From: Methylophaga sp. OBS4
GTDB taxonomy: Bacteria > Pseudomonadota > Gammaproteobacteria > Nitrosococcales > Methylophagaceae
Direction: 5' to 3'
Length of the DNA: 64,000 nucleotides
Assembly: GCF_026319305.1 (NCBI RefSeq)
Contig: NZ_JAPDMV010000006.1
Coordinates: forward strand, 1 to 64,000
Positions within the stretch are counted from its first letter, which is position 1; each line of letters begins with the position of its first letter. The notes beneath the pieces were generated by a model, which saw only the letters and a program-made list of their open reading frames with translations, searched no databases and was not told the origin of the DNA. Below are positions 1 to 64,000 of this stretch, piece by piece. The position numbers and the translations under genes are program-made.

Positions 1-42
1 CGAACCAATGTTGGTAACGTGTTCTAAAGAGAGAACTGATTC

Positions 43-1509
43 ATGTCTAGTCAAAAGCTAAACCTTTTATCCTTCAGCGGCAACGTTCGCACGCTGCATC
101 TTACCTGGATGGCTTTCTTTATCAGTTTTGTGGTCTGGTTTAACCATGCGCCGCTACTGGTGTCCATTCGGGAAACGCTTGGTCTGACCGACCAGCAAAT
201 AAAAACTCTGTTGATCCTCAATGTCGCCTTGACCATTCCGGCACGTATCGTGGTCGGCATGCTGGTCGATAAATACGGCCCGAAAATCATGTATACGCTG
301 TTGCTCGGGGTATCCAGTTTTATCTGTTTCTTTTTTGCTGTTGCAGACAGTTTCGAACAGATGGCGATGGCGCGTTTCATGCTCGGTTTTGTCGGTGCCG
401 GTTTTGTTATCGGTATTCGCATGATCTCGGAGTGGTTCCCTGCCAAGCAGGTCGGTTTGGCTGAAGGTATTTACGGTGGCTGGGGTAATTTCGGTTCTGC
501 CGCTGCGGCAATGAGTTTGCCGACCCTGGCATTGATGTTCGGCGGTGATAATGGCTGGCGTTATGCGATCGGTCTGACCGGCGCTATCGCGTTGGTGTAT
601 GCCTTTATTTACTACAACAGCGTTCACGATACCCCTAAAGGCTCGACTTATTTCAAACCGAAAAAATCCGGTGCGATGGAAGTGACCAGCCGCGGGGATT
701 TCTTTTTATATATTGTGATGAGTATTCCGCTGTATGCCGCTCTGGGTTTATTGGCCTGGAAGCTCTCTCCAAGCGGTGTCAGCTTATTGTCCCAAAACGT
801 GACCTATGCGATTTATGTGGGCCTTGTGGTGCTGTTTTTCTATCAGGTTTACCACATCTACCAGGTCAACAAAGATGTGTTTGTCAAAGAGACGCCTGAA
901 ATTCACCGTTATAGTTTCAAGCAAGTCGCGGTGCTGGATCTGGCTTATCTGGCTACATTCGGTTCGGAACTGGCCGTGGTGTCGATGCTGCCATTATTTT
1001 TCAGTGATACCTTTAATATCAGCCCGGTGCAGGCCGGCCTGCTGGCATCAGGTTATGCCTTTATGAACCTGGTTTCGCGTCCGATCGGTGGTTTGTTCAG
1101 TGACCGTTTGGGCCGTAAAAAGACCCTGACCATCTGCATCAGTGGTTTGGCCGTCGGTTATTTTGTGATGGGTATGATTACCCCTGAGTGGTTGCTGGTC
1201 TTTGCCGTGTTGGCAACCATGGCCTGTTCTTTCTTCGTCCAGGCTGGTGAAGGTGCGGTATTTGCTGTTGTGCCGCTGGTTCAGCGTCGTTTGACCGGTC
1301 AAATAGCGGGCATGGCCGGTGCTTACGGTAACGTCGGTGCCGTGACTTTCCTGACTGTTCTTTCGTTGGTATCAGCACAAACTTTCTTCTTTGTGATTGC
1401 TGCGACTGCTGTGGTGACCTTAATTGCGGTACAGTTTATGAATGAACCCCGTGGTCAGATGGCTGAAATCCTGCCGGATGGTACGGTCCAGATGATTGAT
1501 GTGCACTAG
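43..1509 (+). CDS. narK: NarK/NNP-family nitrate/nitrite transporter (MFS)
   Basis: A 488-residue polytopic inner-membrane protein of the major facilitator superfamily, nitrate/nitrite porter branch. Both glycine-rich NNP signatures are visible: one around residues 113-155, including Arg126 in RMISEWFP and the GGWGNFG stretch, and a second near the C-terminus ([10 protein letters not shown]). The hydrophobic profile suits 12 or slightly more helices. The role is nitrate uptake and/or nitrate/nitrite exchange; sequence alone does not separate assimilatory from respiratory use. The PP2C/kinase gene follows at 1859, a pairing known beside nitrate-assimilation transporters in some proteobacteria. 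The ATG follows an AAAGAGAG-like ribosome site. Confidence 0.9.
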
Positions 1510-1537
1510 GGGCTGTTGACGGTTCATATTCACCACT

Positions 1538-1636
1538 GCTGGGGCTGTTTTTGCGCCCAGCAAGGCGGAATGAGTGTGATGTAGTTGCCCTACATGAGCG
1601 AGTGACAACGCCGCTGGGCGCAAAAACAGCCCCAGC
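1538..1636. repeat. Inverted-repeat element 1 (23-bp perfect arms)
   Basis: Arms 1538-1560 and 1614-1636 are perfect reverse complements of 23 bases, containing GGGGCTGTTTTTGCGCCCAG. The interior holds a smaller hairpin around GTAGTTGCCCTAC. It lies in the spacer between narK and the kinase gene. It resembles a dispersed palindromic or miniature element; no second copy is obvious in this window. Confidence 0.7.
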
Positions 1637-1647
1637 CTTTCGGGTTG

Positions 1648-1805
1648 TGTCTGAAAAAGTGCCACTCGGCGTTGCTCGTCACTTATTTAGAATAACTACA
1701 AAAACGCCGGGAGCGTTTTTGAGCGTAAGCCCCGAAGGGGTGAGATACAAGGATGTAATCTCACAAACCGCGCTCCTCGCGCCTTGATTGACACTTTTTC
1801 AGACA
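1648..1805. repeat. Inverted-repeat element 2 (14-bp terminal arms)
   Basis: Terminal arms TGTCTGAAAAAGTG (1648-1661) and its perfect complement (1792-1805) enclose about 130 bases with further internal palindromes (GCCCCGAAGGGG; TGAGAT...ATCTCA). It abuts element 1. It looks like a small non-coding, MITE-like element; no transposase is present. Confidence 0.6.
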
Positions 1806-1858
1806 ACAACAGAGGCGAAGATGAAACGTCAACAGACCCTAAACAATAAAGGCAGGTT

Positions 1859-3583
1859 ATGGTAGCCAGGTTAAAGGTCACGGTTGGCCAGTATTCTGAT
1901 AAAGGCATTAAGGAAGAGAATCAGGATTCAATAGGTTTTTCCGTGCCCGGCAATCTGGCGCTGCTGGAAACCAAAGGGGTCGCTTGTGCGCTTGCCGATG
2001 GCATCAGCAGCAGTGCTGAGGGTAAACAGGCCAGTCAGGCCTGTGTGACCGGCTTTATCAGTGACTACTTCAGTACGCCGGATTCATGGTCGGTCAAGCA
2101 ATCCGGCGGTAAGGTACTGACGGCCATTAATACCTGGTTGCACGGGCAGAGCAATCAATATAAAGATATCTCCCGAGGGCTGGCCAGTACGTTTAGTGCC
2201 ATTGTTATCAAGTCGACTACGGCGCACCTTTTTCATGTCGGCGATTCACGGATCTATCTGCTGCGCGACGGTGAACTCGAACAACTCACTACCGATCACC
2301 GGATTCGCATCGATAACGACAAGGAATATCTGGGGCGGGCTTTCGGTGTCGATTATCGTCTGGATATCGACTACAAATCATTGACGGTAGAAGAGGGTGA
2401 TCAGTTTTTACTGGCCACCGATGGCATTCATGATGTGCTTAATGACAAAGCGCTGAAAAAGTTATTGTCTGAAAACTCAGACGATCTGGACCAGCGGAGC
2501 CGGAAAATCGCTGAAGCTGCCGTCGCTAACGGCAGCCGGGATAATGTCAGTTGCCAGATCATGCGGGTCGAACAGTTACCTACCCAGGATCCCAACGAAG
2601 TTTTTGCCCAGTTGACCGCTTTGCCGTTTCCGCCGGATCTGTATGAAGGCGTGATTCTCGACGGTTACCGTATTACCCGTGAGTTGCATGCCAGCTCAAC
2701 CAGCCAGCTTTATCTGGCAGTGGATACGGAAACGGATCAGAAAGTTGTGATCAAAACCCCCTCGGTTAATTTTGAAGACGATCCGGCTTATCTGGAGCGC
2801 TTTCAGCTGGAAGAATGGATAGGGCGGCGTATTGATAATGCTCATGTGATTCAGACCATTGAACAGAAGCGGCCACGGCGTTTTCTTTACTATGTGATGG
2901 AGTATGTGGACGGCAGAACCCTGCAGCAGTGGCTGGATGATGAAGGTACGCTGGATCTGAAAACGGTGCGTGAATTGGTGCCGCAGATTGTTTCCGGACT
3001 GCGGGCTTTTCATCGCCTGGATATGCTGCACCAGGATCTCAAACCCGGCAATATCATGATTTCGCGTGATGGTGTGTTAAAGATCATCGACTTCGGTTCT
3101 ACCAAAATCGCTGGTGTTGCCGATATCTCTACACCGGTTGAAAGACGCGAATTATTAGGCACCAAGCATTACACGGCGCCTGAATATTTGCTGGGACGTC
3201 AGGGCGTGCCGCAGTCTGACATGTTTTCGCTGGGTTGTATTGTCTACCAGATGCTGACCGGAAAACTGCCGTATGGCGACAAACTTGCCAGTGTCCGTGA
3301 CCAGCGCGGTATCAATCGCCTCAGTTATCGTCCGCTCAGCGAAGTTATCCCTGATATTCCTCACTGGGTGGATAAAGCGATACGCAAAGCCGTTCAACTG
3401 ACACCCGAGCAGCGCTATGACGCGCTGTCAGAGTTTGAAACTGATTTAGTCAAACCCAACCCTGATTTTCTGCGTGAAGAACAATTGCCACTGTTGCAGC
3501 GTAACCCGATCGGATTCTGGCGCTCTTTGTCATTGCTGTTGTTTATCGGCAACCTGGTTTTGATTTATTTTCTGGTACAGTAA
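1859..3583 (+). CDS. Bifunctional PP2C-type phosphatase / Ser-Thr protein kinase
   Basis: A 574-residue fusion. The N-terminal PP2C-like domain (about 1-235) shows the metal-site motifs QDSIGF, ADGIS, VGDSRIYLLRDG, ATDGIHD and SRDNVS. The kinase domain (about 265-540) has the ATP-site Lys299 (VVIKT), catalytic loop H391-QDLKPGN (HQD instead of HRD) and D411-FG. A single C-terminal membrane segment (about 555-573) anchors it. Such proteins occur next to NasA/NarK transporters and nitrite reductase genes in pseudomonads and relatives; a role in controlling nitrate uptake is inferred from this context. The start ATG follows AAAGGCAGGTT. Confidence 0.9.
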   Translation: MVARLKVTVGQYSDKGIKEENQDSIGFSVPGNLALLETKGVACALADGISSSAEGKQASQACVTGFISDYFSTPDSWSVKQSGGKVLTAINTWLHGQSNQYKDISRGLASTFSAIVIKSTTAHLFHVGDSRIYLLRDGELEQLTTDHRIRIDNDKEYLGRAFGVDYRLDIDYKSLTVEEGDQFLLATDGIHDVLNDKALKKLLSENSDDLDQRSRKIAEAAVANGSRDNVSCQIMRVEQLPTQDPNEVFAQLTALPFPPDLYEGVILDGYRITRELHASSTSQLYLAVDTETDQKVVIKTPSVNFEDDPAYLERFQLEEWIGRRIDNAHVIQTIEQKRPRRFLYYVMEYVDGRTLQQWLDDEGTLDLKTVRELVPQIVSGLRAFHRLDMLHQDLKPGNIMISRDGVLKIIDFGSTKIAGVADISTPVERRELLGTKHYTAPEYLLGRQGVPQSDMFSLGCIVYQMLTGKLPYGDKLASVRDQRGINRLSYRPLSEVIPDIPHWVDKAIRKAVQLTPEQRYDALSEFETDLVKPNPDFLREEQLPLLQRNPIGFWRSLSLLLFIGNLVLIYFLVQ

Positions 3584-3593
3584 TAAGCGGTTA

Positions 3594-4814
3594 TCAGCCG
3601 GGGCGACCATCCGATCTCGGACGTATATATATCGGCAGAAACTTATAAACCCAGACAACAAAGCATAACAACCAGATAACGGCAGCTATGATATAAATCC
3701 TGCTGCTGAGCGTAAAACCAATGCCGGGGAAATCAGCAATAACTCGCAACAATGCCACCAGTTGGAACACTAGAAATACGGCCCAGCTGATCAGGTCGGC
3801 AGCGAGAACCCGACCTGAATGTCCCAAAGTAACGCGGGTCGCCATTGCCAGCAGCATTGAACTGAAATAGCCTATTACCAAAGCATGTAACGGTGCTTTC
3901 AACAGAATATAGTCACCTGTCAGACTGAGGTAAAGGCTTTGCATGGCATAGAGCAGCATGGCGATACCAAACCAGGCAAAGCCGATATGAACCATGGCCA
4001 GCAACGGTGTCGACAGACTTTTCAGAATTTGCCATTTTGTGGTCAGGTAAAAACCGATAACAGCCATAGGCAGATCAACCAGCCAGAGCCAGGCAGGTAG
4101 ATTCAGTATTTCCATCACGGCATGTGCTGTAGCCAGAATCAACACCCATGACAATGCCCAATAAGGGCGGCTAATGTCATAGCCAATAATGACATTGGCG
4201 GAGAAGAACGGAATCATCCGGTGACTGATAGCGAAGAACAATGGCAATAAAAACAGCCAGATCCCACCCGTCTTGGCAAGCTGTACCAGTTCAAATTGTC
4301 CACTGGTGAAACCGGCTATCATCAGCCAGGCCAGGATCAGCATCACGGTGGTAATCGTGGCATGGCGTTTGTCTGGATGTTTGGCTCGCAGGTAAACACG
4401 TAACAATGCATAAAGACCTGCTGCCCAGCCGGCCAGAAAAACCAGTAATGCCAGCTTTAACACTACTACATGACTTACCAGGCCAATATAGAACAACACC
4501 GTGCCGGCTGACAGTAAGATAAATGCCAGACTGTACTGTCGCTTGTTGACCTCTTCCCCATTCATCCATCTGGGATAGGTCGTCATCAGAAAGCCAAATA
4601 TGAAGAACGAAAAAAAGGCGTAAATCATCAAAAACGCATGTGCGTCCAGTGGTGAGATGGTCCAGGAGATCGGTGCATATAAACCGGTAAAACGCCCTCC
4701 CAGATCGCTAAACCACCAGATGATTGTCAGTAAGGCCTGAACGGCACCGGCAAAGAAAAACAGCCGGTGAGGCGCAGCTGAGAAGGTTTGCCAGCGTTTA
4801 TTAAGATTCAACAT
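3594..4814 (-). CDS. nnrS: NnrS family protein
   Basis: An integral membrane protein of the NnrS family, haem/copper proteins tied to nitric-oxide stress in denitrifiers. About 12 hydrophobic segments are visible, with conserved His-bearing motifs (DAHAFLM, ISHRMIPFF, HALVIGYFSSMLLAMATRVTLGHSG). I start it at ATG 4814, six bases after AGGAG; an in-frame start nine codons upstream has no such site and would lengthen the overlap with the upstream gene. It is last in a minus-strand operon with 4801-5916 and the DUF59 gene. Regulation by NsrR is likely from the operators at 6263-6332. Confidence 0.85.
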   Translation of the reverse strand: MLNLNKRWQTFSAAPHRLFFFAGAVQALLTIIWWFSDLGGRFTGLYAPISWTISPLDAHAFLMIYAFFSFFIFGFLMTTYPRWMNGEEVNKRQYSLAFILLSAGTVLFYIGLVSHVVVLKLALLVFLAGWAAGLYALLRVYLRAKHPDKRHATITTVMLILAWLMIAGFTSGQFELVQLAKTGGIWLFLLPLFFAISHRMIPFFSANVIIGYDISRPYWALSWVLILATAHAVMEILNLPAWLWLVDLPMAVIGFYLTTKWQILKSLSTPLLAMVHIGFAWFGIAMLLYAMQSLYLSLTGDYILLKAPLHALVIGYFSSMLLAMATRVTLGHSGRVLAADLISWAVFLVFQLVALLRVIADFPGIGFTLSSRIYIIAAVIWLLCFVVWVYKFLPIYIRPRSDGRPG

Positions 4815-5916
4815 AGCGGCTCCTCGCCGAGTTTTTGCCACGGATAGCGGCGGTGATCATTGTCAGTATAAATAACCCTATCGCAGCGGCGTTTAATGCC
4901 CCAGCCAGTCTACTTAAGTTAATGGCAAGTACCATATCACTGCTAACTCTCATTATCAGCGACAGATGCAATATCGACAGGGGCAGGTAGAAAACAGGGT
5001 GATAGGGTAATTGTATTTTGGCTACCGCCGGGAAAATAATAGGGGCATGGGCAAAAATCATTGAGAACACAAAGCCGATTACAATGGCATGCATAAAGGC
5101 ATCGTAGCTCGCGCCGGGCACAAGTGGCGTGTATATCAGTCCGATTAATGCTGCGGCTAACAACCAGATATAACCTGACAATAAGCAAAATCCCATATAA
5201 CGGGTCAGCCCATGTTGCTTGACAGTGTGTCTGGCAATATCGTTTTTGAGCAGCCAGAAGGTTAAGGCCAGTAACGCTGCTGATAACAGTTGCAGATTCC
5301 CGTTGGCTGATACGGTGGCTGTAATGCTGCCGATAAGATATAGCAGAACAAATACAATAAATACGTGTTTACTGTTGGCTGACTGGGGCCGAAATCGCGA
5401 CAACTCCAGGCGTTCTCCGGCAATTGTGAAGATCAGAAATCCCAGCCACCAGGGAACCAGCTGTATCGAAGTACCGCCAAACAGCCACAATATATTAGCT
5501 AACAGCCAGGACAGACCGCCGAGCAGCAGTACTAACTGATACAAGGCATACTGGCGCCGGAGCAGTAGATATGTCGCCAAACATAGAATAAAACTGGCAC
5601 CACACATCAAGACTGCTGCCAGTATGACTGGACTATCGGTAATCAGCACCAGGCCGCCGGCAGCAGCACAAAGCGGGGCCAGATAAGCCCACTTATGACT
5701 AATGGCAACAGCACGCTCCAGCGAAATCACCGTTCCCAGGAACCCGCCTATCATTAAAGCGCCGTGACTGGCAGCCACATTCAACTCAATAAATGGAATA
5801 GACCAGCCTAGACGTAATAAGCCACCGGCGATGCCGAAAATCAGACTGATAAAGCCCAGCATCAGCAGCGGGATTCGGTATTTAACCGGAAGGGCGGGTA
5901 CCGTTATCGAGGACAT
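4801..5916 (-). CDS. NnrS-like polytopic membrane protein
   Basis: A 371-residue protein with about 12 hydrophobic helices. Motifs ASHGALMIGGFLGTVISLERA and MHAIVIGFVFSMIFAHAPII contain histidines spaced like those of NnrS, and its end overlaps the nnrS start by 14 bases. I read it as a diverged NnrS-related protein working with NnrS in nitric-oxide tolerance. The relationship is by motif resemblance and position only; an exact function is unknown. Confidence 0.6.
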   Translation of the reverse strand: MSSITVPALPVKYRIPLLMLGFISLIFGIAGGLLRLGWSIPFIELNVAASHGALMIGGFLGTVISLERAVAISHKWAYLAPLCAAAGGLVLITDSPVILAAVLMCGASFILCLATYLLLRRQYALYQLVLLLGGLSWLLANILWLFGGTSIQLVPWWLGFLIFTIAGERLELSRFRPQSANSKHVFIVFVLLYLIGSITATVSANGNLQLLSAALLALTFWLLKNDIARHTVKQHGLTRYMGFCLLSGYIWLLAAALIGLIYTPLVPGASYDAFMHAIVIGFVFSMIFAHAPIIFPAVAKIQLPYHPVFYLPLSILHLSLIMRVSSDMVLAINLSRLAGALNAAAIGLFILTMITAAIRGKNSARSRYVES

Positions 5917-5922
5917 ATGAAT

Positions 5923-6219
5923 TTACCGCCAGCCTAAACGTTGTTTGGCTGCTGCTGACATCATGTCCGGTGACCAGGCAGGCTCCCACACCATATTGAT
6001 ATCCAGTGCCATAGAGTCCGGCAGTACTGCTGTCATCGTGTTTCTGATTTCCTCGATGATCATTTCACCCATGGGACAGGAGGGAGAGGTCATGGTCATC
6101 GTGATACAGGCTACATCTTCTGTGACGGTGATATCGTATATCAGGCCCAGATCAACAATATTCTCTCCGACTTCCGGATCGCTGATCTGTGCCAAAGCTT
6201 GTCGAATGATCTGTTCCAT
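5923..6219 (-). CDS. MIP18/DUF59 family metal-sulfur cluster assembly protein
   Basis: A 98-residue single-domain protein. The N-terminal ISDPEVGENIVDLGLIYDI and the SPSCPMGE loop with its conserved Cys are diagnostic of the MIP18/DUF59 family (PaaD/SufT-like), which supports Fe-S cluster assembly or repair. It is the first gene of the NO-response operon (seven bases before the next gene) and divergent from nsrR, so repair of nitrosylated Fe-S centres is a reasonable inference. Confidence 0.85.
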   Translation of the reverse strand: MEQIIRQALAQISDPEVGENIVDLGLIYDITVTEDVACITMTMTSPSCPMGEMIIEEIRNTMTAVLPDSMALDINMVWEPAWSPDMMSAAAKQRLGWR

Positions 6220-6262
6220 ACGTTAGAATATCCAGCTGGTTGAATGCTCGTGCTTTTTATCA

Positions 6263-6285
6263 AAGATGCATGTAAAATACAACTT
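6263..6285. promoter_or_regulatory. Probable NsrR operator 1
   Basis: AAGATGCATGT-A-AAATACAACTT has the 11-1-11 dyad form of NsrR sites; the half-sites agree at 8 of 11 positions and the left half is close to the known AAGATGCATTT. It lies in the 135-bp divergent spacer between the DUF59/nnrS operon and nsrR. Confidence 0.6.
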
Positions 6286-6309
6286 AAATCTAGCATAGAG
6301 AGTCGTTTA

Positions 6310-6332
6310 AAACAATATTTGAAATGCACCTT
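6310..6332. promoter_or_regulatory. Possible NsrR operator 2
   Basis: AAACAATATTT-G-AAATGCACCTT has one strong NsrR half-site (complement AAGGTGCATTT) and one weak half. It lies 23-45 bases before the nsrR ATG, placed for autoregulation. Confidence 0.45.
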
Positions 6333-6354
6333 TAAATAGCTGTGAGATATTAAT

Positions 6355-6786
6355 ATGCACCTGACCACTTTTTCTGATTACTCGATTCGGGTAATGATGT
6401 ATCTCGGTTTGCAACGGCAAAGCCTGGTAACCATTGCCAATATCGCCCAAGCATATCAAATCTCTGAAAATCATCTAACTAAAGTTGTTCACCAGCTTGC
6501 TCAGCGCGGATATGTAGAAACAATTCGGGGTAAAGGCGGTGGTATGCGTTTAGCCAAAGAACCGAAGGATATTAATCTGGGTAAAGTGATCAGAGAAACA
6601 GAAGGGGAAAGTGGTCTGCTCCCCTGTATGGATGGCGAAGGCAATTGCTGTATTACGTCCGCCTGTAAATTAATACGAATCTTACATGAATCACAAGAAG
6701 CGCTGTATCACGTGCTGGAAAAGTACACGCTAGCCGATCTGCTGGTTAACGAAGCGCCGTTAAAACAGATATTACTACCACAATAA
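6355..6786 (+). CDS. nsrR: Rrf2-family nitric-oxide-sensing repressor NsrR
   Basis: A 143-residue Rrf2-type winged helix regulator. The N-terminus MHLTTFSDYSIRVMMYLG and the wing RGKGGGMRLA are typical. Three cysteines arranged C-x(6)-CC-x(4)-C in LLPCMDGEGNCCITSAC match the NsrR [Fe-S] ligand region. It represses NO-detoxification genes until its cluster is nitrosylated. Divergent from the DUF59/NnrS operon, with NsrR-like operators between. Confidence 0.88.
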   Translation: MHLTTFSDYSIRVMMYLGLQRQSLVTIANIAQAYQISENHLTKVVHQLAQRGYVETIRGKGGGMRLAKEPKDINLGKVIRETEGESGLLPCMDGEGNCCITSACKLIRILHESQEALYHVLEKYTLADLLVNEAPLKQILLPQ

Positions 6787-6910
6787 TTTTTCTGAAGGCG
6801 CTTTATCTGCTGCTCTGTCCTGAACTGCCTAAAGCGACACTTCATCTCCGCCGCTGTTGTTTTTTGAAAAAGTCCGTAAGGCGCATGGAAACCTGGCTTG
6901 CGCTATAACG

Positions 6911-7792
6911 TTACTTATCCTGTCTCCACGGACATTCCATCCGGGAAAAAGCATTCAGATCTTCAATCAGGCGAGTTTTCATAGCCTGACTGTTGCGTTC
7001 GCTGGTTTGCAGGATTTGCTCCAATTCGCTGGCTGCATCCGTGCCCGTAGCTGTTTCTGACAAATTGTGCTGCATCTGCTTTTGAACATAAGCGTCATGA
7101 ATCTCACCCAGCGTGTTCTGTAACTGCTTGAGTGCGGCGGTGAACTGCCGGTTAAGCTCAGCATCAAGAACAGGATGAAGAAACTCACTGCCATAACGCA
7201 GTTTTTTACAGGCAATGCGCAGTTGATGCAGCGTGTTTTCATCTTTCAAATCGAGCCCTTTGCCTTGTTCCAGCACATTTTCATACAAGACCGACAGTCT
7301 TTGGTTCGCGAGCCTGTTCAATTTTTGATGCGGATGGCGGCAATGCCGTTCAGCCCATTGTTTATGTTTGAGCTGTTTTTTGAGTTTGCGTACGGGCTTG
7401 TTGAAATGTTTGCTTTTCAGTAATTTGGCAAGGCGCTGGTATGCCGTTTGTTGCTGACTGCTGAGCTCATGATGAAGGCTGGATTGGTTGGTTTTGCCAG
7501 CAAAATGGGACAGCAGAAACACATCAAGATCGCGAGCAGCATCAAGTTCCTTGGCAAAGAAATTCAACTTCGCGCGCCAGCTTCGGCGGTATTCTTTTTG
7601 TAATACCGGACTGAAAATTTCCAGTGCGGTCCGCATCCGCCTTAGACTGACACGAAGCTGGTGAACGCCTTCGGGATCCTTGCCCTTGATGGCGACTTTG
7701 CGCCATTTTTTGATATGAGCGATTTCCTGCAACAGGATAATTCTCAGTGCTGAAGCGGCTGAAGCCTTTGTCGGGATAGAAACTTTACTCAT
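6911..7792 (-). CDS. CHAD domain-containing protein
   Basis: A 293-residue alpha-helical protein. VHQLRVSLRRMRTALEIF and the second-half LHQLRIACKKLRYGSEF are the two mirrored His/Arg/Lys-rich motifs of the CHAD fold, which binds polyphosphate. No CYTH domain is fused. Monocistronic by position. Confidence 0.85.
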   Translation of the reverse strand: MSKVSIPTKASAASALRIILLQEIAHIKKWRKVAIKGKDPEGVHQLRVSLRRMRTALEIFSPVLQKEYRRSWRAKLNFFAKELDAARDLDVFLLSHFAGKTNQSSLHHELSSQQQTAYQRLAKLLKSKHFNKPVRKLKKQLKHKQWAERHCRHPHQKLNRLANQRLSVLYENVLEQGKGLDLKDENTLHQLRIACKKLRYGSEFLHPVLDAELNRQFTAALKQLQNTLGEIHDAYVQKQMQHNLSETATGTDAASELEQILQTSERNSQAMKTRLIEDLNAFSRMECPWRQDK

Positions 7793-7841
7793 AGCGATAG
7801 TCAGGAAGTCTGGTTCCTTACTATCATATACCGCAACGTGT

Positions 7842-8116
7842 TTATCTGACTTCAGCCATTTTACGGCGTGCTCTGGCGGTATGGCTCAAGGAGGTGGTGT
7901 CTCCGGCTCGCCATACTGTGGCGGTGATAATATCCCCCGCTTTGGCGAGTTTGATGCTGTTGTTGATATCGTCAATCGATGAGCTTGCCAGCTTCGGGCC
8001 TGGGTGGGGGGGGCCTCGAGTGTATTGTTTACCGAAGTCGTTTGCAGTTGATCCGCGTGTTGCTGCGACAGAATGCCATTTTCAACCATACGGTTTAATT
8101 GAGTGTCATAACTCAT
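7842..8116 (-). pseudogene. Small DUF2089-partner protein, frame broken at a G8 tract
   Basis: Begins MSYDTQLNRMVENGILSQQ, overlapping the end of the DUF2089 gene by 11 bases. The frame is open to the homopolymer of eight G at 8006-8013 (C8 on the coding strand). Beyond it the natural continuation (SSSIDDINNSIKLAKAGDII, ending ARRKMAEVR and TAA at 7842-7844) lies in another frame. One extra C would restore a continuous protein of about 91 residues. This could be a mutation, a sequencing error or a slip tract. Function unknown. Confidence 0.6.
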
Positions 8117-8468
8117 TCTGTATCTCCCTGATACGGCGAATGCCTTCTTCGCTTTTAATTTCTCCATGTTTAATTTGATCGAGCAGGCTTGCTATCAGGG
8201 CTTCATCCGCTGCGAGCAAGTTCTTTAATTCGGTAATGGTTTGGTCCAGGCGTCTACGCAAAGTCGGATAGGTGATATTTAGCGCTTCTGCCAATGTTTT
8301 TAAATTACCTCCATGCAAGACTAGCTGCATAGCCAGGCTCTGATGGTCGCCACTCAAACGCCCCAGTGGTGATATATGCAGTTTGCCACCCACTTCTATA
8401 TTGCAGTCAGCACAACGCATTTTGACTGGGTGAAAATCAGAACTGTGACAGATCGGACAAATATTCAT
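8106..8468 (-). CDS. DUF2089 domain protein (zinc ribbon plus HTH)
   Basis: A 120-residue protein from ATG 8468. The N-terminal CPICHSSD...MRCADCNIEVGG forms a two-CxxC zinc ribbon and the second half (GNLKTLAEALNITYPTLRRRLDQTI) reads as a helix-turn-helix. This is the DUF2089 architecture, usually a small regulator co-transcribed with a partner, here the broken gene 7842-8116. A longer in-frame start 24 codons upstream adds only an AT-rich, non-conserved leader, so I reject it. Confidence 0.8.
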   Translation of the reverse strand: MNICPICHSSDFHPVKMRCADCNIEVGGKLHISPLGRLSGDHQSLAMQLVLHGGNLKTLAEALNITYPTLRRRLDQTITELKNLLAADEALIASLLDQIKHGEIKSEEGIRRIREIQNEL

Positions 8469-8596
8469 GTCTGCTTCTTTATTTATATTAAAAAATAAGC
8501 TAATATTATTTAATATAATTAAAAATAGCTTGCTAGGCAAGTATGCTGGTGAATACGCGGATATGCTTTATTGCGAGACGAAAACGAGATGTTTTT

Positions 8597-9118
8597 TCAA
8601 CGCAGGTGTTTACCGTGAATGCGCTGGTTCAGATGGCAGTGATGTGCAACCAAATCAGACCAGCTACCTTCAAAATCCAGTATTACCAGCGTGGCGGGCA
8701 GCATAAGCTTGCCACTGTCCAAATCACTGACAAACGGTTCATCGGCAAGGTAAGCGATGAGTTGCTCAAAAGCCGGATTGTGACCGACAAGTAGCGCTGT
8801 TTGATAATGGGCGGGGATTTGTTTCACTGCAGCCAGAATTTCATGTTCATCAGCGTCATAGAAGCTGTTATTAATGTGGATTTGTTCAGAATCAATGCGA
8901 AGTTGTTCACAGACCAGGGAGGCAGTATCAATCGCTCTTTTTGCCGCTGAACTAAGCACCAGATCGGGAATAAGCGCTTGTTGCTGCATGCAAAAGCCGA
9001 GCTTTTGGGCATGTTTTTTCCCGTTGCTTGTCAGTGGTCTGTCAAAGTCAGGAACCGACATATCCCAGTCAGCTTTGGCATGTCTTAATACGAACAACTG
9101 TTTACTGTTATTGCCCAT
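8597..9118 (-). CDS. sixA: SixA-type phosphohistidine phosphatase
   Basis: A 173-residue histidine phosphatase. LFVLRHAKADWD carries the catalytic RHG-like RHA motif, followed by DFDRPLTSNGKKHA, the second active-site region SSAAKRAIDTA, and LLVGHNPAFEQL with the second catalytic His. This is the SixA subgroup acting on phosphohistidine. The ATG at 9118 sits seven bases after AAAGGA, better than the GTG one codon upstream. Confidence 0.82.
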   Translation of the reverse strand: MGNNSKQLFVLRHAKADWDMSVPDFDRPLTSNGKKHAQKLGFCMQQQALIPDLVLSSAAKRAIDTASLVCEQLRIDSEQIHINNSFYDADEHEILAAVKQIPAHYQTALLVGHNPAFEQLIAYLADEPFVSDLDSGKLMLPATLVILDFEGSWSDLVAHHCHLNQRIHGKHLR

Positions 9119-9342
9119 CACACCGTCCTTTCAGCGCCGACAAGAATATAATAAAACCGAAAAAAACTGATTCAGTTGAGTCACATAGCTATCAGCATAA
9201 TCCGACTCAAGCAGACCTGCAATAACCATGGTTTCCTGAGAAGCAAGGCTGCTATGGAGGAGACGTGATTATTTTTTAATCAGAAATGATAAAAACAGGC
9301 GCAAGAGATATTTAGAGATTTACACACGATTTAATCACAGAC

Positions 9343-9365
9343 TTATCCACAGATTTTGTGAATAA
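9343..9365. promoter_or_regulatory. Inverted pair of DnaA-box sequences
   Basis: TTATCCACA (9343-9351, perfect consensus) is followed by TGTGAATAA (9357-9365), the complement of TTATTCACA, which fits TTWTNCACA. They lie in an AT-rich, gene-free stretch (9119-9494) between sixA and the RHH gene. Confidence 0.5.
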
Positions 9366-9451
9366 ATAAAACAACGCTGACAGCATAAAAAAGAAGGTAT
9401 AAAAGACAGCAATGAAAAACAGTGGTGCCATATCTTCATTATGGCGCGCAT

Positions 9452-9479
9452 CATATTATAATTTCATTATCATAATATG
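9452..9479. promoter_or_regulatory. Palindrome upstream of the RHH gene (candidate autoregulatory operator)
   Basis: CATATTAT (9452-9459) and ATAATATG (9472-9479) form a dyad with a 12-base centre, ending 15 bases before the RHH start codon. Ribbon-helix-helix proteins commonly bind such sites in their own promoters. Confidence 0.4.
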
Positions 9480-9494
9480 ACCCAGAGATAATGA

Positions 9495-9695
9495 ATGGAA
9501 AACAAGACGGCACGGTTAACGGTACTTATTGACCCAAACAAGAAAAAAGCGTTTGAGAAATTATGTGAATCACAGGATTTAACGGCTTCCCAAGTTGTTC
9601 GGCAACTTATTCGCGACTATCTGGATGAACATGGCGTAGCTTATAGCCGGGATGTACCACAAAAAAATCCACTGGTGGCAGATAAGACACGATAA
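9495..9695 (+). CDS. Ribbon-helix-helix DNA-binding protein (CopG/Arc type)
   Basis: A 66-residue protein. ARLTVLIDPNKKKAFEKLC supplies the beta strand and first helix, and TASQVVRQLIRDYL the second helix of an RHH fold. No toxin gene follows; the next gene is convergent SulP, so it is a lone regulator rather than a visible antitoxin. Start ATG after CCAGAGATAATGA. Confidence 0.7.
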   Translation: MENKTARLTVLIDPNKKKAFEKLCESQDLTASQVVRQLIRDYLDEHGVAYSRDVPQKNPLVADKTR

Positions 9696-9708
9696 GCACT
9701 ATTTTGTA

Positions 9709-11472
9709 TTAATCATCCGATTTTCGTTGCTTATCATCGCGCATGAAATAGTCACGGCTGGTTGCCAGCACTGTGTTGGCTATGTCAGAAAAAATCATGC
9801 TTTCGGCTTCAGCCAATGCCGGATCTTCCACTGCCAGTTGCCGGCATGCTGATAGCGCCAGACTGAAATCCTTGAAATTATTATGTTGACCGATCAATTC
9901 AACGATACCGGCTTTGATCAGCTTGGCTGCCACGCGTTCGTTAGCACCTGAAATCATTACCTTTACATTTCGTTTGTGTAAATCCTGAATGACTTCTTCC
10001 AGCGTTTGTAATCCGGTGACATCAATGAACGGCACCCATTTCAGTCTGATAATGAGTATATACGGGTCAGTATGCGTTCCGGCTAATGCCCGTTCAAAAT
10101 TCTCAACCACACCGAAGAAAAATGGCCCTTCGACCGTAAACACCTGTACACCGGGTGGTAACTGGGTTATTCCCTGGTGTGCGAATTCCTGAACAAGTTC
10201 TTGTTCAGTGGCTTGCCTGACTTCGACACTTGTTGCCATGCGATGCAAAAAATGCAGGGTGGCAAGAATGACACCGATATTAACTGCTACGACCAAGTCA
10301 GCAAATACGGTTAAAGTGAAAGTAATCAGCAGGATCGCAACATCCGCTCTAGGAGCACGTTTGACCATTTTTATAAAATGTCTGGCTTCGCTCATATTCC
10401 AGGCGACAACGAACAGGATGGCGGCCAGTGCTGCCAGTGGAATATGAGACGCTAACGGGGCCAAGAACAGTAGGATGGCAACCAGTGTGGCTGAGTGAAT
10501 AATGCCTGAAATTGGGCTGGTGCCGCCATTTCTGATATTAGTCGCGGTACGGGCAATCGCCCCCGTTGCCGCAAAACCGCCGAACAGTGGTGAAACAATA
10601 TTGGCCAGTCCCTGCCCGATAAGTTCTTGGTTGGAGTTATGTCTGGTTCCGGCCATGCCGTCTGCGACGACGGCAGACAGGAGGGATTCAATAGAGCCCA
10701 GCATGGCAATTGTAAAGGCCGGGCCGATCAGGGTAATGATCTGCGTCAGATCGAAGCTGGGTAAATGAAAGGACGGTAAGCCCTCCGGAATCCCACCGAA
10801 AGTTGAGCCAATAGTGCGTACCCCATCAAAATCAAATACGGCCTGTATTGATGTCACGACGATCATTGCAATCAGAGGGCTTGGGATGCGTTTGAGCCCG
10901 GGAATTCCGGAAGTATAAATAACCAGTACCAGCGAGATGGTGGCCAATACTGTTGTTGTCAGATGCATTTCGGGGAACACCTGCAACAAATGGAACAGTT
11001 TGGTGTGGAAGTGCTCTCCCTCGATGGCGGGTAGTCCAAAAAAATATTTCCATTGTCCAACCCAGATGATGACACCAATCCCTGCGGTGAAACCGAGGAT
11101 GACCGGATCGGGAATAAACTTGATGATCGCGCCCATCCGGGTAACGCCCAGCAGCAGCAATATGATTCCCGCCATCAGGGTCGCGACCTGCAGGCCCTCT
11201 ATACCATATTGAGACGAAATGCTGGCAAGTACCACAATGAAGGCCCCGGTAGGACCGGCAATTTGCAGTCGAGAGCCGCCAAATATTGATACGCAAAAAC
11301 CCGCAATGATGGCCGTATAGATTCCCTGTTCTGGTTTGGCGCCTGAGGCAATAGCAAAAGCCATGGCTAACGGGAGTGCCACGATACCGACAATTACACC
11401 TGAGACAATGTTGGGCAGCCAGTGATGCCTGGTTAGCAAACCTGCACGATGCGCTTCGATCACCGCCAGCAT
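9709..11472 (-). CDS. SulP family anion transporter with STAS domain
   Basis: A 587-residue SLC26/SulP permease. The N-terminal transmembrane domain contains the family signature (VGIVALPLAMAFAIASGAKPEQGIYT, GLQIAGPTGAF-like GSRLQIAGPTGAFIV) and the QGLANIVSPLFGGFAATGAIARTATN motif. The STAS domain occupies about 440-560 (VFTVEGPFFFG...IDVTGLQTLEE). Substrate could be sulfate, bicarbonate or another anion; sequence alone does not tell. The 3' end is convergent with the RHH gene, 13 bases apart. Confidence 0.85.
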   Translation of the reverse strand: MLAVIEAHRAGLLTRHHWLPNIVSGVIVGIVALPLAMAFAIASGAKPEQGIYTAIIAGFCVSIFGGSRLQIAGPTGAFIVVLASISSQYGIEGLQVATLMAGIILLLLGVTRMGAIIKFIPDPVILGFTAGIGVIIWVGQWKYFFGLPAIEGEHFHTKLFHLLQVFPEMHLTTTVLATISLVLVIYTSGIPGLKRIPSPLIAMIVVTSIQAVFDFDGVRTIGSTFGGIPEGLPSFHLPSFDLTQIITLIGPAFTIAMLGSIESLLSAVVADGMAGTRHNSNQELIGQGLANIVSPLFGGFAATGAIARTATNIRNGGTSPISGIIHSATLVAILLFLAPLASHIPLAALAAILFVVAWNMSEARHFIKMVKRAPRADVAILLITFTLTVFADLVVAVNIGVILATLHFLHRMATSVEVRQATEQELVQEFAHQGITQLPPGVQVFTVEGPFFFGVVENFERALAGTHTDPYILIIRLKWVPFIDVTGLQTLEEVIQDLHKRNVKVMISGANERVAAKLIKAGIVELIGQHNNFKDFSLALSACRQLAVEDPALAEAESMIFSDIANTVLATSRDYFMRDDKQRKSDD

Positions 11473-11743
11473 AGGGAAACCTGTTTAAGCTGATTTTATG
11501 AAAACAAAATTATAATGACATGTTAATCATATGTGTACAGCAATCATCTGGCTTATTTAACGACCATCAGTATTGAATGAGCCGTCATGGTGATCTGTAA
11601 ATCATGAAATATCTGGAATCCATTATGCGGTATGGGATATTTACCGGATAAATGCACTGGAAAAAACCGGGGGCCTGAGCAGGGATATGCCAGTGAGAAA
11701 AACTGAGGAGAGGCTAAATTGCCCGAGAAATGAGCGGAGAAAT

Positions 11744-11779
11744 AAAAAAGCCCCCGAAGCAAAAAACTTCCGGGGCTTT
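11744..11779 (-). terminator. Rho-independent terminator, original tRNA-Thr terminator
   Basis: On the minus strand a stem (AAAGCCCCGGAAG pairing with CTTCGGGGGCTTT, one mismatch) is followed by TTTTTTATT. It lies ten bases beyond attL on the host side, where the 3' flank of the tRNA-Thr gene stood before the prophage inserted. Confidence 0.75.
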
Positions 11780-11788
11780 CAATATTCA

Positions 11789-11835
11789 TGGAGCCGGTGA
11801 TAGGACTTGAACCTACGACCCGCTGATTACAAATC
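11789..11835. repeat. attL: duplicated 3' half of tRNA-Thr
   Basis: 47 bases identical to 50699-50745, running from the CCA end through the anticodon loop. The sequence then diverges, so this copy is only a tRNA remnant and not a functional gene. Confidence 0.95.
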
Positions 11836-11875
11836 TAGGTGCGTTATTATTTATATCAATGCTTTAGGTTGTTTT

Positions 11876-11939
11876 ATTTTAGGGAGTGCCGCCATTTTCA
11901 GTCTTTAATAATCAAAGGTTTATAGATTATTTTAGGGAG
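11876..11939 (+). repeat. Left attachment-arm repeats ATTTTAGGGAG (2 copies)
   Basis: Direct copies of ATTTTAGGGAG at 11876-11886 and 11929-11939, in the same orientation as two copies beside attR. Directly repeated motifs on both sides of the core are the pattern of integrase arm-type binding sites. Confidence 0.6.
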
Positions 11940-11944
11940 GTAAT

Positions 11945-12136
11945 TTAATCTTTAATTGATGGCTCGCCTTCAGAAAAGCTTATTGTTGTTATCCTGTCGC
12001 TCTCATCAGTAATACCAAGAACAACGGACATGTTCTCCGGTTCTCCTTCTATTTTTATATAGGTGATATCCTCGTTTCCCCACCCAGCCAAACGAACAGC
12101 TCTGTCAATTTTTGTTCCAATATCGTTACCTTTCAT
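11945..12136 (-). CDS. Small phage protein, unknown function
   Basis: A 63-residue protein with no recognised domain, acidic and ending SFSEGEPSIKD. Its ATG overlaps the stop of the zinc-ribbon gene (ATGA). It is the last gene of the minus-strand early operon, next to the left arm repeats. Confidence 0.55.
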   Translation of the reverse strand: MKGNDIGTKIDRAVRLAGWGNEDITYIKIEGEPENMSVVLGITDESDRITTISFSEGEPSIKD

Positions 12137-12336
12137 GGCTGTCTTACCTCGCAGTAGTTATTGTCTTCTGGCACCCAGTTGCATTTTTCACACCGATGCT
12201 TTCCGTTCGGGCACAAGCAGAGTCGTTGGCGGCCGCACCTTGGGCACGGCTCTGAAATATATTCGCCAAGTTCCCATTGTTGGTGAAGCCTTTCTTCTTC
12301 CTCTCGTTGCTTCTCCCAGTCATCAATAAGTGACAT
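12133..12336 (-). CDS. Small zinc-ribbon phage protein
   Basis: 67 residues with CPRCGRQRLCLCPNGKHRCEKC, a cysteine-rich probable zinc ribbon. It starts two bases after the stop codon of the integrase-tail fragment, suggesting that it originally followed an integrase gene directly. Specific function unknown. Confidence 0.6.
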   Translation of the reverse strand: MSLIDDWEKQREEEERLHQQWELGEYISEPCPRCGRQRLCLCPNGKHRCEKCNWVPEDNNYCEVRQP

Positions 12337-12338
12337 GC

Positions 12339-12458
12339 TTACTCCCCGCTCGGTTTAACAACCGGAATTGATTTGTCGTAAACACCCATCATACGCTGGC
12401 TGCGGTGGCCGGCGTCGTCTTGTTTGTCTGCGCGGGTGCCTTCGGTGTCGGTGATGCC
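12339..12458 (-). pseudogene. Duplicated integrase C-terminal fragment
   Basis: 120 bases about 90% identical (12 differences) to the last 120 bases of the intact integrase gene (12671-12790). It encodes 39 residues, 36 of them identical, including AGHRSQRMMGVYDKS with the catalytic His/Arg/Tyr region, and ends in its own TAA. The upstream reading frame belongs to the unrelated gene 12459-12674, so this is a remnant. Confidence 0.85.
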
Positions 12459-12674
12459 TTATATCCCAGAAATCATTTGGCACACGATAATTATTATAAA
12501 TAACGCCACCATAATATTTATCGGACGTTCACGTCTTATGCGTTGCTTTTGATGTTCGCGCTCTATTTCTGCCCTGATCCTCATCCAGCACTGAGCTGTC
12601 ATTGGGAATTGATATTCAGGCCCATTTGATAGGGTTGCCCAAAATTCTTGCGGTTCTTTCTTCTTCATCCTCAT
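12459..12674 (-). CDS. Small phage membrane protein, unknown function
   Basis: 71 residues, basic N-terminal part and one C-terminal hydrophobic helix (INIMVALFIIIIVCQMISGI). The ATG overlaps the integrase stop. It stops exactly at the border with the duplicated integrase fragment, so its 3' end may be truncated by that junction. Confidence 0.5.
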   Translation of the reverse strand: MRMKKKEPQEFWATLSNGPEYQFPMTAQCWMRIRAEIEREHQKQRIRRERPINIMVALFIIIIVCQMISGI

Positions 12675-13831
12675 TCCCCACTCGGTTTAACAACCGGAAT
12701 TGATTTGTCATAGACATCCATCATGCGCTGGCTGCGGTGGCCGGCGGCATCTTGTTTATCTGCACGGGTGCCTTGGGTGTCGGTGATGCCTTTTCGTTTG
12801 AGGTCGTGCAGGCTGAAGCGTTGTTCCTGGGTGATGATCGGGTTTTCACCTTCTAGCGCCCGGGTGATGAGTCTTTGCCAGGCTGTTTCGAGGGATGACT
12901 TTTTCAGTATGGCACCCGTTTTGGTGACAACCAGCGGCCGGTCTTCTGGTTTGACGGGTACCGGCATTTTCTTTTTCGCCCAAATCTTGTTGCGTCGTGT
13001 GATCAGCGCGTTCCACGCTGCCTTGAGTCTGTCGTTCCAGGCGGCGATGTTGGTGCGGCTGCCTTTTCTTCTCTGGCACAAGGCGCCAAGTTCGGTGTAG
13101 TGCGATTCGTTCATGTTGACTATCTCGATGCCTCGCATGCGGCAGAGGTAGGCAATTTCCATCACGGCCCAGATGTATTCCGGGCAGCTGTCTTTGGCGT
13201 TGACTGTTCTGGCGCCACATTCTTTGGCGTAGGCCAGCATTTTCATGTAGGCGTCGTTATCAACGTAGTGTTGCTTTGGCTTTTCTTTTGCCTGTTTGAT
13301 GCCCTGGGCATAGTTCTCGTTGACATAGCCGCGCTCAAGACCCCAGCCGAGCAGGCGGCGTAGGTAGCGCAGGGCGTGGTTGGCAGCAGAGGGGCCGCGC
13401 ACTTCGATGATCTGATCCATGAGTTTGCGAACCATTGGGCGTGACCATTGGCTCAGGCCAACAGCACCGAGTAGGATCTGTTTTTTGGTAGGATGTTTGG
13501 CGATGATGTTACTGCAGTATTGGTAGTCCTTGCGAGTGCCTTTCTCTAGCTGCTTGAAGTCGGTGCTTGCCTGAAACTTGCCGGTGAGCCAATTGAATGT
13601 GTTCGGATCAATGCCGTTATACTCTTCGATGAGTTTGTGCAGTTGGCTGAGGGTGGCATCGCGTCCGGCGATGCGTTTGGTGCGTTGCCTGCCGGTTTCG
13701 TCTCTGTAAGTTGTAAACCAGCGGCCACGGCCGGAGTTGTCCCAGTAGCAGTTGTCAGGCAGCTTATCCTGCGCGATATGTGCTGGGATGTTGGGGTTAT
13801 GCTTGTTACGTTTACGGCCTCTGTTTTCCAT
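12671..13831 (-). CDS. int: Tyrosine-type phage integrase
   Basis: Site-specific recombinase acting at the tRNA-Thr attachment sites. The N-terminal part carries an arm-binding segment (about 1-90) and SAM-like core-binding domain. The catalytic domain shows Arg in CRMRGIEIVN, HDLKRKG, and AGHRSQRMMDVYDKS supplying His, Arg and the nucleophilic Tyr. I choose ATG 13831; an upstream in-frame TTG (13858) would overlap the 54-codon gene further. It is followed by an ATGA-coupled small gene, then by a duplicated copy of its own 3' end. Confidence 0.9.
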   Translation of the reverse strand: MENRGRKRNKHNPNIPAHIAQDKLPDNCYWDNSGRGRWFTTYRDETGRQRTKRIAGRDATLSQLHKLIEEYNGIDPNTFNWLTGKFQASTDFKQLEKGTRKDYQYCSNIIAKHPTKKQILLGAVGLSQWSRPMVRKLMDQIIEVRGPSAANHALRYLRRLLGWGLERGYVNENYAQGIKQAKEKPKQHYVDNDAYMKMLAYAKECGARTVNAKDSCPEYIWAVMEIAYLCRMRGIEIVNMNESHYTELGALCQRRKGSRTNIAAWNDRLKAAWNALITRRNKIWAKKKMPVPVKPEDRPLVVTKTGAILKKSSLETAWQRLITRALEGENPIITQEQRFSLHDLKRKGITDTQGTRADKQDAAGHRSQRMMDVYDKSIPVVKPSGE

Positions 13832-13976
13832 GCCTAATACTCTTGAGAGACCTGCCAAGCCGATTTACTGCATCAGCAGCTTCTCTGCAGGTTTTGGCGC
13901 CTCTTGATAAGTCATTAGCCAGCTTTTGATTGTCAATCTGCTGGCAAGAATCTCTCTTAGAAGATGTGTTTTTCAT
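13812..13976 (-). CDS. 54-codon phage ORF overlapping the integrase start
   Basis: Begins MKNTSSKRDSCQQIDNQKL two bases after the DUF4224 stop and runs 20 bases into the integrase gene in another frame. Basic and hydrophilic, no recognised family. Tight coupling on both sides is the main support. Confidence 0.45.
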   Translation of the reverse strand: MKNTSSKRDSCQQIDNQKLANDLSRGAKTCREAADAVNRLGRSLKSIRHGKQRP

Positions 13977-13978
13977 GA

Positions 13979-14182
13979 TTACAAGATATCTCCATCACCC
14001 TGATGCTGGTCATTTACTATACCACCGGCAGCGTTGACCAGGGCAAGCGTAGTCCAGCAGCCTTTGCGACTGGGGAAGTAGCGAATGCCACTTTGACGCA
14101 GGACGCGCTCAACGTCCCCGGCACGTTCGTAGCCGGTGAGCTCCTTCAGGTCATCAAATTTTAGGACGTTTTGGTTTGTCAT
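13979..14182 (-). CDS. DUF4224 domain protein, possible excisionase
   Basis: 67 residues from ATG 14182. VLKFDDLKELTGYERAGDVERVLRQSGI reads as a winged-helix/MerR-like DNA-binding segment of the DUF4224 family, found just before integrase genes in many prophages. Position and size suit a recombination directionality factor, but this is an inference. Start preferred because it forms an ATGA overlap with 14179-14274. Confidence 0.65.
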   Translation of the reverse strand: MTNQNVLKFDDLKELTGYERAGDVERVLRQSGIRYFPSRKGCWTTLALVNAAGGIVNDQHQGDGDIL

Positions 14183-14274
14183 TTCCAACCTATAGCGTGA
14201 CAAATAAGCTCGAATAGAACGTAAGCTGTAAGAAACGCTGCCAGAGCTATGCGGACCGCTTCATCAGGACTCAT
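14179..14274 (-). CDS. 31-residue single-helix membrane peptide
   Basis: MSPDEAVRIALAAFLTAYV, continuing to a hydrophobic stretch and ending AIGWK. Overlaps genes on both sides (11 bases and ATGA), with AGAAGGATG before the start. Function unknown. Confidence 0.45.
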   Translation of the reverse strand: MSPDEAVRIALAAFLTAYVLFELICHAIGWK

Positions 14275-14668
14275 CATCCTTCTCCTGCTGGCTTTGTCGA
14301 TCTTCACTTGTTGATAGATATTTTGGTACGCCCAGCTGTTTTTCTATGGCGCTTGTCACCTCATGCGCATCAACCTTCAACTTTTTGCCAAGGGCCGACA
14401 GCAGGACAATATCTTTTCCATCTTCGCGACCTACGGTAATCGTGAGTTCACCATCAGTGACCTCGTCTGTATCCTCTATTAATAAAACCAAGCCCGCTAA
14501 AAGCGCCCCTATGTGAGCAATCAATAGAAGCATCATCCTCAGAAAACCAGAACCAAACCCATCCAGTGGAGCCCACCACTTGATGTCAAAGCCAGCATAG
14601 AGCCCCGCTGAGATGCTAAACAAAGACACTAGGGTTAATCCCGCTAAGTTTTTTAATGATTTCATCAC
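14264..14668 (-). CDS. Phage membrane protein with two transmembrane helices
   Basis: 134 residues: a helix at about 8-27 and another at about 42-64 (LRMMLLLIAHIGALLAGLVLLI), then an acidic soluble tail ending QQEKDDES. ATGA-coupled to the upstream gene. No family recognised. Confidence 0.6.
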   Translation of the reverse strand: MMKSLKNLAGLTLVSLFSISAGLYAGFDIKWWAPLDGFGSGFLRMMLLLIAHIGALLAGLVLLIEDTDEVTDGELTITVGREDGKDIVLLSALGKKLKVDAHEVTSAIEKQLGVPKYLSTSEDRQSQQEKDDES

Positions 14669-14991
14669 TCATTCTCCCGTTGCTCTGCGTTGTTAATTGC
14701 CTGTATCGCCTTAGCAATTGCCGGAGGCTGATCATCTTCGTTCAAAAATCTGGAGTCGTACTCATCCTTGTATGCGTATTTGGTAACCAGGGTTTTTAAT
14801 GCATCAAGCATTTTCTTGTTGCTCTGTTGAAGTTGCTCATAGCCGTTGATGCGTTTCAGGATTTCTTCTGAGCCTGACTCAAAGCAATCCAGCACCCACA
14901 TGCCGTTTTCATCGTGGATTGATACAAGTTCAACACCTTCATCATTCCAAAATGAGTTACCAATAAAGTGTTGGCCTATTAGTTCATTCAT
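14665..14991 (-). CDS. Hypothetical phage protein
   Basis: 108 residues, acidic, with an N-terminal beta-rich part (GVELVSIHDENGMWVLDCF) and a helical C-terminal half. Coupled to its neighbour by an ATGA overlap. No recognisable domain. Confidence 0.55.
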   Translation of the reverse strand: MNELIGQHFIGNSFWNDEGVELVSIHDENGMWVLDCFESGSEEILKRINGYEQLQQSNKKMLDALKTLVTKYAYKDEYDSRFLNEDDQPPAIAKAIQAINNAEQRENE

Positions 14992-15012
14992 CGTTGTTCT
15001 CCGCGGTGCTGA

Positions 15013-15336
15013 CTATGACCCTACCTGAAGATCGGTGCCATCCCACACAAACTCTTCAAGCGGGAAGTGTGCGCCGCAACTCACACAGAAAGTGCCGTTG
15101 TAAAACCCAGGATCTCTAGCGTAAGTCTCAGCTATGGACTGATTCATGCTAGTCAGCCCCCCACACGTATTATGTATGTATGACCTGCGCACTGGCCTAA
15201 CAAAGCCTTTAGCTCGTTCTTCTGGCGATAAAACGACATAATCTTTTTGCTGGCCATTTTCTTTTAATGTTGTGTGGCTTTGATCCTCAGGGACAGGGCT
15301 GCCACTTACTAATTCAGTTTTTGATTTTGCTTCCAT
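15013..15336 (-). CDS. Conserved phage protein with Cys pairs
   Basis: 107 residues from ATG 15336 (after GGAG; an upstream GTG is weaker). The second half VRPVRRSYIHNTCGGL...SIAETYARDPGFYNGTFC-x-x-CGAHFP resembles a small conserved protein of many tailed-phage early regions, with three cysteines able to hold a metal. Function unknown. Confidence 0.65.
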   Translation of the reverse strand: MEAKSKTELVSGSPVPEDQSHTTLKENGQQKDYVVLSPEERAKGFVRPVRRSYIHNTCGGLTSMNQSIAETYARDPGFYNGTFCVSCGAHFPLEEFVWDGTDLQVGS

Positions 15337-15524
15337 TGGGCACACTCCGTATTGGCGTTTTGTATAACCGGCTTAAGGTCTTTTGCACTGACTGTTTTCA
15401 CCTGAAGCAATAACGTGTTTTTTGTTACGCCAGGGTGTTCGGTGTACTCATATCCAGCGTCATCAAGATGCTTCTTGAATATGGCCAGCTTCCAAGCGTC
15501 AATTGCCACTCCTGCTGTCATCAT
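15309..15524 (-). CDS. Hypothetical phage protein
   Basis: 71 residues (AWKLAIFKKHLDDAGYEYTEH...). Preceded by a good GAGGTGAAATT ribosome site; its end overlaps the next gene by 28 bases. No domain recognised. Confidence 0.55.
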   Translation of the reverse strand: MMTAGVAIDAWKLAIFKKHLDDAGYEYTEHPGVTKNTLLLQVKTVSAKDLKPVIQNANTECAQWKQNQKLN

Positions 15525-15533
15525 AATTTCACC

Positions 15534-15704
15534 TCAACACGTTGTTTTGATTCGACGGAGCAGCTTGCAGGGGCGGTTTAGGTTGCGTCCGTATTTGCCG
15601 CGCCGCCGGGCCGAACAACCAAAACTTTTAAGTGACGGGATTGCCTGCTCTGCTTGTGTGCCCAGCATCGCCATGGCTTGCATAAAGGATGAGTGACTAA
15701 TCAT
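15534..15704 (-). CDS. Small basic phage protein
   Basis: 56 residues, [20 protein letters not shown] with a strongly basic tail ([21 protein letters not shown]). Starts inside the csrA stop region (ATGATTAG). Coupling and basic composition suggest a real, possibly nucleic-acid-binding peptide. Confidence 0.5.
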
Positions 15705-15885
15705 TGATCACCGCCTTTGGCTTCTCAGCTTGGATGCGGTCGTAGATTTCCTCTCGATGCACGGAGACATCCTTGGGTGCTTCAACACCGATCCTGACTT
15801 GGTTGCCTTTGACGCCGAGCACGTTGACTACAACGTCATCGCCGATGATGAGTGTTTCGCCTATGCGGCGGGTGAGTATTAGCAT
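15697..15885 (-). CDS. csrA: Phage-borne CsrA (carbon storage regulator)
   Basis: 62 residues with the canonical [17 protein letters not shown] start, Arg6-Arg7, [25 protein letters not shown] core and a charged tail. CsrA dimers bind GGA-containing leaders and control translation and stability of host mRNAs. It lies inside the minus-strand early operon, 12 bases after the upstream gene, so it is expressed with phage early functions. Confidence 0.93.
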
Positions 15886-15897
15886 GATTCCTTTCCT

Positions 15898-16422
15898 CTA
15901 TTTGGTTTGAAATGGCACACCGCAGATCTCGCCCACGGATTTAAAAAACTGCTCAAGTTCTGGCGCTCTCCAGCAGTGCTGAACATAAGTCCTAGCTTTT
16001 GGGGAGTAGTGGTGGCTGTTTCTTTCAAGATGCGCCAGGGCATCTGTTTCAGTGAAAAAACAGCCCGAGTATTTCTCTCTCTGCTTTTCACGGAAAACTT
16101 GCATATCGCTGCGGCGCAGAACATCCTCTAGTTCCCAGATAAAGTCGACGCCATCACCATCAGCATCAACGAAGTCATTTTCAGTGAAATACTCAGCTTG
16201 GATCAGCACAGAGCAGATTTCCTCAATCGTTTCTCCAACGGCTACTTGCTCTGAGTCGCTCACGACAACCAACCGATCCCATTCGTCTTCGTGATATGAC
16301 GCGACATATTCAATGTCTTCAATCTGGTAAAAGTAGGGCGTGGCTGTAATTCGGTTATCTTGCTGATTCATCTGATTGATGAAGTTCGCAACATACTCCA
16401 TGTGATTAATTTGATCGGTCAT
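15898..16422 (-). CDS. Conserved phage protein (nucleic-acid-region hypothetical)
   Basis: 174 residues, acidic. The C-terminal segment SGCFFTETDALAHLERNSHHYSPKARTYV resembles a motif repeated in many phage early-region proteins of unknown role. ATGA-coupled to the zinc-ribbon gene upstream. No catalytic motif seen. Confidence 0.6.
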   Translation of the reverse strand: MTDQINHMEYVANFINQMNQQDNRITATPYFYQIEDIEYVASYHEDEWDRLVVVSDSEQVAVGETIEEICSVLIQAEYFTENDFVDADGDGVDFIWELEDVLRRSDMQVFREKQREKYSGCFFTETDALAHLERNSHHYSPKARTYVQHCWRAPELEQFFKSVGEICGVPFQTK

Positions 16423-16562
16423 CCTTCTTCCTCCATTTCCTGAACAGCTTGTGCTGTTGGTTTTTCACACCACGGGCAGTGCCGGATGTCTTCATCGTGT
16501 TGGTCTTGATGTGCTTCCCAGTCGTGGTGACAGCGGGTGCATTGGTATTTGCGGGTGGTCAT
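16419..16562 (-). CDS. Small zinc-ribbon protein
   Basis: 47 residues from ATG 16562: MTTRKYQCTRCHHDWEAHQ then HCPWCEKP give two CxxC knuckles. The start overlaps the methyltransferase stop; a longer in-frame start lies inside the methyltransferase gene and is rejected. Confidence 0.65.
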   Translation of the reverse strand: MTTRKYQCTRCHHDWEAHQDQHDEDIRHCPWCEKPTAQAVQEMEEEG

Positions 16563-18145
16563 GATGCTTCTCCGCGCCTGGTTCTGGCTTCGTCGTAGAG
16601 ATGGCCGCCCTGGCACATTTCAGGCAGGTTGGCTTTGACCAGGTGCTCTGCAAAGGGTGGGGGCACGGCATTGCCGCAGCGGGCTACCTGTTTGGTTTTT
16701 GGGTAGCGTTTCCCGGTGTGGTCTACGTCGATGATGTAGTCATCGGGGAAGCCTTGCGCCTTGAATAGTTCGTGTGGCTGCAGCATACGCATGCCGATGT
16801 CGACTATCTGATAGGTTTCGCCCTTGACGGTGACCAGGCCGAAGCGGTGCTTGGCGGTGATGGTTTGCAGCGGCTCATCGACTTTGTGGCCGATGTTGGT
16901 GCCGTAGTATTTGAGGATGAAAGCCCGGACTTCGCCGATATGCAGACCGCCGGCAGTTATGGTCGGTACCGGTTCATCTGTTTTGGTGCCGGTGTTGGTG
17001 CCGCGTAGTTTGATCAGGTTGCTGGTGACGAGCCCTTGTGTGATTGCAGTGCCTGGACGCTTAGCCTCCCCGCCTGCACAGATGGTGTGAACAGGCTCTG
17101 TCACAGGGAAACCGATGCTGTTGCCGAACTGACGGGCAATGACCGGGGCAACCACAGCAAAGTGCCCACCTTTGACTGCAGCGCATTGGGTGCGCAGTGG
17201 TTCATTGATGAGCATGTTGCGTTGATTGCTGGCGTTGGCGTGTTCGGTGATGAAGGGTGTCAGCACCGGTGAAACAAGGCCATGAGCATCACGGCTGGCC
17301 GTGATTGTTTTCATTGGCTCTGACAGGCTTTGTCCTCGGAAATGTTCGCCGCTGTGGTTGCAGGTCACAATGAACGGATCCGGATTGTCGATCACAAACT
17401 TCTGAATGCCCCGGGCAATCCGCTTCATGGTGTTTTCAGCCAGTGGCCGCTTGCGGTCGAATATCGAGGGGCAGGGAATTGACCAGTCGATGCATTCCGC
17501 AGCGGTGCGATAGGGCAGCAGCTTGCCTGCTTTAACCGGCAGGCTGTCAGGTGCGCCGTGTGTTGGCTTGGGCCATGTAATCGGCTGGCCGTCGCGGCGG
17601 GCAATCAGGAACAGGCGTTTGCGGATAGTGGGGGCGCCATAGTCACAGGCGCGGAGCTCTTTCCAGTCTACCTGGTAGCCTTGCCGCTTGAGTGCATTGA
17701 TAAATGATTTGAAGGTGCGGCCTTTGCGTTTCTGGCAGGGCTTGTCACCGTTCAGCGGCCCCCATGTTTGGAACTCTTCCACGTTTTCGAGCATGATGAC
17801 GCGGGGCTTGACGGTGGCTGCCCAGCGAACGGCCACCCATGCGAGGCCGCGAATCTTCTTTTCAACCGGCTTGCCGCCTTTTGCCTTGCTGAAATGTTTG
17901 CAGTCCGGAGAGAGCCAGACCAGCGCCACGGCGCGGCCCTTGACGACGTCGCGCGGGTTGATGTCCCAGACTGATTCGGCATAGTGCTCGGTGGTCGGGT
18001 GGTTGGTCTTGTGCATGGCGATGGCGTCCGGGTCGTGGTTGATAGCAATATCCACGCTACGACCTGTTGCCTGCTCGATGCCGGTGCTGGCACCACCGCC
18101 ACCGGCGAAGTTGTCGACGATGATTTCCCTGAAAAGATTACTCAC
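16559..18145 (-). CDS. dcm: DNA (cytosine-5) methyltransferase
   Basis: 528 residues. Motif I VDNFAGGGGASTGIE, motif IV SPDCKHFS with the catalytic Cys (SPDC in place of the usual PPCQ), motif VI MLENVEEF, motif VIII TIRKRLFLIARR and motif X GNAVPPPFAEHL are in order. The region before motif IX repeats an EP(V/L/M)xTITA unit five times (about 275-430), probably part of the target-recognition domain. No cognate endonuclease is nearby, so it probably protects phage DNA from host restriction. Confidence 0.92.
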   Translation of the reverse strand: MSNLFREIIVDNFAGGGGASTGIEQATGRSVDIAINHDPDAIAMHKTNHPTTEHYAESVWDINPRDVVKGRAVALVWLSPDCKHFSKAKGGKPVEKKIRGLAWVAVRWAATVKPRVIMLENVEEFQTWGPLNGDKPCQKRKGRTFKSFINALKRQGYQVDWKELRACDYGAPTIRKRLFLIARRDGQPITWPKPTHGAPDSLPVKAGKLLPYRTAAECIDWSIPCPSIFDRKRPLAENTMKRIARGIQKFVIDNPDPFIVTCNHSGEHFRGQSLSEPMKTITASRDAHGLVSPVLTPFITEHANASNQRNMLINEPLRTQCAAVKGGHFAVVAPVIARQFGNSIGFPVTEPVHTICAGGEAKRPGTAITQGLVTSNLIKLRGTNTGTKTDEPVPTITAGGLHIGEVRAFILKYYGTNIGHKVDEPLQTITAKHRFGLVTVKGETYQIVDIGMRMLQPHELFKAQGFPDDYIIDVDHTGKRYPKTKQVARCGNAVPPPFAEHLVKANLPEMCQGGHLYDEARTRRGEAS

Positions 18146-18345
18146 TGTGTTTCACTCCGTGTTGTTTTCCGCTGCGTGGTGCAGTGTTTGCAGTTGCAGT
18201 CGTCGATGGTGGGTTCTGGCTCCATCGGTGGGCATGGTTTGCAGCCTGTCCAAAACGAGCAGTTGCCGCCGGGCTTTTTCTTGACTCCGGGCGTTGGGCA
18301 GTTGCTGTAGGTGCAGGTGGTGCAGTAGCCGATGTTTGTGGTCAT
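18142..18345 (-). CDS. Cysteine-rich small phage protein
   Basis: 67 residues from ATG 18345, with ten cysteines (YCTTCTYSNCPTPG, NCSFWTGCKPCPP, DCNCKHC), likely zinc-binding. The chosen ATG overlaps the stop of the ASCH-like gene. Function unknown. Confidence 0.6.
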   Translation of the reverse strand: MTTNIGYCTTCTYSNCPTPGVKKKPGGNCSFWTGCKPCPPMEPEPTIDDCNCKHCTTQRKTTRSETQ

Positions 18346-18968
18346 GCGTCGGCCTCGATGCGTTTGAATTCGACAGCCCAGACCCAAGGATTTTTGTCGC
18401 AGAGTTCTGCGCCATATATGTCTTCGAATATGGCGTGGAACCAGAAAAGCGGCGGCATGTCACCGGGGTTAGTGACGCATGAGCGCCAGCCTTCTGCCTT
18501 GGCGTCATCTTTGGAAACATCCTGCAACCGTTGAACGCGAACATCGGTGATTTCCAGCAGGATTCGAGAGGCCCAGCGGGGCATGTGGATTGATGGCACT
18601 GTGTTTGATTGGCCGTGCTGATTCTTTTTCTTTCTGTAAGTGCTAAGAATCAACCAATCCTCAGCAGCTTGTTTTGAATCTTTGATTGGCACAAAGGCGA
18701 GATCAGCTGCATATCGAACACCATCAAGACCTGATTCAAGCTCTTCGGCTTTGCATGTCTCACGCACCCAGAGCCGGTCGCCTGGTTGGCCGAAGGGGAA
18801 TTTAGGCGAAACCCTGCGACCATGGACCCCATGCTCATAAAATAATGGCCGACCAGAATCAGTTACTTTGCCCGGCTGTAGCTTCATTGGCCGCCGCGTC
18901 TGCGTTTTGCGTCCATCCAGAATGGCGCGAACCATGTCGGCGTTGAATATGATTGGTCTTTCCTTCAT
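18342..18968 (-). CDS. ASCH/PUA-like conserved phage protein
   Basis: 208 residues. MKERPIIFNADMVRAILDGRKTQTRR, PGDRLWVRETCK, SIHMPRWASRILLEITDVRVQRL and NPWVWAVEFKRI are the hallmarks of a widespread phage protein with a PUA/ASCH-like fold, thought to bind nucleic acid. Strong AAGGAGTAAGGT ribosome site. Biochemical function not established. Confidence 0.7.
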   Translation of the reverse strand: MKERPIIFNADMVRAILDGRKTQTRRPMKLQPGKVTDSGRPLFYEHGVHGRRVSPKFPFGQPGDRLWVRETCKAEELESGLDGVRYAADLAFVPIKDSKQAAEDWLILSTYRKKKNQHGQSNTVPSIHMPRWASRILLEITDVRVQRLQDVSKDDAKAEGWRSCVTNPGDMPPLFWFHAIFEDIYGAELCDKNPWVWAVEFKRIEADA

Positions 18969-18971
18969 ACC

Positions 18972-19139
18972 TTACTCCTTGTTAATTAATCTGCGGTGGC
19001 CGGTCGCTACTCCGGCTATGGCAATATGGCGGTTGCCAACCAGCCGCTTTTGATTAGAGAGGGCGAGGCTCGTAAGCCCTCTGTGTGCGTGTCTGCGAAT
19101 TTCCACGCCGCACCGCATTCGGCTGGTGACTGTCTTCAT
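18972..19139 (-). CDS. Possible 55-codon ORF before the ASCH-like gene
   Basis: Open frame MKTVTSRMRCGVEIRRHAHR ... ending RRLINKE, whose stop lies inside the ribosome site of the next gene. The rest of the 19140-19482 spacer shows no convincing gene. A hairpin (19058-19064 with 19076-19082, AGAGGGC/GCCCTCT) lies inside. Could equally be a structured untranslated region. Confidence 0.3.
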   Translation of the reverse strand: MKTVTSRMRCGVEIRRHAHRGLTSLALSNQKRLVGNRHIAIAGVATGHRRLINKE

Positions 19140-19482
19140 CTGCTCGCGAGCACAGACTTGTACGGTTAAGGTTCCGGCCAGTCACCATGCGAATACGTGC
19201 CGGTTACCCTCGTCCGGCGCTGCGATCAACCCATGCAGCGGGTGTTTAGTCAGCGGATTAGATCCACACTTCCCAGTGGATTGGGGCAGTGATCGTGATA
19301 TGCCGTCACTGCATCTGATTGCGGCCTACCAGTTACCCGTCCATAACGACAGTTCCCGGATTACAGCTTTCGCTGCACGGCCTCTGGGTGTATTCCGCAT
19401 TAGAGAACAACCTGCTCAGGCCGCTCTGTAATACGTGCCGGTTACGTTTCCGGCGTCAGGTGATTGCCTGACCGGTGGTGTT

Positions 19483-19998
19483 TCACTGACCGGTGCCTCG
19501 GTACCGGCCGGCAGGTTCGGCGAGCTTTTGTTTATAGGAGCGCTCCATACCACCTGCTGCAGACTTTACGTCGCCAGGCCTGCTGATGGGGTAACCGTCC
19601 ATCAGCCATGGATCGTTTGGTTTGGTTGGTGGTAAACCCAGTTTTTCCTGTCTGAATTTGTTGGCCATGTCTTGCAGTTGCTTTTTTGCATTAAAGGCGA
19701 TGATGTGTGATGTGTGCATCCAGTCGGGGTCTTTTCCTGCCTGGAAGCCGTCATTGACGCCTGACCAGTAGGCAGCTTCTGCCTGCTCTTTGGGGATGCC
19801 GGATTCGCCGAGATTGAATTTACTCCGGATGGTTTTTAGTTCTGGCGATGCGGGGTCGCAATCAGCAAGTATTTCCATGTTGATTTGGGCGGCAGAATCC
19901 GCAGCCAGGCTTAGCTGAAAGTCCTTGACCTTCAGGTCGGGCGATATGCCGAAGGCGTCGCGGATTTGTGGCCAGAGTTGGTTGCTTGATATGGACAT
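19483..19998 (-). CDS. Hypothetical phage protein
   Basis: 171 residues, soluble, no recognised domain. Good GAGGAAGCC ribosome site before the ATG. The spacer to the next gene upstream is eight bases, consistent with the operon. Confidence 0.6.
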   Translation of the reverse strand: MSISSNQLWPQIRDAFGISPDLKVKDFQLSLAADSAAQINMEILADCDPASPELKTIRSKFNLGESGIPKEQAEAAYWSGVNDGFQAGKDPDWMHTSHIIAFNAKKQLQDMANKFRQEKLGLPPTKPNDPWLMDGYPISRPGDVKSAAGGMERSYKQKLAEPAGRYRGTGQ

Positions 19999-20006
19999 GG
20001 CTTCCT

Positions 20007-20204
20007 CTACTTGCCCCAGTTAGTGCCGGGCAGGCGGTGCAGCTCGATGCTTACGTGGCGGGTTACTTGCCGATTGGTATGCTGAACCTGTGTGGTTTCA
20101 ATATCGATGATGTCAAGGTCAACGACGAATTGGCCGGTGTCTTTCTCCAGTTCGGAGAGGATGCCACCGATCAGTGTTTGCGCCTTTGCTAGGGTCATGT
20201 TCAT
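20007..20204 (-). CDS. Hypothetical phage protein
   Basis: 65 residues from ATG 20204, which overlaps the preceding stop (ATGA). Alternating hydrophobic pattern (FVVDLDIIDIETTQV) suggests a small beta-rich protein. No family recognised. Confidence 0.55.
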   Translation of the reverse strand: MNMTLAKAQTLIGGILSELEKDTGQFVVDLDIIDIETTQVQHTNRQVTRHVSIELHRLPGTNWGK

Positions 20205-20539
20205 GCTTGTTCCTTTTTCTTTTCGGTGAACCCCCATGCCTCGTAGGCGTCATAGAGGGCGCTGTAGGGGCTGGTGACGGGCTCAGATAAATGCCAGTAT
20301 TGCGGGGCGGTTTGTATGCCGCAGCTGAAGCAGTGGATGGCGATGCCGTGCGCATTGAGCACTTTTATCGTCGGCGGCGCGTAGATCAGCCGGACGTTGT
20401 CAGCCTCTTGGCACTTCGGGCAGGCTTGGGGCTGTACTTTGTCGATAAAGTCTTGGCATTGCTTGATTGAGTCGTGCAGTTGGTTGGCTTCACGGGTGAC
20501 GGCGTCTGCCTGGTCGATAAGGGGTTGGAAGATGCTCAT
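20201..20539 (-). CDS. Lar-like zinc-finger protein (possible restriction alleviation)
   Basis: 112 residues. An N-terminal coiled helix precedes CPKCQEADNVRLIY...IHCFSCGIQT and a terminal DAYEAWG, the CxxC-x(n)-CxxC ... AIxAWN pattern of Lar-type restriction-alleviation proteins. Similarity is by pattern only. Confidence 0.5.
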   Translation of the reverse strand: MSIFQPLIDQADAVTREANQLHDSIKQCQDFIDKVQPQACPKCQEADNVRLIYAPPTIKVLNAHGIAIHCFSCGIQTAPQYWHLSEPVTSPYSALYDAYEAWGFTEKKKEQA

Positions 20540-20844
20540 GCGGCCACCTGAACACGGTCGATGTATTGCTGAACGGTCGTTCGAGGTGCGTCAGTTATGT
20601 TTTCAGCAATGCCCTGCTGTGGTTTTTGAGGCTTGTCGATATGGCGCTTGGGGTCCATAGCTTTTTTCAATAGTCCCAGCGCCTGCTTGAATGTTGGCCC
20701 AGAAAAGAAGCCATGCCCGTGAATATAAACAACGCATTCTTGCTGTTGCTTACCGCTGCCAAACTCTGTCAGTTCATATTTGATTAAGTGATATTCGCCG
20801 TGTGCGAGGGCAGCGAGTTCGTTTTTGGCTTGTTGTAGGTTCAC
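20536..20844 (-). CDS. Hypothetical phage protein (GTG start)
   Basis: 102 residues, starting at GTG 20844 after AAGGAG and overlapping the upstream stop (GTGA). Mixed helical and beta character; no domain recognised. Confidence 0.55.
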   Translation of the reverse strand: MNLQQAKNELAALAHGEYHLIKYELTEFGSGKQQQECVVYIHGHGFFSGPTFKQALGLLKKAMDPKRHIDKPQKPQQGIAENITDAPRTTVQQYIDRVQVAA

Positions 20845-21113
20845 GATATAACTCCTTCAAGTTGGTAGCTGATGGTTTGGGCGTGACGTTCAATCACGTC
20901 TTCAGCCAGAAAGTCGCTCAGGTTGCCGAGTCTTCGTTTAATTTTTTTGATGGCGCGCTGCTCTACCTGGTGTATGTAGGCACCTGAGCAGCCGCAGATG
21001 TCGCCTATTTCGGCATGGGTTAGCGCTCTGCCGATTGGGCGCACAATGTCGAGCACTGCTAAGCCAAGGTCGATGTCCTTGCTTTGGCTGGTTGGGCGGA
21101 TGTGCGCTTTCAT
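20841..21113 (-). CDS. Sigma-70 region 4-like helix-turn-helix protein
   Basis: 90 residues. GRALTHAEIGDICGCSGAYIHQVEQRAIKKIKRRLG closely follows the region 4 helix-turn-helix of sigma-70 factors (recognition helix then ExxAIKKIK). It could bind promoters or modulate RNA polymerase. ATGA overlap with the upstream gene. Confidence 0.65.
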   Translation of the reverse strand: MKAHIRPTSQSKDIDLGLAVLDIVRPIGRALTHAEIGDICGCSGAYIHQVEQRAIKKIKRRLGNLSDFLAEDVIERHAQTISYQLEGVIS

Positions 21114-21214
21114 AGCCCCAGCCAGTTAATCACTGTTTCGGGCAGGCCTGCGGCAGCGGCGATGACGAGGATGATCGTCAGGGCGTCAAGCGCCGGGTGC
21201 CAGGTGCCGGTCAT
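21110..21214 (-). CDS. 34-residue single-helix membrane peptide
   Basis: MTGTWHPALDALTIILVIAA then a short tail ending VINWLGL. Starts at ATG 21214 overlapping the previous stop; a longer in-frame ORF reaches back into the upstream gene and is rejected. Confidence 0.5.
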   Translation of the reverse strand: MTGTWHPALDALTIILVIAAAAGLPETVINWLGL

Positions 21215-21357
21215 GTGAGCATTTCCGCCAGGGCGATGGCGAACATAAGCGCGAAAAGCCCGGCACCGGCGAAGCAGTAGATCGCTTGCCCGATGCTGAA
21301 CGGTGGCTTTTTTGGCTGGCTGCCCCGGCATTCTATTGTGCTGTGTCCTGTTTGCAT
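21211..21357 (-). CDS. First gene of the PL operon: small membrane protein
   Basis: 48 residues, MQTGHSTIECRGSQPKKPPF then a hydrophobic helix ending LAEMLT. GGGAG ribosome site, about 100 bases downstream of PL and just after the leader terminator. Function unknown. Confidence 0.55.
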   Translation of the reverse strand: MQTGHSTIECRGSQPKKPPFSIGQAIYCFAGAGLFALMFAIALAEMLT

Positions 21358-21372
21358 GGTTGGCTCCCTGTT

Positions 21373-21417
21373 TTAAAAACCCGCCCGGTCAAGTGGTTTC
21401 CAAATTTCGTCAGTCAT
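21373..21417 (-). CDS. 14-codon leader ORF in the PL transcript
   Basis: MTDEIWKPLDRAGF followed by TAA. It begins in the loop of the leader hairpin and translates straight through the 3' arm and into the T-run. A ribosome here would melt the hairpin. Only the frame and position support it. Confidence 0.3.
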   Translation of the reverse strand: MTDEIWKPLDRAGF

Positions 21418-21436
21418 TATTTGTTGACCGGGCGGG
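21375..21436 (-). terminator. Attenuator-like terminator in the PL leader
   Basis: A perfect 13-bp stem, CCCGCCCGGTCAA (minus strand, 21436-21424) with TTGACCGGGCGGG (21392-21380), loop 31 bases, followed directly by TTTTT. It lies between PL and the first gene of the early-left operon. Confidence 0.7.
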
Positions 21437-21462
21437 GCAGCTTTTTTGTTGCTGCGGGGATA

Positions 21463-21503
21463 AGTAAATCATAATTTATTCTACGCGGTCAAGCATAGTT
21501 TAC
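21463..21503 (-). promoter_or_regulatory. OL operators and promoter PL
   Basis: Two 16-bp operators: GTAAATCATAATTTAT (21464-21479) and GTCAAGCATAGTTTAC (21488-21503), centres 24 bases apart. On the minus strand TTGACC and TTTACT are separated by 18 bases, giving a sigma-70 promoter whose -35 and -10 lie in the operator half-sites. The layout is identical to PR/OR. Confidence 0.72.
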
Positions 21504-21554
21504 TTTTATTTTGGTAGTTTGAATTTTTGTGACTAAGTTGGCAGGGATTTGCGT

Positions 21555-22262
21555 ATGCACAGATGGTGGTTGGTTTCTTTTACGGTACTGCTCTGGACAC
21601 CGGCATTTTCAGCGGGGCTGTATGATCTGAAGGTGTGCGAGCCTATCAGTGACAGCGCTGAACGCTTGCAGTGTTATGACCGGGCGATGCAGGCGATTAC
21701 TGGGAGTTCGTTCGAACGGGGTTCGATCAGCACGCCGGCACAAGGCACCGCGCCAGCTGAGATGAACCTGGCTCCGGAGGGGCGCAAGAAGATCGGCGCA
21801 TGGTCAGTTCTGGAGGATGGGCTGGATGCCGCCGGTGAACATTTCACGCTGATTTATGCTCGCTCGACTGAGTTTATAACTATTGAATATGGCGAGCAGG
21901 TTCAGCCAGAGCTTGTTATGCGCTGCAAAGCCGGGCGGCTTGATGCATATGTGAACTGGAAAACGTATATTGGTCAGGGTTCGGCTTTTGTTGTGTCGAA
22001 GATTGGCGACAAGAGCAGTGTTACGGATGAGTGGCAGGTATCCGGACGTGGAGAGGCTACGTTTTATCCTCGTGAACTGGCTGGGGGATTGCTGTATAAG
22101 ATGGTCGGGGCTGATTCTGCTTGGTTCAGGGTGTCACCACCGAACAGTGATCCAGTGACCGCGGGGTTTACCATTTCCGGGGCGGGTGATGTGTCGGCCT
22201 ATTTGCGTGATAGGTGCAGTAGGAAAGGGGAACCGTCTATGTTCGAGATATTGGGAAGATGA
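21555..22262 (+). CDS. VasI/TagO-like exported protein (moron)
   Basis: 235 residues with a signal peptide (HRWWLVSFTVLLWTPAFSAG). The mature part has the VasI/TagO pattern: CYDRAMQAI near the N-terminus, LVMRCKAGRLDAYVNWKTYIG, SSVTDEWQVSGRGEATFYP and SPPNSDPVTAGFTISG. VasI/TagO proteins are periplasmic accessories of type VI secretion. It is transcribed rightward from between OL and cI, outside the lytic operons, so a lysogen-expressed cargo role is likely. ATG 21555 is chosen over TTG 21549 because it follows AGGGA. Confidence 0.7.
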   Translation: MHRWWLVSFTVLLWTPAFSAGLYDLKVCEPISDSAERLQCYDRAMQAITGSSFERGSISTPAQGTAPAEMNLAPEGRKKIGAWSVLEDGLDAAGEHFTLIYARSTEFITIEYGEQVQPELVMRCKAGRLDAYVNWKTYIGQGSAFVVSKIGDKSSVTDEWQVSGRGEATFYPRELAGGLLYKMVGADSAWFRVSPPNSDPVTAGFTISGAGDVSAYLRDRCSRKGEPSMFEILGR

Positions 22263-22323
22263 TCACGGGCATGGTTATTATGGTTCAGGCCAGCAGCGCT
22301 TGGCTTAATAGACGGGAGGATTT

Positions 22324-22647
22324 ATGCGGTTAGGGATGATGATATTGGCAGGGCTGATCAGCGCTGACGTTATGGCAAGGACAGACAGCCATTCATATCG
22401 GTGTGGGAATAGCCTTGTTTCTGTCGGCGATAGCTTGTATGAGGTTCAGGATGTGTGCGGGCCGAGTGACGGAGTTTACCGCTGGACGGAGTCGCGGGCT
22501 TCGGGTAGCTTTTCGCGGCAGGGTGGTGATTACCAGGCGCGTTCTGATGCCATGGAGCGCCATACTTATTCGGAGTATGGCAAGTTTGATACTTATCTGA
22601 TATTCCGCAACGGGAATCTGGAGAAGATCGTGCAGGGGAGGCGTTAG
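22324..22647 (+). CDS. DUF2845-like exported protein (moron)
   Basis: 107 residues with an N-terminal signal sequence (RLGMMILAGLISADVMA). YRCGNSLVSVGDSLYEVQDVCG and YLIFRNGNLEKIVQG match the DUF2845 pattern. It follows the VasI-like gene by 61 bases and converges with cI. The host has its own DUF2845 gene at 53586-53891. Confidence 0.65.
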   Translation: MRLGMMILAGLISADVMARTDSHSYRCGNSLVSVGDSLYEVQDVCGPSDGVYRWTESRASGSFSRQGGDYQARSDAMERHTYSEYGKFDTYLIFRNGNLEKIVQGRR

Positions 22648-22672
22648 GCCGGCATCCCTGCCGGCAGGGCGG

Positions 22673-23380
22673 TTAATAGACGGCGTGACGGCTGACTATT
22701 TTTCCGATAACGATAAAGCTGTCGTCCATTTCTATCGGGTCGTATTTGTCGTTATAGGGCGCCAAGTAGCGCTTGCTGCCGACGATTTCATAACGGCGGA
22801 TTATCAGGTTCTGGTTAATGTCCTGCAGCAGTAGCGGTTTACCGTTTTCCCATTCAGCATCAGGGTCGATCACGATATACATGTCGGGGTCGATGCCATA
22901 ACGGTCGTTGGGGTTGGGGATGTTTTTCACCGGGTAGGCAAATGCCTGGTCGCTGACTTGTTGTGCAGCGATATATTGCCTGTCAGGCAAATCTTGTTTT
23001 TTGCCCTCTATTATTTCCTTATTGCTAAGCACTGGAACGCTCCTTATTTGTAAACGATTTTGACGATTTACCCCGTCATCGTTTACTTGAGCATGTTCCG
23101 TACCGGTGGGTGACGGCTCTCTGACTTCTTGTCTGGCTTTAGCTAGTTCGCCTTGCCCGCTTGCGATCTGCCTTTCTTTTCCTGTCCCTGTAGCAATCCA
23201 CTCGGCATTAAATTTTGTTGCTTTCGCTATAGCAAACAGTGTCGTCGGGTTGGGCGACTTGGTTGCGCCATTCTCGATTTGGCCAACTGCTTGCTTGCTG
23301 ATCGAGCAGGCGCGCGCCAGCTCTGCCTTTGTTAGCTTGGCACTCTCTCTTGCATGCTTAACTCTATCTCCGACGCTCAT
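22673..23380 (-). CDS. cI: CI-type phage repressor (S24-like C-domain, catalytic residues not found)
   Basis: 235 residues from ATG 23380. An XRE helix-turn-helix (KLTKAELARACSISKQAVGQIENG) is followed by a linker and a dimerisation domain resembling LexA/S24 (DPDMYIVIDPD, GKPLLLQDINQN, RYLAPYNDKYDPI). The GDSM-type serine motif and the catalytic Lys are not found; Arg occupies the Lys region (LIIRRYE). It should bind OR/OL, repress PR and PL, and activate its own PRM. The longer in-frame start at 23437 lies inside OR1 and is rejected. Confidence 0.88.
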   Translation of the reverse strand: MSVGDRVKHARESAKLTKAELARACSISKQAVGQIENGATKSPNPTTLFAIAKATKFNAEWIATGTGKERQIASGQGELAKARQEVREPSPTGTEHAQVNDDGVNRQNRLQIRSVPVLSNKEIIEGKKQDLPDRQYIAAQQVSDQAFAYPVKNIPNPNDRYGIDPDMYIVIDPDAEWENGKPLLLQDINQNLIIRRYEIVGSKRYLAPYNDKYDPIEMDDSFIVIGKIVSRHAVY

Positions 23381-23383
23381 TCT

Positions 23384-23445
23384 GTCAATTTTAATTGACT
23401 GTGGGTAACTTATGCTTGACTCTATGCGGTAAACCATGATTTACT
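23384..23445. promoter_or_regulatory. Right operator OR1-OR3 with promoters PR and PRM
   Basis: OR1 GTAAACCATGATTTAC (23429-23444), OR2 GTAACTTATGCTTGAC (23405-23420) and a degenerate OR3 GTCAATTTTAATTGAC (23384-23399). PR (+): TTGACT 23416-23421, 18-base spacer, TTTACT 23440-23445. PRM (-): TAAAAT at 23393-23388 inside OR3, with a poor -35 over OR2. Predicted starts fall at or next to the cro and cI ATGs. Confidence 0.75.
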
Positions 23446-23451
23446 TTCTCC

Positions 23452-23631
23452 ATGACTAAAGATCAAGCTATCAAACACTTTGGCGGCGCATCTAAGTTGG
23501 CCAACGCCCTGGGTATCACAAAGCAGGCCGTGAACAACTGGGATGACATTCCTGATGTGCGGCAATACCAGATCCAGGTACTGACGGATGGGGCGCTCAA
23601 GGCTGACAGAAAAAAGTTGTCAGCAGCATGA
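23452..23631 (+). CDS. cro: Cro-like repressor
   Basis: 59 residues, MTKDQAIKHFGGASKLANAL then GITKQAVNNWDDIP, a compact helix-turn-helix of the Cro type. First gene of the rightward early operon, divergent from cI. There is no Shine-Dalgarno sequence and the predicted PR start coincides with the ATG, so translation is probably leaderless. Confidence 0.85.
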   Translation: MTKDQAIKHFGGASKLANALGITKQAVNNWDDIPDVRQYQIQVLTDGALKADRKKLSAA

Positions 23632-23825
23632 ATCCTGCCGCCGAGGTTAACGAAATGATCGGGGCGGGGCTTCCGCCTGTGTGGATTTCGAGACATTCGG
23701 GTATTGATGAGAATGATGTCGAACTGATAGCTGATGGCGCATTGACAGATCCAAACTTGTCTGTCGCTCAGCGGATCCACGATTTGTATTTGTTGTTTAT
23801 TGAGATTCGGGAGGCGCTGCGGTGA
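23628..23825 (+). CDS. Small early-right protein, CII-position
   Basis: 65 residues, ATGA-coupled to cro. WISRHSGIDENDVELIADGALTDPNLSVAQRI suggests a small helical, possibly DNA-binding protein. It occupies the position of a second early regulator; no family assigned. Confidence 0.55.
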   Translation: MNPAAEVNEMIGAGLPPVWISRHSGIDENDVELIADGALTDPNLSVAQRIHDLYLLFIEIREALR

Positions 23826-24136
23826 TGTCATTTTGCAAGTCTCAGTCTGGTTTCTGCTTTCCGCTCGGCGTCTGTCCAGCTCGTCGAACGGGGCGGGCGC
23901 TGATGTTGCAGTTCTATGCTGAGCAGGTAGCCCGCCTGGCGCAGGATTTGTTGTCTGTGTTTGGCATATATCGATTTCTCTCTCGCAACCGGTTTTTTTG
24001 TTTTCAGCGGCTGGTTGTGTTCTTGGGTTTGCATTCGCGGGCCCTTGTTTTTTATTCCGTTGGTGAGATTGTCGCTCGCCGTTATTCCGTAAACATTGGG
24101 GGAAACCCTGAAAGTGAGGCCTCTCATGGATTTTGA
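23825..24136 (+). CDS. Hypothetical early-right ORF
   Basis: 103 residues, start TGATG-coupled, end overlapping the LuxR-HTH gene by 11 bases. Central hydrophobic segment (FLSRNRFFCFQRLVVFLGL). No homology recognised; composition is unusual and the ORF could be non-coding. Confidence 0.35.
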   Translation: MSFCKSQSGFCFPLGVCPARRTGRALMLQFYAEQVARLAQDLLSVFGIYRFLSRNRFFCFQRLVVFLGLHSRALVFYSVGEIVARRYSVNIGGNPESEASHGF

Positions 24137-24545
24137 GGTTGAAATAGATAGTGATGTGTCGCCGCTCACGCCCGCAGAGAACCGGGTGTTTGCGTTGCTG
24201 GTGCAGGGCAAAACTCAGCAGGCCATGAGTGTGATTTTGCATCGGTCGATTAAGACGGTGGAGGCGCATTTGCTGCATTCGTACCAGAAGCTGGGTGTGG
24301 ATAATTCCCGGCAGGCGATTACGGCGGCTTTTGTGCGCGGCATGGTCAGGGCGCGGCAGATTTTGGTGTTGTGCCTGGTGCTGGTCAGCGCCGGTAATGC
24401 GGTGCTGCCTTCGCAGGCTTATGCGTCTTCGTCTGATTCCGGCCCTGAGATTCCGCTTAATCGGTTGCGGGTTCGTGGAGGGGCCAGGCTCAGAACAGGC
24501 AGTCAGCTGAAATTGAGGCATCCTTCGCGACGCTGGGAGGGTTAG
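24126..24545 (+). CDS. LuxR/GerE-type HTH protein with C-terminal membrane segment
   Basis: 139 residues from ATG 24126. LTPAENRVFALLVQGKTQQAMSVILHRSIKTVEAHLLHSYQKLGV is a complete GerE/LuxR helix-turn-helix at the N-terminus. It is followed by one hydrophobic segment (ILVLCLVLVSAGNAVLPSQA) and a polar tail. There is no sensory domain. A membrane-linked transcription regulator in a phage early operon is unusual. Confidence 0.75.
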   Translation: MDFEVEIDSDVSPLTPAENRVFALLVQGKTQQAMSVILHRSIKTVEAHLLHSYQKLGVDNSRQAITAAFVRGMVRARQILVLCLVLVSAGNAVLPSQAYASSSDSGPEIPLNRLRVRGGARLRTGSQLKLRHPSRRWEG

Positions 24546-24547
24546 CG

Positions 24548-24730
24548 GTGCAGACGATGCAGTCTTTAGCTAATTGGGATCGGTTTCGTTTTGTTGCTGA
24601 TAATCAGGTTTCAGTGCAGTTGTGGGTGTTGCGGGCTAAGGGCCGGGTGATGTCAACGGTACATCACGCTGATAACGCGCGGCAGGTGTTGCGGGTGCAT
24701 AACGATGTGCTGGTGATGAGGGTGGTGTGA
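24548..24730 (+). CDS. Hypothetical phage protein
   Basis: 60 residues from GTG 24548 (ATG 24557 also possible), TGATG-coupled to the next gene. Beta-rich, no domain recognised. Confidence 0.5.
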   Translation: MQTMQSLANWDRFRFVADNQVSVQLWVLRAKGRVMSTVHHADNARQVLRVHNDVLVMRVV

Positions 24731-24912
24731 TGTTTTGTTGGCGATGCCTTGTTGGCTTGGTTTTGTTCCTGGCGGTTGTTTTCGTGGTGAGTTTTGCGGA
24801 GATGGCTGCGGCGAGCCCTTTGCACGCAAATCATCAGGTGGATGTGTTGCAGGAGATAAAGAAGCCGGGGGTTGATATCCAACCGCCGGGCACGCATGAA
24901 ACGGAGCTTTGA
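24730..24912 (+). CDS. Small exported phage protein
   Basis: 60 residues with a signal peptide (FCWRCLVGLVLFLAVVFVVS) and a short hydrophilic mature part ending GTHETEL. Function unknown. Confidence 0.5.
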   Translation: MFCWRCLVGLVLFLAVVFVVSFAEMAAASPLHANHQVDVLQEIKKPGVDIQPPGTHETEL

Positions 24913-24916
24913 TTGT

Positions 24917-25081
24917 ATGGGTGTCAACGGCGCGGCCCCTTTGGTGTGGGTGTTGTTTGTGCTGGCATTTCTGGCGTTGGCTGTAGTGTCGGCGGTGATG
25001 GTGTTGGTGTCGTCGGTGGCGTGGTTGTTTGGGTTGCCGGTGAGATTGTTGAGGAGGTTATATGGTTGCGTCAGATCATAA
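24917..25081 (+). CDS. Small hydrophobic phage protein
   Basis: 54 residues, almost entirely one long hydrophobic segment (PLVWVLFVLAFLALAVVSAV...) with a basic tail (RLLRRLYGCVRS). Overlaps the P-loop gene by 20 bases. Confidence 0.5.
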   Translation: MGVNGAAPLVWVLFVLAFLALAVVSAVMVLVSSVAWLFGLPVRLLRRLYGCVRS

Positions 25082-25598
25082 CGTGCCACCGTTTAGGCCG
25101 CAGGGTGTAAGGCTGAAAAAGGCTAAGTTCTTCAAGCGGTCTGAGCTGGTTGTGCTTCGTGGTTTGCCTGGCAGTGGCAAGAGCACTAAGGCGGCAAAGG
25201 ATTTCCCTGAACATTTGCATTATGAGCCGGATCATTTGTTTTGCGATACGCGGGGCCGGTACCGGTTCGATATGCAGGTATTTGAGCAGGCAAAAGGCTG
25301 GGTTTTGATGATGGCCGATTTTGCTTTGTCGCGTGGCGAGGATGTGGTGGTGAGTGATGTGTTCGCGAAGCTGGATGAGCTGGAACCATATATCGATGTC
25401 GCGCGCTATCACGGCGCGGATGTTCGAGTGATTGATTGTGTTGGAGATTACGGCAATCAGCATAAGGTGCCTTTGACGGTTCTTTCCGTCATGGCCGAGG
25501 CGTTTGAGCCTATCCCGACTGAGGGTCGCGTGCTGACCTTTACCCCTGTTTATGACGGTGATGGCATTGATGAGTATATCCAACAGGAGAATGCCTGA
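25062..25598 (+). CDS. P-loop NTPase, polynucleotide-kinase-like
   Basis: 178 residues. LVVLRGLPGSGKSTKA is a clear Walker A motif, followed by GEDVVVSDVFAKLDELEPYI with an Asp-bearing strand, resembling small phage AAA_33/zeta-like kinases. Substrate not deducible. Sits between membrane peptides and replication genes. Confidence 0.75.
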   Translation: MVASDHNVPPFRPQGVRLKKAKFFKRSELVVLRGLPGSGKSTKAAKDFPEHLHYEPDHLFCDTRGRYRFDMQVFEQAKGWVLMMADFALSRGEDVVVSDVFAKLDELEPYIDVARYHGADVRVIDCVGDYGNQHKVPLTVLSVMAEAFEPIPTEGRVLTFTPVYDGDGIDEYIQQENA

Positions 25599-25789
25599 TG
25601 TCGCGCAATATGGGATCCAGCACTAATACGGATGACAATACGCCAGCCGATAGCTGCCGCCATGAGTCGGCCGGGTTGCCGATACGGACGATTTGTCCGG
25701 GGTGCGGGCAGAAGAAGCATTCTAGTCAGCCTCATCCTAAGTGTTCTCGGAAGTTGCAGCGGTTGCGGCGGCAGGGGGTGGCGCTGTGA
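25598..25789 (+). CDS. Small zinc-finger phage protein
   Basis: 63 residues with TICPGCGQKKHSSQPHPKCS, a C-x2-C-x(n)-H-x-C possible zinc site, and a basic tail (RKLQRLRRQG). ATGA-like overlap with the kinase gene. Confidence 0.55.
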   Translation: MSRNMGSSTNTDDNTPADSCRHESAGLPIRTICPGCGQKKHSSQPHPKCSRKLQRLRRQGVAL

Positions 25790-25950
25790 GCTTGCTCTCC
25801 TATGTCGAGGCGTTTTGCGGTGTATCGCTGGGGTATCTGATTGCTACCGCATTAATTACCAGTCCATTGGATTGGTCTTTTGTTCCTATTTATGGTCACG
25901 CAATAGCGCTTTTTGGACACTGGTTTTTTTACGGGCGTAAACATGGCTGA
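25786..25950 (+). CDS. Small membrane protein (GTG start)
   Basis: 54 residues with two short hydrophobic segments (FCGVSLGYLIATALI; FVPIYGHAIALFGHWFF). GTGA overlap with the upstream stop and eight-base overlap with the replication gene. Confidence 0.5.
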   Translation: MSLLSYVEAFCGVSLGYLIATALITSPLDWSFVPIYGHAIALFGHWFFYGRKHG

Positions 25951-26851
25951 TCGGGTTGCTTTCAATTCAGATGAGCTTGAGGCGCTTTGGGGGCTGCCGT
26001 GGCTGCCTCAGTTGATTTATATGCGGGCGATTCGTCCGAATATGGATTATGCGAGTGGTGTGGTCGGTATCCGTACCAGTCGGACGAAGAGGATCAGTTA
26101 CCAAGCTATCCGCGAGCAGGTGGAGGTGCATGAGACGCAGGGCCGCAATGGTTCTGATCAGCCTTCAGTGTCGGCGCTTCGGCATGCGGTAAACACACTC
26201 ATTAATGTCGGTTTGATTGCTCGGGTTTCAGGCCATGGTGACAGGTCTGCTTGTCTCGTTTTCCGTTGTCTTTTAGCTGATATGGATTCGTCTGTCCGAA
26301 ATAAGTACGACAGAGGTACGACAGGAGGCACGACAGAGGTACAGCAGGAAGTACAGCAGGAAGTACAGCAGGGCAAGCGGAAGCGGGAAGCCAGTAAAAA
26401 CGCGGCCTTAGAGTCGGAAAGAAGCAGAGGTACGGCAGCACCTACAGCAGACCATCCGGAGGAAGCCCGACAGGGCAACCTTGAGAAGTGCGACATACCA
26501 CCGGATCCCGATCTTAAAACATATACACATAAAACGCGCACGCGCGAGAGGGAGCCTGTTCCGCCTGATTTTTCTATTACTGCTGAGGTAAAGGCGAGAT
26601 TGTTCAGGTCGATGGTGCCAATTCCATTTGCTGAGCAGTTGGTTCAGGAGTTCGTCAATGCGAATGAGTCTTCAGGATTCACGAGTAAGTGTTGGGATGC
26701 GGAGTTTGTGAAGTATTGCATTCAGCAAAAACGATTCAAGGAGTCATGGCAGGAGAGAAACAAGCCTCGCAATGGGTTGCGATTGGTTTCTACGAAGTCT
26801 GGCAACAGTCCGCCTGGTGACGCCGGGCATGGGTTTAACACTGAGGATTAG
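25943..26851 (+). CDS. O-like phage replication initiator
   Basis: 302 residues from ATG 25943. The N-terminal half (ALWGLPWLPQLIYMRAIRPNMD...LRHAVNTLINVGLIARVSG) resembles winged-helix replication proteins; the middle is a hydrophilic linker with EVQQ repeats; the C-terminus (WDAEFVKYCIQQKRFKESWQERNK) resembles the DnaT/primosomal helicase-recruiting segment. Directly followed by the DnaC-like gene. The linker DNA has iteron-like repeats, so the origin may lie inside the gene. Confidence 0.75.
   Translation: MADRVAFNSDELEALWGLPWLPQLIYMRAIRPNMDYASGVVGIRTSRTKRISYQAIREQVEVHETQGRNGSDQPSVSALRHAVNTLINVGLIARVSGHGDRSACLVFRCLLADMDSSVRNKYDRGTTGGTTEVQQEVQQEVQQGKRKREASKNAALESERSRGTAAPTADHPEEARQGNLEKCDIPPDPDLKTYTHKTRTREREPVPPDFSITAEVKARLFRSMVPIPFAEQLVQEFVNANESSGFTSKCWDAEFVKYCIQQKRFKESWQERNKPRNGLRLVSTKSGNSPPGDAGHGFNTED
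26305..26373 (+). repeat. Six iteron-like repeats inside the replication gene
   Basis: Tandem 11-12-base units of GTACGACAGAG / GTACAGCAGGAA type: 26305-26315, 26316-26327, 26328-26338, 26339-26350, 26351-26362 and 26363-26373. Repeats within the O-type gene recall the lambda origin. Confidence 0.6.
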
Positions 26852-26853
26852 CG

Positions 26854-27636
26854 ATGAAGGTTTCTTGCACTAAACACAAAATCACTTATGAGCAGACCAT
26901 CAAGACGGTTGGTGGTGCTGAGATTGAATCAGGTGTTTGTCCTGAGTGCGCCAGGGAGTTTGTGGCGGCAACGGCAAAAGAGAACCAGCGCGAGGTGACA
27001 GAGCAGGCGCGGGTGGTGAGTCTGGATCATAAGCGTAAGCAGCAGTCTCAGCGGTTTGAGCGTGTAGGGATACCGCCGCGGTTCCGGTCTCGTAGTTTCG
27101 ATAACTACCAGGCTACTAATACAGGACAGCAGGCGGCGCTTCGCAGAGCAAGGGCTTATTCTTCGCGAATTTGTGATGGCGGTTGTGGCGGCTTGATTCT
27201 GAGCGGTGGGCCCGGCACGGGGAAAACACATTTGGCTTGTGCCATCGGCATGGCATACGAGAGTAAAGGCAAGTCGGTGGTGTTTATGACTGTGGTGGAA
27301 ATGATTCGCAATCTGCGGGAGAGCTATCGGAAGGATTCTGAAACAAAGCTTCAGGAGGCCATCAATCATTTTCGAGATCTGGATTTGCTGATCTTGGATG
27401 AGGTTGGGGTTCAAAGCGGTACCGATGATGAGCTGCTGTTGCTGACTGATGTGATTAATGCTCGCTATGGTTGGATGAAGCCAACGGTGTTGATATCCAA
27501 CCTGAGTGTTCCGGATCTGGATCCGGTTCTTGGGGCTAGGATTATCGACCGGATGCGTGAGGATGGCGGGGCGCTGATTGAGTTCAGCTGGGAGTCGTTC
27601 CGAACCAAGGCGGCACAAGGTGGCACAGGTTCATAG
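26854..27636 (+). CDS. dnaC: DnaC-like helicase loader (AAA+ ATPase)
   Basis: 260 residues. An N-terminal zinc-finger-like part (CTKHKITYEQ...CPECAREF) precedes an AAA+ module: Walker A LSGGPGTGKTHLA, Walker B LDLLILDEVG, sensor LISNLS and an arginine-finger region ARIIDRMREDGG. Typical of DnaC/IstB-type loaders that place DnaB at the origin. Starts two bases after the O-like gene. Confidence 0.9.
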   Translation: MKVSCTKHKITYEQTIKTVGGAEIESGVCPECAREFVAATAKENQREVTEQARVVSLDHKRKQQSQRFERVGIPPRFRSRSFDNYQATNTGQQAALRRARAYSSRICDGGCGGLILSGGPGTGKTHLACAIGMAYESKGKSVVFMTVVEMIRNLRESYRKDSETKLQEAINHFRDLDLLILDEVGVQSGTDDELLLLTDVINARYGWMKPTVLISNLSVPDLDPVLGARIIDRMREDGGALIEFSWESFRTKAAQGGTGS

Positions 27637-27654
27637 TGCGTAGTGGGGGTGTTT

Positions 27655-28068
27655 ATGGCTGAAAGTGGACATGAGCAGTTGTTGAGCATGGCCGGTGAGG
27701 GGAGAGGCAAGGTAGATAAATCTATCAAGCCGCCTCGCGGGTTTGGTGTGGTGGATTATGTGTTTCAGCGCTTTCAGGAGCGGTGGCGGGATGAGTGGCG
27801 CCGTCGCATGGGTAGCCAGGCAGGGTGTGAGGCGATTGCCGGGGAGTGGCTGAATTCATTGCAGCAGCACTCGGAGCGAGATGTTCGTGCTGCGGTGGTT
27901 GTGTGTCTTGGCAATGCAATGCCGCCGTCGCTGTCCAGTTTTGTGAGTTATGTGGATCAGGTGATTGAGGACAGGAAGCCGGTCAAGCGTGATTTGAATT
28001 ATGGCAGGCAGCAGCTGGATAGCATCAAGAAGCAGTTGTCAGGTAAGAGCGTGGAGGTTAAGCACTGA
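27655..28068 (+). CDS. Hypothetical replication-region protein
   Basis: 137 residues from ATG 27655 (an upstream GTG gives four more). Helical; FQRFQERWRDEWRRRMGSQAGCEAIAGEWLNSL recalls small replication-associated phage proteins. ATGA-type overlap with the next gene. Function not assigned. Confidence 0.6.
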   Translation: MAESGHEQLLSMAGEGRGKVDKSIKPPRGFGVVDYVFQRFQERWRDEWRRRMGSQAGCEAIAGEWLNSLQQHSERDVRAAVVVCLGNAMPPSLSSFVSYVDQVIEDRKPVKRDLNYGRQQLDSIKKQLSGKSVEVKH

Positions 28069-28520
28069 TGTATGGACATCCGGCGGATAGAGAGTTTGCG
28101 AACCAGTGTTTGGCTCTGTGGGGTAGGCGGCAGCGGTATGGCGGGCCGCAGGCTTATCCACGCGAGGCTAACTTTGTGCCAAAGGCGAGAGGTATCCCTG
28201 TCGATTGGCACGATAATATTACGGAAACGGTTGGTTTCGTGGTGGTGCATTGCATGACAGCCGAGGAAAGCAGGCTGGTGAAGATGTATTACCAGCCTTA
28301 TCCGGATAGGATGAAGGCCAATGAGCCCGTTACGTGCAACCGCAGCTTCGTGCTTCGGCGCTGTAGAGAGGAGGGTATCCGCATGAGCCGGCACCAGTTT
28401 GATGATGTGATTGGTTGCGCAATCGGTAAGGTCGCTATGGCTTTGGCTTATCCGTCTATGCTTGCTGAACCACCGGAAGAATTGGTTGTTGAAAAAAAAG
28501 TTTGCAATTTGCGCAAATAG
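28068..28520 (+). CDS. Hypothetical protein in the late-antiterminator (Q) position
   Basis: 150 residues, last gene of the early-right operon. MTAEESRLVKMYYQPYP followed by VLRRCREEGIRMSRHQFDDVIGCAIGKVAMAL has a helix-turn-helix feel, and a terminator separates it from the late genes. Position suggests a late activator or antiterminator; no sequence signature proves it. The 12-bp palindrome ATTTGCGCAAAT lies at its 3' end (28507-28518). Confidence 0.45.
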   Translation: MYGHPADREFANQCLALWGRRQRYGGPQAYPREANFVPKARGIPVDWHDNITETVGFVVVHCMTAEESRLVKMYYQPYPDRMKANEPVTCNRSFVLRRCREEGIRMSRHQFDDVIGCAIGKVAMALAYPSMLAEPPEELVVEKKVCNLRK

Positions 28521-28568
28521 ATATTACGGTTAGCCCCATAGTGCCGATTGGTGACTAAGTATTTGAAC

Positions 28569-28607
28569 AAAGCCCTGATGATTCTTTGAGTTGTCGGGGC
28601 TTTTTTA
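28569..28607 (+). terminator. Rho-independent terminator between early-right and late genes
   Basis: AAAGCCCTGA (28569-28578) pairs with TCGGGGCTTT (28594-28603), with one G-T pair, and is followed by TTTTATT. It must be read through or bypassed for late gene expression. Confidence 0.75.
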
Positions 28608-28626
28608 TTGCCCGTAAGGAAGGCCG

Positions 28627-28887
28627 ATGCAAGAATTTCATCAGGTAAGCGATGGCGTATGGTCATCCCTGACAAAGCTACTCATGGCTTTGACCGGCGG
28701 AAATATCCTTGTGGCGGCAGCCGCCTTTATGGAACTGGTGCCAGCCATCGCCAGCCTGGTCAGTTTAATGTTTTTGATCTGGGTTGGCGTTCTGACCGTG
28801 CGAGAACGCAATCTCTCCATCAAGATTAAGAACATGACGGTGGATGATATGGAACGCCAGAGGCAGGTGGATCATAGCGAGGGGTAG
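28627..28887 (+). CDS. Holin-like membrane protein
   Basis: 86 residues with two hydrophobic helices (about 24-40 and 43-58: NILVAAAAFMELVPAIASLVSLMFLIWVGVL) and a charged C-terminal tail. First gene of the late operon, ahead of HNH and terminase. Size and topology suit a holin, but the endolysin is 21 kb away, so the call is tentative. Confidence 0.5.
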   Translation: MQEFHQVSDGVWSSLTKLLMALTGGNILVAAAAFMELVPAIASLVSLMFLIWVGVLTVRERNLSIKIKNMTVDDMERQRQVDHSEG

Positions 28888-28889
28888 CC

Positions 28890-29108
28890 ATGGCTTGCGG
28901 ATGTGAAAGGCGGCGGCAGAAGATAAAGAGTTTTGTGCGTAATGTGTCAAGCAAGCTTAAAGGTGAAGCAGATGCAAGAACTGTTGGAGCAACTAAAAGC
29001 CCAGACGGAAAGGCTGGACAGGTTGGCGGCAGCGATGGAGCAGAACAATCATCTGATAAGCCAAGTGCTACAAGTCAACGCCGAGTTACTAGAGTCAGCA
29101 TTCGGTGA
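28890..29108 (+). CDS. Small basic phage protein (MACGC start)
   Basis: 72 residues beginning MACGCERRRQKIKSFVRN, two bases after the holin-like gene. Its later half overlaps 28972-29175 in another frame and looks low-complexity; the N-terminal part resembles short CGC-RR proteins of many phages. Both frames may be used. Confidence 0.45.
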   Translation: MACGCERRRQKIKSFVRNVSSKLKGEADARTVGATKSPDGKAGQVGGSDGAEQSSDKPSATSQRRVTRVSIR

Positions 29109-29175
29109 GGATGATGGCGAGACTGAAGGCGGCGCTGAGATGTATCTGGATGGCGAACCCGTCATCCAAAACTAA
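28972..29175 (+). CDS. Coiled-coil small phage protein
   Basis: 67 residues, MQELLEQLKAQTERLDRLAA then AMEQNNHLISQVLQVNAELL, a clear heptad pattern, with an acidic tail. AAAGGTGAAGCAG precedes the ATG. It ends two bases before the HNH gene. Confidence 0.55.
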   Translation: MQELLEQLKAQTERLDRLAAAMEQNNHLISQVLQVNAELLESAFGEDDGETEGGAEMYLDGEPVIQN

Positions 29176-29177
29176 TA

Positions 29178-29531
29178 ATGGCAACCAAGCCGAAGCGATG
29201 GTGCGCCCGATGCCGGCAGGCACATGCAGGGCAATGCCCTGACCGCCCAGCCTGGCAAAAGCCTATCCATAAAATGTCAGGGCGCGGTGGCAGGCCCTGG
29301 CAAAGAAAGCGCAAGGCAGTCTTCGAGCGAGATAATTACCGATGCCAGGAATGCTTAAAGATCGGCAAGTTAACGTTCGTTAATCTCCATGGCAGAAACG
29401 CTGGGATTTGTGATCACATTATCCCGCTATCCGCAGGCGGTACAGATGACGATGCAAATCTGCAAACCATTTGCCCGGCATGTGATAAGGCAAAAACCCA
29501 TGCAGAGTCTCTAGCGGGGAGGGGCGGGTAG
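29178..29531 (+). CDS. HNH endonuclease
   Basis: 117 residues. CARCRQAHAGQC at the N-terminus; the core DNYRCQECLKIGKL...ICDHIIPLSAGGTDDDANLQTICPACDKAKT has the HNH pattern with two CxxC zinc knuckles. In HK97-type phages an HNH protein beside the terminase is needed for cos cleavage, which suits its position 170 bases before terS. Confidence 0.9.
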   Translation: MATKPKRWCARCRQAHAGQCPDRPAWQKPIHKMSGRGGRPWQRKRKAVFERDNYRCQECLKIGKLTFVNLHGRNAGICDHIIPLSAGGTDDDANLQTICPACDKAKTHAESLAGRGG

Positions 29532-29701
29532 AAAGTTCCAACACCAACTGCCGAACACCGCCCCCTCAAGTTCATTTTTATACGCAAAGAATTGAAAAGA
29601 GTTTCACCACTTGGAAGGTGATGCAGTCGCTGAGTTAGCGCCATATCAGAGCATCGATGTGGTTCAGGGCTGTGCCAATCCAGTGATGAAGAGGAATAGT
29701 T

Positions 29702-30154
29702 ATGGCCGGAAGATATAAAGAATCTAACGTGGCCACGCACCCCTCTGTCCTGACGAATGAGAAGGAGCACGAAAAGCACGTCGCGATCGCTAATGAGTTG
29801 ATGCCGGCGGATCTCGGTGAGGATGAACAGAAAGTCTGGAACCGTCTGGCACCTGAGCTGAGCAAACTCAACAGACTGAAGCGTCACTTCATCGATTTCG
29901 TTGTTGAGTATTGTACGGTCAAGGCCCGCATGGATGGGTGGCGTGTGTTCCTGGATAAAAATGAATGGTCATATATCACCACCGGACGTCACGGTATACA
30001 GCATAAAAGCCGTCCAGAAGTGGCGCAGCTGAACGATGACTGGCGCAAATGGAACTCACTGGTTGCTCAACTTGGACTGTCTCCGGCGACAGAACTGCGG
30101 TTCAACGACAAGCAGGGCAGCCTGTTTGATGACGACGACTTCGGCAGTGTATGA
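29702..30154 (+). CDS. terS: Terminase small subunit, P27 family
   Basis: 150 residues. MPADLGEDEQKVWNRLAPELSKLNRLKRHFIDFVVEYC matches the P27-type small terminase that recognises phage DNA for packaging. It overlaps terL by four bases. Confidence 0.85.
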   Translation: MAGRYKESNVATHPSVLTNEKEHEKHVAIANELMPADLGEDEQKVWNRLAPELSKLNRLKRHFIDFVVEYCTVKARMDGWRVFLDKNEWSYITTGRHGIQHKSRPEVAQLNDDWRKWNSLVAQLGLSPATELRFNDKQGSLFDDDDFGSV

Positions 30155-31896
30155 CCGACCACATCAAGGACGTCGAGTCCTACTGTAAAGACGTCAAGTC
30201 AGGCAAGCGACCTGCATGCAAATGGGAAAAGCTGGCCGTTGAACGACACCTTAATGACCTGAAACGCTCAAAGAAAAAGGCCTTCCCATACAAGTTCGAA
30301 CCTGAAGTTGCAGTCAGGATCATCAAGTTCATCGAACTGTTCCCTCATGTAAAGGGTAAATGGGCAGCAGTAGGCGGCAAAGCAAACCGCATCAAGCTGG
30401 AGCCCTGGCAGAAGTTCAACCTGGCCATGATATTCGGCTGGGTTCACAAGGCAAGCGGCCTGCGAAAGTACCGCCGCGCCGGACTCTATGTCCCGCGTAA
30501 GAACGCCAAATCAGTCAAAGCTGCTGGCATCGGTTTATACATGCTGGTTGAAGATGGCGAATATGGTGCCGAAGTCTACTGTGGCGCGACCAGTGAGAAG
30601 CAAGCCTGGGAGGTTTATCGGCCTGCCAAGAAGATGGCAGAAAAGCAACCCGCCTTCTGCAGGACCTACGGTGTAACCTCTCACGCCAAAAAGATTGAAG
30701 TCGACATGCCGGGCAGAAAGCCACTGGCTGATGGCCGCCGAAGACTGCCAGACGGCGGACGCTTTGAACCCGTCATCGGTAAGCCCGGTGATGGTGCCTC
30801 ACCCAGCTGCGCGATACTGGATGAGCTCCATGAGCATCCTGACGACACGCTTTATGACACCATGCTCACCGGTATGGGTGCACGCGAACAGCCTTTGCTG
30901 CTGGCTATCACCACCGCTGGCAACAACACGGCTGGCCCTGGCTACGCGCTGCAAAAGGAAATCGAAGCCGTGCTTGAAGGGCACAGCATAGACGAAGAAC
31001 TCTACGGCATGATCTACACCGTAGACGACATCGAAAAAGAGTGGATGACCGAAGAAGGCATTATCAAAGCCAACCCAAATGCGGGTGTTTCAGTCTACAT
31101 GGAATACCTGAAGTCACAAGTCGAGACAGCAAAAAGGAACCCGAGGAAGCGCAGCTCAATCCTTACCAAGCATTTCAACATCTGGGTGACTGCAAAGAAT
31201 GCCTGGTTGAACATGCTGGACTGGTCCAGAGCAGCGGACTCAACGCTGAGCCCGGACGATTTTACTGGCGAAACAGCCAAGCTGGGATTAGACCTGTCAG
31301 AGTCTGACGACCTGACTGCAGCAGTTAAATGCTTCCGCCGTATTGAGTCAGATGGGCTTGATCACTATTACTTCTTTGGCCGGTACTACACAACAGAAGC
31401 CAAGGTGGCAGAGCACGACCATTACGATGAATGGGTCCGTGCCGGCTACCTCTATGCCTGTGATGGAGACTATATCGACACCGATGATGTTGAACACGAC
31501 ATCATAGATGACGCTGAACAGTTCCTGATCCCTGACGTGTTCTACGACCCGCACGGCGCTGCCGACATGGCGCTGCGCCTGCAAAAACATCACGACATGG
31601 AAGCCGTCAAAGTCGGCCAGACATACAGCAATTTCTCTGCGCCGATGCGTGATTTTGAACGACTGCTCAAGGCGGGGCGGATCCACCACGACGGCAACCC
31701 TTGTTTGACCTGGATGTTTGGCAACGTCGTTGCCCAGGAAACGCGCGACGGCAAGATGATGCGCCCGGTCAAGGAAGGCAAGGATAACAAAATCGACGGC
31801 GCTGTGGCGGCGCTGATGGCGTTCATCGCTGCTTATCGGCCAGATGAAGATGACGGCGATCTCGAAGACTTTCTATTGGACCCAATCATCGTATGA
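30151..31896 (+). CDS. terL: Terminase large subunit
   Basis: 581 residues. ATPase motifs: LYVPRKNAKSVKAAGI (terminase Walker A form) and CAILDELHEHPDDT (Walker B). The nuclease half has LGLDLSESDDLTA and YDPHGAADMALRL plus DGAVAALMAF near the end. It powers DNA translocation through the portal and cuts the genome. HK97/Terminase_1 type. Confidence 0.95.
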   Translation: MTDHIKDVESYCKDVKSGKRPACKWEKLAVERHLNDLKRSKKKAFPYKFEPEVAVRIIKFIELFPHVKGKWAAVGGKANRIKLEPWQKFNLAMIFGWVHKASGLRKYRRAGLYVPRKNAKSVKAAGIGLYMLVEDGEYGAEVYCGATSEKQAWEVYRPAKKMAEKQPAFCRTYGVTSHAKKIEVDMPGRKPLADGRRRLPDGGRFEPVIGKPGDGASPSCAILDELHEHPDDTLYDTMLTGMGAREQPLLLAITTAGNNTAGPGYALQKEIEAVLEGHSIDEELYGMIYTVDDIEKEWMTEEGIIKANPNAGVSVYMEYLKSQVETAKRNPRKRSSILTKHFNIWVTAKNAWLNMLDWSRAADSTLSPDDFTGETAKLGLDLSESDDLTAAVKCFRRIESDGLDHYYFFGRYYTTEAKVAEHDHYDEWVRAGYLYACDGDYIDTDDVEHDIIDDAEQFLIPDVFYDPHGAADMALRLQKHHDMEAVKVGQTYSNFSAPMRDFERLLKAGRIHHDGNPCLTWMFGNVVAQETRDGKMMRPVKEGKDNKIDGAVAALMAFIAAYRPDEDDGDLEDFLLDPIIV

Positions 31897-33164
31897 AGAA
31901 CAAACAACGCAAACCCGGCCGTCTCAAGTCGGCGGTGCAGCGGTGGCTCGGTTTGACCTACGACCAATGGGCCAACCAGTTCGGCGCAACATCAGACACC
32001 GGCATCACCGTCTCAGCCGACAAGATGCTGACCCTGTCGACACTTTGGGCGTGCGTAAGGCTGATAGCCCAAACCATATCAACGCTGCCCCTGAACCTGT
32101 ATGAGGAACTACCAGACGGCAGCAGAAAGAAAGTCACAGACGATCTGTCTTTGTTGCTTCGTAAAAAACCGAATGCAGATATGACAGCCGTCCTGTTTTG
32201 GGAAACCTTGGTCGCTAACGCCATGCTGACTGGTAACGGCTTTGCCAGAAAGCTTTATATCGGGCAGCGTCTGGTGTCGCTGGAACCGCTTGTCACTGAC
32301 CGGCTGACATGGGGAAAGAAGCAAGAAGGCGGCTACTGGTACCGCTACATCAATGACAGCGGCACCCCCGAGGAGATACCTGAAGAAGAAATCTACCATC
32401 TGCCCGGCTTTACCATCAGTGGCAAGTTCGGACTCAGCGTCATTAAATATGGCGTACAAGTGTTTGGCTCTGCACTGGCCAGCGAGCAGGCCGCTAACAA
32501 GACATTCAAAAACGGCTTGATGCCAGTGACAGGGTTCAAGTTTGACAAAATCCTTAAGCCTGAACAACGCACGGACTTCCGCAAAAACATGGAAAGCATC
32601 ACCGGCGCCATGAATGCCGGTAAGTCACCCTTGCTTGAGGGTGGCATGGAGCCGGTTCAGATCGGCATCAACCCCAAGGACGCCCAACTTCTGGAGTCAC
32701 GTAACTTCAGTGCAGAAGAGATCTGCCGCTGGTGTGGCGTGCCGGGACGTATGGTCGGGGTCAAAGATGAAGCTAGCAGCTGGGCCAGCTCCAGTGAACA
32801 GATCAATATCTGGTTCCTGCAATACGGTCTTCGCCCTTGGCTGAAGCGAATTGAAGAATCAATCTGGGCGCAACTGATGACCCCGGCCCAGCGTAACCGC
32901 ATGTATGCAGAGTACAGCGTTGAAGGCCTGCTCAGGGCAGATACACAAGCCCGTGCCCAGTTCTATAGCACTGCTCTGCAGAATGGCTGGATGAACCGGA
33001 CCACAGTAGCAAGGCTGGAAAATCTGCCGAACATTCCAGGCGGTGACATTTATACCGTGCAATCAAACCTGATCCCACTCGACAAACTCGGCGAAGCCGG
33101 AGAGGGCGAAACCGTCAAGGCGGCACTGCGCCACTGGCTAAGAGAGGAAAGCGATGAAACATAA
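31893..33164 (+). CDS. HK97-type portal protein
   Basis: 423 residues. VSADKMLTLSTLWACVRLIAQTISTLPLNLY is the family's characteristic N-terminal region; FSAEEICRWCGVPGRMVG and the following SWASSSEQINIWFLQ are conserved core motifs. Forms the dodecameric vertex ring. Overlaps both neighbours by a few bases. Confidence 0.95.
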   Translation: MKNKQRKPGRLKSAVQRWLGLTYDQWANQFGATSDTGITVSADKMLTLSTLWACVRLIAQTISTLPLNLYEELPDGSRKKVTDDLSLLLRKKPNADMTAVLFWETLVANAMLTGNGFARKLYIGQRLVSLEPLVTDRLTWGKKQEGGYWYRYINDSGTPEEIPEEEIYHLPGFTISGKFGLSVIKYGVQVFGSALASEQAANKTFKNGLMPVTGFKFDKILKPEQRTDFRKNMESITGAMNAGKSPLLEGGMEPVQIGINPKDAQLLESRNFSAEEICRWCGVPGRMVGVKDEASSWASSSEQINIWFLQYGLRPWLKRIEESIWAQLMTPAQRNRMYAEYSVEGLLRADTQARAQFYSTALQNGWMNRTTVARLENLPNIPGGDIYTVQSNLIPLDKLGEAGEGETVKAALRHWLREESDET

Positions 33165-33813
33165 ATCATTCCCACTGGAGATCAAAGAGCTCGATCAGCA
33201 AGGCGAGTTCTCTGGTTATCTGTCCGTATTCGGCAATGTCGATTCATACCGTGAAGTTGTCATGCCCGGCGCCTTTACCGAGTCGCTGGGCAACTGGGCA
33301 ACCAAAGGCCGCCTGCCACCCATACTCTGGCAGCATAGACCGGATAGCCCCATCGGCCCATTCACGGAAATGAAAGAAGACGACACCGGCTTGTATGTTG
33401 AAGGCCGATTGCTGATTGGCACAGTTCAGAAAGCCAAAGAAGCCTATGAGCTGCTAAAAGAAAAGGTCATCAGCGGCATGAGTATCGGCTTTGAAACCAT
33501 CGGCGAAGAGTGGGACAAGGACAATCGTCTTCGTCGGCTTACCAAGCTTAATCTCTGGGAAGGTTCTATTGTCACCTTCCCGGCTAATGAGGCGGCACAA
33601 GTCGATGCCGTGAAATCCATTTTGACTCAGGGCGAACTGCCGACTGAGCGCGAATTTGAGGACTTCCTGCGTGAGGCAGGATTCTCGAAAACCCAGGCCG
33701 CCGCGATCACCAATCACGGCCTGGGCAAGTTGTTGCGGGGGGAGCCTGCCAGCAACGAAGAAGCCAAATCTTTATTGGCATCTCTCCAACAATTTAATCG
33801 AGGTATCCACTAA
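33154..33813 (+). CDS. Prohead protease, HK97 family
   Basis: 219 residues. GEFSGYLSVFGNVDSYREVVMPGAF, WQHRPDSPIG (catalytic His) and KEKVISGMSIGFETI (catalytic Ser in the SxGF motif) identify a U35/HK97 serine protease that removes the capsid delta domain. Immediately upstream of the capsid gene. Confidence 0.92.
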   Translation: MKHKSFPLEIKELDQQGEFSGYLSVFGNVDSYREVVMPGAFTESLGNWATKGRLPPILWQHRPDSPIGPFTEMKEDDTGLYVEGRLLIGTVQKAKEAYELLKEKVISGMSIGFETIGEEWDKDNRLRRLTKLNLWEGSIVTFPANEAAQVDAVKSILTQGELPTEREFEDFLREAGFSKTQAAAITNHGLGKLLRGEPASNEEAKSLLASLQQFNRGIH

Positions 33814-35051
33814 TGGGTAAAGAAAATACTAACGAGCCAACAGGCTTGGCGGCGGAGGTCGAAAAAGAACTCAAGGGTATTCAGGATAACCTGAATAAAA
33901 AAATGACCGATCTACACAATGCCATCGCTAAATCTGAACACGAGTTCAAAGAGCACGGCAAGATCTCAGATGACGTCAAAAACCAGATTGCTGAGCTCAG
34001 CAAAAAGCAGGAAGGTCTGGAAACATCATTCAATGATGACATCAAAACCCGCCTCACTGAGCTGGAGCAACGAGCTGTTCGTGGCAAGGGTGGCAAGCCT
34101 GAAGTCAAATCTCTCGGTCAAATGCTCATCGAGCATGAAGGCACCAAGGGTTATGCTGAAAAGGAATACCACAAAGGCCAATCTGTCCCGCTGCAGCTGA
34201 AAGATATCACCAGCGGTGCGGCCTCTGCCGGTGATGGCATCTGGTCGTTCCGTGACCCTGAGCTGGTCAGCAATCCTTATCGTTCACGCATGATGCGGAC
34301 GTTGATCCCGACCGTGCCGGTTGACTCCAACCTGGTCGAATGGGTTCAAACTAATGTTCGCACCAACAACGCTGCTGCCGTATCTGAAACAGGTGCCAAG
34401 CCGAAATCGGAACTGACTTACGATCGTAAAGAAACTGCCGTTCGTAAGATTGCGCATTACTTCAAAACCTCAGCCGAAGTGCTGGCAGACTTTCAGAGAC
34501 TGCGTGCCGAAGTTGATACTGAAGGTTTCGAAATGCTGCGGCAGGAAGAAGAAGATCAGCTTCTGTCTGGCGATGGCACCGGCGTTAATCTGCTGGGTAT
34601 GATTCCACAGGCCACCGACTATGATACTGATTTGACCCAATCAGGTGATACACAGGTTGATGTGATTCGTCGCTCAATCCTGCAGGTTCGTCAGTCTTTT
34701 TATGGCGCAACAGGTATCGTCCTGAACCCTGCTGACTGGGCAGCCATTGAACTGCTGAAAGACGCAGACAATGCCTACCTGTTCAGCTCGGCTCGTGATG
34801 GTGCTGATGCCCGTCTCTGGGGTCTGCCGGTGGTCGAGTCCGATGCGATTACATCAGGTCAATTCATGGTCGGTGCCTTCGCCACTGCAGCGACTATCTA
34901 TGACCGCATGAATGCAGCGGTTTATCTGTCAACGGAAAACGAAGACGACTTCATCAAGAACATGGTTTCCATCCTGTTCGAAGAACGTCTTGCCCTGGCA
35001 GTAAAACGTCCGTTGGCATTTGTTCACGGTAACCTGAGCGGCGCAAGCTAA
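33813..35051 (+). CDS. Major capsid protein, HK97 fold
   Basis: 412 residues. The first ~100 are a coiled-coil scaffold/delta domain (KELKGIQDNLNKKMTDLHNA...), expected to be cleaved. The remainder has HK97 hallmarks: GDGIWSFRDPEL, KTSAEVLADFQRLRAEVD, LLSGDGTGVNLLGMI and LFEERLALAVKRPLAFVHG. Followed by a terminator. Confidence 0.95.
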   Translation: MGKENTNEPTGLAAEVEKELKGIQDNLNKKMTDLHNAIAKSEHEFKEHGKISDDVKNQIAELSKKQEGLETSFNDDIKTRLTELEQRAVRGKGGKPEVKSLGQMLIEHEGTKGYAEKEYHKGQSVPLQLKDITSGAASAGDGIWSFRDPELVSNPYRSRMMRTLIPTVPVDSNLVEWVQTNVRTNNAAAVSETGAKPKSELTYDRKETAVRKIAHYFKTSAEVLADFQRLRAEVDTEGFEMLRQEEEDQLLSGDGTGVNLLGMIPQATDYDTDLTQSGDTQVDVIRRSILQVRQSFYGATGIVLNPADWAAIELLKDADNAYLFSSARDGADARLWGLPVVESDAITSGQFMVGAFATAATIYDRMNAAVYLSTENEDDFIKNMVSILFEERLALAVKRPLAFVHGNLSGAS

Positions 35052-35071
35052 TCAGTAATCGGTAATCACTT

Positions 35072-35100
35072 AAAAGGGGCAGCCATCGCTGCCCCTTTTT
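35072..35100 (+). terminator. Terminator after the capsid gene
   Basis: A perfect 11-bp stem AAAAGGGGCAG / CTGCCCCTTTT (35072-35082 with 35089-35099), loop CCATCG, then a continuing T-run and ATT. It may lower expression of the following cassette relative to capsid. Confidence 0.85.
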
Positions 35101-35115
35101 TATTGGGGCAAAGCA

Positions 35116-35430
35116 ATGACCAAGATAGTCGCACCGATAAAAAGTTTTCGCCGGTCTGATACCCGCGAGAACGTCAACCCAAGCTCATCGCCATTCGAAT
35201 GTGAAGACGGCTATGCCGATGATCTGATCAAGAACGGATTGGTTCGTGAAACCAGAGTGGCACCGGTGCCAGAGGTAAAGGGCAACGCCGCTGGAAACAC
35301 GTCGTCTGCATCGCCAGCGGCCCAAGCCTCACCGATGCAGACATCGAGCGAGTCCGAAAGTGGCGATACGCAGAAGAAGAAAACCGGTTTTCTAGGGCGC
35401 GTCTTCGGAAAGAAAGAGGCGTCATCGTAA
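35116..35430 (+). CDS. Small head-region phage protein
   Basis: 104 residues. The first ~53 (MTKIVAPIKSFRRSD..., YADDLIKNGLV) resemble small proteins often found after phage capsid genes; the rest is Ser/Ala/Lys-rich. The second half overlaps, in another frame, the conserved N-terminus of the next gene, and an AAAGGGC heptamer lies at codons 54-56. Confidence 0.55.
   Translation: MTKIVAPIKSFRRSDTRENVNPSSSPFECEDGYADDLIKNGLVRETRVAPVPEVKGNAAGNTSSASPAAQASPMQTSSESESGDTQKKKTGFLGRVFGKKEASS
35277..35283 (+). promoter_or_regulatory. Candidate -1 slippery heptamer AAAGGGC
   Basis: Reads A AAG GGC in the frame of the 35116 gene and fits X-XXY-YYZ. A -1 slip here would fuse that gene's first ~54 codons to the conserved frame 35283-35939, which has no start codon of its own. 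Confidence 0.4.
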
Positions 35431-35939
35431 CGAATACCACGTTTGCCAAAGTGCTATGGGCAGATGTTTTGTATGGCATGGATCGCGCCTGGTGGAATCA
35501 CTATTGGCCGCAGGTTCGTGACAGTGGATTTAAAGGCGAATGTCTGAGCAGTACTGAAGGTGTTTTCGGTGCAAGCCATGTCAGGTTTTTTCACGGCGGT
35601 AACAGTGGTGCCGGTGCTATATCACTGGCACAACACTTCGGTGCTGAGCGCGTCATCCTGCTGGGGTACGACTGCCAACTGACCGATGGCAAAGCCCACC
35701 ACCACGGCGACCACCCCAAGCCGCTCGGCAATGCCGGCAGTGTGCATAAATGGTCAGCGCAATTCAAGAAGATGAAAGAGTATGTCGGGGATCTGGAAGT
35801 TGTTAATGCGTCACGTCAAACAGCGCTTGATATCTGGCCTGTTGAAACTTTGGAGGATGTGCTAAGTGAGAAAACAAAACTATTACAGCCCAACAAGCAA
35901 GTACGCGCAGGTTTCGAAATACGGACGTCTCCAGTCTGA
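35283..35939 (+). CDS. MptE/DUF115-like phage protein lacking a start codon
   Basis: The conserved frame (218 residues from 35283) begins KHVVCIASGPSLTDADIERV, a hallmark of a phage family resembling 6-hydroxymethylpterin pyrophosphokinase MptE. It continues LWADVLYGMDRAWWNHYW, FFHGGNSGAGAISLA, GAERVILLGYDCQLTDGKAH, HGDHPKPLGNAGS and VVNASRQTAL. No ATG, GTG or TTG occurs between the in-frame stop at 35247 and the motif; the first good starts (GTG ~35448, ATG 35472) would remove it. Expression may need the -1 slip at 35277. Part of the modification cassette. Confidence 0.7.
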   Translation, partial: QRRWKHVVCIASGPSLTDADIERVRKWRYAEEENRFSRARLRKERGVIVTNTTFAKVLWADVLYGMDRAWWNHYWPQVRDSGFKGECLSSTEGVFGASHVRFFHGGNSGAGAISLAQHFGAERVILLGYDCQLTDGKAHHHGDHPKPLGNAGSVHKWSAQFKKMKEYVGDLEVVNASRQTALDIWPVETLEDVLSEKTKLLQPNKQVRAGFEIRTSPV

Positions 35940-36093
35940 TGGCAATGACTACCTATGTCCTGAATGTGGTGGATATGGGGTTATACCGGCTAAATTATTC
36001 CGTCAAAAGTCGTGTCAATTTTGTAAAGGCACAGGAGTTTTGGCGCTTAACGATCCCCGTGTTGTGGGGTATGACCCAAGGAAGGCCGCCTAG
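35866..36093 (+). CDS. DnaJ-type zinc-finger small protein
   Basis: 75 residues from GTG 35866. LCPECGGYGVI and CQFCKGTGVL are two CxxCxGxG knuckles as in the DnaJ cysteine-rich domain. It overlaps the end of the DUF115-like gene by 74 bases and stops four bases before the glycosyltransferase-like gene. Confidence 0.65.
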   Translation: MRKQNYYSPTSKYAQVSKYGRLQSDGNDYLCPECGGYGVIPAKLFRQKSCQFCKGTGVLALNDPRVVGYDPRKAA

Positions 36094-36096
36094 TTT

Positions 36097-36924
36097 ATGC
36101 ACCTAAAAGGCATGCTCGGTCTGGGCGATAATATCTACCAGCGAGCGTTTATCAATCAGCTTCCGCGGCCTTTGTATTTAACAACACCCTGGCCTGAGCT
36201 GTATCAGGACCAGCAAGACATTCACTTCATTAACCCGCAGACACGGTTAAGGACACAGAAAAAGAATATCGAACGCCAGCCTTCATATCGCTGGCGAACC
36301 CAGGCGGCCAGTGGGGTAAGGGTCAAGTACGGCAAAACTGGCATCCTGCATGGCATGTCAGAGCAGATCGGCTTAAAGCCGGAACCGTTAACCCTGCCAG
36401 ATTACGGGCCAAGCCCGGTTGACGGCGATTACATCATTGTTCGCCCGGTCACACTACGAACCGAGTGGCTGGCACAAAGTCGCAATCCGCTGGCTGAGTA
36501 TGTGAACGAAGCGGCAGCAGCGCTGGGCAGGGATTACCAGGTTGTCAGTGTGGCAGATATCGTGCCCAACGTGGAATGGCCAGACGGTCCACTCCCAAAA
36601 TCGGATATCGAATATTTACAGGGTGAGCTTGATGTTAGCCAGCTGATGGCGCTGGTGCAGCATGCCAAGGCGATAGTTGGTGGTGTGGGCTGGTTGGTCC
36701 CTGCAGCGATAGCGGCTGGCATTCCAGCCTGGGTGGTGCTGGGCGGCCATGGTGCATTTAACGCACCGGAGCTGATAACGCATCCATCACAGGACTGTAG
36801 CCGCATCGGCTTTGCGATGCCGGACAACTTCTGCCGATGCAGCGATAAGCGACATCAGTGCAATAAAACAATCAGTAATCACAAAGCGCAGTTTGAGAGG
36901 TGGCGGCATGGCGTTTGTATCTAA
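36097..36924 (+). CDS. Glycosyltransferase, GT9/heptosyltransferase-like
   Basis: 275 residues. The start MHLKGMLGLGDNIYQRAF is the GT-B first-strand glycine motif (as in GLGDxI of GT9 enzymes), and LMALVQHAKAIVGGVGWLVPAAIAAGIPAWVVLGG matches the donor-binding 'TGPsHlAaA' region. Probably transfers an activated sugar; target unknown. C-terminal Cys-rich FCRCSDKRHQCNK is unusual. Overlaps the sulfotransferase gene by 17 bases. Confidence 0.7.
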   Translation: MHLKGMLGLGDNIYQRAFINQLPRPLYLTTPWPELYQDQQDIHFINPQTRLRTQKKNIERQPSYRWRTQAASGVRVKYGKTGILHGMSEQIGLKPEPLTLPDYGPSPVDGDYIIVRPVTLRTEWLAQSRNPLAEYVNEAAAALGRDYQVVSVADIVPNVEWPDGPLPKSDIEYLQGELDVSQLMALVQHAKAIVGGVGWLVPAAIAAGIPAWVVLGGHGAFNAPELITHPSQDCSRIGFAMPDNFCRCSDKRHQCNKTISNHKAQFERWRHGVCI

Positions 36925-37507
36925 TGAGAAACGCCTGGTCTTCATCCATATACCCAAGAATGCCGGTACATCGATCTGCAAGCATCTGAGCATGGCGCAC
37001 GGGTTGGACTTAACCGGCAAGCGTGATTTTAAACACAATGGCGTGGGCAATAATATCCCGCCTCAGTTCCGGCCTAATGGCATCAACGTCCACGACACGC
37101 TGGAGGAAGTGCATGCGAAATACCCTGTATGCCAGAGCTATGTTTCATTTGCGGTGGTGCGCAACCCATGGGCGCGGCTATATAGCTTCTATCTTCACAA
37201 GCTCCGCCTGGGTGACAAAGATCTGCCGCCACATGGCAGCTTTGCTGAAGTGTTTCAAAAGTCCAATGTGCTGCTGTTGCAGCCTCAGTTTTATTGGTGC
37301 CGTGGTGCTGATCGGGTTCTCCGATATGAACATCTGGATGATGACTACCAGCGGCTCAGCCTGGACTTTGATCTGAAAGGCGATCTGCCGCACCTGAACC
37401 GGTCGCAGAGTGACGAAAGCTACCGCGATCACTACGACGATTATTCACGCAAATTAATAGGCGAGTTTTACCGCTATGAAATTGAGCAGCTTGGCTATCA
37501 ATTCTGA
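36908..37507 (+). CDS. Sulfotransferase (family 2-like)
   Basis: 199 residues from ATG 36908 after GAGAGGTGGC. RLVFIHIPKNAGTSICKHL is the 5'-phosphosulfate loop and SFAVVRNPWARLYSFYLHKL the 3'-phosphate motif of PAPS-dependent carbohydrate sulfotransferases. An in-frame earlier start lies inside the glycosyltransferase gene and is rejected. Such enzymes are rare in phage genomes. Confidence 0.85.
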   Translation: MAFVSNEKRLVFIHIPKNAGTSICKHLSMAHGLDLTGKRDFKHNGVGNNIPPQFRPNGINVHDTLEEVHAKYPVCQSYVSFAVVRNPWARLYSFYLHKLRLGDKDLPPHGSFAEVFQKSNVLLLQPQFYWCRGADRVLRYEHLDDDYQRLSLDFDLKGDLPHLNRSQSDESYRDHYDDYSRKLIGEFYRYEIEQLGYQF

Positions 37508-38090
37508 TGCGCTGGTGTGGCTGCCGGAATACGGCATGGGCTATCACACGGCCCCGGCCATCAGCTATGACGAAGATTACTTCGATAACTATCTGAGCCT
37601 GGATGCATCGGAAATGGGCAGCAGGCTGAATCATGCCCGCGTGAACCTGGTAGAGAATTACTGGAATGGCGAAGTCGTGGATATCGGCGTGGGGGCTGGA
37701 CGCTTTGTTAAAGAGAAAGGCTGTTTCGGTTTTGATGTTAATGACAAGGCCGTCAACTGGCTCAAGCGGGAGTCCCTGTTCTGTGACCCCTATGTTGAAC
37801 CGGTCGACTGCATTACCTGCTGGGACTCGCTGGAACATATCCCGGAGCCGGAAAAACTGATCGCTCAGGTCAAGTGCCTGGTCTTCGTCTCGATGCCGAT
37901 TTACAAGGACGCTGATGACGTGCTGCAAAGCAAGCATTACAAACCCGGTGAGCATCTGTGGTACTGGACACATGAAGGCCTGCAGCGCTGGTTCCACTCG
38001 CTCGGCTTCGCTTATGTCATGCATAACAAGATGGAAACAGACATCGGGCGTGAAGGCATTAAAACTTATGTATTCAAGAGGGTGCGATGA
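37476..38090 (+). CDS. SAM-dependent methyltransferase
   Basis: 204 residues. VVDIGVGAGRFVKEKG is motif I of class I methyltransferases, followed by FGFDVNDKAV and CITCWDSLEHIPEPEKL (motif IV region). Resembles methyltransferases acting on small molecules or glycans. Last gene of the cassette; overlaps both the sulfotransferase gene and the connector gene. Confidence 0.8.
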   Translation: MKLSSLAINSDALVWLPEYGMGYHTAPAISYDEDYFDNYLSLDASEMGSRLNHARVNLVENYWNGEVVDIGVGAGRFVKEKGCFGFDVNDKAVNWLKRESLFCDPYVEPVDCITCWDSLEHIPEPEKLIAQVKCLVFVSMPIYKDADDVLQSKHYKPGEHLWYWTHEGLQRWFHSLGFAYVMHNKMETDIGREGIKTYVFKRVR

Positions 38091-38431
38091 GTTACGTTGA
38101 TTTATCACTAGTTAAATCGCAGGCCGCTATCTATCACGATGCTGATGATGTTTGGATACAAGGGAAAATTGACTCGGCCGAAGCTGAGGCTGCTAGCTAT
38201 ATGAACCGTCCGCGCATTAGTGATCACCAGTCTGTACCGTGGATTGTTAGTAACATCGATGTGGATTCGGGTTCCAGTGAAACGCTGAACACGGTCCCGG
38301 CCACAGTGGTGCAGGCCATTATCATGGTTGTGTTGGATGGAATCAGTGATAGAGAAAAAGGCGGATCATTGGCAGATAACCCCGGTGCAATGAGCCTGTT
38401 GTTCCAGCATCGGATCGGGCTGGGCGTCTGA
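38087..38431 (+). CDS. Head-tail connector, HK97 gp6-like
   Basis: 114 residues. MSYVDLSLVKSQAAIYHDADDVWIQGKI, AEAEAASYMNRP and AIIMVVLDGISDREKGGS follow the gp6-like adaptor family that binds under the portal. Confidence 0.8.
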   Translation: MSYVDLSLVKSQAAIYHDADDVWIQGKIDSAEAEAASYMNRPRISDHQSVPWIVSNIDVDSGSSETLNTVPATVVQAIIMVVLDGISDREKGGSLADNPGAMSLLFQHRIGLGV

Positions 38432-38793
38432 TGTATCAAGTCAAGGCAGGCAAGTATCGGCACCGCATTGCGATCGAAGAACCAGTTGCATCAATAGACG
38501 GTGAAGGACGCCGAACGACAACTTGGCAGACTGTCTCGCTGGATAGCGATACGCCGCTGGACGGTGTGCCGGCAGAAGTGTTGCTCGGCCCCGGGCGAGA
38601 AAGTATCGAGTCAGGCAGTAAGCAAGCCAGCATCGATGCCCGTATCAATTTCCGCTGGTTTGACGGGTTAACGCAAAAAATGCGGATCCGGGTCGACGGA
38701 CGAATCTACAACATTGAAAGCATTGAAGCAGATACCACGGGCCGAATAGAGTGGCGCACCAAGTGCGTTGCAGGCATGAATGAGGGTGACTGA
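38431..38793 (+). CDS. Head closure / head-tail adaptor protein
   Basis: 120 residues, SPP1 gp16-like: YRHRIAIEEPVASIDGEGRRTTTW near the N-terminus and MRIRVDGRIYNIESIEADTTGR in the middle. Starts on the last base of the gp6-like gene. Confidence 0.8.
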   Translation: MYQVKAGKYRHRIAIEEPVASIDGEGRRTTTWQTVSLDSDTPLDGVPAEVLLGPGRESIESGSKQASIDARINFRWFDGLTQKMRIRVDGRIYNIESIEADTTGRIEWRTKCVAGMNEGD

Positions 38794-39320
38794 TGGACGT
38801 ACAGTTTGAGTTGCTTGGTGCTGAGCAGATCAACGCAAAGCTCAAAGCGGTGACCGAAGATATTCGCTACAAGTCGGGGCGTGCGGCTCTGCGTAAGGCA
38901 GCCAACATCATCCGTGATGCTGCTATCTCCAATGCTCAGAAAATTGACGATCCGATGACGGCCGATAACATCGCGGCAAATATCGCCACTCGATGGGACG
39001 GCAAGCGGTTCAAACAGACCGGCAATCTCGGTTTCAGAATCGGCGTCCGTGGTGGTGCTCGTGCCTATGGAGACACACGCGAAAACCGTCGTAAGCGTCG
39101 TGTCGGTGAAATGTATTCAACTGGCGGCAGCTCAAACAACCCCGGTGGTGATACCTGGCACTGGCGTCTGGTCGAGTTCGGCACCAGTCGCTCACGGGCA
39201 CAACCCTTTATGCGTCCCGCGCTCAGCCGCAATGTGGGTGCAGCCCAGGCCGAGTTCATCAAGCAATACGGCAAAGGGCTGGATAGAGCCATCAAGCGCG
39301 CAGCGAAGGCAGGCAAATGA
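38793..39320 (+). CDS. HK97 gp10-like tail component
   Basis: 175 residues. FELLGAEQINAKLKAVTEDIR, ALRKAANIIRDAA and WRLVEFGTSRSRAQPFMRPAL are conserved in the gp10 family of head-tail joining proteins. Confidence 0.85.
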   Translation: MDVQFELLGAEQINAKLKAVTEDIRYKSGRAALRKAANIIRDAAISNAQKIDDPMTADNIAANIATRWDGKRFKQTGNLGFRIGVRGGARAYGDTRENRRKRRVGEMYSTGGSSNNPGGDTWHWRLVEFGTSRSRAQPFMRPALSRNVGAAQAEFIKQYGKGLDRAIKRAAKAGK

Positions 39321-39670
39321 CGCCACCGGTTTTTCAGACATGCATGGCCAGCACAGCGGTCACGGACATTATCGGTGACAGGCTGTATCAGGACGAAGCC
39401 GAGCAAGGCGTTAATGCCCCGTTTGTTGTGTGGCAGATGATAGGGGGAACCCCCGAGAACTACATTAATCAATTGCCCGATCTCGACAGCTACAACATCC
39501 AGTTCGATTGCTACGCCAAAGATCAGTACACGGTCGAGACGCTGGCTAAGTCCTTGCGAGACGCCGTCGAACCCGCTGCAAATATTGTTGCCTGGCGCGG
39601 TACCGGCAGAGAGCAGGGCACACGGTTATATCGTTATTCTTTTGATGTTGAGTGGATGGTGCCGAGATGA
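39317..39670 (+). CDS. Tail completion protein (DUF3168)
   Basis: 117 residues. VTDIIGDRLYQDEAEQGVNAPFVVWQMIGG and SYNIQFDCYAKDQYTVETLA are the DUF3168 pattern (gpU-like tail terminator). Confidence 0.8.
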   Translation: MTPPVFQTCMASTAVTDIIGDRLYQDEAEQGVNAPFVVWQMIGGTPENYINQLPDLDSYNIQFDCYAKDQYTVETLAKSLRDAVEPAANIVAWRGTGREQGTRLYRYSFDVEWMVPR

Positions 39671-39789
39671 TTCTAATTATATTGGCAATGCTTGTTGCAC
39701 TGCTGGTTATCAGTTCATTCACATACATTGTGATTGGCCTTATTGAAAGCATTGAAAGATTTTGCTTAATGAATCAACAAGACAACTGA
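39667..39789 (+). CDS. 40-residue membrane peptide
   Basis: MILIILAMLVALLVISSFTY and onward, a single hydrophobic helix with a short polar tail ending MNQQDN. ATGA overlap with the DUF3168 gene and a terminator follows. Function unknown. Confidence 0.5.
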   Translation: MILIILAMLVALLVISSFTYIVIGLIESIERFCLMNQQDN

Positions 39790-39813
39790 GCACTAATAAA
39801 AATTGAGTTTAAG

Positions 39814-39841
39814 AAGCCCGCCACTGTGCGGGCTTTTTTGT
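39814..39841 (+). terminator. Terminator before the tail-tube gene
   Basis: AAGCCCGC (39814-39821) pairs with GCGGGCTT (39828-39835), followed by TTTTTG. Confidence 0.8.
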
Positions 39842-39932
39842 TTAAGCCGCCCTAATCACTGTCGGGAGACAGAGAAGCGGGCGCACCCGATTTCTTTCAT
39901 GCCGTGAGGCATTACGTTCGGAGGCAATACCA

Positions 39933-40415
39933 ATGGCAGTAGTAAGTAAAGGCATGCATGTCTACATGATGGATCCGGCCGATAATTCGGTTGTCGTAGT
40001 TGAGTGTGCGACAAACGTTACGCCCGGCACTTCTCCTAAAGAGCAGGTAGAAACAACCTGTCTCGAAGATACAGAGCGTGATTATAAGCCGGGCATGAGA
40101 ACACCCGGTCAGGGCAGTATCACGATCAATGTTGACCCAAGCAAAGACAGTCACGTGCGAATGCATGAGCTGTATGAGGATGACACAGTAGATAACACCA
40201 AGTGGGCAATTGGCTGGCCTGATGGTTCTGCCGCTCCTACAGTTGACTCCAATGGTGACTGGGTCTTTCCGACTACAAGAACATATTTTTCCTGGAACGC
40301 CTATATCGCAGACTTCCCGTTTGTGTTTGAGCTGAATGCGGTGCAAAGCACACAGGTCACAACACAGCGCAAGAAAAACACCAGCGATAGTGGCTGGCAT
40401 AGAAAGGCTAGTTAA
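39933..40415 (+). CDS. Major tail tube protein
   Basis: 160 residues. VTPGTSPKEQVETTCLEDTERDYKPGMRTPGQGSI is the conserved loop of lambda gpV-like/TTP tail tube proteins. First gene of the tail module, with its own preceding terminator and a GGAGG ribosome site. Confidence 0.85.
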   Translation: MAVVSKGMHVYMMDPADNSVVVVECATNVTPGTSPKEQVETTCLEDTERDYKPGMRTPGQGSITINVDPSKDSHVRMHELYEDDTVDNTKWAIGWPDGSAAPTVDSNGDWVFPTTRTYFSWNAYIADFPFVFELNAVQSTQVTTQRKKNTSDSGWHRKAS

Positions 40416-40852
40416 TGACAACAAAACTTGATGCGAGTCAGCTGCTCAATGCTGACAATTTCACCGGGCCACCGGTGAAGAAGACCGTGAAATGGAAACA
40501 GGATGGCGAGGAACTGGAGGCTGAGGTCTTCGTCCGTAAGCTGCCCTATCAGGCTGCAGTGGATGACTCGGCTGCTATGAATATGGATGAACGGTTGTCG
40601 CGTCAGGTGGCGTTGTGTGTTTGTGATGAAAACGGTCAGCCAGTATTCACGGCTGGCGATATCACCGGTGCGGCAGATCCCGAACGCGGGCCGATGCGCC
40701 GCGAACTATTCATTGCGCTGGTCAACGTGGTGGGCGAGGTCAACCATTACGCGGGAAAGACGAAGCGCCGTCGGAGCTCGACGAGGTCTGGCACGAGCTC
40801 GTCCTCTGCGGCATCGGCGGCCAGACCATCGCGGAAGCGAAGCAGAAAATAA
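40415..40852 (+). CDS. Tail assembly chaperone, short form (gpG-like)
   Basis: 145 residues. Acts on the tape measure during tail assembly. The zero-frame product ends in a basic Ser/Arg-rich tail that looks like translation of the wrong frame, as expected for the portion after the slippery site at 40753. Confidence 0.8.
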   Translation: MTTKLDASQLLNADNFTGPPVKKTVKWKQDGEELEAEVFVRKLPYQAAVDDSAAMNMDERLSRQVALCVCDENGQPVFTAGDITGAADPERGPMRRELFIALVNVVGEVNHYAGKTKRRRSSTRSGTSSSSAASAARPSRKRSRK

Positions 40853-41067
40853 GCATCCCGGAGTTCTTTGCCTGGCTGAATTACCGCAATCAACACGGCC
40901 CTTTAAACCCGATGATGCGAATGGACATGGCCATCGGCAATTTCATGGCTGCGTTTGTCAATCGTCATCGCCCGGCTGATCAGGACGTGAAATATCCCTG
41001 GGACGTAATGCCGTATCTGAAAGAACCTGAATGGACGCTTGAGCAGCTGCAGGAGATGTGGGACTGA
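40415..41067 (+). CDS. Tail assembly chaperone, long form (gpGT-like) by -1 frameshift
   Basis: The heptamer GGGAAAG (40753-40759), identical to the lambda G/GT site, lies in the G frame as G GGA AAG. A -1 slip gives ...GKDEAPSELDEVWHELVLCG and on to PEWTLEQLQEMWD, stop 41065-41067, about 217 residues in all. The T-like extension starts with no alternative initiation codon, and the tape measure begins within its stop region. Confidence 0.85.
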
Positions 41068-42854
41068 TGTCGACAAAACTGGGCACATTAACACTGGATC
41101 TGGTCGCCAAGATCGGCGGCTTTACCGGCCCGCTTGAGGAAGCGCGGGGCAAGGTAAAGAAAAACACCGACCAGATGCTGAAAGACGCCAAGAAGTTCGG
41201 CAAGGCATTTGGTCTGGCGCTGGGCGCGGGGATCACCGCAGGCGGTGCCGCACTGATCAAGTACACGGCTGACGGGCTGAAGGCAGTGGATTCGCAGGCC
41301 AAGCTGGCGCGGTCGCTTGACACCACGTATGACTCCATCACTGCGCTGAATATGGCGTTTGGTGATGCGGGGATTGACGGTTATGAAGCCTCACTCAACA
41401 GGCTGAACCGCAGACTTGGTGCGGCAGCGCTGGGTCGTGGCTCAGCGGTTAAAGCCGTTGAAGAACTGAACCTGAACCTGACGGAGCTGGCCAACCTGCC
41501 GGCCGATGAGCGTCTCGCGGTCATCGCAGACAGGATCCAGGCGGTGTCACGCAACTCAGCAGAGGCCGCCCGCTATGCCCAGGACTTAGGGTTTGAGCAA
41601 AAAGAAGCCGCTCAGTTCTTTATTAAGGGCGGCGATGCGATCAGGCAATACGCTAAAGATGTCAAAGAGCTGGGCTTGTCGCTGAGTGACTTCGAAGCCA
41701 GCCAGGTAGAAAAAGCCAATGAAGCGCTGGGCATCTTCGGCGATATCGTCGATAGCGTTAAGCAGCGACTGGCTGCACAAGCCGCCCCTTATCTGGAATA
41801 TATCGGCAAACAGATTGAAGAAAACGTCCGAGAAATGGGTGGCTTCGACAAGGTTGCTGAAACAACGTTTGACAATATGATCAAAGGCGCGGCGTTTGTC
41901 GTTGATGCGGTCGACGGTATTAAGCGCGTCTTTATCATTGCGGGCAATGCAATGGTGGCAACATTTGCGGGTGCGCTGCAGGTGCTTGCAGGCAGCGCCG
42001 CCAGGGTGCTTGAAATTCTGGACAAGATACCGACTGTGCGCCTGGCTGTGGATGCCGAAGATATTCGGGCAATGCGTGAGTTTCAACAGCTTCAGGCCAA
42101 TGTGGCCGCTCAGGGCATTGAGGCAATCAATGAAAATCTGACCGCCCCGCTTGGCGGTGATCGGCTGAGAAACCTGGCCGATAAAATGAAACAGGATATG
42201 GCAGCGGCAAGGGCCGAGTTTGAAGCCACGCAGAACAAAGAAAAGACGTTCAGAACGGATTCCGTTGATCTCACCAAAGAGCAAACAAAAGCCCAGGATG
42301 AGTACCTGAAAAAGCTCCAGCAAACACAGGAGTTTGTAAACTCCGGACAGTTGTCCGGACTGGACTTCCAGTTTGAACAGTACGTGAATCTGGCGAAATC
42401 GGATGTGGTCTCCGGTAGCCAGTTCCTGGATGACCGTATCAGCACACTGAAAGAGATTGTGCAGGATCAGATCAACTCAGGGCTGAACCCCGATTCAATT
42501 GCTGTTCGGCAGTCCATCATTCAGCAGTTGGAGCGGGGGCAATTGCCGACAGCCAGCGGGCAGGGCGACCCGAATAACCCTGTGTCAATGTTCAAGGACT
42601 ACTTCCAGCAGGCGAAGGAGCTCGCCGAGCAGGGCAGGGATTACCTGAAGACCATAGACGAAAGCACCCGCAGCATGGCCGAGGTGATCAAGCAGGAGCT
42701 GCCCAATATCGGCGAGCTGACGCTGAAGCTGGATGATGGCAACGGCAATGTCGTCGAAGCGCAGGTTCAGGCCAATAGCGAGCAGATCAGTAACCTGCAG
42801 GACTTTTTGAACAACTTCGTTAACGACGAGGCCCGCGCCGCGGCCGGCAATTAA
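41067..42854 (+). CDS. Tail tape measure protein
   Basis: 595 residues from ATG 41067. LGTLTLDLVAKIGGFTGPLEEARGKVKK is the lambda-type start; a Gly/Ala hydrophobic stretch (GLALGAGITAGGAALI) and long helical regions follow. At about 1.5 A per residue the tail would be roughly 90 nm. Overlaps the chaperone stop (TGATG). Confidence 0.88.
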   Translation: MSTKLGTLTLDLVAKIGGFTGPLEEARGKVKKNTDQMLKDAKKFGKAFGLALGAGITAGGAALIKYTADGLKAVDSQAKLARSLDTTYDSITALNMAFGDAGIDGYEASLNRLNRRLGAAALGRGSAVKAVEELNLNLTELANLPADERLAVIADRIQAVSRNSAEAARYAQDLGFEQKEAAQFFIKGGDAIRQYAKDVKELGLSLSDFEASQVEKANEALGIFGDIVDSVKQRLAAQAAPYLEYIGKQIEENVREMGGFDKVAETTFDNMIKGAAFVVDAVDGIKRVFIIAGNAMVATFAGALQVLAGSAARVLEILDKIPTVRLAVDAEDIRAMREFQQLQANVAAQGIEAINENLTAPLGGDRLRNLADKMKQDMAAARAEFEATQNKEKTFRTDSVDLTKEQTKAQDEYLKKLQQTQEFVNSGQLSGLDFQFEQYVNLAKSDVVSGSQFLDDRISTLKEIVQDQINSGLNPDSIAVRQSIIQQLERGQLPTASGQGDPNNPVSMFKDYFQQAKELAEQGRDYLKTIDESTRSMAEVIKQELPNIGELTLKLDDGNGNVVEAQVQANSEQISNLQDFLNNFVNDEARAAAGN

Positions 42855-42919
42855 ACCCAGGGCGCAGCAAGCCACTTAACCGTGGAGAGTCGCTTGCGCC
42901 TTGCATTTGAGGAAAACAC

Positions 42920-43552
42920 ATGTCACGCGATGCATCACTGGACAACCTGAGTTATAAATTTTACATAGACTCAGCGCTGACCACGCCGTTTAGTAATCTG
43001 TACCAGCTCACTCACAACATTAATTTCAGTGATAACCCTCAGGACTTTACGCTCTATCTGGGCAGCACGGTATCCAATCGGCAGCTACAGGCGAACAGTG
43101 ATCCCGGGGTGGACAATATCACGCTTACACCGGTTGAGCAGCTGGCCGAGTGGGAGGCGGGTACAGCCTACTCGGCTGGCGATACGGTGGAGCCCACCGT
43201 GCAAAACGGGTTTCGCTATGTATGCACCACGGGTGGCACGTCTGGCTCGTCAGAACCTACATGGCCAACATCCGGGATAGGCTCCACGGTAAATGATAAC
43301 GGCGTGGTGTGGGAGTTAACATCCGAAACCCATGAGCCGACAGAAATGACGCTGGCATTGAGTGAGTCTGATCTGGACGGCAATACGCCGGGCGCCGCCT
43401 TGTCGCTTGGTGCCACGATTAACAGTGGTACCGCCAATGCAGTTGAGGTGTGGATCCGCATAGAGAACGCGGTAGACATCATCAGCAACAATGCCGGTAA
43501 CCCGGAGCTGGCATTTCAGTTCAACGAAATCATCGAATCAGCAACGAGCTAA
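42920..43552 (+). CDS. Minor tail protein with carbohydrate-binding-like insert
   Basis: 210 residues. The middle AEWEAGTAYSAGDTVEP...GFRYVCTTGGTSGSSEPTWP...VVWEL resembles the small aromatic-rich modules of phage tail and chitin-binding-type proteins. Flanks are beta-rich. Position suggests a tail-tip protein. Confidence 0.65.
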   Translation: MSRDASLDNLSYKFYIDSALTTPFSNLYQLTHNINFSDNPQDFTLYLGSTVSNRQLQANSDPGVDNITLTPVEQLAEWEAGTAYSAGDTVEPTVQNGFRYVCTTGGTSGSSEPTWPTSGIGSTVNDNGVVWELTSETHEPTEMTLALSESDLDGNTPGAALSLGATINSGTANAVEVWIRIENAVDIISNNAGNPELAFQFNEIIESATS

Positions 43553-43555
43553 GTC

Positions 43556-45619
43556 ATGCTAATTAATGGCGCCGGCATTAATGGCGAGGCCATCAATGGC
43601 CCGGGGCATATCCCTACCAGCGGGCCGATTGTGGCCAGCGGCATTGCGGTCGAGTTCGAGCAGTCTGTTGTTGCTGTTGCGGCGGGCACCGCTGTCGAGG
43701 TTGAGCAAAGCGTTGGGGCCGTCGCTTCGGGCACGGCTGTCGAGTTTGAGCAGCTTGTCGGCATTCTCGCCAGTGGCATTGCGGTCGAGTTCGAGCAGTC
43801 TGTGGTGTTTTCTGCCGTTGGCAGTGGCATCGCTGTCGAGTTCGAGCAGGTTGTCCAGGCGGTGGCCGCAGGCATTGCGGTCGAGTTTGAGCAGCGGGTG
43901 CGTGATACTAATGCCAGCGCATCGCACCTGGATCTTTTTGGCTGGGATGCCCGCATCACTATCAATGGCAAGTTGGTGCCGCTGTGTGAGATCGGGGGTG
44001 AAATAACGGTTACACGCAACGAAAACGCGTCGGCGCTGGCGCAAGTGACGCTGGTCAACAAAACCGGTCAGCAGGATTTTGATGCCTGGCACGGCAAGCA
44101 GATCCTCATCGATGCGGATACCGACACCGGCACGCGCCGGATATTCACCGGCACGATTGATTATCCACGCACAGATCTGGTGAATAAAACAATCCGGCTT
44201 GATTGCATTGACCGCCGCGAGGAAAGGGTCAATGCCCAACTGTCCAGCCAGGTGAAGTTTGTGGGCTTTTGGTCCCCTGACATCTTCGAAACACCAGAAG
44301 ACACGGCCGAGGAGTTGCGGCAGCGACTGGAGACAACACCGCACGCGCTGGACTTTGACAGCTACGGCCAGCATCGTGTCACCAGCCTGCTGGCGAAATC
44401 GACACCGGATTTTACGCTGGAGCGTTGCGATATCTCCAACGACATACCGGTATTGAATTTATCCACCCGGTCCAGGCTGGTTAATCGCGTGCGCATGGAA
44501 TTCGAGGCGCGATGGACCCGTCTGCGGCACCGGGAGAAAAGCTTCAAAATTGAAGCCCCCGCCTTCTGTGACTATATGACAGTGCAGGGGCTTGATTACT
44601 TGCGCATTGATAGCGTGTATCAGACGCTGGATTCTTTTCCGTGGGCCGTCAAACCGAGCACGATTGATTTTACCTATCTGCCTGATGCGGGCGTTTACAA
44701 CTGTGGCAATGGGAAATTTATCTGGACGCCGCCGCGTGGATTCGGCAGCGTCAAGGTGGTGCGTGATCAGAATGGCGATATTGTTTATGACGCTAGCGGC
44801 AATCCGGTTTATGAACCAGTGGCGGGTTCCAGCGCGGCACCCATATTCTGCCTGTCGGCAAACTGGACGGCAGCGAAACGCTGGGCACAGGATATCAGTG
44901 AAAGCATCACCGTCACACTGAACGCCCCACAGTCGATCGGCCAGTATGGTGCTATCGAGCGGACTAACCGCTACGGCTATGACGTAGAGTATGACACGCA
45001 GGATTATGAGAGCAACGAGACATACCAGTCGCCAAGCGGGTTTATCTCTGCCGGCAACGGCGACTATTACCTGGACAAAAGCGGCAGCGCAGTAGACTAC
45101 AAGAAGGCGCTGCAAACAGGGTTTTCAATCTGTGAGGCAACGATTGTCAAGTCGCACCGCGAGAATACGGTGGCGTTCAGGTCACGCAACTTCTGGCCGG
45201 ATGTTGAGCTATATCACACAGTAGCGATCAACACCGATACGATCACTTGCCGGGGCAAGGTCAAGCAAATCGTCCATAAGCTGAACACGAAGAGCAAGCG
45301 GGCGACCACGAATGTAGTGCTGGCGTTGTCACGCGCGCAAGGTGGTCAGTCTCAGGACAGCCTGTCGTTCCCCATACTGGACGCACCACTGGTCGGCAAC
45401 CCCGGATCGAATGTGACGTACAAGCTGTATCAGGGGCAAGGCGGCGGATCTGGTGGTGGGCTGCTCGGGCAGGGCACCAGTTATGCCACACCTCCGGTAA
45501 AAAACAGCACGCTGAAAGCGCCGGACATCGATGAAATGAGCCGTAAGCAACAGAAAACATCTGACAGCTATAGCTACAACGTGGTGCTGCAAAATGATCC
45601 ATTGGATGTGAACTTCTGA
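43556..45619 (+). CDS. Large tail-tip / minor tail protein with N-terminal repeats
   Basis: 687 residues. Starts MLINGAGINGEAINGPGH, then six near-identical 15-residue units of (I/T)AVEFEQ-x-V-x(4)-(A/S)G type (residues 30-115). The rest is a long beta-rich region (ITINGKLVPLCEIGGEITVTRNENASA...) of a baseplate-hub or host-contact protein. Largest gene of the tail tip. Confidence 0.7.
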   Translation: MLINGAGINGEAINGPGHIPTSGPIVASGIAVEFEQSVVAVAAGTAVEVEQSVGAVASGTAVEFEQLVGILASGIAVEFEQSVVFSAVGSGIAVEFEQVVQAVAAGIAVEFEQRVRDTNASASHLDLFGWDARITINGKLVPLCEIGGEITVTRNENASALAQVTLVNKTGQQDFDAWHGKQILIDADTDTGTRRIFTGTIDYPRTDLVNKTIRLDCIDRREERVNAQLSSQVKFVGFWSPDIFETPEDTAEELRQRLETTPHALDFDSYGQHRVTSLLAKSTPDFTLERCDISNDIPVLNLSTRSRLVNRVRMEFEARWTRLRHREKSFKIEAPAFCDYMTVQGLDYLRIDSVYQTLDSFPWAVKPSTIDFTYLPDAGVYNCGNGKFIWTPPRGFGSVKVVRDQNGDIVYDASGNPVYEPVAGSSAAPIFCLSANWTAAKRWAQDISESITVTLNAPQSIGQYGAIERTNRYGYDVEYDTQDYESNETYQSPSGFISAGNGDYYLDKSGSAVDYKKALQTGFSICEATIVKSHRENTVAFRSRNFWPDVELYHTVAINTDTITCRGKVKQIVHKLNTKSKRATTNVVLALSRAQGGQSQDSLSFPILDAPLVGNPGSNVTYKLYQGQGGGSGGGLLGQGTSYATPPVKNSTLKAPDIDEMSRKQQKTSDSYSYNVVLQNDPLDVNF
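43643..43900 (+). repeat. Six 45-bp coding repeats in the tail-tip gene
   Basis: Units reading GG(C/A)-x-GC(G/T)GTCGAGTT(C/T)GAGCAG, period 45 bases with one of 51. They encode the AVEFEQ repeats and could expand or shrink by recombination. Confidence 0.75.
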
Positions 45620-46749
45620 TGAGTACAGAATTTGCCGATAACATCCGCCGAATAGCCAGGGGCACCCGCCGAAAGGGCGCCCTAGGTGAATATCAGGAAC
45701 GTGACCCCGTGCTTGGCGGCACAGTCACGCTGGTCACCAATGCCTACGCATTGGGAGGCGGCACAGGTGGTAGCGGAGAAACGCCTACCAGCAACGCGCC
45801 AAACTCGGAAACGCAGCAGCAGGAACAGGGCAATGATCAGCAAGCCCCCAATCCGGATGACCCCAACACATTCTACCGCGGCGGCAGCGGTACAGTCGGC
45901 AACCCCGACTCAGCAACGCAGCAGGGCAACTATGACATTGAAGACATCATAGATAAAACTGACGGGCCACAAGCCGCACCGAATCCGGACGGCTCACTGC
46001 CAGATGGCTATGATTCATCAATCCGCTCAATGAACGGTGCCACCGACTGCAGCACGGGGCAATGCATTAACTTCCACACCGATGGCAATTTCCCGGCGCC
46101 GGAAGGCTGGGAGGATGCGGATACGCCTCCGGATGCTGAAGGTTATGAGAATTTTGATCCAGATTATTACTGGAGTTCGACATTCACGTCCGCCAACGGT
46201 TCTGTCATTGTTGTCGAGGAAGCAGCCGTTCCGGTTCTGTATGACTCTTTTATTGCAGCACTGACTGCAATGCCTGAGATCGACGGCTTTTCTGTTTTTT
46301 CACCCCTTACAAAAATAAGTGACGTCAGGTGGCGGTTCCAGTGGTCAGCCTTCGATGAGGGGGTTGGAACGGGCGTGATAACACAAAACCTCGACAGAAG
46401 TTCTTGCAGTGCTGTCGGTGTGCCTTCAGACGCCTGCATTGCAGCGGTGCCTAAAGCCAGCGAATGGCCAGAGGATGGATGCTATGACCTAGCGCTGATA
46501 GACGGCCAGTTCACCACCAACCAATACGACAGCGAAGCCCCGGCAGGGGCAGGCGGCAGCAAAGTGGATTTCTGTTTCGGCGATGGCCGCACCGGATCAG
46601 TAGAGGTCACCGCCAACGGCGGCACGATGATCTACGAGACCGTCGGCGGTGTTCCCACGGGGCGGGCCACCGTTTATGGGCAGGATGGTACATATCAGGG
46701 GGCAGGCGATGCCACCGAGACATTCATGGACCAGCATCGGCCCAAATAA
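45619..46749 (+). CDS. Tail fibre/spike-region protein
   Basis: 376 residues. The N-terminal ~35 (MSTEFADNIRRIARGTRRKG) suggest a tail attachment part; a Gly/Asn/Gln-rich linker follows, then a beta-rich C-terminal domain with several cysteines. No family identified. Confidence 0.55.
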   Translation: MSTEFADNIRRIARGTRRKGALGEYQERDPVLGGTVTLVTNAYALGGGTGGSGETPTSNAPNSETQQQEQGNDQQAPNPDDPNTFYRGGSGTVGNPDSATQQGNYDIEDIIDKTDGPQAAPNPDGSLPDGYDSSIRSMNGATDCSTGQCINFHTDGNFPAPEGWEDADTPPDAEGYENFDPDYYWSSTFTSANGSVIVVEEAAVPVLYDSFIAALTAMPEIDGFSVFSPLTKISDVRWRFQWSAFDEGVGTGVITQNLDRSSCSAVGVPSDACIAAVPKASEWPEDGCYDLALIDGQFTTNQYDSEAPAGAGGSKVDFCFGDGRTGSVEVTANGGTMIYETVGGVPTGRATVYGQDGTYQGAGDATETFMDQHRPK

Positions 46750-46835
46750 ATAGTTATCCCTGATAACTGTCATCCCGATCTTTATTAATTTGCCATCCCG
46801 AGCGCAGCCGAGGGATCTAAGCACCAGAGGTCACC

Positions 46836-47474
46836 ATGCCCGAGTTTCTGTTTAAAAACAATGCCACCACCACACTGAGCGGCGCGGTGGCCGATACCGA
46901 CACCACCATCACCGTGACCGACGGCGGCGTCTTCCCGACGCCCGCATCCGGAAAAACCGTCCGGGCAACCATCGAGCGCGCCTCCGACAACGCGGTGGAG
47001 ATTGTCGATATCACGGCCATCAGCACCAACGATCTCACCGTGACCCGCGCCAGAGAGGGCACCACCGCGCTGGCCTTTGCCGACGGTGACGCAATCGAAA
47101 TGCGCATCACCAAGGAAATGCTGGAAGAAGTCGCCCAAAAATCCGCCGCCAACGAATGGACCGGCGGCCAGTCCGGCCCGCCCGATACGCTGACCGTAGA
47201 CACCGCGCCAGACCTGACCGCGCGCAATAATTACAATCTGACCCTGACCGGCAGCAACACACTGCCCAACCCCAGCACCATGCCGGTCGGACAGTCCGGT
47301 TATATCCGCGTCTCCAAAACCAACGCCGGTGACTCGCTCGCCTACGGCACCTACTGGCCCACAACTTTAGATGATTTTTCCGGCATGGCAGTGGGGGAGA
47401 AAGGAGCTATTTATTACAGCGTCATCAGCTCAACCGCTATCGACGCATCAACTAAATATCCGGTGGGGCCGTAA
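46836..47474 (+). CDS. Tail fibre-like protein
   Basis: 212 residues. FKNNATTTLSGAVADTDTTITVTDGGVFP and LTVTRAREGTTALAFADGDAIEMRIT are typical of phage fibre proteins with a repeated 'trg... R..dG' pattern. Starts after a GC-rich dispersed-looking repeat and CACCAGAGGTCACC. Confidence 0.65.
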   Translation: MPEFLFKNNATTTLSGAVADTDTTITVTDGGVFPTPASGKTVRATIERASDNAVEIVDITAISTNDLTVTRAREGTTALAFADGDAIEMRITKEMLEEVAQKSAANEWTGGQSGPPDTLTVDTAPDLTARNNYNLTLTGSNTLPNPSTMPVGQSGYIRVSKTNAGDSLAYGTYWPTTLDDFSGMAVGEKGAIYYSVISSTAIDASTKYPVGP

Positions 47475-48250
47475 TGTCTGTTCCTGGCGGCATTAATCCT
47501 CAGTTTTTGAATTTAGGCTTTGACCCTGAAGAGTTGTTTGCCAATGGGGAATATGGCGGACTGTATGTCCCTTCAGATATTTCAACGCTATGGCAAGATA
47601 CTGCTGGCACAACCCCAGTAACAGCAAGTGGACAGTCAATTGCCAGGATAGATGATAAGTCTGGAAACGGATTGAATTTGATATTAACTGGTGGCAGCGG
47701 CGTTACTTATGGGACAGACGGTAATCTTCATTGGATTGACTTTGATGGTGCCAGCTATTTTGAGACTTCGGCACTGACCGCGCCGCTGATGAATAATGGC
47801 GAGGGTTCTATGGCTTTTTCCGCAGCATCAGATCAATCAGAGGCGCTAGCTGGCGTTCTCGCAGAGCAGCAGGCAGCGCCGGAAAACAGCAGGCGCATCG
47901 TTATGTTTTTTGATACGAGATCAGGAACAAAAAGACACTCCTTCTTTTCGCCTGACGGGACGACGCGCGCGATTGATCTTGATTCTGAAATAGACGGAAC
48001 AGCCAAGGTGTTTATCATGTCTCATGACGGATCTACTGCAAGGGGTTATATTGACAATACAGCGCAATCTTCGACACTCACGCCCGGCGGCAGCTTTAAT
48101 GCATCCCGATTTATCCAGCTGGGCCGGCAGCAAGCCGGGCCGTTTTATTTTGACGGGAAACTGTATGGCGCGGTGATTAGAGATACAGAGCTGACAACAG
48201 CGCAAAGAAACAATCTCAACGCGTATTTAGCGACTAAGGCGGGCATATAA
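47474..48250 (+). CDS. Tail fibre protein with LamG-like domain
   Basis: 258 residues. LWQDTAGTTPVTASGQSIARIDDKSGNGLNL is a common phage motif, and the rest (WIDFDGASYFETSALTAPL ... GPFYFDGKLYGAVI) fits a concanavalin-like jelly roll that could bind surface sugars. Confidence 0.7.
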   Translation: MSVPGGINPQFLNLGFDPEELFANGEYGGLYVPSDISTLWQDTAGTTPVTASGQSIARIDDKSGNGLNLILTGGSGVTYGTDGNLHWIDFDGASYFETSALTAPLMNNGEGSMAFSAASDQSEALAGVLAEQQAAPENSRRIVMFFDTRSGTKRHSFFSPDGTTRAIDLDSEIDGTAKVFIMSHDGSTARGYIDNTAQSSTLTPGGSFNASRFIQLGRQQAGPFYFDGKLYGAVIRDTELTTAQRNNLNAYLATKAGI

Positions 48251-48780
48251 TGTACGCAAGACAAAACAATATCAAAATAACATTCCCTGCCGTCATTGAC
48301 GGGGTGCGGATTAAATCAGTCCAGTGGCTATCTGGTCAAACAGACAAATGGCGCAGTGATAACGGCATCACGCTGCACGACGACGCTGTCATGCCGAAAT
48401 ATGACCGGTTGACACAATCACGGCCACAGTTGGGAGACGATGGCGAATACCTGCCGCCAGAAGACTTGCCGTTCGAGCAGGCCACTGCTAATGTCATCGC
48501 AGATTATGACGCCAGAATTGAACAGCGACTCAACGCAGAAGCGCAGTCACGCACGTACAACAGCATTGATTCGATTGCCAAGTATCAGGGCTATGATAAC
48601 AAGTTCCGCCTGGAAGCTGAGGCGCTGGGCGCCTGGGTGGCTGACACATGGGACACGGCGCACGCGATTTTAAATGAGTGGCAAGCATCACAAGCCACCG
48701 ATAACCCTCAACCCATTCCAACGTGGGACGAGATTGAAACTCAACTACCGGCCGCCCCAGCCATTGAGGACGCGGCTTAA
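48250..48780 (+). CDS. Phage tail-fibre-region protein, possible fibre chaperone
   Basis: 176 residues. QWLSGQTDKWRSDNGITLHDDA, a helical middle, and a C-terminal YDNKFRLEAEALGAWVADTWDTAHAILNEW helix resembling fibre-assembly proteins. Starts on the last base of the LamG-like gene; a terminator follows. Confidence 0.55.
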   Translation: MYARQNNIKITFPAVIDGVRIKSVQWLSGQTDKWRSDNGITLHDDAVMPKYDRLTQSRPQLGDDGEYLPPEDLPFEQATANVIADYDARIEQRLNAEAQSRTYNSIDSIAKYQGYDNKFRLEAEALGAWVADTWDTAHAILNEWQASQATDNPQPIPTWDEIETQLPAAPAIEDAA

Positions 48781-48809
48781 CACGTAACCGCCAAATAAGC
48801 ACCACACCC

Positions 48810-48833
48810 AACCGCCACCCGGCGGTTTTTTTA
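48810..48833 (+). terminator. Terminator after the fibre genes
   Basis: AACCGCC (48810-48816) pairs with GGCGGTT (48821-48827), then a T7 run. Confidence 0.8.
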
Positions 48834-48848
48834 TGTCCGGAGGTTTTT

Positions 48849-49253
48849 ATGAAAGCACTATTGCTGATCGGCTTGATGCTACTGATGACCGCCTGCGCGG
48901 CCATTGATGCAACGACATCCAGCGCCCGCGTGCCGGTGCAGTTTGCATTGATGAAAACGATGCAGGAGAACCCAGAGATCACGCCCGATATCGTGATGCG
49001 CGAGACGGCGCACTTCAGACAGATCGTTAATGCCGATCCGGATGTTGATGTCAAAGCCTTGCTGGCTGATGCGGTGATCCGTTACGGCATCGATAACATC
49101 GCCCCCGAAAGCCAGCTGTATCTGCGGCTGCTGTTCTACAACATCGAGCAGGCCGTGACGCAGGTGCGCCCAGACTCGCCGCCCAGCGAACGGCAAGTCC
49201 GGCTGCTCACGCTGCTGGGCTGGATTGATCAGGCCGCGAGGCTGTATCGATGA
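48849..49253 (+). CDS. Phage lipoprotein
   Basis: 134 residues. Signal MKALLLIGLMLLMTAC has a lipobox (LMTAC), so Cys16 is probably lipidated. The mature part is helical. Being in the lysis region, an outer-membrane spanin or superinfection role is possible, not shown. Confidence 0.65.
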   Translation: MKALLLIGLMLLMTACAAIDATTSSARVPVQFALMKTMQENPEITPDIVMRETAHFRQIVNADPDVDVKALLADAVIRYGIDNIAPESQLYLRLLFYNIEQAVTQVRPDSPPSERQVRLLTLLGWIDQAARLYR

Positions 49254-49699
49254 ATCATTACGTCTACGACCCGATGCAGTATCGGTCACCACAGCGGCTG
49301 TGGGATCCGGTAACGGGAGAGTTTGTAGACCGGTGGATAACGACCAGCGACTTTGATATTCAGCTCCCCGACGGCCGGCAGATCCACATTCCTATCGGGT
49401 TTATCTATGACAAAGCCAGCGTGCCCCGGCTCGTGTGGTGGTATATCCCGCGCGATGATCGGCACATCAATATCGCCGCGCTGGTGCATGACTATCTCTA
49501 TGAGATCCAGCAGATTGAAAACGACTGGATAGTCCGCAAAGAAGCTGACCAGCATTTCCACGGCATCATCAAGCAATCCGGCATGCGCCCCACAAAAGCC
49601 TATGCCGCCTATGCAGGCGTTCGTGCCGGTGGCTGGCGGTTCTACAACAAGCGCGCCCGGCGTTTGGGTAACCCGTTTTATGGAGCGGCACTGACATGA
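49250..49699 (+). CDS. DUF1353 family phage protein
   Basis: 149 residues. IPIGFIYDKASVPRLVWWYIPRDD and AALVHDYLYE are DUF1353 hallmarks (His-Asp pair in HDYLY). Found beside lysis genes in many tailed phages; function unknown. ATGA overlaps at both ends. Confidence 0.8.
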   Translation: MNHYVYDPMQYRSPQRLWDPVTGEFVDRWITTSDFDIQLPDGRQIHIPIGFIYDKASVPRLVWWYIPRDDRHINIAALVHDYLYEIQQIENDWIVRKEADQHFHGIIKQSGMRPTKAYAAYAGVRAGGWRFYNKRARRLGNPFYGAALT

Positions 49700-49818
49700 C
49701 AACAGCTTTTGATTTCTGGCTACTGGTCGCCGCCATCGCCGGTGGTGGCGTCTCCCTGCTCGCAGCCCTGATTCTGCGAGGCAGGTATAAACGGCGCGAC
49801 AGGGGTGACCGGCAATGA
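49696..49818 (+). CDS. 40-residue membrane protein in lysis cassette
   Basis: MTTAFDFWLLVAAIAGGGVS then LLAALILRGRY and a basic tail KRRDRGDRQ. One membrane helix with a cytoplasmic basic end. Directly coupled to the endolysin, so a holin or spanin-like partner is plausible. Confidence 0.5.
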   Translation: MTTAFDFWLLVAAIAGGGVSLLAALILRGRYKRRDRGDRQ

Positions 49819-50354
49819 TCCGTGTCGACCGCATTATTGATGACGTGCTGGCGACCGAAGGCGGCTATGTGCATGACCGGCATGACTCCGGCGGCGAAAC
49901 GAACTACGGCATCACCATCGAGGTGGCAAGAGAAAACGGCTATCACGGCCCGATGATCGATATGCCAGTGTCATTCGCCAGACAGATCTACACAAAGCGC
50001 TACATCAACGATCCCAACTTTCACCTGGTGCTTGATTACAGCGAGCCTATCGCTGCCGAACTGATAGACACCGGCATCAACATGGGCCCGCATCGTGCGT
50101 CAGAGTTCCTGCAGCGCTGGCTCAACGGGTTCAATCTCGGTGAGCATCAGGATCTGTTCGTTGATGGCCGTGTCGGCAGGATCACAATCAATGCGCTTGC
50201 CGCCTATCTGCACAAACGTGGGCAAGAAGGGGAGCGGGTTTTGCTCACCGCACTGAATTGCACCCAGGGAGACCGATACCTGGCACTCACCGAAGCCAGA
50301 AAGAAAGACCGCAAGTTTCTTTATGGCTGGATCCGAAACAGGGTTTCACTGTAA
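49815..50354 (+). CDS. Endolysin, GH108 N-acetylmuramidase
   Basis: 179 residues. VLATEGGYVHDRHDSGGETNYGITI is the GH108 active site (catalytic Glu15) and the C-terminal LFVDGRVGRITINALAAYL is the associated peptidoglycan-binding part. No signal peptide, so release requires a holin. Last gene of the late operon. Confidence 0.92.
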   Translation: MIRVDRIIDDVLATEGGYVHDRHDSGGETNYGITIEVARENGYHGPMIDMPVSFARQIYTKRYINDPNFHLVLDYSEPIAAELIDTGINMGPHRASEFLQRWLNGFNLGEHQDLFVDGRVGRITINALAAYLHKRGQEGERVLLTALNCTQGDRYLALTEARKKDRKFLYGWIRNRVSL

Positions 50355-50358
50355 GCCG

Positions 50359-50538
50359 TCAATAAGGTGGGTTTTGTAGCTCACATTTTGAAAGATCACC
50401 CTCACACGCCAGCCGCTTTCCTGCTCGTGGGGTGTAGTCTTTATGTGTGCATCTCTTCGTGCCAACCGCATGTTTAATCATCACGGAGAGTTCACTGCTC
50501 TTTTTCAGTCCTGCCCGATAGTATCTGCACCGTTCCAT
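50359..50538 (-). CDS. Small cysteine-containing moron at the right end
   Basis: 59 residues, MERCRYYRAGLKKSSELSVM ... CEGDLSKCELQNPPY, four cysteines. Strong GGAGG site six bases before the ATG. It opposes the late operon and sits next to attR, downstream of a palindrome, so it is probably expressed in the lysogen. Function unknown. Confidence 0.6.
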   Translation of the reverse strand: MERCRYYRAGLKKSSELSVMIKHAVGTKRCTHKDYTPRAGKRLACEGDLSKCELQNPPY

Positions 50539-50560
50539 TACAGCCTCCAGATGGCCATGT

Positions 50561-50587
50561 AAATAGAGTGTCCTACATACTCTATTT
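50561..50587. promoter_or_regulatory. Palindrome upstream of the right-end moron
   Basis: AAATAGAGT (50561-50569) and ACTCTATTT (50579-50587), perfect 9-bp arms around a 9-base centre. Lies 23 bases ahead of the minus-strand ATG, so an operator over its promoter. Confidence 0.5.
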
Positions 50588-50629
50588 TACTCCCGGCGCA
50601 TCCCCGGATAAATGGATTAATTCAATTTT

Positions 50630-50652
50630 ATTTTAGGGAGTATTTTAGGGAG
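50630..50652 (+). repeat. Right attachment-arm repeats ATTTTAGGGAG (2 copies)
   Basis: ATTTTAGGGAG at 50630-50640 and 50642-50652, same orientation as the pair beside attL. Confidence 0.6.
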
Positions 50653-50656
50653 GCAA

Positions 50657-50690
50657 TAAAAAAGGGCTTAGCAATTCACGCTAAACCCTT
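50657..50690 (-). terminator. Phage-supplied terminator for tRNA-Thr
   Basis: On the minus strand AAGGGTTTAGC (50690-50680) pairs with GCTAAGCCCTT (50672-50662; one mismatch), followed by a T-run (TTTTTTAT). It starts eight bases past the tRNA 3' end and replaces the host terminator now displaced to 11744-11779. Confidence 0.75.
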
Positions 50691-50698
50691 GATATCAT

Positions 50699-50745
50699 TG
50701 GAGCCGGTGATAGGACTTGAACCTACGACCCGCTGATTACAAATC
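50699..50745. repeat. attR: 3' half of the intact tRNA-Thr
   Basis: The 47-base direct repeat shared with attL. Here it joins seamlessly to the 5' half, so the tRNA gene stays functional. Confidence 0.95.
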
Positions 50746-50774
50746 AGCTGCTCTACCAACTGAGCTACACCGGC
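50699..50774 (-). tRNA. tRNA-Thr (anticodon TGT)
   Basis: 76 nt with encoded CCA. Acceptor GCCGGTG/CACCGGC, D arm AGCTCAGTTGGTAGAGC, anticodon loop TTTGTAA between GCTGA and TCAGC, T arm GTAGGTTCAAGTCCTAT. Target of prophage integration. Confidence 0.95.
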
Positions 50775-50787
50775 AATGAAGAAGCGC

Positions 50788-50816
50788 ATTATACGGATGC
50801 CGGAATGACCATGCAA
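50788..50816 (-). promoter_or_regulatory. Sigma-70 promoter of tRNA-Thr
   Basis: On the minus strand TTGCAT (50816-50811), 17-base spacer, TATAAT (50793-50788, perfect). Transcription would start a few bases before the tRNA 5' end at 50774. Confidence 0.8.
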
Positions 50817-50965
50817 GCGAAATGGGCCACGATGCAGACCGTGTCAGCCAAGTCTTTGTTTCATTTAGTGCAAACTTGAATTTTGGCTATCAGCCCAGCT
50901 TTTGTACAACGGCTAATTTGCGAATACGTATTTTATAATGGTTAGTTTCGGATATCGCAAAGAGG

Positions 50966-51042
50966 TGGGGTGAGTGATGGGGCTCGAACCCACGACAACC
51001 GGAATCACAATCCGGGACTCTACCAACTGAGCTACACTCACC
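50966..51042 (-). tRNA. tRNA-His (anticodon GTG)
   Basis: 77 nt including the extra 5' G typical of tRNA-His and encoded CCA. Acceptor GGTGAGTG/CACTCACC, anticodon loop TTGTGAT between CCGGA and TCCGG, T arm GTGGGTTCGAGCCCCAT. Confidence 0.95.
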
Positions 51043-51096
51043 ATTAATTGCTGCAAGATAACGGGGTTGATAACCCCGTGCTTGGGAAAGAAAGTA

Positions 51097-51124
51097 ATTC
51101 TACTGCCTTTATTTTTCTGGTCAA
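51097..51124 (-). promoter_or_regulatory. Probable promoter of tRNA-His
   Basis: Minus strand TTGACC (51124-51119), 16-base spacer, TAGAAT (51102-51097). A perfect hairpin (ACGGGGTT/AACCCCGT, 51061-51079) lies between it and the tRNA. Confidence 0.6.
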
Positions 51125-51202
51125 GGAAAATCTGTGTTTTTTAGGGTTTGTGGGTATCTCGTATTTACCACTGCGGGGACTGTTTTTGTACGCCAGCAAA
51201 CC

Positions 51203-53371
51203 CTATACCAGTTCCAGGTCGATTTTTTTCTCGTCGAGATCTACTCTGACCACTTTTACCGTGAGCGTGTCGCCGAGCCGATACACTTTACGGGTGCGTT
51301 CGCCGGTAAGGCGGTGACCGGTGGGATCAAACTGGTAATAATCGTTTTTCAGCGATGTGACGTGTACCAGACCTTCAATATAGATATCACTGAGTTCAAC
51401 AAACAGGCCGAAACCAGTGACGCCACTGATAACACCTGCATGGGTTTCACCAACCCGATCGCGCATATATTCACACTTGAGCCAGTCACTGACATCACGG
51501 GTGGCTTCATCAGCACGGCGGCTGGTCATCGAGCAGTGTTCACCCAATTGGACCATATCTTCGTGGGAATAACGCCATTTCTTTCCGCTTTTGCCGGCGA
51601 TGATATGACGGATGGCACGATGCACCAGCAAATCAGGGTAACGACGGATCGGCGAAGTAAAGTGCGCATACGCCTCCAGCGCCAGACCAAAGTGTCCGAT
51701 ATTGTCTGGGCTGTACATAGCTTGTTTCATACTGCGCAACATGACTATTTGTATAAGATGTCCGTCAGGACGTTTACTGGCTGTGGTCAGCAGGGATGCA
51801 TAGTGACGCGGCTCGGGTTCATCACCGCCGCCCAGAAATAAACCCAGCTCACCAAGAAAATCACGCAGGCCGGATAATTTCTCCGCGGACGGCAGTTCAT
51901 GTACCCGGTAGAGAACGGGAAGTTTATTTTCCAACAGGAAGCAGGCGGCGCTGACATTCGCCGCAATCATGAATTCTTCGATCAGACGGTGAGCGTCGTT
52001 ACGTTCACGTGGTTCAATGGATTTGATCTTGCGGTTTTCATCAAACAGAAACTGGGTTTCAGTCATTTCGAAATCGATGGCGCCACGTTCATCACGTGCT
52101 TTGAGCATGGTCTGGTACAGCTCAAACATGGTTTCCAGCGCAGGCAGAACGTGTGAATATTCATCACTGAGCGTCTTGTTTTTGTCGACCAGAATGGCGG
52201 CAACCTTGTCGTAGGTCAGTCTGGCTTTGGAGTGCATCACAGCTTCATGGAAGCGGTACGACTCTGTTTTACCATCGGTGTTGATTTCCATTTCACAGAC
52301 CATGCACAGTCTGTCCACGGTCGGATTCAGCGAGCAAAGCCCGTTGGACAAGGCTTCCGGCAGCATCGGAATGACCTGACTTGGAAAGTAAACGGAAGTG
52401 CCGCGTTCCTGCGCATCTACATCCAACGGACTTTGCGGCTCTACATAATGAGAAACATCGGCGATAGCGACCCATAAGCGCCAGTTGCCAGAATCGAGTT
52501 TTTCGGCATAAACCGCGTCATCAAAGTCACGCGCATCCTCGCCATCAATAGTGACCAGCGGCATATCACGCAGGTCGAGGCGGCTTTCAATCGCTGATTC
52601 GGGAATGTTGGATCCATAACCGTCAGCTTGCTTGACGGCCTCAACCGACCAGACGTGGGGGAGTTCGAAATCGCGCAAGGCAATATCGATTTCCATACCC
52701 GGAGCCATATGATCGCCGAGTACGTTGACCACTTTACCCAGCGGCGAACGATGACGGTTGGGTTGTTCGGTGATTTCAATTTCGACAATCTGATTGGCTT
52801 TTGCATTAAGCAGATCGGGAGGCGAAATCATGACATCCTGGCTGATGCGGCGGTTGTTCGGGATCAGATAAAAGATACCCGCATCTTCGACTAAGCGTCC
52901 GACAATGCGCTGATTACCGCGTTTAACAACCTCAACGATGGCGCCTTCCTTGCGTCCACGGCGGTCTTGGCCGGTGACTCTGGCCAGGGCACGGTCACCA
53001 TGCAGCACCACGCGCATTTCACGTTCGCTGAGAAACAGGTCTTCGCCGCCTTCGTCGGGAATCAGAAAACCGAATCCATCGGGATGGCCCATGACCCGGC
53101 CGGTAATCAGATTCATCTTGGAAATCATGCCATAGGCATTCTTACGATTGCGCAAAAGTTGACCATCACGCTCCATCGCGCGCAGTCTGCGACGCAATGC
53201 TTCGTTTTCTTCTTCACCTTTGATGCCGAGAAGTTTGGCGATGCTCTTGCGCGTCAGCGGCACATTATTTTGCTTTAGTAGTTCGAGGATGAACTCACGG
53301 CTGGGGATGGGGTTGTCATATTTTTCGGCTTCTCGATCCTGATAAGGATCATTTTTCTTGTTATTTGTCAT
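51203..53371 (-). CDS. rnr: Ribonuclease R
   Basis: 722 residues. N-terminal winged helix (REFILELLKQNNVPLTRKSIAKLLG), cold-shock domains (GRVMGHPDGFGFLIPDEGGEDLFL), the RNB core with DGEDARDFDDAVYAEKL and VAIADVSHYV, and a C-terminal S1 domain (GVISGVTGFGLFVEL). A 3'-5' exoribonuclease for structured RNA. It ends soon after S1 (KKIDLELV), without the long basic tail of E. coli RNase R. Confidence 0.95.
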   Translation of the reverse strand: MTNNKKNDPYQDREAEKYDNPIPSREFILELLKQNNVPLTRKSIAKLLGIKGEEENEALRRRLRAMERDGQLLRNRKNAYGMISKMNLITGRVMGHPDGFGFLIPDEGGEDLFLSEREMRVVLHGDRALARVTGQDRRGRKEGAIVEVVKRGNQRIVGRLVEDAGIFYLIPNNRRISQDVMISPPDLLNAKANQIVEIEITEQPNRHRSPLGKVVNVLGDHMAPGMEIDIALRDFELPHVWSVEAVKQADGYGSNIPESAIESRLDLRDMPLVTIDGEDARDFDDAVYAEKLDSGNWRLWVAIADVSHYVEPQSPLDVDAQERGTSVYFPSQVIPMLPEALSNGLCSLNPTVDRLCMVCEMEINTDGKTESYRFHEAVMHSKARLTYDKVAAILVDKNKTLSDEYSHVLPALETMFELYQTMLKARDERGAIDFEMTETQFLFDENRKIKSIEPRERNDAHRLIEEFMIAANVSAACFLLENKLPVLYRVHELPSAEKLSGLRDFLGELGLFLGGGDEPEPRHYASLLTTASKRPDGHLIQIVMLRSMKQAMYSPDNIGHFGLALEAYAHFTSPIRRYPDLLVHRAIRHIIAGKSGKKWRYSHEDMVQLGEHCSMTSRRADEATRDVSDWLKCEYMRDRVGETHAGVISGVTGFGLFVELSDIYIEGLVHVTSLKNDYYQFDPTGHRLTGERTRKVYRLGDTLTVKVVRVDLDEKKIDLELV

Positions 53372-53399
53372 TGACAGTTTTTATCTCAGTCTGTATCTT
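53371..53399 (+). promoter_or_regulatory. Promoter of tRNA-Leu
   Basis: TTGACA (53371-53376, perfect -35), 17-base spacer, TATCTT (53394-53399). The start would fall just before the tRNA at 53412. The -35 overlaps the divergent rnr start codon. Confidence 0.75.
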
Positions 53400-53411
53400 T
53401 GCGCATCTCTT

Positions 53412-53498
53412 GCCCAGGTGGCGGAATTGGTAGACGCGCTAGCTTCAGGTGCTAGTGTACTTATGTACGTGGGAGTTCGAGTCTCCCCCTGGGCACCA
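53412..53498 (+). tRNA. tRNA-Leu (anticodon CAG)
   Basis: 87 nt class II tRNA with long variable arm and encoded CCA. Acceptor GCCCAGG/CCTGGGC, anticodon stem CTAGC-TTCAGGT-GCTAG, T arm GGGAGTTCGAGTCTCCC. Confidence 0.95.
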
Positions 53499-53585
53499 TT
53501 TCCGAAAACAGCAACATTCGTTGCAGCATTCACTCAAAAATAACCATTGTAAGCTATTTAATCAGTTGCGACTTGATTATCTGCG

Positions 53586-53891
53586 TTAGTAGCGACGTTC
53601 CTTGTTGATTTCCACGACACGACCATTTTCAATGGTTATGAAAACATACAAGCCCCGGTGAATGTAAGACCAGGTTTCAACTTGTTTGCCGGAAGAAAAT
53701 CGATCCAGGCTGATGCCTGAGGAATGAATATCTCTGTAATCGGGTTCTCCAGCCAGTTCCAGCAGTTCCAGCACACTCATACCTTCCTGTATCAATCGTC
53801 CGTTATTGAGGCGTATGCTATCGGCATATAGCGGTGCTGACAGCGTTAGCAACGCAACGGTAACCAAAAGACTGGCAACTTGTGTTTTCAT
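53586..53891 (-). CDS. DUF2845 family exported protein
   Basis: 101 residues with a signal peptide (LLVTVALLTLSAPLYA). IRLNNGRLIQEGMSVLELLELAGEPDYRD and YVFITIENGRVVEINKE are the DUF2845/BamE-like pattern. The prophage carries a related gene at 22324-22647. Periplasmic, function unknown. Confidence 0.75.
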   Translation of the reverse strand: MKTQVASLLVTVALLTLSAPLYADSIRLNNGRLIQEGMSVLELLELAGEPDYRDIHSSGISLDRFSSGKQVETWSYIHRGLYVFITIENGRVVEINKERRY

Positions 53892-54108
53892 GCTGAAATA
53901 TCCCCGCCTATTTCGCGGTTAACTGTTAACAGTGACAACAATGGCGGTAAATGGTTTCGCCGGTCTGATGCTTTGCAGGTTGTTTCGGTATATAGTTTGC
54001 CGGACGGTGGAGCCGCCAGCGCCCTTTAGCACTTTAGCAATAGCCATATTGTCCGCTAACTGTTCTAAGATAGTTGCTGCACAACCGAATTTGACTGAGA
54101 GAACCAAC

Positions 54109-55056
54109 ATGGCCACATTTATAGACTCCATTGATGAACGCACACAGCTGGCAGGTACCAACCACCTGGAAGTGCTGTTGTTTAGTCTGGGCACCAATGA
54201 TGATACCGGCAGAAATGAATTGTTTGGCATCAATGTTTTCAAAGTCAGGGAAGTTCTGAATATCCCTGAAATCACCACCGCCCCCGAAATGCCGGATGGT
54301 ATTGAAGGTTTTGTCAGTTTGCGCGGTGATATGGTGCCCATTATCAATCTACAGAAATTTTGCAAGCTCAGATCCAAAGATGATCCTCGTATTCTGATGA
54401 TCACCGAATACAACACCCATGTGCAGGGCTTTCTGGTGAGTTCGGTAGATACCATTCAACGATTGAACTGGGAGCAGGTTAAAGAGCCGCCGCAATTGAT
54501 ATCCAAACGGCTGGGCGGGCTGGTCACCGCTGTGGCCGAACTCAACGATAAACGATTGGTCATGATCATGGATGTGGAAAAAGTGCTGGCTGATGCGGGT
54601 GAGTTTTATGATGAAACTGTATTTGACGGTATCCGGAAAATCGGCGAAGAACAGTGCTACCGCTTGTTGTTTGCTGACGACTCCAATATTGCCCGTAAAC
54701 AGATCACGAAAACTTTGGATGTAATGGGGGTGGAACATATCGGTGCTATCAATGGCGCTGAGGCCTGGCAATTATTGAGCAAACTGGCTTCGCAGTGTGA
54801 ACAGGAAGGGCGTGATATTACCAGCGAGATACAGGCTGTGCTGACCGATGTCGAAATGCCGGAAATGGATGGCTATGTATTGACCCAGAAAATCAAGGCT
54901 GACCCGCGATTGGCTCATTTACCGGTGATTATGCACTCTTCGCTAACGGCACAGGCTAATCAGGCAATGGGACGGGGTGTGGGAGCCGATGCCTATGTCT
55001 CCAAGTTTCACCCCAGAGAGCTCGCCGATATCCTCGAACATTTTCTGCAAAAATAA
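54109..55056 (+). CDS. cheV: Chemotaxis coupling protein CheV
   Basis: 315 residues from ATG 54109 (upstream in-frame extension has no conserved sequence). The CheW domain (about 1-165: LFGINVFKVREVLNIPEITTAPEMPDGIEGFVSLRGDMVPIINL) couples receptors to CheA; the receiver domain (about 180-315) has the acid pair FADDSN, the phosphoacceptor Asp in TDVEMPEMDG and the MHSSLT switch residue. Single-gene unit. Confidence 0.93.
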   Translation: MATFIDSIDERTQLAGTNHLEVLLFSLGTNDDTGRNELFGINVFKVREVLNIPEITTAPEMPDGIEGFVSLRGDMVPIINLQKFCKLRSKDDPRILMITEYNTHVQGFLVSSVDTIQRLNWEQVKEPPQLISKRLGGLVTAVAELNDKRLVMIMDVEKVLADAGEFYDETVFDGIRKIGEEQCYRLLFADDSNIARKQITKTLDVMGVEHIGAINGAEAWQLLSKLASQCEQEGRDITSEIQAVLTDVEMPEMDGYVLTQKIKADPRLAHLPVIMHSSLTAQANQAMGRGVGADAYVSKFHPRELADILEHFLQK

Positions 55057-55210
55057 GACACAAGGCTTTTGACCTTAGAAATCAATGCTTAATAGTTGAT
55101 TTTGCTTAGAAAGGCCGATATTGTGTATGAGATTTATGTGAACTTGTTCACATTTTTATCTGCTGGACAGGAGCAAAGCAGCAGACTTTTGCAAGACAGG
55201 ATGAATTGGG

Positions 55211-56269
55211 ATGATTCAAAACAGCATCAGGATCGTGGACAATCTGGCTGAAATTACCAGTCACCATGATCGGCACGTGCTTGAAAAAAGCCTGTTGAAA
55301 ACATTAAACGAACTGTTTCCAGCACAGGATTTGCGATTGTTTCGTGTGCGTGAATACGCAGATAATCATGAGGTGACCTTGCTGGCCTTTTGTGTCAACA
55401 GTGTCATCGTGTCATCAGATGACACACCCCGATTGTTACCGAATGAGTCAGAAATCTCTGGCGCGATTTCCCGATCCATTGAAAAAGGCGATGTTGAAGT
55501 CGCTGCCGACAGCACAGGCGGCTGGAATGTGGTTTGTCCGGCTTTTGACTCCCACGGGGATATTTTTGCGGTATTGCTGATTGCAACTGATTTAGTTCCT
55601 TCTGCCAGTGACCAACGGCTGGTGTACGGAATACTCAGGGTCTATTCAAATTATCTGGCACTGATTGAGAAAACCCAGAAAGACAAGCTGACCGGGCTCT
55701 ACAATCGCGAAACACTGGATAATGAAATCACCAAAATTCTGGTTCGGCAGAGTGATTATTTTTCTGAAGCGATTTCCTCTCCCAATGATTCCAGAAGACG
55801 CTCTTATGCCATTAAATACTGGTTGGGTTTGATTGATATCGATCACTTCAAAGCGATTAATGACGGTTACGGTCATTTGTACGGAGACGAAGTCATTATT
55901 CTGGTGGCCAGACTGATGACATCCGGGTGTATCCGTGATGATGATCTTGTATATCGCTATGGTGGCGAAGAGTTTGTTGTGCTGTTGAAGTCACCCACAG
56001 AAGAAGATGCGATGCTGACCTTTGAGCGCATTCGTCAACTGGTGGCCGAGCATAGCTTTCCCCAACTGAAGCAGGTCACCATAAGTATCGGGTTTGTTGA
56101 AGTTGGCGGACAACAGTCGTCTTCCGATGTCATTGGTGAAGCGGACGAAGCCTTATATTATGCCAAACATCATGGACGTAATCAGGTGCAAAGCCACCGC
56201 CAATTAGTGGATGACGGCAAAATTGAGCATATATCCCAACTGACACATGGTGATGTAGAATTGTTTTAG
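55211..56269 (+). CDS. GGDEF diguanylate cyclase
   Basis: 352 residues. An N-terminal GAF-like region (about 1-150) precedes a GGDEF domain (about 155-330) with DKLTGLYNRETL, GLIDIDHFKAINDGYGH and the active site GGEEF (251-255). Makes cyclic di-GMP. A PilZ receptor gene lies at 56963-57274. Confidence 0.93.
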   Translation: MIQNSIRIVDNLAEITSHHDRHVLEKSLLKTLNELFPAQDLRLFRVREYADNHEVTLLAFCVNSVIVSSDDTPRLLPNESEISGAISRSIEKGDVEVAADSTGGWNVVCPAFDSHGDIFAVLLIATDLVPSASDQRLVYGILRVYSNYLALIEKTQKDKLTGLYNRETLDNEITKILVRQSDYFSEAISSPNDSRRRSYAIKYWLGLIDIDHFKAINDGYGHLYGDEVIILVARLMTSGCIRDDDLVYRYGGEEFVVLLKSPTEEDAMLTFERIRQLVAEHSFPQLKQVTISIGFVEVGGQQSSSDVIGEADEALYYAKHHGRNQVQSHRQLVDDGKIEHISQLTHGDVELF

Positions 56270-56298
56270 TATTAGATTTTGCAAGCAGGAAAACCATC

Positions 56299-56946
56299 GT
56301 GGCACTGAGAAACTTCAGCCTTTTTGACAATATCATTATCGAGTTCGATAAGGCCTTAACTACCGTGTTGGGTACGCCCGATATCACGGATCGTCCGGTT
56401 CCGGGACATGATCTGCATGAACAAGAGTCCCTCACTGAAGTTGAACGTAAGCAATCTGCCGGGTTGATGCGGGTCAACCATGCCGGTGAAGTGTCTGCGC
56501 AGGCGCTTTATCAGGGCCAGGCGCTGACCGCAAGGTTACCCGGTGTCAGAACAGCTATGGAACAGGCTGCGCAAGAAGAAAATGATCATTTGGTCTGGTG
56601 TCAGCGGCGGCTGGAAGAACTGTCATCCCACACCAGTGTTCTCAACCCCCTATGGTACGCAGGCTCATTTGCAATCGGTGCGCTGGCGGGAAAAGTCGGG
56701 GATAAATGGAGTCTGGGTTTTGTTGCCGAGACGGAAAACCAGGTGGTGAAGCATCTGACCCAGCACCTGCAAATCCTCAGCGAAAATGATCTGAAAAGCC
56801 GAGCTATACTGGAACAGATGAAAATTGATGAACAACACCACGGTACAGTGGCGCTGGAAGCAGGCGGGGCCATTTTACCGCAAGCTGTCATCACAATAAT
56901 GGGAAAGGTTTCAAAAGTGATGACCAGAACCAGTTACTGGGTTTAA
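56299..56946 (+). CDS. coq7: Ubiquinone biosynthesis hydroxylase COQ7
   Basis: 215 residues. Di-iron carboxylate enzyme: MRVNHAGEVSAQALY, the EENDHLVW and IDEQHHG ExxH motifs, and a conserved C-terminal FGIV-type helix. Hydroxylates demethoxyubiquinol in aerobic ubiquinone synthesis. Confidence 0.93.
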   Translation: MALRNFSLFDNIIIEFDKALTTVLGTPDITDRPVPGHDLHEQESLTEVERKQSAGLMRVNHAGEVSAQALYQGQALTARLPGVRTAMEQAAQEENDHLVWCQRRLEELSSHTSVLNPLWYAGSFAIGALAGKVGDKWSLGFVAETENQVVKHLTQHLQILSENDLKSRAILEQMKIDEQHHGTVALEAGGAILPQAVITIMGKVSKVMTRTSYWV

Positions 56947-56962
56947 TCAATCCTGTCTTGAC

Positions 56963-57274
56963 TCATTCGGTCTGCTTGAGTGCGACTGAAATCTGATAGC
57001 GATCCGGACGTAATTCATCCTGCTCTACTCGCAGAACAGTGCCGATTGCCACAAACGGTGGAAACCGTTCACTTTCCGTGTTCATGATGACTTGCAGTTC
57101 ATTACCTTCTGCCGGCGCATAATCAGAACTCATTAACAGCCCTGTTGCACTTAAATCATGGCTGATACCATGGTGAGTGATGCCATTTTCTCCTTTGATG
57201 CTGTAAGTAACTTGTGTTTCAATCTGCATTCTGACAAATGAACGTTTTTCTTCGTAATCATGTGATGTCATCAC
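56963..57274 (-). CDS. PilZ domain protein
   Basis: 103 residues. EEKRSFVRMQIETQVTY supplies the RxxxR c-di-GMP motif and SHDLSATGLLMSS the DxSxxG motif. A stand-alone receptor next to the GGDEF gene. Confidence 0.85.
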   Translation of the reverse strand: MMTSHDYEEKRSFVRMQIETQVTYSIKGENGITHHGISHDLSATGLLMSSDYAPAEGNELQVIMNTESERFPPFVAIGTVLRVEQDELRPDRYQISVALKQTE

Positions 57275-57351
57275 ATACTCCGTGTGTTGCTTATTGCCTA
57301 TATCTTGCCGCTGACCTAAGCTTAAAGTAAATCATTCAGTCAGGGAACACC

Positions 57352-59748
57352 ATGCAACGACGCTTCGAACTGCAGGCCAAAGATCTATACCAGCACTGTG
57401 TACCGGAAAACTGGCGTTTCTCCACTACCGCCGACCTGGATACATTACCCACCATCATCGGGCAGGAGCGGGCACTGGATGCGATCAACTTTGGCGTCAA
57501 TATCGATGCCGAGGGCTATAACCTGTTTGTGATGGGGCCTGCTGGTGTGGGTAAATACACCATGATCAATCGTTTCCTCGAAGATCATGTCAAGCATCTG
57601 CCTAAAGCTAAAGACTGGGCCTATCTACATAATTTTGAGGATCCCCAGAAACCTGCCGCAGTTTGCATGCCAGCAGGACAGGGCCATCAGCTACGCCATG
57701 ATATTGAAGCGATTATTGCGCATCTGGAAGAAGATTTGCCCCAGGCCTTCGATGATGAGTACTACCGGGGACGCATGCGATCGCTGGAGGAGGCCGCACG
57801 TAAACATCGCGTCAGACTGTTCGGCACCTTACAAAGTGAAGCTGACCGTAAAGGTGTGGTGTTGTTACGCATGCAGGACGGCAGTTACGCCTTTGCTGCA
57901 CAGCGTAACGGCAAGGCGATGACTTCGGAAGAATTTGAGCAGATGCCTGCTCAGCAACAGGAACAAACAGAAGAAGCGATTGCTGATTTACACGAAGAGT
58001 TACAGCATACCTTGCTGGAATTACGTGAATGGGAACGGGACAATCTGAAAAAATTACAGGCGCTTAATGATGAAGTCGCTTTGGAAATTATCAGCAAACA
58101 AATCAACAAGCTCAAACATGCCTATCCACAGTCACCGCAGTTACAACGCTATTTTGACGCGATGCTGAAAGATATTCGTAACAATGTAGATGCCTTTGTG
58201 AAACAAGATGTCAGCAGTGAAGAGGCGGGCAGTGAAGACAGTCTGTTAAAACGTTATCAGATCAATCTGGTGGTAGATAATGCAGCTACCCATGGCGCAC
58301 CGATTATCTACGAGAATCTGCCTAATCATCAGACGCTGCTGGGCTGCGTTGAAAACATGGCGATGATGGGGGCTCTGGTCACTGATTTCAGTCTGATTAA
58401 AGCAGGGGCAGTGCATCGGGCGAATGGCGGTTTTCTGATTATCGATGCCGAACAATTGTTGATGCAGCCTTTTGCCTGGGAAGGCCTCAAGCGTGCCCTC
58501 CAATCGAAAGAAGTGCGTTTTGACACGCTGGAGCGAATTTACAGTCTGGTAGCAACAGTCTCACTGGAGCCGGAACCGATTCCACTGGATTTAAAAATTG
58601 TTTTGCTCGGTGACCGTCGCCTGTATTACCTGTTATATGAGCTTGATCCTGAATTTGCCGGCTTATTCAAAATCGTCGCGGATTTCGAAGAGCATATGCC
58701 AAGAAGCGCAGATAACGATCTGTTGTTTGCAAGAATGATGGCCAGCACGATTGAGTCGGAAAAATTACTGCATATGGATCGTGAGGCGGTTGCCCGGGTG
58801 ATCGAACATAGCGCCCGTTCAATAGAGGATGGCTACAAATTTTCCCTGCATCTGGGAGATATGACTGATCTGCTCAGGGAAGCCTGTTTTCTGGCGCGGC
58901 AAACCGACGCTGACCAGATTAACCGTCAGCATGTGCAAACCGCACTGAACTTGCGCGAACAACGTCTGGACAGGTTACGCAGCCAGATTTACAACCAGAT
59001 CGAGCGGGCGATTATAGATATTGACGTTGCTGGCCACCACATCGGTCAGGTCAATGCGTTATCGGTAATGGATATCGGTGGGTTCAGCTTTGCCCAGCCG
59101 TCAAGAGTGACTGCCAGTGCCCGTTTCGGTGATGACAACATCATCGATATTGAGCGTGAAGTCGACCTGGGCGGGGATATTCATGCTAAAGGTGTACTGA
59201 TCCTCAGTGGCTATCTGGGCATGACTTATGCCGCGGATAGATCGTTGTCAATGTCAGCCAGCATCGTGTTTGAACAGAATTATGGTGAGGTCGACGGTGA
59301 CAGTGCCACCGTGGCAGAACTTTGTGCCTTGTTGTCGTCGATTGCGCGCTTGCCGCTGAAGCAATCTCTGGCTATTACCGGCTCGATGAACCAGCATGGG
59401 CAAGTCCAGGCTATCGGCGGTGTTAATGAAAAAATTGAAGGTTTTTTCGATGTCTGCAAAATCAAAGGGCTGAACGGTAAACAAGGGGTGATTATTCCGG
59501 CCTCGAATGTGCAGCATCTGATGCTCAGGGAGGATGTCATTGCGGCGGTAGAGCAGGGACAGTTTCATATTCATGCCATCAGTCATGTTAGTGACGCACT
59601 GGAACTGTTATCCGGGCTTCAGGCCGGAAAAACCATGGATGATGGCGATTTTTCCGCAGACAGTTTCAATCAGGCCGTAGTCATGCGTTTGCATAAATGG
59701 GCTGATATGCACAAACACGAGCACGATAAAGACAGCGCGGGTGATTAA
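57352..59748 (+). CDS. Lon-like ATP-dependent protease (AAA plus S16 domain)
   Basis: 798 residues. AAA region with Walker A MGPAGVGKYT (Tyr where Ser/Thr is usual) and IIDAEQLL/KIVLLGDRRL strands; a helical insertion (about 150-310); and a C-terminal Lon S16 protease domain with Ser651 (DGDSATVAE) and Lys694 (GGVNEKIEG), 43 residues apart as in Lon. Probably the LonB/YcbZ-like branch. Confidence 0.9.
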   Translation: MQRRFELQAKDLYQHCVPENWRFSTTADLDTLPTIIGQERALDAINFGVNIDAEGYNLFVMGPAGVGKYTMINRFLEDHVKHLPKAKDWAYLHNFEDPQKPAAVCMPAGQGHQLRHDIEAIIAHLEEDLPQAFDDEYYRGRMRSLEEAARKHRVRLFGTLQSEADRKGVVLLRMQDGSYAFAAQRNGKAMTSEEFEQMPAQQQEQTEEAIADLHEELQHTLLELREWERDNLKKLQALNDEVALEIISKQINKLKHAYPQSPQLQRYFDAMLKDIRNNVDAFVKQDVSSEEAGSEDSLLKRYQINLVVDNAATHGAPIIYENLPNHQTLLGCVENMAMMGALVTDFSLIKAGAVHRANGGFLIIDAEQLLMQPFAWEGLKRALQSKEVRFDTLERIYSLVATVSLEPEPIPLDLKIVLLGDRRLYYLLYELDPEFAGLFKIVADFEEHMPRSADNDLLFARMMASTIESEKLLHMDREAVARVIEHSARSIEDGYKFSLHLGDMTDLLREACFLARQTDADQINRQHVQTALNLREQRLDRLRSQIYNQIERAIIDIDVAGHHIGQVNALSVMDIGGFSFAQPSRVTASARFGDDNIIDIEREVDLGGDIHAKGVLILSGYLGMTYAADRSLSMSASIVFEQNYGEVDGDSATVAELCALLSSIARLPLKQSLAITGSMNQHGQVQAIGGVNEKIEGFFDVCKIKGLNGKQGVIIPASNVQHLMLREDVIAAVEQGQFHIHAISHVSDALELLSGLQAGKTMDDGDFSADSFNQAVVMRLHKWADMHKHEHDKDSAGD

Positions 59749-59827
59749 ACGCCATACGTTGCAATTAAGTTGGCGACACGTAAAATCTGACCGATAGCCT
59801 GGTTATATTCCGAATGAGGAGATAATC

Positions 59828-60238
59828 ATGATAAAGCGTTTTTTTGCTATTTCAGTCGTGATGCTGATTTTTGCAACGCCACTTTATGCGTTGACCTTGC
59901 CGCCGGTTCCGACGGAGCCGATCTATTATGAACCGCCGATAGCAGAGGTTGAACAGCAACAGCGTGAACTGGACTGTTATCAGCTCGATATGGCTATTAA
60001 CCAGCTGCATCCTTACCGGTACAGCTACAAACCTTCTTTCTATCAGGATGGCAGCAATCAATTGGCTACGGCTTTGATTGTTTTTGACAGTATTCCGGTG
60101 GTAGAGGGTTGGCTGGGGTTGGGCTATCTAGGCTATTCGGCGCTGGTGAGTGAAAAAGAAGACCGTCGCATGCTGCAAGTTGAGCAGCAGATCGCTGCTT
60201 TGCAGCGGGTTAAGGCTGAAAAACACTGCTATGAATAG
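59828..60238 (+). CDS. Exported hypothetical protein
   Basis: 136 residues with a signal peptide (KRFFAISVVMLIFATPLYA). The mature part is rich in Pro then Gln/Tyr and has a short hydrophobic segment (GWLGLGYLGYSALV). No family recognised. Ribosome site GAGGAG. Confidence 0.65.
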   Translation: MIKRFFAISVVMLIFATPLYALTLPPVPTEPIYYEPPIAEVEQQQRELDCYQLDMAINQLHPYRYSYKPSFYQDGSNQLATALIVFDSIPVVEGWLGLGYLGYSALVSEKEDRRMLQVEQQIAALQRVKAEKHCYE

Positions 60239-60272
60239 GTCCTCATGTAGATCAAGTCCTCGACTAATTTCT

Positions 60273-60302
60273 TGTCGTTATAGTGGCAACTAAGGTACTA
60301 TC
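60273..60302 (+). promoter_or_regulatory. Possible promoter of the Trp-Tyr repeat gene
   Basis: TTGTCG (60273-60278), 18-base spacer, TACTAT (60297-60302). Only moderate agreement with sigma-70 consensus. Confidence 0.35.
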
Positions 60303-60334
60303 GGACTACTTAACTGCCCAAAGAGGTACGAAAA

Positions 60335-61603
60335 ATGAGTAGCACACTAGACTTTAAAACCAAGTGGTACGAAGCGAATCTCAAAACAGCTCGTGAAAGC
60401 CGCAACAAGTGGTACCGGGCGAATGAGAATCCTGTTAAAGCCAGCGGTGCCCGCTGGTATAACGCAAATAAATTACCAGCAAAAATCAGTGAAACGCCTT
60501 GGTACAAAGCCAATATGGTGGAACATCTGAATACCAAACGTAAATGGTATGCCGCTAATCTACAACAAGCCGTACAGTCTGTGCGTGCTACCCGTAAGTG
60601 GTATGAAGCAAACAAAACCCTTTCCGAAGTTGAACAACGCTGGATGCAATTCAGTGATGATTTATATAGCGATACTGAAAAAGCCTGGATCCGCGCTAAT
60701 CTGGAACAGGCCCGTGAAAAACGGGTTAAGTGGTACGAGTCCAATCTCGATAACACTCGCACGGAAAAGCACTGGTACGAATTCAGCGACGAGAAATATT
60801 CCGAAACGGAAAAGAAATGGTATGAGGCTAATCTGCAAAAAGCACGTGCCAGCCATAAAAAATGGTACGAAGCCAATGTTCATCCCGACCCACACGCTGA
60901 GTTGAAGAAACGTTGGTATGCTTCCAATCTGAGCCTGGTTCGTACACAACAGATCAAAAATCAATGGTTTGAGCATAATGTGCAGATTGCCCGTGAAGGG
61001 CAATCCAAGTGGTATGAGGCGAATCAACGTCCGGCCAAAGTCCTTGAAACACCTTGGTACAAGGCCAATATGGTGGAACATCTGAATACCAAGAAAAAAT
61101 GGTATGAAGCAAACCTGAGAACGGCAGTTGAGTCAGTTCGTGCGAATCGCAGCAAGTGGTATGAATCCAACCTCGACAACACACCGACGGAGAAGCACTG
61201 GTACGAATTCAGTGATGAAAAATACAGTCAGACTACCAGACAGTGGTTTGAAGCGAATTTGGCTCAGGTGCGTGAAAAACGTAGCAAATGGTATGAAGCC
61301 AACCTTGACAATACGCCGACTGATAAACACTGGTATGAAATCAGTGATGAACGCTATTCTGATACCAAGAAAAAATGGTATGAGGCTAACCTGCAAGCTG
61401 CGCGCGTCAACCGGAAGAAATGGTATGAAGCCAATATGCATCCGGATCCGCATGCCGATCTGAAAAAGAAATGGTATGAATCGAACCTCAGTCTGGCACG
61501 GACTCAGAAGATCAAGAGCCAGTGGTTTGAGCAAAATACCATTAAAGCGCGTGAGTCTCGCAAGAAGTGGGATCAGTCTGACGAAACGACTGAAACAGTT
61601 TAG
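60335..61603 (+). CDS. Tandem-repeat protein built of 15-residue KWYEAN units
   Basis: 422 residues, essentially all repeat. 27 Trp occur at a modal spacing of 15 (W11, 26, 41, 56, 71, 89, 103, 118, 133 ... 397, 412), most in (K/R/P/H/Q)-W-(Y/F)-(E/K/R/N)-(A/S/F)-N/S, followed by a helical-looking NLxxAREKR segment. A higher-order duplication of ~185 residues relates W41-W226 to W226-W412, with a further 44-residue internal repeat (W275/W319). No signal peptide, membrane segment or catalytic motif; strongly aromatic and basic. RBS AAAGAGGTACGAAAA before the ATG. I do not recognise the family. Its own promoter is plausible; it is not coupled to its neighbours. Confidence 0.9.
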   Translation: MSSTLDFKTKWYEANLKTARESRNKWYRANENPVKASGARWYNANKLPAKISETPWYKANMVEHLNTKRKWYAANLQQAVQSVRATRKWYEANKTLSEVEQRWMQFSDDLYSDTEKAWIRANLEQAREKRVKWYESNLDNTRTEKHWYEFSDEKYSETEKKWYEANLQKARASHKKWYEANVHPDPHAELKKRWYASNLSLVRTQQIKNQWFEHNVQIAREGQSKWYEANQRPAKVLETPWYKANMVEHLNTKKKWYEANLRTAVESVRANRSKWYESNLDNTPTEKHWYEFSDEKYSQTTRQWFEANLAQVREKRSKWYEANLDNTPTDKHWYEISDERYSDTKKKWYEANLQAARVNRKKWYEANMHPDPHADLKKKWYESNLSLARTQKIKSQWFEQNTIKARESRKKWDQSDETTETV

Positions 61604-61646
61604 TTTGACCTGAGCGCCAACAGGAGTGTTCTAAAGCATTACAGAT

Positions 61647-62282
61647 ATGGACATTCAGTGTTTTACTGTTGGCGCTTTTCAGGTCAATACCTATCTTTTG
61701 CGTGACGAAACCAGCGGCCATGCAGCGATTGTCGATACCGGCGAGAGTGATACGCTGATCAATCAGCTGTTAGCACTGGATCCTCGGCCTGATATCAAAA
61801 TGATATTGCTCACTCACGGGCATCTTGATCACGCTGGCGCATTGGTCAAATTGCAGCAGGTTTATGATGTTGATACGTACCTGCCGCGACTGGAAAAATC
61901 GTTATTCGACACGTTGCCTCAGCAGGGAGACTGGTTTGGTGCGCCGCAGATGAATCGCCCATGTGGCCGTATCGATCACTGGCTGGATGACGGCGATACC
62001 ATTCAATTGGGCGAGACCACACTGCATTTTATTTCCACCCCAGGCCATACGCCCGGACAGGGCTGCTATTACGACGATAATGATATTTTTGTTGGCGATA
62101 CACTGTTTGCAGGCAGTGTCGGACGGACAGACCTGCCGATGGGCGACCCGGAGCTGATGCAACACAGTCTTCATAAGCTGATGACTTTGCCGGGACATTT
62201 GCGTGTGCACAGTGGCCATGGTCCGGTGACAACACTGGAGCAAGAAAAACTTACCAATCCTTTTTTAACTTTTCTCAGATAA
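61647..62282 (+). CDS. MBL-fold hydrolase (glyoxalase II-like)
   Basis: 211 residues. LTHGHLDHAGAL is the HxHxDH metal motif, followed by STPGHTPGQGCYY, FVGDTLFAGSVGRTDLP and HSGHGPVTT ligands. Close to YcbL/glyoxalase II-type thiolester hydrolases; substrate unknown. Confidence 0.9.
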   Translation: MDIQCFTVGAFQVNTYLLRDETSGHAAIVDTGESDTLINQLLALDPRPDIKMILLTHGHLDHAGALVKLQQVYDVDTYLPRLEKSLFDTLPQQGDWFGAPQMNRPCGRIDHWLDDGDTIQLGETTLHFISTPGHTPGQGCYYDDNDIFVGDTLFAGSVGRTDLPMGDPELMQHSLHKLMTLPGHLRVHSGHGPVTTLEQEKLTNPFLTFLR

Positions 62283-62292
62283 AACGATAATC

Positions 62293-62922
62293 ATGGCTAC
62301 GACGGATAAATTATTAGACGGATTCAAACGCTTTAAACAAACTTACTTTGGAGATGACAGTCGGTTATATGCCAGTATGAAAAACGGGCAACCAGCAAAG
62401 ACTTTAATGGTCGCCTGTTGTGATTCACGGGTTGATCCGGCGATTCTGACTGATTGTGATCCTGGTGATTTGTTCACGGTCAGAAATGTTGCTAATCTGG
62501 TGCCGCCTTGTGAGGATGATAACCACTATCACGGCACCAGTTCAGCGTTAGAGTTCGCGGTCAAGGGGCTGGAAGTGGAGAACATCATTGTGATGGGGCA
62601 CGCCAATTGCGGGGGAATCAGGGCGTTGTGGGAAGGTGATGGCCAGGCGCAGTCTCAGTTTATTCACCGTTGGGTGTCGATAGCACAACCCGCCAAAGAA
62701 TGGGTAAAAGCCAACTATCAGCAAAGCAGTGATGCTGCACAGCTCAAAGCCTGTGAGCAGCGTGCAGTGCTGGTGTCCCTCGATAACCTGCTTAGTTTCA
62801 AATGTATTCGTGAACGGGTAGAGCAGGGCAGCCTGAGTTTACACGGGTGGTATTTTGATTTGGCTGCGGGAGAGTTGCTTTGTTATAACCCGGTATCAGG
62901 GCAATTTGAGCAACCGGCCTGA
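62293..62922 (+). CDS. Beta-class carbonic anhydrase
   Basis: 209 residues. Zinc ligands and Asp/Arg pair in VACCDSRVDPAIL, and HANCGGIRAL with the His and second Cys. Interconverts CO2 and bicarbonate. Eleven bases after the MBL gene, possibly co-transcribed. Confidence 0.92.
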   Translation: MATTDKLLDGFKRFKQTYFGDDSRLYASMKNGQPAKTLMVACCDSRVDPAILTDCDPGDLFTVRNVANLVPPCEDDNHYHGTSSALEFAVKGLEVENIIVMGHANCGGIRALWEGDGQAQSQFIHRWVSIAQPAKEWVKANYQQSSDAAQLKACEQRAVLVSLDNLLSFKCIRERVEQGSLSLHGWYFDLAAGELLCYNPVSGQFEQPA

Positions 62923-62944
62923 GGAATGGATAAGAGCAAGAACA

Positions 62945-62965
62945 GCGACCCGCCGGTCGGGTCGC
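62945..62965. terminator. Hairpin between carbonic anhydrase and bamE
   Basis: GCGACCCG (62945-62952) pairs with CGGGTCGC (62958-62965). No T-run on either strand, but it lies between convergent genes, so a shared termination role is likely. Confidence 0.5.
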
Positions 62966-62972
62966 CTGTCAG

Positions 62973-63533
62973 TTATTGTTCCGTTGTTGCTGCTTCAGGT
63001 GCGTTACCTGTTTCAGTTATTGCATTATCTTCAGCAGGTTGATCGTTGTTTTCATCACTGTCTTCGATGATTTCCTCATCATCACCGCCCAGCCCAATAA
63101 GATTAAGCATGCCTGAGAAAAGACCGGTTTTCTTTTCGTTCAGCGGCACAACAACGTTACTATCCTGGCGGGTTTCCACTGCCATATCTTCACGGGCAAC
63201 GACACGGGTATTACCTTCGAGGTGACTGAGCTTCTCTTCATCGTCAAAATAGAGGGTGATTCTGCGCTGTTCGCGGTCGCCGTTACCTGGCTGGAAGCTG
63301 TAGATATAATCCCAACGATTGGGATGAAATGTATCGACAATCAAAGGCGAACCCATCACAAAAGCCACTTGATTTTTACTCATGCCCGGTTCAAGTTTAT
63401 TAATCATTTCCTGAGTAACGTCATTACCTTGTTGAATGTCGATACGGTAAACGCCGGGGATTTTATCGGTGCTGCAAGCGGACAAAGATAATATAACTGC
63501 TAAGGAAAGGCTGTAAACGACGAGTCTTTTCAT
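62973..63533 (-). CDS. bamE: Outer-membrane assembly factor BamE
   Basis: 186 residues. Lipoprotein signal ([17 protein letters not shown]), then [38 protein letters not shown] and [12 protein letters not shown], the SmpA/OmlA fold. An unusually long acidic C-terminal tail (about 125-186) follows. Divergent from fur, a common gammaproteobacterial arrangement. Confidence 0.93.
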
Positions 63534-63610
63534 TTAGTATTTATTTCTGTGTTGATTACCAGACTGCGATGATACTCTATTCGCAGCGTTTCTACGAGGC
63601 AACAATAATA

Positions 63611-64000
63611 ATGGAAAGACAAGATCTAAGAAAAGCCGGACTCAAGGTTACCCTGCCCAGATTGAAGGTGCTGGAAATCATGGAAACATCAGAACTGCGC
63701 CATATGAGCGCGGAAGATGTTTACAAGGCCCTGCTGGAAATGGGCGAGGAAATCGGGTTGGCAACTGTCTACCGAGTGCTGACACAGTTTGAAGGTGCCG
63801 GACTGGTTTCGCGCCTGAGTATTGAGGGCGGTCATGCTGTTTTTGAATTACAGGACGGTACTCATCATGACCACCTGCTTTGCGTGCGCTGCAATCGCAT
63901 TGAAGAGTTTATCGATGAAGTGATTGAACAGCGCCAGCGTGCGATTGCCAAAGAAAAGGGTTTTGAGATGACCGATCACAGCCTTTATATCTACGGTATC
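63611..64000 (+). CDS. fur: Ferric uptake regulator Fur (cut by window end)
   Basis: 130 codons visible from ATG 63611, none stopped before the window ends. LRKAGLKVTLPRLKVLEIM, MSAEDVYKALLEMGEEIGLATVYRVLTQFEGAGLV is the Fur winged helix; HHDHLLCVRCNRIEEFID carries the metal-binding His and CxxC. The C-terminal ~15 residues lie outside. Divergent from bamE over 77 bases. Confidence 0.95.
   Translation, partial: MERQDLRKAGLKVTLPRLKVLEIMETSELRHMSAEDVYKALLEMGEEIGLATVYRVLTQFEGAGLVSRLSIEGGHAVFELQDGTHHDHLLCVRCNRIEEFIDEVIEQRQRAIAKEKGFEMTDHSLYIYGI

Follow-up and report, generated by a model that had tools for sequence, protein, structure and literature searches.

WYEAN, a conserved tryptophan-tyrosine repeat protein of the Methylophagaceae with a 15-residue unit resembling the repeat arrays of phage nucleases

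Here we describe a protein, denoted WYEAN, encoded in a 64,000-nucleotide stretch of the genome of Methylophaga sp. OBS4 (hereafter, the window). None of the libraries searched contains the WYEAN family, but the module is not unique: in period, register and residue order, the unit K-W-Y-E-A-N-L-E-x-A-R is of the same kind as the 15-residue repeats of phage nucleases. The statement in the initial annotation that no described family resembles this protein therefore holds for the protein as a whole but not for its unit. A clear match to a described repeat family had been named there as grounds for dropping the claim of novelty; the phage array does match, but it is itself unnamed and uncharacterized, and accordingly decides the matter only in part.

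The WYEAN gene is real and conserved, and its repeat pattern is far beyond chance. More than 90% of the family's genomes retain it, making it a near-core gene of marine bacteria that degrade methanol and DMS; the product is probably among the most strongly translated proteins of these bacteria, is costly (6.4% Trp) and has no name. The link between WYEAN and the phage arrays gives a first handle on both because the contact made by the module would also explain a widespread part of phage nucleases.

Gene and repeat architecture

The features of the WYEAN locus are listed in Table 1. The whole ORF consists of repeat units; the initial annotation had described it as almost wholly so. It contains 27 Trp residues, separated by gaps of 15 residues (16 of the 26), 14 (four), 17 (four), 18 and 19; gaps of 14 or 15 thus make up 20 of the 26, whereas 10,000 shuffles of the protein's own residues averaged 1.4 such gaps and never gave more than 8. 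The modal spacing of 15 is confirmed, but the spacing is not uniform: the non-modal gaps (14 and 17-19) recur at positions that are conserved among orthologs. K-W-Y-E-A-N-like units are indeed found nearly throughout, with the pattern W[YFW]xx[NS] fitting 24 of the 27 units. In a profile of 715 Trp-centered units taken from WYEAN orthologs, K(-1) and W(0) are followed by Y (+1, 82%), E (+2, 73%), A (+3, 73%), N (+4, 80%) and L (+5, 46%), and further along by A (+8, 40%) and R (+9, 30%); position +12 is polar or charged in most of the WYEAN units.

Table 1. Features of the WYEAN locus (window coordinates)
Feature	Coordinates	Strand	Basis or remark
136-residue protein	59828..60238	+	Start resembles a signal peptide; no Pfam family; immediately upstream of WYEAN in nearly all family genomes
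Conserved promoter-like element TTGTCG - 18 nt - TACTATC	60272..60302	+	Conservation and position
Ribosome-binding site AGAGG	60322..60326	+	Purine-rich block ahead of the start codon, conserved in most loci
WYEAN Trp-Tyr repeat protein, CDS	60335..61603	+	ATG, ORF of 422 aa; family orthologs; dN/dS
Extra N-terminal units preceding super-repeat A	60344..60469	+	Super-repeat profile match, E 1.8e-8
Super-repeat A, 186 residues	60455..61012	+	Self-offset, profile match, DNA comparison
Super-repeat B, 186 residues	61013..61570	+	DNA 68% identical to A
Metallo-beta-lactamase-fold protein	61647..62282	+	Downstream neighbor; missing at this spot in some relatives
Beta-type carbonic anhydrase (Pro_CA)	62293..62922	+	Member of the conserved gene order

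The units are organized at a second level, in a super-repeat of about 185 residues that is present twice (best self-offset, 186 residues). Similar DNA copies had been pointed out around positions 60498 and 61054, and the best 60 nt of the two halves, starting at 60491 with the partner at 61046 (+555 nt), are 90% identical. Elsewhere in the window, positions 43562-43895 contain nested tandem repeats with periods of 15, 45 and 141 bp (GTCGAGTTTGAGCAG-like), apparently coding for a second repeat protein, and positions 26305-26372 contain two short tandem arrays side by side, of periods 11 and 12 (GTACGACAGAG, GTACAGCAGGAA).

WYEAN is strongly basic (pI 9.5, net charge about +20), as are all its orthologs (pI 8.9-9.8), compared with a median pI of 5.8 among 151 neighboring and related-genome ORFs; it nevertheless includes 60 acidic residues. 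Its hydropathy is the lowest among these 151 ORFs (GRAVY -1.4). The protein is 14% aromatic and contains many Lys and Arg residues, two Gly (0.5%) and zero Cys. Scans against Pfam, NCBIfam and PHROG produced chance-level matches only and no nuclease domain; neither a hydrophobic or membrane segment (Kyte-Doolittle mean of the most hydrophobic 19-mer, -0.35) nor a signal-peptide-like segment was found, consistent with the initial annotation on all three counts, and WYEAN would be located in the cytoplasm. A PHROG 'holin' match (5e-4) covers only 45 residues and is at chance level. Searches of PDB sequences yielded no true match; GIY-YIG and ExoVII hits with E about 1 proved spurious when inspected. 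In the literature searched, neither the KWYEAN motif nor a described repeat like the WYEAN unit was found.

Conservation, genomic context and repeat evolution

Of the 57 family genomes (Methylophaga and its relatives), 53 carry the WYEAN gene; in the genome of the window, it is the only gene of its kind. Relatives in public records, with 46-71% identity, belong to Methylophaga species and to Piscirickettsiaceae or gammaproteobacterial MAGs. The gene was detected in none of the six genomes from the order's second family. Among 369 genomes drawn from the class, none outside the family had it, a single chance match aside (a DEAD-box helicase of G399, matched in its RGG/RWG-like tail); among 398 genomes drawn from the phylum, only its own genome matched, and plasmid and IMG/VR viral-contig searches revealed no relative.

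In most of the loci examined, the gene order is small exported-type protein, WYEAN, (metallo-beta-lactamase fold), carbonic anhydrase, BamE and Fur, which indicates vertical inheritance of the WYEAN gene. These neighbors give no pointer to nucleic-acid handling; the 136-residue upstream protein could be a functional partner of WYEAN or a mere neighbor. The reduced 1.1-Mb genome G003 retains COQ7, carbonic anhydrase, BamE and Fur in this order, with both WYEAN and the upstream 136-residue gene gone, so that WYEAN is dispensable there. Of the remaining genomes without a match, two are uninformative because their contigs end close to the locus, and G056 has a rearranged locus. Separately, a BamE-like lipoprotein encoded in G003 (L082 9608-9991) carries a run of about 8 to 10 Ser-Asp-Lys repeats.

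Conservation of the repeat pattern in relatives and variation of its copy number, both raised as checks at the outset, are observed: the intact orthologs examined contain 12 to 29 Trp residues and between about 10 and 24 W-Y-x-x-N units. When the super-repeat halves are placed in a tree, 7 label changes are required, at least 5 of them forced by well-supported branches; the halves were therefore re-duplicated or homogenized several times. The identity of the module stays conserved, and the number and order of modules drift, as expected if all modules make the same contact.

Selection and expression

WYEAN is under strong purifying selection: dN/dS among ortholog pairs is 0.014-0.09, the lone exception being a near-identical pair with dN/dS of 0.25 at dS of 0.004. 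In G037, the one complete relative in which codon usage was measured, the codon adaptation index of WYEAN is 0.692, compared with a ribosomal-protein mean of 0.696, which places it 4th among 95 baseline ORFs; with amino-acid composition taken into account, the codon usage yields z = 3.0. Going by the codons of this relative, the protein is likely to be abundant or highly expressed. A proteome and transcriptome study of Methylophaga thiooxydans reports highly expressed genes of unknown function (PMC6548844).

Upstream of the gene, TTGT and TATC are conserved in all or nearly all of 24 aligned upstream regions (consensus TTGT...GTANTATC; the spacer of the window copy is 18 nt long), and a purine-rich ribosome-binding site comes next. 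A scan for consensus sigma-70 promoters misses the TTGTCG/TACTATC element, which is too distant from the consensus; its designation as a promoter is accordingly based on conservation and position.

Relationship to phage nuclease arrays

The only significant match outside the family is gene 20 of Chlorobiaceae phage CV-1-33 (L064 2471-3085; tblastn E 2e-5), which encodes an array-only protein with KWRAENPEKVREYQR units of exactly 15 residues and no nuclease domain, and lies near genes labeled Gp157 and ERF. A 15-residue [WY]xxxN-P-E-K-x-R-E array was found in 27 phage records, several of which are annotated as HNH endonuclease or endonuclease VII. In six other phage proteins, the array precedes an HNH-type C-terminal stretch and often follows a Cys-rich N-terminus; the HNH assignment by Pfam is confirmed for Samisti12 and borderline for FoX2. 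WYEAN and phage units share, in register, W(0), N(+4), E(+6), K(+7), A/V(+8), R(+9), E(+10) and a basic end.

Compared one unit at a time, WYEAN and the phage proteins show a similarity of only moderate significance (permutation test, p 0.005-0.04). Among seven phage proteins scored with the WYEAN super-repeat profile, four outscore all 200 period-preserving scrambles, and for the remaining three, the score is reached by 1/200, 7/200 and 21/200 scrambles. Comparison of the WYEAN profile with that of the phage array gives a probability of 96.6% and E 4.8e-10, and the score of 63.1 is reached by 0 of 60 column-permuted, period-preserving controls (maximum 39.3). In the opposite direction, a profile constructed from the phage proteins alone recovers the WYEAN gene in most family genomes (E 3.4e-9 for the genome of the window). 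Furthermore, in one genome of the Methylophagaceae (G009, contig 159; L104 216-2262), a phage-type array-HNH gene is located directly upstream of a terminase-like gene, so that a phage or prophage donor is at hand. A shared origin of the WYEAN and phage arrays is likely, convergence of helical 15-mers being possible, and WYEAN may well have originated from a phage array.

Predicted structure

The initial annotation proposed that the repeats form a solenoid or a repeated ligand-binding platform, and suggested a Foldseek search with an AlphaFold model. The full-length model (11 rows) is too poor for use (pLDDT 49.7, pTM 0.17). A half-length model built with 52 super-repeat rows consists of helices of 38, 24, 25 and 46 residues, with local pLDDT up to 92 but without a tertiary arrangement (pTM 0.24), the chain being broken at Pro/Asp joints; the Foldseek search with this model returned zero PDB matches. 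The Trp residues within a single predicted helix face different directions and share no face, and there is little power at a period of 3.75 residues per turn. These predictions favor separate modules on a string and speak against both a rigid solenoid and a pentadecad coiled coil of the classic type; low confidence of an AlphaFold model does not prove disorder. The solenoid is thus not borne out; the platform survives as a repeated, helical and basic one, for which polyanion binding is a sensible guess.

Possible function and alternative explanations

As the best, albeit tentative, explanation, we propose that WYEAN is a nuclease-free, expanded phage-type array kept by the host, an abundant multivalent binder, most likely of nucleic acid. 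The protein would be an abundant, basic, cytoplasmic chain of short amphipathic helices linked by flexible Pro/Asp/Asn joints, with one W-Y-x-A-N-L...A-R module per helix. The module is of the kind seen in the phage nuclease array; the nuclease and Cys-rich parts are absent, and the array would have been expanded and retained as a host gene. The Trp/Tyr and Lys/Arg residues of every module would make the same weak contact, and the linkage of 10-24 modules would provide strong, extended binding by multivalency. The ligand coated or bridged by WYEAN would probably be nucleic acid (DNA or RNA), because the phage module adjoins nuclease domains, because the array-only protein of CV-1-33 is encoded near the Gp157 and ERF genes, and because WYEAN is so basic relative to the sampled ORFs. 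The acidic residues, the neighbors unrelated to nucleic acids, the capacity of short helical repeats to converge and the scrambles that match the scores of two of the seven phage proteins (7/200, 21/200) count against this explanation. A more far-reaching version, in which a domesticated phage-nuclease array became an abundant, lineage-defining multivalent organizer (a nucleic-acid coat or condensate) encoded by a near-core gene and built from one 15-residue module, is considerably more doubtful; if true, WYEAN would represent a new kind of bacterial cell organizer made from one Trp-Tyr module.

The main rival is that WYEAN links proteins rather than nucleic acids, as a multivalent linker or condensate scaffold with W-Y-x-A-N helices as stickers that dock on a repeated partner, an abundant enzyme or each other, much as EPYC1 is understood to link Rubisco. 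Near-identical modules joined by variable linkers, a copy number that varies from about 10 to 24 with the module fixed, the abundance of aromatic, Lys and Arg residues, the probable abundance of the protein and the absence of a rigid fold from the model all fit such a scaffold; however, no partner protein is known, and a scaffold predicts neither the basic charge nor the match to the phage nuclease arrays. We view this possibility as unlikely, although less so than the others. That match itself could be convergent, with WYEAN being a lineage-specific invention with an unrelated role. The moderate single-unit comparison and the shortness of the motif are compatible with convergence, whereas the profile tests with period-preserving controls, the reciprocal search from the phage-only profile and the presence, in one family genome, of a phage-type array-HNH gene next to a terminase-like one speak against it; we regard convergence as improbable.

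Two further proposals come after the scaffold and are very unlikely. WYEAN could be a membrane-surface or stress protectant akin to LEA proteins, disordered when dilute and forming amphipathic helices on membranes, on drying or at high salt. LEA proteins and hydrophilins as a class are high in Gly and hydrophilicity; WYEAN is very hydrophilic, repeated and probably abundant, its hosts are marine bacteria, and its Lys-flanked Trp/Tyr would suit a membrane interface, but there is no LEA match in Pfam, the Gly and Trp contents are unlike those of this class, and Trp drifts around the helix, leaving no single membrane face. One segment of the plant LEA protein COR15A matches a proposed 15-mer, according to PMC11043620. 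The remaining proposal, if anything slightly less probable, is a self-assembling rod or filament, a non-canonical, slightly right-handed coiled coil resembling the VASP tetramerization domain. Right-handed coiled coils formed by 15-residue repeats are known (Kuhnel et al. 2004, as cited in PMC4721544 and PMC11043620), and long helices are predicted for WYEAN; yet the stripe is broken by the spacings of 14, 17, 18 and 19, Trp residues point to differing faces, the period-3.75 power is weak, position +12 is mostly polar or charged, and the predicted chain breaks at the Pro/Asp joints.

Comparison with known systems

Among known repeat systems, the alpha-solenoids (TPR, HAT, HEAT) gave no match to WYEAN in Pfam or Foldseek, a comparison limited by the low confidence of the model (pTM 0.24). 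The choline/glucan-binding W-Y repeats are secreted beta-hairpins of about 20 residues recognized by the CW_binding profile, whereas WYEAN is predicted to be helical, lacks a signal-peptide-like segment and has no such Pfam match. With the LEA and other 11-mer and 15-mer amphipathic repeat proteins, WYEAN shares a hydrophilic, repeated, helix-prone and poorly folded character, but it is Trp-rich, Gly-poor despite its GRAVY value, and without a match to an LEA profile. With the VASP tetramerization domain, it shares the 15-residue helical periodicity, but not a PDB sequence match, regular spacing or a continuous hydrophobic stripe at 3.75 residues per turn.

The likeness to phage HNH and endonuclease-VII-type nucleases, such as gp29 of Streptomyces phage Samisti12, gp61 of Xanthomonas phage FoX2 and the protein of Sinorhizobium phage AP-16-3, extends to the period of 15, Trp/Tyr at 0, Asn at +4, Leu/Pro at +5, Glu at +6, Lys/Ala at +7, Ala/Val at +8, Arg at +9 and Lys/Arg before the next Trp. 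WYEAN contains the 15-residue [WY]xxxN array that characterizes these proteins; however, they carry about 4-9 units, usually with an HNH-type C-terminal domain and often with a Cys-rich (zinc-type) N-terminal part, whereas in WYEAN, no HNH domain was detected by Pfam, NCBIfam or PHROG and, in the absence of Cys, there is no counterpart of the N-terminal part. WYEAN is therefore placed outside the nuclease family. It further differs in having 27 Trp residues and no other domain, a nearly fixed Tyr after Trp, no Pro at +5, a two-level (185-residue) repeat and vertical inheritance in bacteria. The product of CV-1-33 gene 20 is, like WYEAN, a nuclease-free array in the same unit frame, but is shorter (204 aa) and composed of perfectly regular 15-mers.
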